Origin: a virus
Length of the DNA stretch: 27,654 nucleotides
Reading direction: 5' to 3' (one strand)
Virus record (IMG/VR): IMGVR_UViG_3300033388_002261
Coordinates: 1-27,654 of that record
Below, piece after piece: positions 1-27,654 of the stretch; within the stretch, counting starts at the first letter, position 1, and each line of letters opens with the position of its first letter. Position numbers and translations under genes: made by a program. A model generated the notes under the pieces. It was given only the letters and a program-made list of their open reading frames with translations, had not been told where the DNA came from and made no database searches.

Positions 1-1
1 G

Positions 2-424
2 AAAGAGGCACGCGGAGGGCACGCGGAGGGCACGCGGAGGGCACCAAACAAGAATGAAAAGAATGTTAAGAATGAGAAAGAATGCAAAGAAGTAAAGGCC
101 CCTATCGGTGCCAAACTTCATGATTCAGTTGTTTCTCAAATTGTATGGCCTTCTGATTATGATGACGAGATGCAAAAGGCATTCCTTGATTTTCTGGCAG
201 AGCGGAGAACCAAAAGGGGCTATGTCACAGAGAGGGCAGTTACCAGCCTGTTCAGGATGCTTGAGGGATTCAGCCGGCATGAACAGCTTGAAGCTATCGG
301 CAATGCTATAGCCGGGGGATACAAGGGGCTGTTTCCTAAGAGGGATACCAAGCAGGGGCATCAGCAGCAAAACCACCAGGAAGGATCATTTAAAAATCAT
401 GTAGAAACAAGGGAGGATTTCTGA
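2..424 (+). CDS. Phage replication initiator (O-like), 5'-truncated
   Basis: The frame is open from the left edge, so the N-terminal DNA-binding part lies outside the window. About 140 codons are visible. The first 40 form a charged Lys/Glu/Asn linker encoded by tandem repeats. The C-terminal part reads AFLDFLAERR, then TERAVTSLFRMLEG, then IGNAIAGGYKGLFP. This matches the usual C-terminus of phage helix-turn-helix replication proteins, where an aromatic residue, an 'R..tera...L..L' helix and a final 'I..gW.GLF' motif precede a disordered tail. The stop (422-424) overlaps the ATG of a DnaC-like loader, which is the O/P-type gene pair of lambdoid phages. Inferred role: bind the origin and recruit the helicase loader. 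The family call rests on C-terminal pattern and context only. Confidence 0.75.
   Translation, partial: KEARGGHAEGTRRAPNKNEKNVKNEKECKEVKAPIGAKLHDSVVSQIVWPSDYDDEMQKAFLDFLAERRTKRGYVTERAVTSLFRMLEGFSRHEQLEAIGNAIAGGYKGLFPKRDTKQGHQQQNHQEGSFKNHVETREDF
9..41 (+). repeat. Three tandem 11-bp iteron-like repeats
   Basis: CACGCGGAGGG occurs three times without a gap (9-19, 20-30, 31-41), followed by a partial fourth copy starting CACC. The unit is not a multiple of three, so the encoded residues rotate frame (GGHAEGTRRA), which argues that DNA rather than protein sequence is the repeated object. More copies may lie left of the window edge. Confidence 0.85.
50..84 (+). repeat. Four AAGAATG repeats in a purine-rich A-rich tract
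   Basis: AAGAATG occurs at 50-56, 59-65, 68-74 and 78-84, spaced 9, 9 and 10 bp. The + strand from about 46 to 97 is almost all purine and AT-rich. It lies just downstream of the GC-rich 11-bp repeats, the same relative order as iterons and the easily melted purine-skewed segment in the lambda origin. It encodes the Lys/Asn/Glu linker of the initiator. Confidence 0.8.
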
Positions 425-1056
425 TGACTGATCAAAAGCTAAATTTTGCCAATTGGGCAGGCGATAAGATCCAGGAATACAAGAAGACAAAGGAGCGCCG
501 CCAAGGCTTAAAAGTTACCGAAGCTGACATAATGGCCAAATGCGAGCTAATGGTTGCCAAGGGCTATCTGCCTGTTGATCAGGACGCATTTCAGCAGTTA
601 GGCGCCTTTATGGCATGGCGTGACAAGGAAACTAAGCGGGGATTATTGCTAACAGGCCCATGCGGTACCGGCAAAACCATGTGGCTGGAAAAGTTTGCCG
701 GGGTGAAGGTTTATGGCGCGGGTCAACTTGTAAAGATATACCAGAAAAAAGAATCTACCCTGTGGGATATCATGAGGCCGCCAAGGTATGACGTGCTACC
801 AAAGGGGTATGGCGATATCGGAATTGATGACCTAGGAGAAGAGCCGTTGCTCAAGTATTCGAAAGATGAGCTATTTCAAGAGGTCATTTCTGAACGGTAC
901 AAGCTGTTTAAGAGGTTCGGGTACAAAACGTATGTCACCACCAATCTTGACAATGAGAAGCTGGAAGAAAGGTACAATACTCGCATAATGTCAAGGCTCG
1001 TGGAAATGACAACGCCGATTAAGTTTACCGGCGAAGATATTCGGAAAGGGTTGTAG
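424..1056 (+). CDS. DnaC-like helicase loader, AAA+ ATPase
   Basis: A 210-residue protein with Walker A GPCGTGKT (78-85), Walker B DIGIDDLGEE (131-140), a sensor-1 region TTNL (172-175) and an arginine-rich RIMSRL segment (187-192) in the position of the AAA+ arginine finger. This is the signature of the DnaC/IstB/DnaI clade, and the length fits phage DnaC homologues. Residues 1-60 form a helical N-terminus, which in DnaC contacts the replicative helicase. Known role of the family: ATP-dependent loading of DnaB helicase on melted origin DNA. The start codon overlaps the stop of the initiator gene by one base, so the two are probably translationally coupled. An IstB transposition partner is unlikely because no transposase is nearby. 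Confidence 0.9.
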   Translation: MTDQKLNFANWAGDKIQEYKKTKERRQGLKVTEADIMAKCELMVAKGYLPVDQDAFQQLGAFMAWRDKETKRGLLLTGPCGTGKTMWLEKFAGVKVYGAGQLVKIYQKKESTLWDIMRPPRYDVLPKGYGDIGIDDLGEEPLLKYSKDELFQEVISERYKLFKRFGYKTYVTTNLDNEKLEERYNTRIMSRLVEMTTPIKFTGEDIRKGL

Positions 1057-1083
1057 AATGATAACACCAGAGAGGATATGGAA

Positions 1084-1350
1084 ATGACAGAGATACAAAA
1101 AGTATACCAGAGTCTTGAGAGAGTCCAAAAAGAAAAGCAGATGAGCTTTCCATTCAGTGAGCTTTCTGTCCATTGGGCTATTACTCATTCAGTGCATTGG
1201 TACGTCAGGAAGGATATGAGCCACAAGAGAACCTTGTACATGCTTGGCCGCCTTGAAAAGAAAGGAACTGTCGCATGCGAAAGGCGGCGCGGCTACTGCA
1301 ATATATGGCAGATCGTAAAACCATGGAAGCATATGGAGGCTAAGAAATGA
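1084..1350 (+). CDS. Small winged-helix-like protein
   Basis: An 88-residue basic protein, unrecognised. I chose ATG 1084 over the in-frame ATG 1078 because the SD sequence AGAGAGGA (1069-1076) lies 7 nt from 1084 and only 1 nt from 1078. Residues about 46-80 contain a helix (KRTLYMLGRLEKKG) followed by a strand-turn-strand (VACERRRGYCNIWQIV). This resembles the recognition helix and wing of a winged-helix domain. It sits directly after the replication genes and overlaps the next gene by ATGA, so it may be a DNA-binding accessory or regulator. That role is inference from shape only. Confidence 0.7.
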   Translation: MTEIQKVYQSLERVQKEKQMSFPFSELSVHWAITHSVHWYVRKDMSHKRTLYMLGRLEKKGTVACERRRGYCNIWQIVKPWKHMEAKK

Positions 1351-1550
1351 AAGACAAAGAATGGGTCGATGTCGATTTTGAAGAGTGCCCTAATTGTGGC
1401 GACACGCTTGAGGCGTTGACGAATTGCGGAGTTGTTGACGGAATGCAACACTTTTGGGATGGCGATAAAGTTCGCTGTCTTGGTCGATGCGATGCAGAGT
1501 TGCAGATAACGGTTGACGCACGATGCGCTTCTGTAAGCGGTGAATGGTAA
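1347..1550 (+). CDS. Small zinc-ribbon-like protein
   Basis: 67 residues, acidic, with CPNCG near the N-terminus and a later C-x3-C (CLGRCD), spacing compatible with a two-knuckle zinc ribbon of four cysteines. It starts inside the stop of the previous gene (ATGA). It is the first of a run of small Cys-containing proteins (to 2529) of unknown function. The metal site is inferred from cysteine spacing. Confidence 0.75.
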   Translation: MKDKEWVDVDFEECPNCGDTLEALTNCGVVDGMQHFWDGDKVRCLGRCDAELQITVDARCASVSGEW

Positions 1551-1557
1551 TGGCAAA

Positions 1558-1728
1558 ATGAAAGCCCTTTACCGCGGACTATACCCCTATTGCGGCCTAT
1601 CAGACTGCCTGTATTGGACACGTTGCACACTGTCAGCAACCGACGAACTTAAAGTAAAGTGCAAGCCTGAGATTGAGAATAGCCGGGTTTGTTACGTGCC
1701 AAAAGAAACAAAGGAGATTGAGAAATGA
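1558..1728 (+). CDS. Small Cys-containing protein ending KEIEK
   Basis: 56 residues from ATG 1558 (MKALYRGLYPYCG...); a GTG at 1540 would add six residues. Neither start has a strong SD, so the start is uncertain. Five cysteines lie in the stretches YCGLSDCLYWTRC, KCKP and RVCYV, suggesting metal or disulfide chemistry. The last codons, KEIEK plus stop, form part of a repeated sequence that is also the SD and start region of the next gene. Function unknown. Confidence 0.6.
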   Translation: MKALYRGLYPYCGLSDCLYWTRCTLSATDELKVKCKPEIENSRVCYVPKETKEIEK

Positions 1729-2060
1729 GTATTGAATACACGAAGATATGCGCCTTGTGTGGCGTGAATCGCATAATTGAGGCGGAAGATATTTGCCCCG
1801 ATTGCATGGATGACGGCGGTGAGATGGATACTGAAAACATCATCGGCACCCAGCGAAAGGAACTAACCAAACTTCGCGAACGTGTCAAAGAGCTTGAGCG
1901 GGAGGTTGAAACTCTTGTTCTTATGAAAATCGAAGACAGCAAGAAGTTCTGCGCCCCTTGCTCGCCGCCGTATACCAGAGAGTTTATTATGAATGGAGTG
2001 AGGGAATTGATTTCTAAGGGCTGGAAAGGGTCAGAATCCAAAAAGGAGATTGAGAAATGA
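1725..2060 (+). CDS. Zinc-knuckle and coiled-coil protein ending KEIEK
   Basis: 111 residues. The N-terminus carries C-A-L-C-G and C-P-D-C (CALCG at 9-13, CPDC near 24-27), a typical four-cysteine zinc knuckle. It is followed by a heptad-like helix, roughly residues 43-70 (KLRERVKELEREVETLV), which looks like a coiled coil and suggests dimerisation. Two further cysteines occur in FCAPC. The start overlaps the previous stop (ATGA) with SD AAGGAG upstream. It again ends in KEIEK over the next gene's SD. Function not recognised. Confidence 0.75.
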   Translation: MSIEYTKICALCGVNRIIEAEDICPDCMDDGGEMDTENIIGTQRKELTKLRERVKELEREVETLVLMKIEDSKKFCAPCSPPYTREFIMNGVRELISKGWKGSESKKEIEK

Positions 2061-2293
2061 AAAATGAATCAAGATTAAGCATTGAAATGAAGCCAGGGGA
2101 AACAAGGGAATTTAATGGCGTTGAATACGAAGCTGTGGAATGCGGCCCATCGTATTGCTCTGGAGATTGTGAACTACTACGCCCTCATTGCTGGAAAATA
2201 TGGGAAGTCATGGGAGAGTGCGGCGCTCCGTTCAGGTCTGATGCAACTAACATTGTATTTCATGAGGTTGGCGAAAAGGAGATTGAGAAATGA
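2057..2293 (+). CDS. Small Cys-rich phage protein ending KEIEK
   Basis: 78 residues with six cysteines, including CSGDC; these may bind metal. The reading frame is supported by ATGA overlaps at both ends and by an upstream AAAGGAGATTGAGAA leader shared with its neighbours. A second open frame (2115-2345) overlaps it but lacks a comparable SD, and I regard that frame as a shadow. Function unknown. Confidence 0.75.
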   Translation: MKNESRLSIEMKPGETREFNGVEYEAVECGPSYCSGDCELLRPHCWKIWEVMGECGAPFRSDATNIVFHEVGEKEIEK

Positions 2294-2529
2294 AAGGTTT
2301 TATATGTGGACCAAGGATTTACAAGTACAAAGATTGCCTATTTGAGGTACACTATTATTGCGGACCGTGGCCGATCGACAGCGAAGGTGAGCTATTACCT
2401 TTGCCCGATGAGTCCGACAGCTTCTGGGATCTGTTTGAGGAATGGGACGCGCTAGAAGACAAAGAAGATTACAGAGTCGGCGGAGGATGTGAACGAATTG
2501 GGCTCACTCTGCACAAAAAGGACAAATAA
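2290..2529 (+). CDS. Small acidic phage protein
   Basis: 79 residues, acidic and aromatic (FWDLFEEWDALEDKEDY), with two N-terminal cysteines (CGP at 6-8 and C16). It is the last gene of the small operon that begins at 1084; after its stop comes an independent promoter. It is the third gene preceded by the AAAGGAGATTGAGAA leader. The acidic surface would suit a DNA mimic or inhibitor, but that is speculation. No family recognised. Confidence 0.75.
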   Translation: MKGFICGPRIYKYKDCLFEVHYYCGPWPIDSEGELLPLPDESDSFWDLFEEWDALEDKEDYRVGGGCERIGLTLHKKDK

Positions 2530-2552
2530 TCAGAAAAACCTTGTAGCGTCGC

Positions 2553-2581
2553 TTGCTATGGTGTCAGAATGAGACTATAGT
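2553..2581 (+). promoter_or_regulatory. Sigma70-like promoter with overlapping 25-bp dyad (copy 1)
   Basis: The -35 is TTGCTA (2553-2558), the spacer 17 bp, the -10 TATAGT (2576-2581). A dyad covers 2556-2580: left arm CTATgGTgTCA, centre GAA, right arm TGAgACtATAG, with 9 of 11 positions complementary. A repressor bound there would block polymerase directly. Bases 2552-2579 are identical to 5113-5140. Confidence 0.75.
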
Positions 2582-2617
2582 AAGATTAGAAACCAACAAC
2601 CAAAGGAGTAGCAGCCG

Positions 2618-2770
2618 ATGAACAAGTCAGAACTTGAATACCTGAAAGATCAACTCAAAGAGCACGAAGAGAACCTCAGGCTCTCCAAGAGGCATCGCAA
2701 TACGTTGCTGATCGAATACCGCAAAGGATCGGTCAACATCCTAAGGCAAATCATAAGAAAGTTTAGCTAA
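2618..2770 (+). CDS. Small coiled-coil/basic peptide (50 aa)
   Basis: The frame reads MNKSELEYLKDQLKEHEENL and ends IIRKFS followed by TAA. SD AAAGGAG (2602-2608) lies 9 nt before ATG 2618, and the promoter at 2553-2581 lies just upstream, so expression is well supported despite the size. The N-terminal 30 residues are a strongly charged amphipathic helix suited to a coiled coil; the C-terminus is basic. It is the first gene behind copy 1 of the duplicated promoter cassette. The 115 bases after it (2771-2885) hold no gene I can support, only a possible weak hairpin near 2815-2832 (CGCTGA/TTAGCG). Function unknown. Confidence 0.7.
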   Translation: MNKSELEYLKDQLKEHEENLRLSKRHRNTLLIEYRKGSVNILRQIIRKFS

Positions 2771-2885
2771 CCAACCGAAGACGTAGAAGCGGCGATGGAT
2801 GCCGGAGAACCGAACGCTGAGACACCTTAGCGCTGATTGCGGGTATCTGAGCGAGATGAATTGAAATAACAACAGGAGAGAGATT

Positions 2886-3533
2886 ATGAGTGAACAAAAC
2901 GAGAAGATCGAACCGCCAACGAATGGATCAGTATGGAAATCAGTTGGTACGCCTCACAATGTCCGCGAGGTCTTGCTGATTCACGAAGATCAGGTAGTAT
3001 ACTGGAATGAAAGGTCATTAACAGCAAACTCGCAACTTCTTAAGTCATGGCACGACAATCACACCCTAATCAGCGACCCCTCACAGCCTCACCTTCCGCT
3101 GCCTGATGGTCACAAGCTGGTGCTGGAGTTTGAGCGTGAACTGCACCCAGTACCTGAAGAGGCGAAGCGGTGGTATAGCGATAGTGTTGAGTGGAATATT
3201 CCTCTTTCCTATGACCGAACATGGGCCAAGGGCGGAACTAACAGCGCGGGCATTTACGCCATCCCCATCGACCACGAATGGGAAGAGGATCTTCAGCCCA
3301 AATATAAGACGTTCGAGATTGATTGGAAATCTCAACCATGGCCATCTTTCTTTAATCGCCCAGTATGCCACGGAAACTATGCGAACGGCCACCGCATAAT
3401 CGGGTACACTGATGATCCGAAATACGTCAGCAGAATCGACCCGGACAGCGACAAGATGCCGCATTACGAAACCCAGGCATGCGACCACACCGGAAACCGG
3501 GTTTTTGCTATCGGCCGCCTGGAGGGTGAGTAA
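2886..3533 (+). CDS. Hypothetical phage protein (215 aa)
   Basis: 215 residues, soluble, rich in Trp, Tyr, His and Pro, with no signal peptide or membrane segment. SD AGGAGAGAG lies just before the ATG. The sequence holds a repeated aromatic character (e.g. KRWYSDSVEWNIP, IDWKSQPWPSFFNRPV) and several GxY/GIY motifs, suggesting a beta-rich fold. The stop is directly followed by the next ATG (TAAATG). I do not recognise a family. Operon context with small membrane peptides offers no functional hint. Confidence 0.75.
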   Translation: MSEQNEKIEPPTNGSVWKSVGTPHNVREVLLIHEDQVVYWNERSLTANSQLLKSWHDNHTLISDPSQPHLPLPDGHKLVLEFERELHPVPEEAKRWYSDSVEWNIPLSYDRTWAKGGTNSAGIYAIPIDHEWEEDLQPKYKTFEIDWKSQPWPSFFNRPVCHGNYANGHRIIGYTDDPKYVSRIDPDSDKMPHYETQACDHTGNRVFAIGRLEGE

Positions 3534-3737
3534 ATGAACACTATCATGACAACCGCCACAGTAGCACTAATTCTAATGCCCATACTCCTGATTTGTGCCT
3601 ACATGGCGCACAGGACCAGGAAGGCGCACAAGCAAGCGAAGTCTGAGGAAACCTGGCTGCAAGCGCGCGGAGTTAAGCCAGTGCATCCGATTAATATTGA
3701 GGCAACAGACAACGCAGAACAGGAGGCCGGGGGATGA
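3534..3737 (+). CDS. Small single-span membrane protein
   Basis: 67 residues with one clear membrane segment, about residues 7-25 (ATVALILMPILLICAYMA), followed by a basic stretch HRTRKAHKQAK and an acidic tail. The positive charges after the helix predict N-out/C-in topology. It abuts the previous stop and overlaps the next start (GGATGAG). It could be a lysis accessory, superinfection-exclusion or membrane-anchor peptide; nothing distinguishes these. Confidence 0.7.
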   Translation: MNTIMTTATVALILMPILLICAYMAHRTRKAHKQAKSEETWLQARGVKPVHPINIEATDNAEQEAGG

Positions 3738-3879
3738 GTAAGCGAATCAACAGCGCATTCAAAGGAGTGTCCAACTGGCTAGGCGTGCAATCTTCCCGCT
3801 CGGTCATATTTTCATGTGGATTGCGGCAATCTACCTGATGCTACATCTCCGCGAAATCTTTAGCAAGGGAGCGCAGTAA
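3734..3879 (+). pseudogene. Small membrane protein split by a one-base frame break
   Basis: ATG 3734 opens MSKRINSAFKGVSNWLG, then as read runs to a stop at 3836-3838. In the next frame the same stretch reads RAIFPLGHIFMWIAAIYL and on to KGAQ plus TAA (3877-3879), an obvious membrane helix ending exactly before the next gene. Adding one base in GGC at 3782-3784 joins the parts into a 48-residue protein with a single membrane span. There is no canonical slippery heptamer at the joint, so this is more likely a mutation or sequencing indel than programmed frameshifting. If the break is real, a 34-residue peptide is made instead. Confidence 0.6.
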
Positions 3880-4122
3880 ATGACAAAGCAACTAACAGAA
3901 TCTCAGGCCACGGAGCTTGTTGCTGAACGGGATGTAAAATGGATGCCGATAAACACGGCAGAAAAAGAGCATGGGAAAAAGATCCTGTGCTATGGCGAGG
4001 GGTATATTTTTGAGGCCGAATGTGAGTTTGACGACGGTTATGGATGGTGGTGTAATCTCGGAGGTGCTGAAGCAACCCACTGGATGCCGTTACCTTCACC
4101 ACCAACAATCGAGGAGAATTAG
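3880..4122 (+). CDS. DUF551 domain protein
   Basis: 80 residues. WMPINTAEKEHGKKILCYGEG at the front and THWMPLPSPP at the end bracket the domain, with acidic and aromatic residues between (FDDGYGWWCN). This is the hallmark of DUF551, a short family common in phages and prophages, in which 'W.P....P....VL.y' opens and 'vTHWmPLP.PP' closes. No molecular function is known for the family. The start is immediately after the stop of the broken membrane gene; the only SD-like stretch is GGGAGCG about 7 nt upstream. Confidence 0.8.
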   Translation: MTKQLTESQATELVAERDVKWMPINTAEKEHGKKILCYGEGYIFEAECEFDDGYGWWCNLGGAEATHWMPLPSPPTIEEN

Positions 4123-4126
4123 GACG

Positions 4127-4561
4127 ATGGAAAGATACGAGTTCAAAGAGGAAACGAAACACCACAAGTCCAGTGGCTATATTAGCAAAGACGGCCACAC
4201 GATGTTTTTGCAAGATGCGGTTCGAGATATTGAGCATCTGCAGAGGATTGGCAAAGACCTCACGACGAAAGTGGAAGAGCTCACCGCCGAAAATAGCAAC
4301 TACCTCGCAGAAAATGAGACCGTCCCTCATGAGGTCGTTGCTATTTCTGTTGATAAAGGCGTGTCACTGATGGAGGCCTGGAAGATTCGTTATGCCCACA
4401 GTCAGCGGGTGATTGACTTGCTGGAGGTATACTGGAACAAAGATAAAACCATTTGCGCCAACTGTGACATAGATTGCCCCGCGATTGACGGGAAGCATTG
4501 CACTGCCGAAAACTTTGGCTCCGCAATGGTAGAATGGGCCGAAGCCGCAGCGAAAAAATGA
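4127..4561 (+). CDS. Hypothetical protein with coiled coil and C-terminal Cys cluster
   Basis: 144 residues from ATG 4127, chosen because GAGGAG (4111-4116) lies 10 nt upstream; the longer frame from 3971 would overlap the DUF551 gene completely. Residues about 28-65 (FLQDAVRDIEHLQRIGKDL and TTKVEELTAENSNYLAEN) form a coiled coil. The C-terminal half has CANCDIDCPAIDGKHC, a four-cysteine cluster that may bind zinc. It overlaps the next gene by ATGA. Family not recognised. Confidence 0.75.
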   Translation: MERYEFKEETKHHKSSGYISKDGHTMFLQDAVRDIEHLQRIGKDLTTKVEELTAENSNYLAENETVPHEVVAISVDKGVSLMEAWKIRYAHSQRVIDLLEVYWNKDKTICANCDIDCPAIDGKHCTAENFGSAMVEWAEAAAKK

Positions 4562-4659
4562 AGATACCAGAGGCAACAGCAACCGCCGCGTTAATCCTTG
4601 CGTGCTTTTCCAGGGATATCTATCGGGCGTACAAGATGCGGAAAGAGCATAATGGGTGA
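4558..4659 (+). CDS. Small hydrophobic peptide (33 aa)
   Basis: Reads MKIPEATATAALILACFSRD then a basic tail ending KMRKEHNG and TGA. It starts in an ATGA overlap with the preceding gene and ends 3 nt before the next ATG, so it fits the coupled operon style of this phage. A short hydrophobic segment (ATAALILACF) is followed by Arg/Lys, a small membrane-associated peptide or truncated membrane protein. No function can be assigned. Confidence 0.5.
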   Translation: MKIPEATATAALILACFSRDIYRAYKMRKEHNG

Positions 4660-4662
4660 TCT

Positions 4663-5094
4663 ATGTCCAGACGATCAGGAATCAGCGCGAAACAGCTCAG
4701 GGAAATCCTCAAAAAGCCGTTCTACAATAACGACTCCAGAGGGCAAGAAGGCAAGGCTCGTATTAACAATGAGCTTACCAGGAATTCAGCCGCTAAGCAG
4801 AAACGAGGCAAACAGCCTGCATTGGTCAGAAGGGCAGAAGATCAGGCGGGCATGGTCGGTATACCTGGCCCGTTGTTTGTCCGGATTATTCGGCACATTC
4901 CGAAAGGTGGAAACGCCTATGATGACGATAATCTATCCGGCGGTTGTAAACAACTGCGCGACGGTATCGCTGCCATGCTCGGGCTCAAAGGTGATAGCGC
5001 GGAAGATGGGATTACCTTTGAATACGCGCAAGTGAAGACTGACATCGGACAGGCTGAAACGGTAATAGAAATCTACCAAATCCAAGAAAGTTGA
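4663..5094 (+). CDS. RusA-like Holliday-junction resolvase, middle out of frame
   Basis: The C-terminal half has the RusA catalytic pattern: NAYDDDNLSGGCKQLRDGIA, then LGLKGDSAEDG. The aspartates correspond to the D-x-D-N and second D-D motifs of RusA, which resolves four-way DNA junctions. The usual N-terminal half is not in this frame. It appears in frame +2 as ARLVLTMSLPGIQPL then SLHWSEGQKIRRAWSVYLAR (about 4750-4873). Removing one A from the run at 4711-4715 and adding one T to the run at 4876-4878 gives one continuous RusA-like protein of normal length. As written, the protein would have a scrambled centre and is probably inactive. The upstream segment MSRRSGISAKQLREIL also resembles the N-terminal extension of such phage proteins. 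Confidence 0.7.
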   Translation: MSRRSGISAKQLREILKKPFYNNDSRGQEGKARINNELTRNSAAKQKRGKQPALVRRAEDQAGMVGIPGPLFVRIIRHIPKGGNAYDDDNLSGGCKQLRDGIAAMLGLKGDSAEDGITFEYAQVKTDIGQAETVIEIYQIQES

Positions 5095-5113
5095 GAATCT
5101 TTGGCTAAACCCC

Positions 5114-5142
5114 TTGCTATGGTGTCAGAATGAGACTATATT
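5114..5142 (+). promoter_or_regulatory. Sigma70-like promoter with overlapping dyad (copy 2)
   Basis: The -35 is TTGCTA (5114-5119), spacer 17 bp, -10 TATATT (5137-5142). The dyad at 5117-5141 has 8 of 11 positions complementary. Similarity with copy 1 continues through the leader to the SD (AAGGAGTAGCAACCG against AAGGAGTAGCAGCCG) and the ATG, so the whole promoter-operator-leader block looks duplicated. Confidence 0.75.
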
Positions 5143-5177
5143 GAGGTATTGAAACAATCAACAAGGAGTAGCAACCG

Positions 5178-5375
5178 ATGAAAATCTACGATGTAGTACT
5201 AACTCACGGCAACCGCAACAACGAGCTCAGCTTTATGGTAATTGCTAATAATCAAAAGGAATCCATTAAGAAGGCTAGGGCATTTATAAAGAATGAGGGA
5301 TTCAAGGTCGAGTCACCGCGTGAATATTACTCCACGCTAGCAAACTTTTCAGATGACGGCGTACTTAATATCTAG
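5178..5375 (+). CDS. Small phage protein (65 aa)
   Basis: 65 residues, predicted beta-alpha-beta by eye: IYDVVLTHG, SFMVIANNQKESIKKARAFI, then a charged tail. The AAGGAG SD lies 9 nt before ATG, directly downstream of promoter copy 2. The pattern 'F.v.A.n..eA...A..f' is common among small phage proteins that fold like ferredoxin-type accessory domains, but this is only a resemblance. Function unknown. Confidence 0.75.
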   Translation: MKIYDVVLTHGNRNNELSFMVIANNQKESIKKARAFIKNEGFKVESPREYYSTLANFSDDGVLNI

Positions 5376-5393
5376 CCAAAACCAACCAACCGA

Positions 5394-5411
5394 GCCGGGC
5401 GGAATCCCGGT
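5394..5411 (+). terminator. GC-rich hairpin without clear U-run
   Basis: GCCGGG (5394-5399), loop CGGAAT, CCCGGT (5406-5411), followed by AAAAGG, which also serves as SD for the gene at 5427. Without a T-run it is more likely an mRNA stabiliser or attenuator than a rho-independent terminator. Confidence 0.4.
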
Positions 5412-5426
5412 AAAAGGAAAAGCATT

Positions 5427-5624
5427 ATGACTAAAAAAGATTGGCCAATAATCTGGAGAGGGGTGCTGGCTCTAATGGGATTCTGCGGTGCTATTCTGCT
5501 AATGGGGTACGGGTGTTCTAGCCGAACTGAATACGAAAGATCCCGTATGGACCGATACGAGGAGATCCAAAAGCTGGAACAGGAGCTCCACATAAAAGAA
5601 CTAAAAGACAAGTTGAACAAGTAA
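5427..5624 (+). CDS. Small membrane-anchored or lipoprotein-like protein with coiled coil
   Basis: 65 residues. The basic start MTKKDW is followed by a hydrophobic segment (about 11-29) ending MGYGCSS. The cysteine at 30 sits in a lipobox-like position, although Tyr before Gly is atypical. The rest (YERSRMDRYEEIQKLEQEL and KELKDKLNK) is a long charged amphipathic helix. Architecture is that of a short membrane anchor plus periplasmic coiled coil, reminiscent of small outer-membrane spanins, but no endolysin or inner spanin is nearby. SD AAAAGGAAAAG precedes ATG. Function unproven. Confidence 0.65.
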   Translation: MTKKDWPIIWRGVLALMGFCGAILLMGYGCSSRTEYERSRMDRYEEIQKLEQELHIKELKDKLNK

Positions 5625-5631
5625 TCCCGGC

Positions 5632-5659
5632 ATGTTCCCGCAATCTGCTTCGGGAACAT
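5632..5659 (+). promoter_or_regulatory. Perfect 9-bp stem hairpin between genes
   Basis: ATGTTCCCG (5632-5640), 10-nt loop, CGGGAACAT (5651-5659). It lies between the stop of the 5427 gene and the next start, with no T-run after it. It could be a processing or stability element, a regulator-binding palindrome, or a terminator of non-canonical type. Confidence 0.5.
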
Positions 5660-5681
5660 CAACAATTAGGCAAGGCGAATT

Positions 5682-5915
5682 ATGAACAGCCAAAAGCAAC
5701 TAAAGGCCATGCAGCACAGCATTGACAGCATGAGCCCGCCAGAAGATACGGACACGCCAGAGGTTGACGAGATACCGCACCAATTCTGGCGGTCTGACTG
5801 CTGCGAACTGCCAATCACTGAACGCAAAAACGGTACTCTGCAATGCGAGTGCGGCTGGTTCTGCAAGGTAGATGCCGAAAAAAGCTTTGAGGCATGGTCT
5901 GAGGGCGAACAATGA
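5682..5915 (+). CDS. Small zinc-ribbon-like protein
   Basis: 77 residues, acidic. Cysteines occur as SDCCELP and QCECGWFC, giving CC-x(n)-C-x-C-x3-C, compatible with a zinc ribbon. The pattern 'W.SDCC..p...........C..CG.F' is like small phage proteins of treble-clef type that carry one metal site. It overlaps the next gene by ATGA. Function unknown. Confidence 0.7.
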   Translation: MNSQKQLKAMQHSIDSMSPPEDTDTPEVDEIPHQFWRSDCCELPITERKNGTLQCECGWFCKVDAEKSFEAWSEGEQ

Positions 5916-6124
5916 ATAACACGAATGAAGGACGCATAGAAACGCTTACATGGGAGATTGAGGAAACGCTTGATTGCGTTGACACTGACACATTCGAGGG
6001 CATCTGCATAGCTGAAGACGGAAGCGACACCTACACGGCTAATTGCACCATTAATCGCGGTTCTGGAGATGTTGCCGGGACTATCATTGAGATTGACTAT
6101 TCAACAGTGGAGAGGAAAGCATGA
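5912..6124 (+). CDS. Small acidic phage protein
   Basis: 70 residues, very acidic (TLTWEIEETLDCVDTDTFEG), beta-rich by eye, three cysteines. It overlaps both neighbours by ATGA, strongly supporting it as one member of a coupled operon. No family recognised. Confidence 0.7.
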   Translation: MNNTNEGRIETLTWEIEETLDCVDTDTFEGICIAEDGSDTYTANCTINRGSGDVAGTIIEIDYSTVERKA

Positions 6125-6324
6125 CCGTTCTTACAAACCAATTTGGAGACACAATAAGCCATACAGACGAGCGCTATGGTTCTTGTGTTATTTCAATCAA
6201 AGAGCTAGGCGTTGTCAAAACGTGGTGCAACACAAACGAAACTATCAAATATCCACTGAGACAGGCTAAGGCGCTTGTGAGGTCGGTGCGTATGTGCAAG
6301 TGCAGAATAAGGTGGACCAAATGA
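6121..6324 (+). CDS. Small basic phage protein
   Basis: 67 residues with an ATGA overlap at each end and SD GAGAGG upstream. C-terminal segment RSVRMCKCRIRWTK is basic and Cys-containing, which might contact nucleic acid. Nothing else is recognisable. Confidence 0.65.
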   Translation: MTVLTNQFGDTISHTDERYGSCVISIKELGVVKTWCNTNETIKYPLRQAKALVRSVRMCKCRIRWTK

Positions 6325-6509
6325 CGATCAACGAATACAGGAAGGCGCTAGGTTGGACGGTCAAGGAGCTTCTGAAGGCAATGGAGATATCGCTGTCAAC
6401 CTATAAGCGCATTAGCAACGGAACTCAGCAACTGACTAAGTTTCATATTTTTTGGCTGGATGCTAAATTGCGCAATGTGGACAGGCGTAAAAAGAAGGTG
6501 CGGAAATGA
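6321..6509 (+). CDS. Cro/C1-like helix-turn-helix protein
   Basis: 62 residues from ATG 6321, which overlaps the previous stop; an upstream in-frame ATG at 6294 is less likely. The sequence EYRKALGWTVKELLKAMEI then SLSTYKRISNGTQQLTKFH has the order of a lambda-repressor-type HTH: helix 1, 'T.kEL...m.is..t..R...G' for helices 2-3, then helix 4. The C-terminus is basic (RRKKKVRK). Likely a small DNA-binding regulator and a candidate ligand of the dyads at 2556 and 5117; that link is inference. Confidence 0.7.
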   Translation: MTINEYRKALGWTVKELLKAMEISLSTYKRISNGTQQLTKFHIFWLDAKLRNVDRRKKKVRK

Positions 6510-6832
6510 GTGAAGATTTTAAGATACCATGCGGCGACTTGCCAGAGCGATACCCCAGAACAAATGCCAAGAGATACCGAGAATCCAGCTTATGGGACAA
6601 TTTCGGGCCGGTCACACGAAAGAAAGCGGCTGAATCTACGTCAGATACCCCAACTGAGGTGCACAGTAAATGCTATTGCTGTTGCGAGATAGTTGCGAAA
6701 CTGTCAGAATTCCCTATAGTTTGCTGTAGATGTAGAACTATTCATAAGGTGGAGGTGCAAGGTGAAAACAATGGTAGCGGCGATGCTGGTAGCGTCAAGT
6801 GTGTTCGGAGGGCTAAAGGAAGCAAGGCGTAA
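6506..6832 (+). CDS. Cys-cluster zinc-finger-like protein
   Basis: 108 residues. The centre reads CYCCCEIVAKLSEFPIVCCRC, five to seven cysteines forming two C-x2-C type knuckles about 15 residues apart, a plausible zinc ribbon. The N-terminal half is polar and probably disordered. ATGA overlap with the HTH gene supports the start. The last 71 bases overlap the next gene, and the C-terminal 23 residues are low-complexity, so the end may be poorly constrained. Confidence 0.65.
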   Translation: MSEDFKIPCGDLPERYPRTNAKRYRESSLWDNFGPVTRKKAAESTSDTPTEVHSKCYCCCEIVAKLSEFPIVCCRCRTIHKVEVQGENNGSGDAGSVKCVRRAKGSKA

Positions 6833-7214
6833 CTATGAGAAGAAATTAAAGGCGCTGCGTGTTGAATACGTCAAGCGTCTCAAAATAGAGAGGTCGCACG
6901 AAATAAGGCGCGGCAATCCCATAAGTAGCATAGATGCTGAAATAAAGCGCGTAAAACTGCTGGTAAAGCCGTTTAAGTATGTAAGCTACAGAATAAAATA
7001 CTCAACAGGAATAAGGCATTATCAATTCCTATCGCCGTCAATTATTTACTGGCGTGAAGGCAGAATGGAAATGCCATACAAGCGAAAAGACGACATAATC
7101 ATTATCATTCACCCCAAAGGCGAGACAGAGACATGGGAAAAGAAGGATAATGCTTGGAGAGTGCTATTCGCCAAATTCAAACGCGACATCCGCGGGGAAG
7201 CAAAGAAAATATGA
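6762..7214 (+). CDS. Possible exported protein, GTG start
   Basis: 150 residues. GTG at 6762 has a perfect SD, GGAGGT (6751-6756), 5 nt upstream. The N-terminus MKTMVAAMLVASSVFGG resembles a signal peptide or short membrane anchor, followed by a very basic helix (RRNYEKKLKALRVEYVKRLK) and a beta-rich C-terminus (IIYWREGRMEMPYKRKDDII). It overlaps the upstream gene by 71 bases, unusually long for this operon, where 4-bp overlaps are the rule. Function unknown. An internal start at ATG 6771 or 6780 is possible. Confidence 0.6.
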   Translation: MKTMVAAMLVASSVFGGLKEARRNYEKKLKALRVEYVKRLKIERSHEIRRGNPISSIDAEIKRVKLLVKPFKYVSYRIKYSTGIRHYQFLSPSIIYWREGRMEMPYKRKDDIIIIIHPKGETETWEKKDNAWRVLFAKFKRDIRGEAKKI

Positions 7215-7453
7215 AATACTACGTTTCACCAACAATACTCAATCTGCACCATGTCGCCATTACTCCTGTAAATGTGATCAGCTCAGAGGGCGGACTTGCC
7301 AAGGTTGAGGCTACAAATTGCCCCAAGAAATTCATCACAAGCGAGAACCATTTGCACGATACGCTTAACCAGGCAAAAGATGCTCTAAGGAGGAACGCCC
7401 TTGAATTTGAGGAAAAACTGCACTATGTTTTGGCAAAAGCATTAGAGGAATAA
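7211..7453 (+). CDS. Small phage protein (80 aa)
   Basis: 80 residues from ATG 7211 (ATGA overlap); a longer in-frame start at 7154 would run through the previous gene. MKYYVSPTILNLHHVAITPV suggests a beta start, and DTLNQAKDALRRNALEFEEK an amphipathic C-terminal helix. Its TAA shares the A of the next ATG. It directly precedes the head morphogenesis gene. No family recognised. Confidence 0.7.
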   Translation: MKYYVSPTILNLHHVAITPVNVISSEGGLAKVEATNCPKKFITSENHLHDTLNQAKDALRRNALEFEEKLHYVLAKALEE

Positions 7454-8430
7454 TGGCAGAAGAAACAAAAAACGACAAGATCCAAGACGCGGTTATCAGG
7501 CGTCAGATTCAAGTGGTCAGGCTCGGAACCAGCCAGGGCACAAGAGCAAACGAGACGATAAGCGAGACAGACAAAGAACTGGCCGCTGCCATTGCCCTTG
7601 CGCTTATGGCCATTACCGACGCGCCGACAAAGCAAAACCTTGAAAGACTCGCGGCGCTTCAGCGCAAGATTACCAGGATCAGGAAGCCAGCGTTCAACAA
7701 GGCCGAAAGCGACCAAGACAAGGATATGCAGGAGCTTGCTCAGGCTGAATCGGACTGGACGGTTGAAACCATAGGCGCTATTGCCGGGCTTTTACTTCTG
7801 CCACTTACAGGGTTGCAGATTGAGCGCATAATCAGCCTTATTCCGTTTGCAGGTAGAACGTCGTCTCAATGGTGGGAAACAGCGTTACAGGCTGACATTC
7901 TCCGGATTATGACCAACGTGCAGGCAGGGATTCAGGACGGGTTAACTATTCGTGAGATCGTGGAAAGCATTACAGGCTCTAAGCGTGTCCCGGGGATTCT
8001 CAAAACCACAGAGAACCAAGTCAATGCGGCGGCTGCAACTATCACGACGGGCGTTTCTGCTGAGTCTCAGTTAGCCATCATCAAAAAAAACGACGGCTTT
8101 GATCGTGTGCTATGGGTGAGCGTCCTTGATCATGTAACGACCGTTGTTTGCCGGGGGCTATCCGGTCTGATATGGAATATTCGTGAAAGTCATCCAACGC
8201 CGCCAGCTCACGCAAAGTGCCGGAGCTCTCTGACCTATCTTCTCAAAGGCACGCCATTGCCAGACGAGCCAAGCTATGACACCTGGATCAGAAAACAACC
8301 TGAATCATTTCAGCGGGATACGCTACCTAAATGGCAATTTGAGGAAATGAAAAAGGGGACGCCGCTTAGAGCATTTGTGACGAAGGACATTAAGCCAATA
8401 AGTATGAAGGAATTTCGCCGAATGAGGTAG
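7453..8430 (+). CDS. MuF/SPP1 gp7-like phage head morphogenesis protein
   Basis: 325 residues. The C-terminal half has the MuF signature: VLWVSVLDHVTTVVCRGLSG (219-238) then PPAHAKCRSSL (250-260), i.e. 'D..tt..C...' followed by 'PP.H..CRs.l'. Conserved residues are D226, C233, H253, C256 and R257. The N-terminal 200 residues are helical, with a hydrophobic stretch near 108-120. Family role: minor capsid protein incorporated through the portal, needed for head assembly or DNA delivery (Mu gpF, SPP1 gp7). Normally the gene directly follows the portal; here it precedes it by 2.7 kb. A terminator follows the stop. Confidence 0.85.
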   Translation: MAEETKNDKIQDAVIRRQIQVVRLGTSQGTRANETISETDKELAAAIALALMAITDAPTKQNLERLAALQRKITRIRKPAFNKAESDQDKDMQELAQAESDWTVETIGAIAGLLLLPLTGLQIERIISLIPFAGRTSSQWWETALQADILRIMTNVQAGIQDGLTIREIVESITGSKRVPGILKTTENQVNAAAATITTGVSAESQLAIIKKNDGFDRVLWVSVLDHVTTVVCRGLSGLIWNIRESHPTPPAHAKCRSSLTYLLKGTPLPDEPSYDTWIRKQPESFQRDTLPKWQFEEMKKGTPLRAFVTKDIKPISMKEFRRMR

Positions 8431-8490
8431 AAATATAGAAAACCTGAAGTATTGTATATCTGAGCGAGGTGAGAGTCGCTGAGAAATTTT

Positions 8491-8545
8491 AATGCCCATT
8501 CGGTCGAACATGATATGTTCACTCTCACCCGAACGGGCATTTTTT
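8491..8545 (+). terminator. Rho-independent terminator with nested hairpin
   Basis: Outer stem AATGCCC (8491-8497) with GGGCATT (8535-8541), extended inward by TTCGG/CCGAA after one mismatch. The loop holds a second perfect stem, GAACAT (8506-8511), loop GAT, ATGTTC (8515-8520). Six T residues (8540-8545) follow the outer stem. It separates the head morphogenesis gene from the HNH gene. Confidence 0.8.
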
Positions 8546-8559
8546 ATTGGATCAGAAAG

Positions 8560-9186
8560 ATGGTAGGAAAATCATTCGGAGAGTGGCTAGTTCTGAGTAA
8601 ATCTGAGCGAAGTTTATATTTTGTATGCGAGTGCTCTTGTGGGGCCATTAAGGATGTCTATAAGTCCTCTTTGAAGAAAGGGGTATCACGTAGTTGCGGT
8701 TGCAAGATGCGTCAGCATGCAGGAAAGCATTCATGGAATAACGACAATGAGAGAAGGCTATCCTCTGTGCTTAGCTACATGATACAGAGGTGTAATAATC
8801 CAAAAACTCAAAACTATCATAGATATGGTGGACGCGGTATATCTGTATGCTCAGAATGGATTGAAAACAGACAATCATTCGTTGAATGGGCTATTAGAAA
8901 TGGGTGGCACCAAGGCCTTGAGGTGGACCGAATTAACAATGATGGAAACTATTGCCCTGATAATTGTAGATGCGTAACGCATATGGAAAACTGCAAGAAT
9001 AAGAAAAATATCCAAACAGCAACGATGGGCGGAGTTACAAAAACGATTCGTGATTGGGAAAGAGATCGAGGAATGCCGAAAGGAATAATTAGCTATCGAT
9101 TAAAAGCAGGATGGAATACAGCCGAAGCTATTAATGTGCCGACAAGTGCTTCTCATAAAGACAAGTATTACAACAAGTACAAGTAA
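8560..9186 (+). CDS. HNH homing endonuclease (free-standing)
   Basis: 208 residues from ATG 8560; an in-frame ATG at 8515 lies inside the terminator hairpin and is rejected. N-terminal strand GKSFGEWLVL, then a zinc-binding domain with C23, C25/C27, C46 and C48. The nuclease core runs from the helix LSYMIQRCNNP through YGGRGISVCSEW to LEVDRINNDGNYCPDNCRCV (120-139), the typical phage HNH 'GL.iDRiDnDGnY.p.NCRw.t' motif. Residues about 162-192 (TIRDWERDRGMPKGIISYRL, GWNTAEAI) are a modular DNA-binding helix-turn-helix of the kind found at the C-terminus of homing enzymes. Probably a selfish gene inserted after the terminator. No intron is evident because flanking genes are intact. Confidence 0.9.
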   Translation: MVGKSFGEWLVLSKSERSLYFVCECSCGAIKDVYKSSLKKGVSRSCGCKMRQHAGKHSWNNDNERRLSSVLSYMIQRCNNPKTQNYHRYGGRGISVCSEWIENRQSFVEWAIRNGWHQGLEVDRINNDGNYCPDNCRCVTHMENCKNKKNIQTATMGGVTKTIRDWERDRGMPKGIISYRLKAGWNTAEAINVPTSASHKDKYYNKYK

Positions 9187-9212
9187 GCAAACATTTAAGA
9201 TTGAGGTAGAAA

Positions 9213-9608
9213 ATGGATGACAGATCAAAATTCAGAGTGTGGCTGATTGACGAAAAGCGATATGCGAAAAATGACGGGCTCGAAGTGTTCGCGATCGACC
9301 AGAACGGCGAACCCATGGAGCACGAGAGTTGCGGCGAATACGCATACGGCAAATGGTGCAGGAACCATATCGTTGAGCACTGTACTGGCCGCCGCGACTC
9401 AAAGCGTACCGATGATTATCCCGAGGGCCAATTGATATACGAGGGGGAGATTCTCTGCGGAACTATGTCGCAAGTCACACGCGAAGTGGTGTGGGATAAA
9501 GACAATTGGTGCGGGAGAGTTAAGGGAGGTAGGCGTGTGACCATAATAGGGTGGCAAGACTATGAAATCGTCGGCAACGTAAACGAAAACCCGGAGCTGA
9601 TGAAATGA
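9213..9608 (+). CDS. YopX-like phage protein
   Basis: 131 residues. Opens KFRVWLIDEKRYAKNDGLEV and closes YEIVGNVNENPELMK. The bracket 'kfRvWd...k.M' and 'yeviGNiyENPELl' defines the YopX family, widespread in phages of many hosts and of unknown function. The middle section is Cys- and Trp-containing and longer than in minimal members. SD TTGAGGTAG precedes ATG. It overlaps the next gene by ATGA. Confidence 0.75.
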   Translation: MDDRSKFRVWLIDEKRYAKNDGLEVFAIDQNGEPMEHESCGEYAYGKWCRNHIVEHCTGRRDSKRTDDYPEGQLIYEGEILCGTMSQVTREVVWDKDNWCGRVKGGRRVTIIGWQDYEIVGNVNENPELMK

Positions 9609-9850
9609 ATCTAAAAATAGGCAGAAAATACAAGGCTAGAAACGGCCAGACCGTGTTGATATCCAACGGACTGCCCCCTGTTAACGGCAAGCGATTAGGG
9701 TGGAACGGAATCTATTTTGGCAAGATTGCAGGCGTTGACGAAAGGTTCACATTTGAAGGGAAGCATTGGAATTATCATTCACAATACTCGCCATGGGGGT
9801 ATCAGGAGCTAAATGAGCCCGAGTTTGATTTGATTGAGGAAGTGAAATGA
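9605..9850 (+). CDS. Small phage protein (81 aa)
   Basis: 81 residues, beta-rich by eye (KIGRKYKARNGQTVLI, NGIYFGKI, FTFEGKHWNY), ending FDLIEEVK, a frequent C-terminal pattern in short phage SH3-like proteins ('y...G......DLv.e'). ATGA overlaps at both ends tie it to the YopX-like gene. Function unknown. Confidence 0.7.
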   Translation: MNLKIGRKYKARNGQTVLISNGLPPVNGKRLGWNGIYFGKIAGVDERFTFEGKHWNYHSQYSPWGYQELNEPEFDLIEEVK

Positions 9851-10137
9851 GAAAGTGCATTCTTGAATATATGGCCATCGGTCTCATCGAGGAAGACGCT
9901 ATTGAGGTTGTTGAGATGGCCATTGAAGCCAGCGTACGCCTGCCCGTAAGCGCTACTAAATTAATATCAGACTTGCTGATTGTTTTGGCATATCGTGGAA
10001 TTAAGGATCCGGGAGCCAAAAAGCTTGCGCGACTGTATCTTGGCGCGATAGAGAAAAGCCACTATTACATTCCACCCGCATGCTATATTGCCATAAGCGA
10101 ATTATGTGTCCGCGCAGACCGCCATCTTAATATATGA
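9847..10137 (+). CDS. Helical phage protein (96 aa)
   Basis: 96 residues, almost entirely helical by composition (ILEYMAIGLIEEDAIEVVEM, ATKLISDLLIVLAYRG, AKKLARLYLGAIEKS). It is the last gene of the short operon behind the HNH gene. No family recognised. Its sequence could suit an alpha-solenoid or a small bundle. Confidence 0.7.
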   Translation: MRKCILEYMAIGLIEEDAIEVVEMAIEASVRLPVSATKLISDLLIVLAYRGIKDPGAKKLARLYLGAIEKSHYYIPPACYIAISELCVRADRHLNI

Positions 10138-10185
10138 TAATCGCCCCTATTTTGCCGCAATTTCCCAGCCCCGCCCAGGCAATAC

Positions 10186-10202
10186 CTTAACAGAGTGTTA
10201 AG
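10186..10202 (+). promoter_or_regulatory. Operator-like palindrome beside promoter
   Basis: CTTAACA (10186-10192), GAG, TGTTAAG (10196-10202): perfect 7-bp arms with a 3-bp centre, two bases upstream of the -35 hexamer at 10205. Good candidate operator or activator site for the 10301-11032 operon. As RNA it could also end the preceding operon, but no T-run follows. Confidence 0.6.
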
Positions 10203-10204
10203 CC

Positions 10205-10233
10205 TTGACTAAACCGCTTTTTCTTGCTATATG
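10205..10233 (+). promoter_or_regulatory. Sigma70-like promoter
   Basis: The -35 is TTGACT (10205-10210), spacer 17 bp, -10 TATATG (10228-10233) preceded by TTGC. It drives the small operon 10301-11032. The intergenic region (10138-10300) has no other coding potential that I can support. Confidence 0.6.
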
Positions 10234-10300
10234 TCGCTGATGGCGCACGGAGTAAAGCCGGACAAACAATAATGCAGAGATGACGAAAAGGAGAGAAGAG

Positions 10301-10492
10301 ATGAGTACAAAAATTGAAGTATTAATCAAGCATGAAGGTAACACATACGGGGCCGAGCGTGTTACTGCCAGCGGGTACATATGCGATCGCTGCGACCTAT
10401 CCGATATTTGCAATAGTGACGACGCCGAAATAGTTGGCTCAGTATGCGACGCGATGGATAGTAACGAAGTGTTTAAGAAGGTGGAAGCATGA
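10301..10492 (+). CDS. Small Cys-containing protein (63 aa)
   Basis: 63 residues from ATG 10301, with AAAAGGAGAG SD about 7 nt upstream; the in-frame ATG at 10280 lies upstream of that SD and is rejected. The motif YICDRCDLSDIC (C-x2-C-x5-C) plus a later cysteine may bind metal; the pattern is common in phage proteins of the 'g..C.gC...' type. It is the first gene behind the 10205 promoter and overlaps the next start by ATGA. Confidence 0.7.
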   Translation: MSTKIEVLIKHEGNTYGAERVTASGYICDRCDLSDICNSDDAEIVGSVCDAMDSNEVFKKVEA

Positions 10493-10656
10493 TAACCAGG
10501 ATTGAGAAAACAGTGAGAATTGACGAACGAGAGTCAACAACGATAATCGAAGGTGAGATGGAACGCGAAGAGGCGCTGAAGGTACTTGAGTTTCTGTTTC
10601 CGGATCAGACGCCGGGAGTAGAGATAAACGTGGCAGAACCCATAACGCAGAAATGA
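10489..10656 (+). CDS. Small phage protein (55 aa)
   Basis: Reads MITRIEKTVRIDERESTTII and ends EPITQK with TGA. ATGA overlap with the previous gene and an SD for the next gene immediately after the stop make it a credible operon member. The central helix MEREEALKVLEFLF is charged. Function unknown. Confidence 0.6.
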   Translation: MITRIEKTVRIDERESTTIIEGEMEREEALKVLEFLFPDQTPGVEINVAEPITQK

Positions 10657-10671
10657 AAGGAGAGAATGAAT

Positions 10672-10869
10672 ATGAAGAGCTTTACTTTGCCCGAAGATCT
10701 AGATGGATATATTGCCGCTGAATCTCTCCAAACTTTGCTGCATGGATTCTGCTGGCAACGTACCAGGATAGAGAACGGCCACGGGGTCGTAGAGGTGTTT
10801 GAACCTGACGAGATTCTAAATTGGCGAATCAATGATAGCAAAGGAGAGAATGAAGGTGGAATACAATGA
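10672..10869 (+). CDS. Small phage protein (65 aa)
   Basis: 65 residues from ATG 10672, chosen because AAGGAG (10657-10662) is 9 nt away; ATG 10666 would be only 3 nt from it. Sequence SFTLPEDLDGYIAAESLQTL and VVEVFEPDEILNWRI, acidic, mixed alpha/beta. Not recognised. Confidence 0.65.
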   Translation: MKSFTLPEDLDGYIAAESLQTLLHGFCWQRTRIENGHGVVEVFEPDEILNWRINDSKGENEGGIQ

Positions 10870-11032
10870 AACCAACTGCCGTGATCTTGCTGAAGAAATG
10901 GCTCAAGTGGATAGAGGTATTGACAAAGATGTTATTTTTAAGGAAATGATGAGCGATTTGAAAGTTTTCAAAATGTTCGCAAAAGAACGAGCAGGGCCAC
11001 CGAGGAAAAGCATGAAGGGGCGATCTAAATAA
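10850..11032 (+). CDS. Small basic-tailed protein (60 aa)
   Basis: 60 residues from ATG 10850, overlapping the upstream gene by 20 bases; GTG 10856 would give better spacing (9 nt) from its AAGGAG, so the start is uncertain. N-terminal acidic helix (NCRDLAEEMAQVDRGIDKDV), C-terminal basic tail (ERAGPPRKSMKGRSK). Last gene before the late promoter. Confidence 0.6.
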   Translation: MKVEYNETNCRDLAEEMAQVDRGIDKDVIFKEMMSDLKVFKMFAKERAGPPRKSMKGRSK

Positions 11033-11048
11033 CCCCAATCGTGTATTT

Positions 11049-11077
11049 TTGCGCGGAAAACTGCACCTAAATACAAT
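11049..11077 (+). promoter_or_regulatory. Probable late (structural) promoter
   Basis: The -35 is TTGCGC (11049-11054), spacer 17 bp, -10 TACAAT (11072-11077). A second, weaker pair TTGCAA (11086-11091) and TAATGT (11109-11114), also 17 bp apart, lies closer to the portal gene. Either would transcribe the structural cassette. Confidence 0.5.
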
Positions 11078-11108
11078 AGAACCACTTGCAATATACTTTC
11101 GCCATGCC

Positions 11109-11127
11109 TAATGTTTAATTAACATTA
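11109..11127 (+). promoter_or_regulatory. AT-rich palindrome before portal SD
   Basis: TAATGTT (11109-11115), TAATT, AACATTA (11121-11127): perfect 7-bp arms. It runs into the SD AAGGAG (11127-11132), 4 nt before ATG 11137. It could be a late operator, or as RNA a weak hairpin that limits portal translation. Confidence 0.5.
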
Positions 11128-11136
11128 AGGAGCAGT

Positions 11137-12648
11137 ATGGCATCAAATGACAATACCTGGTCAAACCTACAGACTAATAAGACTAATCTACTCTCATTAG
11201 GCAATGATCAGTATCAATATTACCATACTGACTGGATAAGATTGCAGGATGTTATAGACGGTGGTGAGCGTGAGGTAAAGGAAAAGGGTGTCGATTACCT
11301 GTCTAAGACTTCCGGTATGGAAAGCAATACATGCGATGGGGATAAGGTATACGAAGCCTATAAAAACAGGGCCATATTTTACGGATATGCGAAAGACACC
11401 CTCCCTGCAATGCTCGGGGTGATGCATGCAAAACCAGCGGCGTTTGAGTTACCTGGTCCTATATCCTTTATGAACGAAGAAGCAACGAGCCCCGAATCAT
11501 GGCGGGTAGGATTGCAGCAGGTATTAAGAGAGATCAACAGAAACCAGCTCGCATATGGTCGCTATGGTATTCTAGCAGATATCCCGGCAACTGAAAAGGC
11601 GGCTTCTGAGGTTATGCCTAAGCTGATCGGGTACGAGGGCTTTTATATTCTCGACTGGTCAACCCGCGAGAGCGCCACTGGTGAAGTAGTAACCGATTAT
11701 GTTCTACTGGCTGAAGAAGCTCCGGCAGATGGCGCACGGACGGCGAAATGCAATCAACCCCCGATGAGATTGCGTATACTGGCACTTGACGGAAAGGGTG
11801 ACTACTACACCATCGTTGTTAATATTGGCCCCGATGATATGAAACAGGGCGCTAATTGCTCAAAGGTGATAGACACTCTGAGCAATATAGACCTAGATAA
11901 TCCGCCGACAGAATCAAGCAACGACGGCCCAACTGCTCAATATCCGGAGGTGGCAGGGAAGCGCCTACAATTTATCCCGTTTGTGTTTATAAATGTGACT
12001 AACCTCATGCCGGATATTGAAAAGAGTCCTTTGCTGCAGCTGGCCAACATGGATATCTCAATTTACAGCGGCGATGCTGACTGGGCTCAGGCATACTTTT
12101 TGCAGGGGCAAGATACGCTGGTAGTGATAGGCGTGCAAAAGACCGACGATAAACTATTAGTCGGTGCTGGTGGCGGTATTCATCTGAGCGACAAAGACGC
12201 AGACGCCAAATTTATCGGTGTATCCGGCGATGGACTTGGGGAAATGCGCGAACGGGCCACCGGTCTTATGAACTTCGCCACACAGCTTGGTATATCTCTT
12301 GTTGATCAGAACCAACCGGAAAGCGGGAAGGCGCTTGAAACGCGGTCGAACATTAAGAACGCACCGCTCAAGACCGTTGCAATGACCGGGGCAAAGGGAT
12401 TGCTCCAGGCCTTGAGATATGCGGCATACTGGAAGACTGGCGAATTCGACACCACGGATACACAAGTGACGCCGAATCTCGATTTCAGCACATCCACCAA
12501 GGCGGCGAAAGAGCTTATGGACTTGTTTATGAGCAAGCAGGCAGGCGCTCCGATTTCAATGCGCGATGTCCACAAGTTCGCGCGTGATAATAATTTCTCT
12601 GATAAGACATTTGAAGAAACGGCCCAAGAGATAAGAGAGGAAGATTAA
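11137..12648 (+). CDS. Portal protein (DUF4055 type)
   Basis: 503 residues. N-terminal DWIRLQDVIDGG and KGVDYLSK, then YKNRAIFYGYAKDTLPAMLG and MHAKPAAFELPG. This is the order in DUF4055 portals ('W..i.D...Gg..v...g..YLp', then 'Y..Ra.f.n....t...l.G.vf.k'). The mid-region AYGRYGILADIP corresponds to 'g.~G~lvD.P', and near the C-terminus ESGKALETR matches 'EsA.a~r...a'. Role: dodecameric ring at the capsid vertex, DNA passage and packaging. The size agrees with the family. It is the first gene behind the late promoter. High confidence in role, moderate in the exact family. Confidence 0.85.
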   Translation: MASNDNTWSNLQTNKTNLLSLGNDQYQYYHTDWIRLQDVIDGGEREVKEKGVDYLSKTSGMESNTCDGDKVYEAYKNRAIFYGYAKDTLPAMLGVMHAKPAAFELPGPISFMNEEATSPESWRVGLQQVLREINRNQLAYGRYGILADIPATEKAASEVMPKLIGYEGFYILDWSTRESATGEVVTDYVLLAEEAPADGARTAKCNQPPMRLRILALDGKGDYYTIVVNIGPDDMKQGANCSKVIDTLSNIDLDNPPTESSNDGPTAQYPEVAGKRLQFIPFVFINVTNLMPDIEKSPLLQLANMDISIYSGDADWAQAYFLQGQDTLVVIGVQKTDDKLLVGAGGGIHLSDKDADAKFIGVSGDGLGEMRERATGLMNFATQLGISLVDQNQPESGKALETRSNIKNAPLKTVAMTGAKGLLQALRYAAYWKTGEFDTTDTQVTPNLDFSTSTKAAKELMDLFMSKQAGAPISMRDVHKFARDNNFSDKTFEETAQEIREED

Positions 12649-12680
12649 AGCATGGTAAACCAAAACAGGAGTGATTCCGA

Positions 12681-13406
12681 ATGATTGAACTGAGCTACGA
12701 CTCAAAAGACGCGATTCCTGCCGAATACGCAAGCCTATACACCGAGAAAGACGGTAAATTCGCCCTAACCGGTGTTACTGGCATGAAAACCCAGGCAGAT
12801 GTGGACAATGTTCAAAAGGCGCTTAAGTCTGAGCGGGCGCTGAAAAAAGAGCTTGAGTCAAAGATTGGCGCGTATGATGGCATCGGATCGGACGGTCTCA
12901 GAGCAAGCCTTGATGAACTCGCAAGACTGCGGACCACAGGCGGAAAGGTTGACGATAGCAAGATTGAAGACATTGTAGCCGAACGATTGAAGCTGGACAA
13001 AGAAAAGCATCAGCGCGATCTTGAAGGCATCCAGGGCAAATATGACACGCTTGAAGCGAAAAATAACGATTTGGTGAACGGAATAAACAAGGGCAAGATT
13101 GAATCTGGGCTGCGTGAAGCTGCTGGCGGTTTGGTCAATGAGGGCGCAATGAGTGACGTTGTGTACAGAAGCTCCATGTTTGAGGTGTCAGAGGACGGCG
13201 CAGTAGTCACACGCGAAGGTGCAGGCGTGACGCCGGGCCTAGAGCCGAAACAATGGCTCGAAAAAGAACTAGAAACTAAACCACACTGGCAGAAGACGAG
13301 CAAGGGCGCAGGTGCAAACGGCAGTAAATCCGTCGCGGGCAGTAGCGCTAATGGGTCTAACTCAATCGCTCAGGAAGTCGAAAGCCAGGTCACATTTAAT
13401 GATTAA
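12681..13406 (+). CDS. Scaffolding protein (gp20-like)
   Basis: 241 residues, highly charged and helical. After an N-terminal segment (IPAEYASLYTEKDGKFAL, common in phage scaffolds: 'pE..k..Y...dGky.L'), residues 35-135 form a long coiled coil (ADVDNVQKALKSERALKKEL, EDIVAERLKLDKEKHQRDL). The Gly/Ser/Asn-rich C-terminal region is disordered. Position between portal and major capsid is the standard place for scaffold. Acts transiently inside the procapsid. SD CAGGAG lies 10 nt before ATG. Confidence 0.8.
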   Translation: MIELSYDSKDAIPAEYASLYTEKDGKFALTGVTGMKTQADVDNVQKALKSERALKKELESKIGAYDGIGSDGLRASLDELARLRTTGGKVDDSKIEDIVAERLKLDKEKHQRDLEGIQGKYDTLEAKNNDLVNGINKGKIESGLREAAGGLVNEGAMSDVVYRSSMFEVSEDGAVVTREGAGVTPGLEPKQWLEKELETKPHWQKTSKGAGANGSKSVAGSSANGSNSIAQEVESQVTFND

Positions 13407-13420
13407 TAGGAGACATTGAT

Positions 13421-14356
13421 ATGTCATTGACTAACGCTTGGCGCGAAGACGCCATTCGCAGAGCTCCAAAACAGAGCGCAATGGTTGACGCCATTACAGA
13501 AGAAGCCCCGTTTCTTGCTGGAATGCCTGTCCAGGAGTCCTCGCACGATCTCTCGAACGTGTATGAGGAAGTAATTGAGATCACCGAAGCAGACACCGTT
13601 GACTTCGACGCGGCGCTTCCCTCCGTTGATGCAAAAACCGAACTGAAACAGCGCGACCTCACCAAAATTGGTGGCATCATGCGTGTTGGTAAAGACAAGG
13701 CCAAACTGGTTGCTGGCAACGCCGGTGCTTATTTCGCTGGAAAAACCCCTCTTATCCTGCGTAAGACCGGTAACGCCATCGAAACCAGCCTTATTTACAA
13801 CAGTTTCCGCGCGTTTGCATACGCACAGGAAAAGCTGACATCACTCGGCGGAACTACCGGCCTGTATTCCATCCTCTGCATCAAGTGGACTCCCGGCGAA
13901 ATGTACGGCCTCGTAAGTGGCGGCGCATTCGGTGAAGGCAAGGTGTTTAACATGGAAGCCGTGAATGGTGGTAATTCTTACGAACTGCCCGCCGCTCAAG
14001 GTGGAATCATCGGCTTCGGTATGACCCTTGAGACCATTCTTGGTACTCAGCTTGCAAACGCTCGCTATATCAGCGGCATTGTCAATGCCAAGGTTGTAGC
14101 TGGTGACGCCGCATTGCCTACTGAGTCTGAAATGTCAGACCTGGTTCTGGACGCTCGTGCCACTCCTGGAAACTCGATTCTCGTAATGCATCCTCGGATG
14201 AAGAAGGCGCTTGGCGTTGAGTACAAGCTCGACCACCTGAACGTCTTTAACGAGACTCGACAGGTCAACACCATCGTTGATGCGTGGGATGATATTCCTA
14301 TCATGACCACCTACAATATGCAGGATGGCACCGAAACCGCAGTAACCGGAATTTAA
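13421..14356 (+). CDS. Major capsid protein (HK97-fold expected)
   Basis: 311 residues, directly after the scaffold gene with SD AGGAGA. Codon choice seems more regular (GGC, GCC, ACC frequent) than in its neighbours, which fits a highly expressed gene. N-terminal helical region with EEAPFLAGMPVQESSHDLSN, a phrase typical of coat proteins of the family beginning 'll..iP....~~~~~~~.', a central beta-rich segment, and a C-terminal P-domain-like end (ILVMHPRMKKALG, FNETRQVNTIVDAWDDIPIM). The last motif, 'G.~~~.v......~IPi~.~d', is seen in many HK97-type coats. Assignment rests on position, size and these motifs. Confidence 0.8.
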   Translation: MSLTNAWREDAIRRAPKQSAMVDAITEEAPFLAGMPVQESSHDLSNVYEEVIEITEADTVDFDAALPSVDAKTELKQRDLTKIGGIMRVGKDKAKLVAGNAGAYFAGKTPLILRKTGNAIETSLIYNSFRAFAYAQEKLTSLGGTTGLYSILCIKWTPGEMYGLVSGGAFGEGKVFNMEAVNGGNSYELPAAQGGIIGFGMTLETILGTQLANARYISGIVNAKVVAGDAALPTESEMSDLVLDARATPGNSILVMHPRMKKALGVEYKLDHLNVFNETRQVNTIVDAWDDIPIMTTYNMQDGTETAVTGI

Positions 14357-14368
14357 GGGAGGTATATT

Positions 14369-14785
14369 ATGGCCTTAACTGGAACAATTGGAAACGATCC
14401 GGCCAAGTTTGACCCGGACTACATTATGGAAGCAGGCGCACTGCCTAACGCTACCGACGCCACTACTGACGCGTTCATGATTGGACGCACTCAGGGCGGG
14501 GTTCAACTTGACATTGTAGCCGATACAACTGTTGATATCGCAGATGGCGAAAGCCTGACGATTGAACTGTTGCATGATACGTCTGCAACTGGTGATTTCG
14601 CTGATAGTGTCGTAATCTACGACGAGACTGCTTCTGGCAGTGCTATCACGTTCGAGATTGATGACACAATCATCAACTACATCGCCACTGATGACGTTGA
14701 AAGCTATAACAAGCTGAAGATCACAACCAGCGGTAACGAGAGCCTTGACAAGATCAACGCTTTCCCTACCACGGTTTCCCACTAA
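14369..14785 (+). CDS. Capsid cement/decoration protein (Bbp16-like candidate)
   Basis: 138 residues, acidic, beta-rich (LDIVADTTVDIADGESLTIE, SAITFEIDDTIINYIATDDV), with no cysteine. Sits 12 nt after the major capsid gene with SD GGGAGG. Length, the 'D.~~~gesLtieL..~d....F' strand pattern and position resemble Bbp16-type capsid cement proteins, which stabilise the outer surface of the head. Alternative: a head-assembly protein of another decoration family. Confidence 0.65.
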   Translation: MALTGTIGNDPAKFDPDYIMEAGALPNATDATTDAFMIGRTQGGVQLDIVADTTVDIADGESLTIELLHDTSATGDFADSVVIYDETASGSAITFEIDDTIINYIATDDVESYNKLKITTSGNESLDKINAFPTTVSH

Positions 14786-14793
14786 TTGGAGCC

Positions 14794-14868
14794 ATGCTGG
14801 TCTCACTCTCTTACGTTATGCGTAAGGGGGTGGGGCTACTGCTTATCAACACACAGGATCTGATATGA
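14794..14868 (+). CDS. Possible 24-aa leader peptide with hairpin
   Basis: ATG 14794 reads MLVSLSYVMRKGVGLLLINT and QDLI, ending in TGA that overlaps the next ATG (ATGA), with TTGGAG 2 nt upstream. A stem CTTACG (14810-14815), loop TTATG, CGTAAG (14821-14826), extendable by G-T pairs, lies inside. It may couple or restrict translation of the zinc-finger gene. Weak evidence; could be chance. Confidence 0.3.
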   Translation: MLVSLSYVMRKGVGLLLINTQDLI

Positions 14869-15299
14869 TAACAAAAGTAGAACCGATGCCAAATATACAG
14901 ATTGACGGGGCTCATGTAAAGCCTACTGCATCATCAAGCAAGAAATTTCTCAGAACATGCTCAAAATGTCAGACAAACTGCTACTCAAGCGGCGAATATT
15001 CCGCACACATGAAAGAGAAGCACGGCAAGGATATGCCGAAAGACAATCTCGATTCACGATCTGTTGATACATCGCTTACAAAAAAAGAGTTTGATGTTCC
15101 TGAAGAGATCCTCGTAAAGCCAAGAAAAGCCGACAAGCCAAAAGACACAGTTGCCAATAGTCGCAAGGGCCGTCAACCGGCTAAAGAATCGGTAGGGGAA
15201 TCGACACCACCGAAAACCCTACCAAACGCAGACGGGAAACCGAAGCGCACTCGTCGCACAAATAAACAGATTGACGCAGACAAGGCAAAGGGTAAATAA
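14865..15299 (+). CDS. C2H2 zinc-finger protein with basic tail
   Basis: 144 residues. C32-x2-C35-x12-H48-x4-H53 (TCSKCQTNCYSS to HMKEKHG) is a textbook classical C2H2 finger. The remaining 90 residues are a disordered Lys/Arg/Pro/Ser tail ending KRTRRTNKQIDADKAKGK, likely to bind DNA or another acidic partner. It is placed within the capsid cassette, between the cement candidate and fibre-like genes. Possible roles: an internal head protein, late regulator, or DNA-binding virion component. The finger is directly seen; the role is inference. Confidence 0.75.
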   Translation: MITKVEPMPNIQIDGAHVKPTASSSKKFLRTCSKCQTNCYSSGEYSAHMKEKHGKDMPKDNLDSRSVDTSLTKKEFDVPEEILVKPRKADKPKDTVANSRKGRQPAKESVGESTPPKTLPNADGKPKRTRRTNKQIDADKAKGK

Positions 15300-15301
15300 C
15301 A

Positions 15302-15763
15302 ATGTCACTGATTGTAAGACTACGGGACTATACAGAGGCGCTTGCGGGATCAACAAGTACAGGCACTCCTATGGGCCGCGCTGCCGTAGCTCTTGAATTA
15401 GTAGCAGGTGTAACAACCTACCAAAGTTATCCCGAACGAATCAGGGCGGCTTGTAGGGCAATAGCTATTAACGGCGGCAAGACGCCTACAGGTCAGGGTA
15501 AAAGCGCATTCGTTGAATCTGCCGAGAATCTTGAGCTTGCATATGAAACAAGCTCGCAAGCATCGCCGATTGAGCGCATGATTTTATCCATCAAGCCCTT
15601 TGTTGACCTCTTAGCTCAATCCACCATAGCAGGCACCCCCGCGCTACCATGGGCCAACGACAGCGAAGGCAACCGTGAGAGCGCGATAGTAGGCGGCGAT
15701 GTGCGGGCGACTAATTTGGCGTTGTGGTCTGAGGACCAAACTAACGTGGCATGGAGCAAGTAG
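15302..15763 (+). CDS. Fibre-like structural protein, N-terminal part (frame-broken)
   Basis: 153 residues. The helical N-terminal half (ALELVAGVTTYQSYPERI, NLELAYETSSQASPIERM) is followed by RATNLALWSEDQTNVAWSK and a stop. 'NL...SEd.tn..W.K' is a recurring entry into jelly-roll carbohydrate-binding modules of tail and head fibres and should continue. The continuation exists one frame away, starting VVVSGGTASKTFTVS. Adding one G at 15760 (AAG to AAGG) joins both parts into about 443 residues. As written, the protein stops before its beta domain. Confidence 0.65.
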   Translation: MSLIVRLRDYTEALAGSTSTGTPMGRAAVALELVAGVTTYQSYPERIRAACRAIAINGGKTPTGQGKSAFVESAENLELAYETSSQASPIERMILSIKPFVDLLAQSTIAGTPALPWANDSEGNRESAIVGGDVRATNLALWSEDQTNVAWSK

Positions 15764-16632
15764 TCGTTTCGGGAGGAACCGCAAGTAAAACATTTACGGT
15801 GTCTGCTATGATTAGCGGCACGGGTAAGTTCAGATTTAAGAATACACATGGAGGGGTAGCGGATAACTTTTCATCAGACCTAACAGCTACTGCCACCCCC
15901 ACATTATGTCAGTTCATTGTTACCAATTCCGCAGCCGCTGGTTCAGGTGCACAGATCATCGGACTGATGGCCGCCACAACTGACGACGCATTTGATTTAA
16001 CGATTGCAGGCGTTCAGTTCAACACTGGTCTGGAAGCCCTCCCATACGTCAAGACCGAGGCAACAGCCCAAACAGCGGTAGACGCAGTAACCCGCCAAAG
16101 CGTCCCCATTGCGGTATCGTTAGGCAGTGATGCAGAGGCCCCAACTGATTTAGGCGTTGACTATGGCGCTGACGAGATAACCGCCGATATCACGATTACG
16201 GGTTCAGAGGTCAGTATTGCACTCCCGGCCAAGCCCTATGAATGGTCAGGCAGTGACAACCCTGTAGACGCTGAACCGGTATTATTCAAATCCGGCGCGT
16301 TCATAGTGGGGCCGAACGCCGATGGATTCTGGGCAACGTCAGGCGGCGCGATCTCCACCAAGAAAGCTGTAGCCAATGAGACAAGTTCCATCATCGTCAC
16401 GGCAGACGGAACCAACCACACTATCAGGGTCGGCGGTGAGACAACCGTATCCGCACTATCCGCAATCATGCCTGTCACGGGTACGGCGGATATAGGGCAC
16501 TTGGCAGGCGGTAAGCAGATACATGCGGCTTTGGCTGTGGAGATCTGGGATGATAAGAAGTTGAGCGAATCTGAACAGGATGTTATTGATATCAACAACA
16601 CCAACATACTTGATAGCGCGGTGTTCCAATGA
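15751..16632 (+). CDS. Fibre-like structural protein, C-terminal part
   Basis: Open from ATG 15751; the natural content begins at codon 15760 (VVVSGGT...). Residues to about 100 form a jelly-roll type module ending FNTGLEALPYVKTEATAQTA, the characteristic 'Q.E.G..ptpYi.T' exit seen in phage fibre binding modules. The second domain (about 150-290) is lectin- or LamG-like, with TADGTNHTIRVGGE and VEIWDDKKLSESEQ ('v.iydr.Ls..E'). Likely binds carbohydrate or the capsid surface. Position between capsid and neck genes suggests a head fibre or neck appendage. No SD precedes ATG 15751, supporting a broken single gene. Confidence 0.65.
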   Translation: MEQVVVSGGTASKTFTVSAMISGTGKFRFKNTHGGVADNFSSDLTATATPTLCQFIVTNSAAAGSGAQIIGLMAATTDDAFDLTIAGVQFNTGLEALPYVKTEATAQTAVDAVTRQSVPIAVSLGSDAEAPTDLGVDYGADEITADITITGSEVSIALPAKPYEWSGSDNPVDAEPVLFKSGAFIVGPNADGFWATSGGAISTKKAVANETSSIIVTADGTNHTIRVGGETTVSALSAIMPVTGTADIGHLAGGKQIHAALAVEIWDDKKLSESEQDVIDINNTNILDSAVFQ

Positions 16633-16937
16633 AAAAAACAATCCTCGTAGCCCTTTGCCTTATGCTGACGAGTTGCCAAGTGCATACACGCAAAAACAAG
16701 TGTGACCAAATCTCAGAGATGCAATATCGCGAAATCTGTTCGAGAGTGGGAAAGGAAAATGCAAGGATTGAAAAATTTCATGTTAAGCACCCGAGGTACC
16801 TATATCACGACCAAGCAATGGAACGAATTCCGCCTAATGAAACAGGCACTTGGTTTTATTACCCGAATCACATTATCACGACCATTCTTTCTAAGCATCC
16901 ACAGGCAGGATGTAAACCGTTTAAAAGGATTAAATAG
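16629..16937 (+). CDS. Small lipoprotein
   Basis: 102 residues. MKKTILVALCLMLTSCQ is a clear lipoprotein signal: positive start, hydrophobic core, lipobox LTSC with Cys16. The mature part is basic and Tyr/His-rich. ATGA overlap with the fibre gene. A competing frame (16702-16950) ends in an ATGA overlap with the next gene, so the 3' half is uncertain. Phage lipoproteins often block superinfection or act in lysis; here that is only a possibility. Confidence 0.6.
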   Translation: MKKTILVALCLMLTSCQVHTRKNKCDQISEMQYREICSRVGKENARIEKFHVKHPRYLYHDQAMERIPPNETGTWFYYPNHIITTILSKHPQAGCKPFKRIK

Positions 16938-16946
16938 GGGCAACAA

Positions 16947-18386
16947 ATGACTCAAAACGCATGTAACAACGACCCGAAAGGCTCGGCCTGCATGAGAAAG
17001 CAGGACGGGGATAAGTGGTTTGATTATGACGGTGGTACGGATAAATTTATACTGAGTCCTCGCGTATTAGAGATACTTGTCAGCGCATTGCAAACCGCTA
17101 GTATAGACTTTACCACTGATGGCCCGCTAAAGCCATGGAAAGCTGGGCAAATACAGTTCGACCCATCAACCGGAGCGCATGTAGCAGATACTGCCTTTGA
17201 GGATGTGCGCTATAATTTTGGTGAGGAGCTATGGTATCCGGCATGCAATAACACTGGCGACACGCTCGTTAACGGAACCGTTGTTTATGCCAGCGGCGTT
17301 AGCGTTGAACAGAACGCGCTAGAAATAGACAAGGCAATAGCAAGCATACCTCCGTTTGCTGTAAAGACACTTGGTTTTGTCACTGCCGATATAGCAGATG
17401 GAGAATGCGGAAAGGTTACTTACTTTGGCAGAGTTGGCGGGCTAAACACAATCACATATGAAGAGGGTGGTGTGTTATGGCTTAGTGCAGACACTGCCGG
17501 ACTGGCGACGCAAACAAAGCCAAGCGTTGGCAATCAGCTCATATTGCTTGGTTCTGTAGTAAAGCAAGATGAGGAGGATGGGGAGTTTTGGACAACTGTC
17601 AATCCAACGGCGAACACTGTCCCAAGCTATAAGAGCGAGACCTTTTCGAGCCGTGGTGTTGGCGCTGGCACTTATTATTTGTTTGGCGATTACATAGCTC
17701 CGGAAGCAGACATAACGCTTACAGATACCTCTGCAACTCTTGACTTTGGTACTGAAAATTCGGCATATGGCATGCGTCCCTTTGCTGTGTTTGCTGGCGA
17801 TGGTGCGGTGGATAGTGGGCAGATAGGACTAAGGGTTACAGGAACAACCATCACCGATTCGGGTGTGCGCACGGGAAGTGATACGCAGGTGATAACAGAA
17901 GATATCACGACACCCGTCTTGAATGACTACCTTGAACCAGAGAAGAAGTTTATAGGCGCTGTCGTCTATGAGCTATACGTGGTCAGCGGCTCGCCAACAT
18001 CGTACAGCGTAAGTTTTAATTACGGCCTTGTTAAGTACGAGGACTTTGGAAACAGGGATTTCCTGGTAACAGACCTTGAGGTTGTTGGCCTTGGCGGCGC
18101 AACCGATACGGGCTTTGTGCTGCAACTTCTCAAGCAAAGCTCAGACGGGTGGGCATATTCTGCTGACGACTTTGCTCCTGGCAATGGGGTGATAGCTGAT
18201 CTAAACGCCATATATGCACCTGAGGATAATATTATCAACGGTGAGGCGTTTCACTTCAAGCTCGACTCAACTGCTTTGAGCGATGTCATACTAGGCTCTC
18301 AGAATGAAGGACTGCTGCTTAAGTTGGTCACGACTCAGAACAATACAATACAATACCTGAACTGTCACGTAGGGGCAAGTTTCTAA
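16947..18386 (+). CDS. Large fibre-like virion structural protein
   Basis: 479 residues, no cysteine-rich region apart from the N-terminus (NACNNDPKGSACMRK). Residues 60-215 hold a repeat-like domain starting WKAGQIQFDPSTGAHVADTA, then NTGDTLVNGTVVYASG, LGFVTADIADGECGKVTYFG and GLATQTKPSVGNQLILLGSV. This 'G....nG.vVy', 'G.vt.dia.G..G.vt..G.v.gln', 'G..t...P......ilG.v' chain is common in phage fibre or neck-appendage proteins. The C-terminal 250 residues are beta-rich. Probably a virion fibre or head appendage. Exact attachment is unknown. Confidence 0.7.
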   Translation: MTQNACNNDPKGSACMRKQDGDKWFDYDGGTDKFILSPRVLEILVSALQTASIDFTTDGPLKPWKAGQIQFDPSTGAHVADTAFEDVRYNFGEELWYPACNNTGDTLVNGTVVYASGVSVEQNALEIDKAIASIPPFAVKTLGFVTADIADGECGKVTYFGRVGGLNTITYEEGGVLWLSADTAGLATQTKPSVGNQLILLGSVVKQDEEDGEFWTTVNPTANTVPSYKSETFSSRGVGAGTYYLFGDYIAPEADITLTDTSATLDFGTENSAYGMRPFAVFAGDGAVDSGQIGLRVTGTTITDSGVRTGSDTQVITEDITTPVLNDYLEPEKKFIGAVVYELYVVSGSPTSYSVSFNYGLVKYEDFGNRDFLVTDLEVVGLGGATDTGFVLQLLKQSSDGWAYSADDFAPGNGVIADLNAIYAPEDNIINGEAFHFKLDSTALSDVILGSQNEGLLLKLVTTQNNTIQYLNCHVGASF

Positions 18387-18432
18387 TGCCTGTACCTAAG
18401 ATGCAAAACGGTTAACAGTAGGAGGAATATGC

Positions 18433-18780
18433 ATGGATTCCGAAGATCACAAAGCCCCTTGTTCAAGCCTGAAGAACTTCAGGAACTTGATCATAGGAAT
18501 TATGACGATACAGTCAACCTTTGTTATTGTATCGCTGGGAATGACCGTCAACGCGCAGTCGAGAATGGCGGCTCATAGTGAGCAGTTAATGCAGTTGAGA
18601 ACCCGACAGGAAAGCATTGAGAAAAAGGCAGATACCGCCGCAACTGATGCCTCTAAAGCGCTGGCGATTAGCGGCAAGGCAGAGAGCAATATTGCCTGGA
18701 TACGCGAAGGGCTGACAGAGCTCAAGATTGCCGTGCGGAGCGACATGTACCGGCGTCAATCTCCCAAAAAAACACCATGA
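18433..18780 (+). CDS. Membrane-anchored coiled-coil protein
   Basis: 115 residues. One membrane segment at about 18-40 (LIIGIMTIQSTFVIVSLGMT), then a coiled coil (SEQLMQLRTRQESIEKKADT) and a basic C-terminus. SD AGGAGG 7 nt before ATG 18433. Architecture (single membrane span plus helix) resembles XhlA-type holin accessory or other membrane-interacting phage proteins. Its place between fibre and connector genes is not the usual lysis position. Confidence 0.65.
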   Translation: MDSEDHKAPCSSLKNFRNLIIGIMTIQSTFVIVSLGMTVNAQSRMAAHSEQLMQLRTRQESIEKKADTAATDASKALAISGKAESNIAWIREGLTELKIAVRSDMYRRQSPKKTP

Positions 18781-18787
18781 GGCTATA

Positions 18788-19318
18788 ATGTACGATTTTG
18801 TAACAACTCCAGGGGATGCCACAGCGACGAGCTATCCCACGCTTGACGATGCAACCAACTATCTGACTGCCAGGGGTGGCGGCGATGCGTTCTTCGCGCT
18901 TGACCAAAGTGACCAGGAACAGCGGCTGATTTATGGAACGAGTCAGCTTGATCTACTCTCCAACTATGACGGCACCATTGCAGACGCAGAGACACCACAG
19001 GCGCTTGGATGGCCACGAGTTGAGGCATCTGACTGTAACGGCATTGAACAGGACTCAACATCAGTACCGGGCGACATCAAGAACGCCACAACCGAGCTGT
19101 CATTGTATTATATCGAGACTGACAGGCTTTCAACTCCGGCGCTACTCGGTAAGGGCATTACTCGAGCAAAAGCCGGACCGCTTGAGGTTGAGGTTGATCA
19201 TAACGCGCGTTTCGACATTGCCAGCCGGAATGTGGCGGTGCAACTCGGATGCCTCGGAAGCCTCAAGGGTATCGCAACATTTAACGGCATGAGTAATATT
19301 TGCGTAGCGAGGGCATAG
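18788..19318 (+). CDS. Head-tail connector (DnaT-like adaptor family)
   Basis: 176 residues from ATG 18788; the in-frame 18728 start runs inside the upstream gene. SYPTLDDATNYLTARGGGDA, ALDQSDQEQRLIYGTSQLDL, QALGWPRVEAS, VPGDIKNATTELSLYY and ITRAKAGPLEVEV follow the order seen in proteins annotated 'putative DnaT-like ssDNA-binding': 'sY.tleeA..Y...rg', 'L..At..ld', 'qaLaWPR.g', 'vP..ik.A..eLa', 'i..ekvGpi.v.y'. In phage genomes this gene encodes the head-tail adaptor next to the capsid genes. I consider connector the correct role; the DNA-binding name is probably historical. Confidence 0.75.
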   Translation: MYDFVTTPGDATATSYPTLDDATNYLTARGGGDAFFALDQSDQEQRLIYGTSQLDLLSNYDGTIADAETPQALGWPRVEASDCNGIEQDSTSVPGDIKNATTELSLYYIETDRLSTPALLGKGITRAKAGPLEVEVDHNARFDIASRNVAVQLGCLGSLKGIATFNGMSNICVARA

Positions 19319-19319
19319 C

Positions 19320-19715
19320 ATGGCTGAATCAATCCTAGATGACATCTTTGCAGGCGCTGACGGAGTTTCAAAGACTCTCATCAGCCTATTGGGCGCTGAT
19401 GCTACAATCTATCTGCCATTAGATGCTACCTATAACCCGCTGACCGACGCGACTACAGGCGGCGGATTGGATGCAGGTACGGCGGTTGACATAGCAAGCC
19501 TGGAAGATGTATCAGAACGCGACATAAACGGCACAACAATCATACTCGGTGATTACAAATGCCTGGTTCCTGCAAGCGATGTTACCCTATTGCGCGCCCA
19601 CATTCAGAAGGCAATGCTTGATTTTAACGGCGTTCAGTATAAATTGACTGAATACAAGCCGGTTTATTCCGGGCAACAGATTGCACAATATTCAGCTTTT
19701 TGGAGGAACTTATAA
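19320..19715 (+). CDS. Head closure/neck protein candidate
   Basis: 131 residues. It occupies the slot between the adaptor and the gp10-like tail completion gene, where head-closure proteins lie. Sequence TIYLPLDATYNPLTDATTGG, TIILGDYKCLVPASDVTLL and VQYKLTEYKPVYSGQQIAQY suggests a small beta-barrel ('...i~~~d~kvlvpa...' and 'Y.v~~~kpv~~g.~~~~y~l~lr'), consistent with stoppers. Assignment is mainly from gene order. Confidence 0.65.
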   Translation: MAESILDDIFAGADGVSKTLISLLGADATIYLPLDATYNPLTDATTGGGLDAGTAVDIASLEDVSERDINGTTIILGDYKCLVPASDVTLLRAHIQKAMLDFNGVQYKLTEYKPVYSGQQIAQYSAFWRNL

Positions 19716-20158
19716 TGGCAGGTTTCAAAGGTCTAAATAGGTTTCGTAAGAAATACAAGAAAACGAAAGACGACAAGTTACACGATGTAACGGAGCTTGC
19801 GTTTGGTAATCTTGTTTCCGGTAGCCCTGTTGATGTTGCAAACTTCCGTGGTTCATGGCTTGGCAGTGTCCGTGTTCCCCGCGTTGGTGATCCCAAAGCC
19901 TATCGGGGCAAAGGCTCGGTTGCTGGAAGTATTCAGAGTCAGAGGCACACAAACCCCGGAGTCTCAAAGGGTGCACCGCCTACCGCATACGAGAAATCAA
20001 ACCTTGCACCGGCGCTAAAGGCGAAATTCGGGCAGACTGTCTACGTCACCAATAATCTTGACTATGCAGAAGACCTGGAGAACGGCGGCAGCAATCAAGC
20101 CCCCGGCGGAATACTGAAAGTGCAAGCTCAGAAGACAAGGGCGCAAATTAGCAAATGA
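19715..20158 (+). CDS. Tail completion protein (HK97 gp10-like)
   Basis: 147 residues from ATG 19715 (TAATG overlap with previous gene, SD GGAGG). Basic N-terminus; then SPVDVANFRGSWLGSVRVPR and VTNNLDYAEDLENGGSNQAP. This is the gp10/gpZ pattern: 'sPvdtG.lR.SW', then 'i.N...YA..lE.G.s.qaP.G'. Role: joins tail to head or completes the tail's upper end. Stop overlaps next ATG. Confidence 0.8.
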   Translation: MAGFKGLNRFRKKYKKTKDDKLHDVTELAFGNLVSGSPVDVANFRGSWLGSVRVPRVGDPKAYRGKGSVAGSIQSQRHTNPGVSKGAPPTAYEKSNLAPALKAKFGQTVYVTNNLDYAEDLENGGSNQAPGGILKVQAQKTRAQISK

Positions 20159-20580
20159 TAAGCGACAAAGACATAAGGCTCTGGGCAAGAAACAAGATCA
20201 GCGATGATAGTAGCCTCGATCTTGATAGCTTCGTGTGGCAGAATCATCAGTCTGATACATCGGGGCTCGAGTCATTTTATCAAGAGCGCTACCAGGTCAC
20301 GCAAGAAAACATCTCCAGCACAGAAGAGAGCGTGAAATGGGGGATACTGTTTTATGATGTGATCGTTGACAAAGGCGCAGGCACAACACTGCAGGACGCC
20401 GCCGCAGAGACTTTGGCAGACATCTTTGACCCTGCAAACAATAAAGAGCAACCTATCAAAACCGGTATCAAGATCAACATTGACTCAGCGACCACCGGAA
20501 CACTTTCGGACCTTGACGAGAACAGGGTACAATTACCCGTAGCAATAGAGTTTAGAGCATATGAAACAACGGCGACCTGA
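20155..20580 (+). CDS. Tail terminator-like protein
   Basis: 141 residues, starting in an ATGA overlap. Contains YDVIVDKGAGTTLQDAAAET, FDPANNKEQPIKTGIKINID and VQLPVAIEFRAYETTAT. Position between tail completion and tail tube, size, and the final 'v~~p~~i~fra~~' strand fit tail terminators of the gpU/DUF4128 type, which cap the tail tube. No catalytic motif expected. Confidence 0.7.
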   Translation: MISDKDIRLWARNKISDDSSLDLDSFVWQNHQSDTSGLESFYQERYQVTQENISSTEESVKWGILFYDVIVDKGAGTTLQDAAAETLADIFDPANNKEQPIKTGIKINIDSATTGTLSDLDENRVQLPVAIEFRAYETTAT

Positions 20581-20653
20581 AATAGTATTTCCGGCATTCA
20601 TATTAATAGCCATAGGCTTGGCGATATATGCATGTGGCTATTTCGCAATATAA
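20561..20653 (+). CDS. Tiny membrane peptide (30 aa)
   Basis: Reads MKQRRPEIVFPAFILIAIGL then AIYACGYFAI and TAA. It has a basic start and one perfect membrane helix. It overlaps the 3' end of the tail terminator by 20 bases, with no good SD. Chance is possible, but the composition is typical of a real single-span phage peptide. The 102 bases after it (20654-20755) show no gene; an AAAGAGG SD precedes the tail tube gene. Confidence 0.4.
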   Translation: MKQRRPEIVFPAFILIAIGLAIYACGYFAI

Positions 20654-20755
20654 ATAATTGTAAATTTCGTTCACCAAGCGAATCGGCAAGCGTGATGCAT
20701 GCCACAAACGGCGATCCTAGCGGATTGTGTAACAACAAATCAAAGAGGTTAAACA

Positions 20756-21154
20756 ATGGCTAAAGACGGTCATTTTACCGATGGATACAACTGCAGAATC
20801 TCTCTTGTCAATCAGGGCATTACGGTCTACGAAAAGAACGTGACGCCCCCCGGCGTTGAAGGTGGCGACCCCATCAACATCACCACGAATGACAATGGTG
20901 ACTTCCAAAGTTTTGCCCCTCGGTCTCGCAAGCAGAAAACTCCGGCACAGTCAGAGGTTACGTACAATGATACTGACCTTGATGCGCTTGAGGCGGCAGT
21001 TGATCAGTCAGACGACATTCTCAGAGTGTGGCCAGATGACTCAACCAAGCTAGAATCTGGATGGCTGCGTTCCAGCATCCCGAATCAAACCCAGGAAGGC
21101 GAACAGCCTACCACAAACCTAACATTTGAATACCAGGGTGAAGCTCCTGCATAA
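20756..21154 (+). CDS. Major tail (tube) protein
   Basis: 132 residues, no cysteines apart from one near the start, acidic and beta-rich: YNCRISLVNQGITVYEKNVT, DPINITTNDNGDFQSFAPRS, SEVTYNDTDLDALEAAVDQS, TNLTFEYQGEAPA. Position between tail terminator and the frameshifted tail chaperones fixes the role. It is short for a tail tube protein, close to the minimal tube fold without decoration domain. Strong SD spacing from AAAGAGG. Confidence 0.75.
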   Translation: MAKDGHFTDGYNCRISLVNQGITVYEKNVTPPGVEGGDPINITTNDNGDFQSFAPRSRKQKTPAQSEVTYNDTDLDALEAAVDQSDDILRVWPDDSTKLESGWLRSSIPNQTQEGEQPTTNLTFEYQGEAPA

Positions 21155-21191
21155 GGGGTGTAATCATGGTAATCGGAAAAGGAAGCAAAGC

Positions 21192-21575
21192 ATGAGCTCC
21201 AATTTTCTTAACAAGCTAAAAACAGCAGGAAAGCGCAAAGAACACACCTTTGAGTTTGACGGCCAGAAATTCACCGCCAGAGACATCACCGGCAATATGC
21301 GCGATTACTGGGACCAGGACGCAAAGAAGCGCGTCCAGTTCAAAGGTAAACATCCGGACCTTAACACGCTTAAGACCGAAGGGCAGCGCGCCTTGTTGGT
21401 TGCAATGACCCTGGTAGACGATGAAAGCAGTGAACTTGCTTTTGACTTCAAGAGCGCTGACGATCTTGCCACCATCGGCGAATTGTCCGGAGCGTTTCTT
21501 GACAATGCATTTGACGAAGCGCTGACCCTCTGTGGCCTCAATCCTGGAAAGGATGAGGAAACGGAAAAAAACTAA
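21192..21575 (+). CDS. Tail assembly chaperone G-like protein
   Basis: 127 residues from ATG 21192 (SD AAAGGAAG). FEFDGQKFTARDITGNMRDY, then VAMTLVDDESSELAFDFKSA and AFDEALTLCGLNPGKDEETE. These are the typical shape of G-type tail chaperones ('t~~g~~f~~re~tg~~~~~~', 'l~~s~~d~~G', ending with Asn/Gly-Pro). The end of the gene reads GAA AAA AAC TAA, a slippery sequence at the stop. Family role: binds the tape measure protein during tail assembly. Confidence 0.8.
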   Translation: MSSNFLNKLKTAGKRKEHTFEFDGQKFTARDITGNMRDYWDQDAKKRVQFKGKHPDLNTLKTEGQRALLVAMTLVDDESSELAFDFKSADDLATIGELSGAFLDNAFDEALTLCGLNPGKDEETEKN

Positions 21576-21913
21576 GCGAAGATCTCAGCGCTCGCACCTG
21601 GTTTAAGATTGCCGAGTGCTGGGGTCTACCCGTTTGGATTTGCAAGTTTCTTTGCCCGTCGTCAGAGTTTACTCAGTGGAAAGCATGGTTCGCGTTAAAA
21701 TGGACAAAATATGACAGACAGAGCTACGAATTCGGATTGTTGCGGCAGATGCTGGCCGGGGTGTTCAACGGAAAAGCCGAAAGCCTCGACAAGTACATGT
21801 TGCAAAACCTCATCAAGCAAGGGGATGCCCCCTACGAGTGGTGCGATGAGGAAGAACAACAACGCCGAATCGAAGCCAGCAAGCGGGCACATGGATTCTA
21901 CAAGGAGAAATAA
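21192..21913 (+). CDS. GT-like fusion made by -1 frameshift (240 aa)
   Basis: After slipping on A AAA AAC (21566-21572), the ribosome reads CTA AGC GAA from 21572. The extension begins LSEDLSARTWFKIAECWGLP and ends IEASKRAHGFYKEK with TAA at 21911-21913, adding 113 codons to the 127 of G. The extension is open right up to the tape measure gene (2 nt later) and has no start codon near its beginning, so frameshifting is the natural way to make it. This is the conserved G/GT arrangement of siphophages such as lambda. Confidence 0.85.
21566..21572 (+). promoter_or_regulatory. A AAA AAC -1 slippery site
   Basis: In the zero frame the codons are gaA AAA AAC TAA. The heptamer follows the X XXY YYZ rule. 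The stop codon directly after the site and an SD-like GAGG at 21555-21558, about 7 nt upstream, both favour slipping. I see no strong downstream hairpin; AGCG/CGCT pairing near 21576-21593 is weak. Confidence 0.85.
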
Positions 21914-21915
21914 CG

Positions 21916-23775
21916 ATGGCTGATGTCGCAGTTTTAACCCTGAAAATTGCATCGGCTCAGGCAGAGGCGAACGGAAAGCGAACGGATGCAATGTTGAGGC
22001 ATCTTGACAAAAGCGCTAAAACCGTGGCCAAGAGCTTTCAAAGCCTCGGGATCAAGATGACCGCCGCAATAACCGCCCCGTTTGCACTGGCAGCGCGGGC
22101 GGCTATTCGGGCTAGTGCCGAGTATGAAAAAGCCCGGATTTCGTTTGGCGTGTTCGTCGGTGATATGCAGAAGGGCGCGGCGGTCTTTGGCGACATCGTT
22201 CAGATGGCGGCTAAAACTCCTCTTAATGTGAGTTCACTGCAAACAGCGGCTCAGATCTTATTGGCGACAGGCGCGGCAACTGCCGACAGCCTTATACCAA
22301 CCCTTGAGTCATTGGGCAATGTTGCGCGGGCTGACTCGTCTATTCTTCAAAGATTGGCGCTCAACTTTTCGCAGGTTGCAACTCAAGGCAGGCTGACAGG
22401 GCGAGAATTGCGGGATTTCGCCGTTGCCGGAGTTCCATTGCTTCAGACGTTGGCGACACAGATGGGCAAGACTACCGCGCAGATTAAGGATATGGTCTCT
22501 AAGGGCCGAATAGGCTTTGGTGCCGTTACAAGGGCGTTCAAGGCAATGTCTAGCGAAGGCGGCAAGTTTGCTGGACTAATGGAAAAGCTATCTCAGACAT
22601 TATCGGGCCGATGGACTACTGCGGTCGATAACGTAACGATAACACTTGCACAATTTGCAGACCTATTCCGAACAGAGCTAAAGGGATTGCTCGACATTGT
22701 AATAAGGGTAGCGCAGGGCATAAACTCCCTCAGCCCTACTATCAAGCGCGCCATTGCCATTGCTGCAACAATCGCGGCTGCTCTTGGTCCAGCATTACTC
22801 ATCATCGGCGGCATCATAACAGCTGTTGCAGCGGTCAAGGCGTCATTCGTGTTTCTCGGCATCGCTATCGTTCCTATCGTCGCTGTCCTTATAAAGGTGG
22901 CACTCGTAGTTGGTGGCATAGCCCTTGCAGTTGAGGGGTTGCGGCGCGTGTTCGGTATCACATGGGCTGAAATCGGGACCGGCCTTATGAACTTTGCTCG
23001 CATGGCTGTAGGCTTCTTTGCGAACTTTCGACACAACTGGGATACTATCATAAAGTGGCTTGGTGATAACTGGAGAAACCTTCTTGTAGACATGATCGCC
23101 AATACTGTCATATTTAGCAAACACTTATTAGACAATTTTATCATAGCATTTAATGCCATTGGCGGATTGATTGGCGTTTTTACCGGATTTGTTTTGGATG
23201 AATGGCAGAATATGCTGGCCGGAACCGTAAATCAAATGGTCGCATGGGCTGGCAAGATAGTTGATTTCTTTTTTGACATAGGAAAAAAGGTTGTCCTTGC
23301 TGTTGCAAGAGGTATAAAGGGCGAGGCGTTGGTTGATATTGACTTCCTGGATAGGCTTGTAGAGGGAGCCGCACGGACAGGGACATTAACGGAGCGCATC
23401 AATGCAGAGCTAGAAGGCGTTAATTTCAAGTCATTAACAGACGGTTTGCAAAATACCGTAAACCCCATCAAGGGGCTAAGGACAGATTTCCAATTCTTTG
23501 CCGATAAGTCTAAAACTGTTGCAGACAACGCACTCAAGGCGGCAGGATTGGCGGGCGGCCTAGATGCAGGCGAATCCCCTAGCACTAAACTCGCAGGCGC
23601 ATTGGAAGCCGGATCAGCAGAAGCATTCAAGCTATTGGCATCTCAACGCGACCCCGAAGGCAAGAAGACGGCAAAGAAGAACCTCACAGCTAACGAGCGT
23701 TCAGCATTCGCGCTCAAGCGCATCGCAACCGATGGCGTAAAGATAACCGGACTAAAAGAAGTGAAAGCATTCTAA
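21916..23775 (+). CDS. Tape measure protein
   Basis: 619 residues. N-terminal helical region (LRHLDKSAKTVAKSFQSLGI), then the tape-measure domain core: YEKARISFGVFVGDMQKGAA, LNVSSLQTAAQILLATGAAT, LTGRELRDFAVAGVPLLQTL and GFGAVTRAFKAMSSEGGKFA. Hydrophobic helices follow at about 278-345 (AATIAAALGPALLIIGGIIT, VPIVAVLIKVALVVGGIALA), typical for insertion into the host membrane. At about 1.5 angstrom per residue the tail would be roughly 90 nm, a short siphovirus tail. Starts 2 nt after the GT stop; ends in a TAATG overlap. Confidence 0.9.
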   Translation: MADVAVLTLKIASAQAEANGKRTDAMLRHLDKSAKTVAKSFQSLGIKMTAAITAPFALAARAAIRASAEYEKARISFGVFVGDMQKGAAVFGDIVQMAAKTPLNVSSLQTAAQILLATGAATADSLIPTLESLGNVARADSSILQRLALNFSQVATQGRLTGRELRDFAVAGVPLLQTLATQMGKTTAQIKDMVSKGRIGFGAVTRAFKAMSSEGGKFAGLMEKLSQTLSGRWTTAVDNVTITLAQFADLFRTELKGLLDIVIRVAQGINSLSPTIKRAIAIAATIAAALGPALLIIGGIITAVAAVKASFVFLGIAIVPIVAVLIKVALVVGGIALAVEGLRRVFGITWAEIGTGLMNFARMAVGFFANFRHNWDTIIKWLGDNWRNLLVDMIANTVIFSKHLLDNFIIAFNAIGGLIGVFTGFVLDEWQNMLAGTVNQMVAWAGKIVDFFFDIGKKVVLAVARGIKGEALVDIDFLDRLVEGAARTGTLTERINAELEGVNFKSLTDGLQNTVNPIKGLRTDFQFFADKSKTVADNALKAAGLAGGLDAGESPSTKLAGALEAGSAEAFKLLASQRDPEGKKTAKKNLTANERSAFALKRIATDGVKITGLKEVKAF

Positions 23776-24275
23776 TGATACGGCGAAATATTGGACTATC
23801 TATTTTCATTATTGTTTTTGCTTGCGCTTGTAGTTCTCTACCTAAGCGTGAGTACATTGACAAGGAAATGAAGCTGAACACGCAGGAAACAGAGCGCGTG
23901 TGGTTCTGGGGGATTGGCGACTATGTAAAAAGCGTCATGGAGCACGTTAAGGGCTATGTTGAGCCAGTATCGAAAGCGGCTGAATGGATATCATGGGTTT
24001 ACGTCGGCATTAGTGGCATCATGTTCGTGGCAGGCTTTGTGTGCTTCTCAGCCGCTTACCTGACTCACATGTACAAGCTAAACTTTGTCGGGTTTCTCGG
24101 ATTGATCGGCGCGGGTACTGCAGCCGGGTTTGCAGAGTTTGCTAATTGGTGGTGGACTGTCCCGGCAACGGGCATAGCAGGCGCGTTGGTATGGTTTATC
24201 ACTCACCGAAACCGGCATTTCAGCCTATTGGAATGGTGCAGTAACTTATGGAGAGGCAACGATGACAATAACTAG
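23775..24275 (+). CDS. Lipoprotein-like multi-span membrane protein
   Basis: 166 residues. The start MIRRNIGLSIFIIVFACACS is a signal-type segment with lipobox-like ACAC/CACS near residues 17-20. A charged domain (SLPKREYIDKEMKLNTQETE) and three later hydrophobic spans follow (YVGISGIMFVAGFVCFSAAY; FVGFLGLIGAGTAAGFAEFA; VPATGIAGALVWFITH). Its place between tape measure and distal tail genes is unusual for a membrane protein. It could be a holin, an exclusion protein, or a tail-associated factor. Overlaps the next gene by 14 bases. Confidence 0.65.
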   Translation: MIRRNIGLSIFIIVFACACSSLPKREYIDKEMKLNTQETERVWFWGIGDYVKSVMEHVKGYVEPVSKAAEWISWVYVGISGIMFVAGFVCFSAAYLTHMYKLNFVGFLGLIGAGTAAGFAEFANWWWTVPATGIAGALVWFITHRNRHFSLLEWCSNLWRGNDDNN

Positions 24276-25251
24276 AGTCGGCCTGAGAGAGGCTGAGAAA
24301 TCACAGGGCAATGACCCGACAGGAAAAAAGCAGTTTCTTGTGGCCAGTGATACGCAAATAGATGACGATATTGATACCATACTGGACGCATCCGGATTGA
24401 GCGGTCAGGAGGTTCCGGCATACAATGACCTATGGAGTCTCGACACCACAGTAAATCTGAGAGTGACCACCAAGCGAGCAATCCCTTTTGACAGCGATGA
24501 CGGAGTGCAGGAAGGTTATTATTGGCTTGTGGATGTGAACTATGCCGTTCCTGACATAAGTGACGGTCAAAGCGCAGAAGATCCAACTCAACGCGATTGG
24601 CTATGGTCTAAGTCAAGCGAGAAGGAAGAGCGCGCCCTGGTGAATTCGCTGTTTGATACTTCTGATTACGTTTACCCAGAGGCTGGCGTGGATACGATGG
24701 TGAATCTTGGAACTGCCGACGCGATCACGAACACGGCGTTTGAGCCACCGGAAAACGGCGTTTCAGCGAGCCAGAGCAACCGCGTGATAACCCTATCGAA
24801 ATATATCAATGCCGTGACTGATTTAGGGGTTGCGAGTTGGCCTGAATTAGACGCTTACATTGACACCATAAACGACGGTACTATGACTATTCTCGATGTG
24901 CCATATGAAAAATGGCAAGCAAGGATAGACGACATTGACTACGAGCCTGTCAGTGAGAATGGATACGACGTTATCAGGGTTGTATTCAGGATCGTTACAG
25001 ATACACTCAAAACGCACGTTTTCAGCTTTCCGAGCTCTGGATATAATGAGATAGTGAGCGGCAAGGTGCAGAAGATAAGGAACAAAAAGACGGGCGAAGA
25101 CATTGCATCCCCACGCCTACTTGATGCTGACGGCGCGCAAATCGACCCGCCTGGAGCTGCGCCGTTCATATCAACGCCCTACATCGTTTCCGCTGGACGA
25201 AATTCGCTCGCTGACTTTTCAACTCTAAATTTACCGGTTAGCATACCATAA
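24262..25251 (+). CDS. Distal tail/baseplate protein candidate
   Basis: 329 residues, acidic, mixed alpha/beta. In the place expected for distal tail or baseplate proteins after the tape measure. Recognisable features are only general: a repeat of 'v.~v.y.~~d' strands (GYYWLVDVNYAVPD, RIDDIDYEPVSENGYDVIRV), and a C-terminal KTGEDIASPRLLDADGAQID ('G..ia.p.~Ld.~G'), followed by a Pro-rich end. This last pattern occurs in other phage tail proteins. Not matched to a named family. SD AGAGG lies 6 nt before ATG. Confidence 0.65.
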   Translation: MTITRVGLREAEKSQGNDPTGKKQFLVASDTQIDDDIDTILDASGLSGQEVPAYNDLWSLDTTVNLRVTTKRAIPFDSDDGVQEGYYWLVDVNYAVPDISDGQSAEDPTQRDWLWSKSSEKEERALVNSLFDTSDYVYPEAGVDTMVNLGTADAITNTAFEPPENGVSASQSNRVITLSKYINAVTDLGVASWPELDAYIDTINDGTMTILDVPYEKWQARIDDIDYEPVSENGYDVIRVVFRIVTDTLKTHVFSFPSSGYNEIVSGKVQKIRNKKTGEDIASPRLLDADGAQIDPPGAAPFISTPYIVSAGRNSLADFSTLNLPVSIP

Positions 25252-26588
25252 TGAGCAACACGCTATCAGATAATGCAGTAAGACAGCTGAACGGCATCTT
25301 CCCTAGGGTTCGCACCTTAGAAAGTCAGTTGTCACGCCTGGGCGTATCAGGCCCGCGAACGCAAGAGCTCGTTTTTGCTGAACTGGGCGCATGGGATGAC
25401 GACGGCGGATTTGCAGGCGCTCAGGTTATCAATGGCGGTGACGGCGGTGACGATTGGGCAACGATGGCAGACGGTAGAACGTGGGGCGATTCAACGGATG
25501 ATATCGGTCTAATCCAGGCCATAGGCACAGACCAGACCGATTTCTCGGGCGTCCATCCTCTCTATCAATATTCTGACGGTACGGATGTATTTTGGGGCTT
25601 CGTGCCGCCATTCACTGCTGCTGATCTTAATCACCCATTCAAGGTAACGAAGACCGGCGAAGATGAGTGGACCGTTGGCAAAGGTCGCGAAACTCTTGAA
25701 TATGATACAGAAGATTTAATCACTATTTACTGGGTCAATGAGGTAGTAGTGATTGACAAAACAGACGAAGAGTTATTTAATGGGCTGGACGCTGGCGATA
25801 TCATTTATTACGAGATATATCTTGATACTCAAACAGATGAATGGGAGGCCGATGTCTATGCAGGGATATTCCCCCCCGATGATGATCCTGACGGCGTGAA
25901 AATGTATGTGCCAATTGCCGCTATCTTAACAGGCGGAGCGGTGTCACAACTGCAATATTCTGATATTCAGATATGGCCTAGACCGGGTAGGGTTTCTGTC
26001 ACCAAGTATGATACAGGTATGGACTACCTTAACGGCAAAATCGTAGGCGGGGATGCCATAAACACGATAGTTTTAAATCCTGCCGCTGATGAGGGATTGC
26101 AAATCAATGTAGACGTGAAGAACTCAATAGAGATCGACAGTCAAGAACTTCAACTGGTAAACGACGAAGCCTCTCCCGATGATTGGAGTGTGTACGGCTC
26201 AGATGATGCGGCTAACGGTTGGTTCACTATTGACGAATTCTTCAAAGACACCGATACCATCATCGTCACACCTCCGACCGGTGGCGCTACCGGACAGGCT
26301 GAGATAGATGTTGATTACCAAGGCAGTTTGGATGCTGATTCGGGCGGCCTTCAGCTAAAGAATGATGCTGTGAACCCGGGCGCGTGGGCGTTTTACGGCA
26401 CTGAGGACACAGGGACTCATGCCGACAAGGGATGGGTTGATTCTACGGCTGTTACGGTGATCACGGACGTGCAATTGGACGCGAGTAATAACCTGCAAGT
26501 AAAGACCCAAGAAATCAGGGCCTTTGATCTGCAAACCGAATCCGACTGGGCTACCGTAAGCGGTTGGGATACGACGGACTGCTCATAG
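25251..26588 (+). CDS. Tail tip or receptor-binding candidate with internal repeats
   Basis: 445 residues, very acidic. N-terminal helix (AVRQLNGIFPRVRTLESQL) is followed by beta-rich domains. Two related segments occur in the last third: QELQLVNDEASPDDWSVYGS with ANGWFT, and GGLQLKNDAVNPGAWAFYGT with DKGWVD, with a shorter third unit DVQLDASNNLQVKTQEIRAF. The motif 'I..VQ.d...LqvKt..i' is typical for C-termini of tail tip or fibre proteins. TAATG overlap with the previous gene. Likely exposed at the tail tip. Confidence 0.65.
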   Translation: MSNTLSDNAVRQLNGIFPRVRTLESQLSRLGVSGPRTQELVFAELGAWDDDGGFAGAQVINGGDGGDDWATMADGRTWGDSTDDIGLIQAIGTDQTDFSGVHPLYQYSDGTDVFWGFVPPFTAADLNHPFKVTKTGEDEWTVGKGRETLEYDTEDLITIYWVNEVVVIDKTDEELFNGLDAGDIIYYEIYLDTQTDEWEADVYAGIFPPDDDPDGVKMYVPIAAILTGGAVSQLQYSDIQIWPRPGRVSVTKYDTGMDYLNGKIVGGDAINTIVLNPAADEGLQINVDVKNSIEIDSQELQLVNDEASPDDWSVYGSDDAANGWFTIDEFFKDTDTIIVTPPTGGATGQAEIDVDYQGSLDADSGGLQLKNDAVNPGAWAFYGTEDTGTHADKGWVDSTAVTVITDVQLDASNNLQVKTQEIRAFDLQTESDWATVSGWDTTDCS

Positions 26589-26597
26589 GGTATACAT

Positions 26598-27104
26598 ATG
26601 GCCTTATATACATATAACGGTAAGCTTCTGACAATAGGCAACGCTTTGGCTACCAGTGCCGATTGCTGCTGTGCTCCTGATTGCCCGGAAAGAGATCCGT
26701 ATGATTGCAATGGTTGTGGTTCTTCCCTGCTTCAGCACTACACAGCAACCGTTGCTGGCATTACAGGATCTACTTCACAAGGCTGTGACTGTACAGTTGT
26801 AAACGGAATCCATACCCTATGCCGCGATAGGTATGATACTGTTGCTGGCAGATGTTGGTGGTCATCTGAAACATATGATTGCAGAGTAAGTCCACCTGGC
26901 GCAACGACCGTGGCCTTGCGGTGGAGGCCTGAGTTGGTGGGGGCTTGGCCTGAACATTGGATATGCACATGTGCATCACATGAGTTTGTTCTAGAAGGCA
27001 ACAATCCTTGCGATCCTACGGGTGTATACACAGACTCGCCGGTAGGATGGGGTTTCCCTCCTAGCAATTTCTGCGGGGCAGGCGGAACTTGCGTGATATC
27101 ATAA
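26598..27104 (+). CDS. Cys-rich protein (168 aa, 16 Cys)
   Basis: The N-terminus reads MALYTYNGKLLTIGNALATS then ADCCCAPDCPERDPYDCNGC. Sixteen cysteines are spread over 168 residues, with many Trp and Gly. The opening 'M..~.~ngk~l~~~n~~at~~~CCC' is a pattern I associate with phages and genomes of Planctomycetes or Lentisphaerae-like bacteria, but I cannot verify it here. Cysteines may be disulfides of an exposed virion protein or metal ligands. It follows the tail tip gene and overlaps the next one (TAATG). Confidence 0.7.
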   Translation: MALYTYNGKLLTIGNALATSADCCCAPDCPERDPYDCNGCGSSLLQHYTATVAGITGSTSQGCDCTVVNGIHTLCRDRYDTVAGRCWWSSETYDCRVSPPGATTVALRWRPELVGAWPEHWICTCASHEFVLEGNNPCDPTGVYTDSPVGWGFPPSNFCGAGGTCVIS

Positions 27105-27421
27105 TGGAAAAATTCACAGAAACATTACATTGCACATCGAGGGCTCATTGCAGGGCATGCCGGTCTAATCCGAAATGGCGCGACTCGATCAAGACTCAGT
27201 TTGACTGGGATGGCAAATGCCCTGTATCTAAAGAGGAGCGAGATAAGCCGCAACCAGTGAAACAAAAGACTTCCGGCACTCCGTGTTCTCAAAAGCATTG
27301 CCGATTAGGAGACCGCGAATGCAATCACTACTGGGGTTGCCGCGATACTTGCAGGGTGGCATCAGAACGGATAACAGCTATTGCAGAATGCCCCGAGAAA
27401 CTTGACTACGTGCCAAAATAA
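27104..27421 (+). CDS. Cys/His-rich small protein
   Basis: 105 residues from ATG 27104, overlapping the previous stop by one base; an in-frame TTG at 27089 is less likely. Contains LHCTSRAHCRACRSNP and then PCSQKHCRLGDRECNHYWGC with RDTC; 10 cysteines in total. The first motif resembles small zinc-binding proteins that accompany the preceding Cys-rich gene. Function unknown. Confidence 0.7.
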   Translation: MEKFTETLHCTSRAHCRACRSNPKWRDSIKTQFDWDGKCPVSKEERDKPQPVKQKTSGTPCSQKHCRLGDRECNHYWGCRDTCRVASERITAIAECPEKLDYVPK

Positions 27422-27457
27422 GGTACTTTTACACAAACGCTAACAGGAGTGATTCCA

Positions 27458-27654
27458 ATGACAGCAAAGAGATCAAAGAGAGCAGACACGAAAAAGGGGG
27501 TTGGGAGAAAGGACACGTATTACGAGTCGGCAGCTCACAATCTCGACATCGTGAAAGAGCATGTTTCAAAGGGTGCGACATTGGAGCAGATTGCTAGGAT
27601 ATGCGGATGCTCGGCCAAAACCATATATGACTGGCGTACCCGTCATGGAGAATT
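27458..27654 (+). CDS. Small terminase subunit-like HTH protein, 3'-truncated
   Basis: The frame is open from ATG 27458 to the window end (65 codons plus two bases). Basic start (MTAKRSKRADTKKGVGRKDT), then YESAAHNLDIVKEHVSKGAT and LEQIARICGCSAKTIYDWRT, a helix-turn-helix with the 'a..GvS..TiydWr.~hpeF' end typical for small terminase subunits. Role if right: recognises the packaging site and recruits the large terminase, expected beyond the window. SD CAGGAG lies 9 nt before ATG. A different HTH regulator is possible until the rest is seen. Confidence 0.65.
   Translation, partial: MTAKRSKRADTKKGVGRKDTYYESAAHNLDIVKEHVSKGATLEQIARICGCSAKTIYDWRTRHGE

Follow-up and report, generated by a model that had tools for sequence, protein, structure and literature searches.

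An uncultured tailed phage carries, among its early genes, two copies of a promoter-and-start cassette, each preceding a different small gene. The duplicated cassette is real and, judged by its sequence, probably functional. It lies in a window of 27,654 bases, which is the entire IMG/VR virus record IMGVR_UViG_3300033388_002261 and probably a fragment. Each copy is composed of an exact 28-bp repeat coinciding with a sigma70-type promoter match, a diverged stretch, and a second block that holds the SD and the ATG. The component features are as follows.

2552-2579, + strand: 28-bp exact repeat, copy 1.
2553-2581, + strand: sigma70-type promoter match (9/12), copy 1, with TTGCTA (2553-2558), 17 bp, and TATAGT (2576-2581).
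2556-2580: imperfect dyad CTATGGTGTCA-GAA-TGAGACTATAG, copy 1, centred in the promoter spacer, 9/11 pairs; candidate operator or + strand RNA hairpin.
2603-2622, + strand: start-associated block AAGGAGTAGCAGCCGATGAA (SD and ATG), copy 1.
2618-2770, + strand: small gene 3' of copy 1, 50 aa, of no family.
2769-2778, + strand: AACCAACCGA at the first gene's stop codon, weak evidence for a 3' edge of the cassette.
5113-5140, + strand: 28-bp exact repeat, copy 2.
5114-5142, + strand: sigma70-type promoter match (9/12), copy 2, with TTGCTA (5114-5119), 17 bp, and TATATT (5137-5142).
5118-5140: the same dyad, copy 2, 8/10 pairs; candidate operator or + strand RNA hairpin.
5163-5182, + strand: start-associated block AAGGAGTAGCAACCGATGAA (SD and ATG), copy 2.
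5178-5375, + strand: small gene 3' of copy 2, 65 aa, of no family and with no relative in phages.
5384-5393, + strand: AACCAACCGA shortly past the stop codon of the second gene.

The main genes of the window are all on the + strand and comprise an O-like replication initiator (its end only), a DnaC-like helicase loader, many small early genes, a MuF-like protein, an HNH endonuclease, a portal protein (phrog_145, DUF4055), the capsid region, the tail tape measure and the terminase small subunit (its start only). The nearest annotated relatives of the portal are in siphophages of Pseudomonas and Escherichia (34-35% identity), and closer portal relatives (55-68%) are found only on contigs of 4-5 kb that do not reach the early region. 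The early array is tightly packed and co-directional; its three longest gaps are 88, 115 and 83 nt, and two of these are occupied by the cassettes. Among the other gene junctions, we note that AAAGGAGATTGAGAAATGA is common to three successive ones (1710-1728, 2042-2060 and 2275-2293), at which the next ATG overlaps the previous stop and a C-terminal KEIEK is encoded, forming a repeated gene-junction/RBS motif. A strong intrinsic-terminator-like hairpin (AATGCCC...GGGCATTTTTT) is located at 8490-8545, between the MuF-like gene and the HNH endonuclease gene (8557-9186).

The 28-base identity between the two copies, as reported in a preliminary description of this DNA, is exact on re-checking and is far above chance: the window has no longer exact repeat, and the longest in first-order Markov shuffles are 13-17 bp. 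The likeness was also said to extend to the SD and ATG, and it does so through the second block, which matches at 19 of 20 positions (95%) and reads AAGGAGTAGCA(G/A)CCGATGAA across both copies. Between the blocks are 22-23 nt that have diverged (~13/23 identical, ~57%) and that differ in length by 1 nt, and beyond the cassette the 28 nt before it and the 28 nt after ATGAA are each identical at 9/28 positions, which is the chance level. The shared unit is 70-71 bp long and consists of two blocks under constraint that flank an unconstrained middle; identity is 47/48 in the blocks, compared with ~13/23 in the middle (Fisher P 2e-5, for blocks chosen after the fact). This block-wise conservation argues for selection on the promoter and the RBS, and against a very recent copy.

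The genes that follow are unrelated. Their 50 aa and 65 aa products show no similarity when compared with each other, and the possible 3' edge is defined only by AACCAACCGA, whose core, CCAACCGA, is present at these two places only in the window; an alignment of equal quality is reached by 9 of 500 random region pairs.

The promoter is the strongest part of the case made previously, and the claim of a promoter and leader/RBS cassette ahead of two different small genes is borne out by the promoter score, its position, the block-wise conservation and the intergenic location. Both copies have -35 and -10 hexamers 17 bp apart, within the 16-18 bp of sigma70 promoters, and the edges of the repeat follow the promoter footprint of the copies, starting 1 bp ahead of the -35 and ending 2 bp short of the end of the -10. 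The -10 boxes, TATAGT and TATATT, differ solely at the fifth base and both are still good; from a sigma70 promoter, transcription would be expected to start 5-9 nt past the -10. The two copies score fourth to fifth among 27,622 + strand positions (copy 1 has rank 4) with an approximate sigma70 matrix. Matches of 9/12 begin at 0.076% of + strand positions (~0.8 per kb by chance), and the chance of one at any of the 3 positions that fit the block is ~0.002 (+ strand). The leaders downstream of both promoters are unstructured.

The explanation that we consider reasonably probable is that these are compact start cassettes, comprising a sigma70-type promoter, a free leader and an SD/ATG block, that are switched by a spacer-binding regulator. 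We infer transcription from the cassette, together with a regulator and co-regulation of the two genes, in the following way. An unchanged stretch from the -35 to the -10 would be followed by ~20 nt of free leader and then by the conserved SD/ATG block, such that a small early gene within a long co-directional early operon would be transcribed from a start of its own and translated from a strong ribosome site, both supplied by the cassette, and a DNA-binding regulator covering the spacer would switch both genes together. The spacer sequence itself is not needed by sigma70, and because the spacer here is both conserved and roughly symmetric, a DNA-binding regulator is likely to be the best reason for its identity.

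The dyad described previously is imperfect, and it is weaker in copy 2. A 25-bp dyad with 9/11 pairs is present in copy 1, where a one-base extension of TATGGTGTCA-GAA-TGAGACTATA provides it, and is not in copy 2, where the outermost pair is lost and 8/10 pairs remain over 23 bp. Dyads of equal quality are found in 1.4% of the 30-nt stretches of the window, and this one is moderately unusual, suggestive rather than striking. It could possibly serve as an operator for a dimeric repressor, and the HTH protein encoded at 6321-6509, which has a weak HTH_3 match just below the Pfam cut-off, is a candidate regulator by proximity alone. Repressors of the cI/Cro type and other phage repressors use promoter-overlapping operators, and polymerase would be blocked at a dyad that lies across the spacer and hexamers. 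The dyad here similarly overlies the spacer and hexamers, but it is imperfect and has no repressor tied to it, and the promoters are inside a co-directional operon rather than at a divergent switch.

The dyad sequence seems equally compatible with a DNA operator and with an RNA hairpin, and the repeat could instead be an RNA element, in which a 12-14 bp hairpin just 5' of the SD in read-through transcripts acts in processing (RNase III-like), stability or insulation and the promoter match is incidental. The + strand folds with -16.9 kcal/mol in copy 1 (2552-2584) and -12.5 kcal/mol in copy 2, values reached by 1/1000 and 9/1000 shuffles respectively, whereas the - strand folds (-4.5 and -6.3 kcal/mol) are no better than shuffles; the strands differ because a number of the positions that count as mismatches in the dyad form G-U pairs on the + strand. 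The arm of copy 2 past the identical block still pairs (CCUUG/UUGAGG), and this phage has a strong intercistronic hairpin elsewhere (14795-14840) whose structure is kept in three relatives (L001-L003). However, when the core is held fixed, the share of random 3' flanks that pair equally well is 12% of draws for copy 1 and 25% for copy 2, which leaves the pairing outside the identical core without significance, and an Rfam search gives no relevant match. The conserved edges are those of the promoter and not those of the hairpin, and for this reason we favor the DNA reading and regard an RNA element as a doubtful alternative. The dyad might also have two functions: bound as DNA by a phage regulator, it would shut off both promoters together, and folded into a hairpin in read-through transcripts, it would insulate the gene that follows. 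The result would be a portable dual transcription/RNA start cassette, which we think very unlikely.

Two further explanations dispense with the regulator or with sigma70. A plain segmental duplication by recombination, with spacer identity reflecting a recent common origin and with neither regulator nor mobility, is consistent with there being two copies only and with the unrelated flanks and genes, but a middle at ~57% alongside blocks at 100% and 95% is unexpected for a recent copy without selection, and we consider it quite unlikely. The sites of T7-like polymerases each form one uninterrupted conserved block whose last bases, up to -1, are ACTATA. It is conceivable that the repeat serves as promoter for a single-subunit RNA polymerase of this type encoded by the phage, as it ends in GAGACTATA, followed in copy 1 by a G, and so resembles the CACTATAG core of T7/SP6 promoters. 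Copy 2 has a T at +1, though, a polymerase gene is not recognised in the window, and the best other window match to the last 16 bases is 12/16, with the head and tail genes included; with no copies in the late genes, we reject this as extremely improbable.

The cassette is known from this contig alone, in two copies, and the mobile module of the earlier interpretation is hypothetical. A third copy is absent from the window at up to 3 mismatches to the 28-bp repeat (0 expected), and an exact 27-mer and a relaxed form of the dyad are both absent from IMG/VR. A looser 17-base pattern is present there in 6 contigs representing 4 distinct sites, about the number expected by chance, and none of the 4 precedes a recognisable SD and start codon. 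Phage and plasmid collections contain only insignificant matches to the cassette, and the element was not found in 18 portal-bearing relatives (L001-L018), most of which do not cover the early region. Searches with the early proteins identify no relatives apart from distant DnaC-like loaders, and neither a 215-aa early protein nor the portal profile reveals prophage relatives.

Two other promoter-like sites are of note. A 142-nt gap (10138-10279) before gene 10280/10301 contains TTGACT-17-TATATG with TGC ahead of it (10204-10232). This may be a third promoter, although its matrix score is poor, and it has CTTGCTAT in common with the cassettes; as a third cassette it is rejected, since CTTGCTAT and a CTAAACC stretch are all that it shares with them. 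Of the 4 sites with the looser 17-base pattern, one alone (L022:665-691) is a good palindrome, the near-perfect TATAGTGTCA-ATG-TAACACTATA with a promoter-like TTGCTA-17-TATAAC. It is situated where a phage integrase gene ends (3' end) and not before a gene, and may belong to an attachment or regulatory region.

A separate element, a covarying predicted RNA hairpin, is located downstream of the capsid genes. After the gene 3' of the capsid gene, a stretch that is conserved (CACTAATTGGAGCCATGCTG) is followed by a hairpin of very high predicted stability (14778-14840 for the two together), with counterparts at L001:3495-3560, L002:3800-3860 and L003:4090-4160. The hairpin is predicted at -27.9 kcal/mol in this phage and, in the relatives, at -22 to -23; no two of the four phages have the same stem sequence, but 47 of 48 hand-aligned pairs are kept. 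It is a good candidate for an undescribed structured RNA in this lineage, with a role in processing, termination or translation control.

The preliminary description likened the cassette to those of T4-type phages, in which mobile regulatory cassettes were reportedly described by Arbiol in 2010. The likeness is that of a small regulatory unit with an early promoter set between genes; the differences are that here there are two copies in one contig with none found in other phages, and no sign of a T4-type genome.

A closer parallel in layout is seen in the cluster K mycobacteriophages, in which the ESAS, a repeat of 46-47 bp located between genes, carries SigA-like hexamers separated by 17-18 bp as well as an imperfect inverted repeat, and is positioned 5' of a start-associated repeat (SAS) that covers the ribosome site (PMC3203893; Adephagia, PMC11373665). 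For the ESAS, Pope 2011 considered binding of a protein to the DNA site more likely than an RNA hairpin (PMC3203893). The present cassettes are likewise repeated and intergenic, lie before unrelated genes mostly in one orientation, and combine a sigma70/SigA-like promoter and imperfect inverted repeat with a second, separate block of conservation that covers the ribosome site and the start codon; in layout they have what defines the SAS/ESAS arrangement, a repeated intergenic promoter and inverted repeat 5' of a start-associated block. They differ in copy number, with two in 27.7 kb of a record that is probably a fragment as against 7 ESAS and 11-19 SAS in cluster K, and in their dyad arms, which are 10-11 bp with a 3-bp spacer here and 15-17 bp with a longer spacer in the ESAS. 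An SAS is recognised by the 13-bp consensus GGGATAGGAGCCC, which lies within 3-9 bp of a start codon and may deviate at 2 positions at most; neither strand of the window matches this consensus when up to 2 mismatches are allowed. The phage lineage is also different from that of the cluster K mycobacteriophages. We conclude that the cassette probably works like an ESAS in its layout, but by its sequence is not a member.

Repeated start cassettes of a similar kind are already known in other phages. It appears that cassettes combining a promoter, a symmetric site and a gene start have also arisen outside the cluster K mycobacteriophages, in phages not related to them, and concrete candidate promoter coordinates are now on hand for this lineage. 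If true, this would represent a convergent route by which phages bring newly acquired small genes under a common regulator as part of the early programme.
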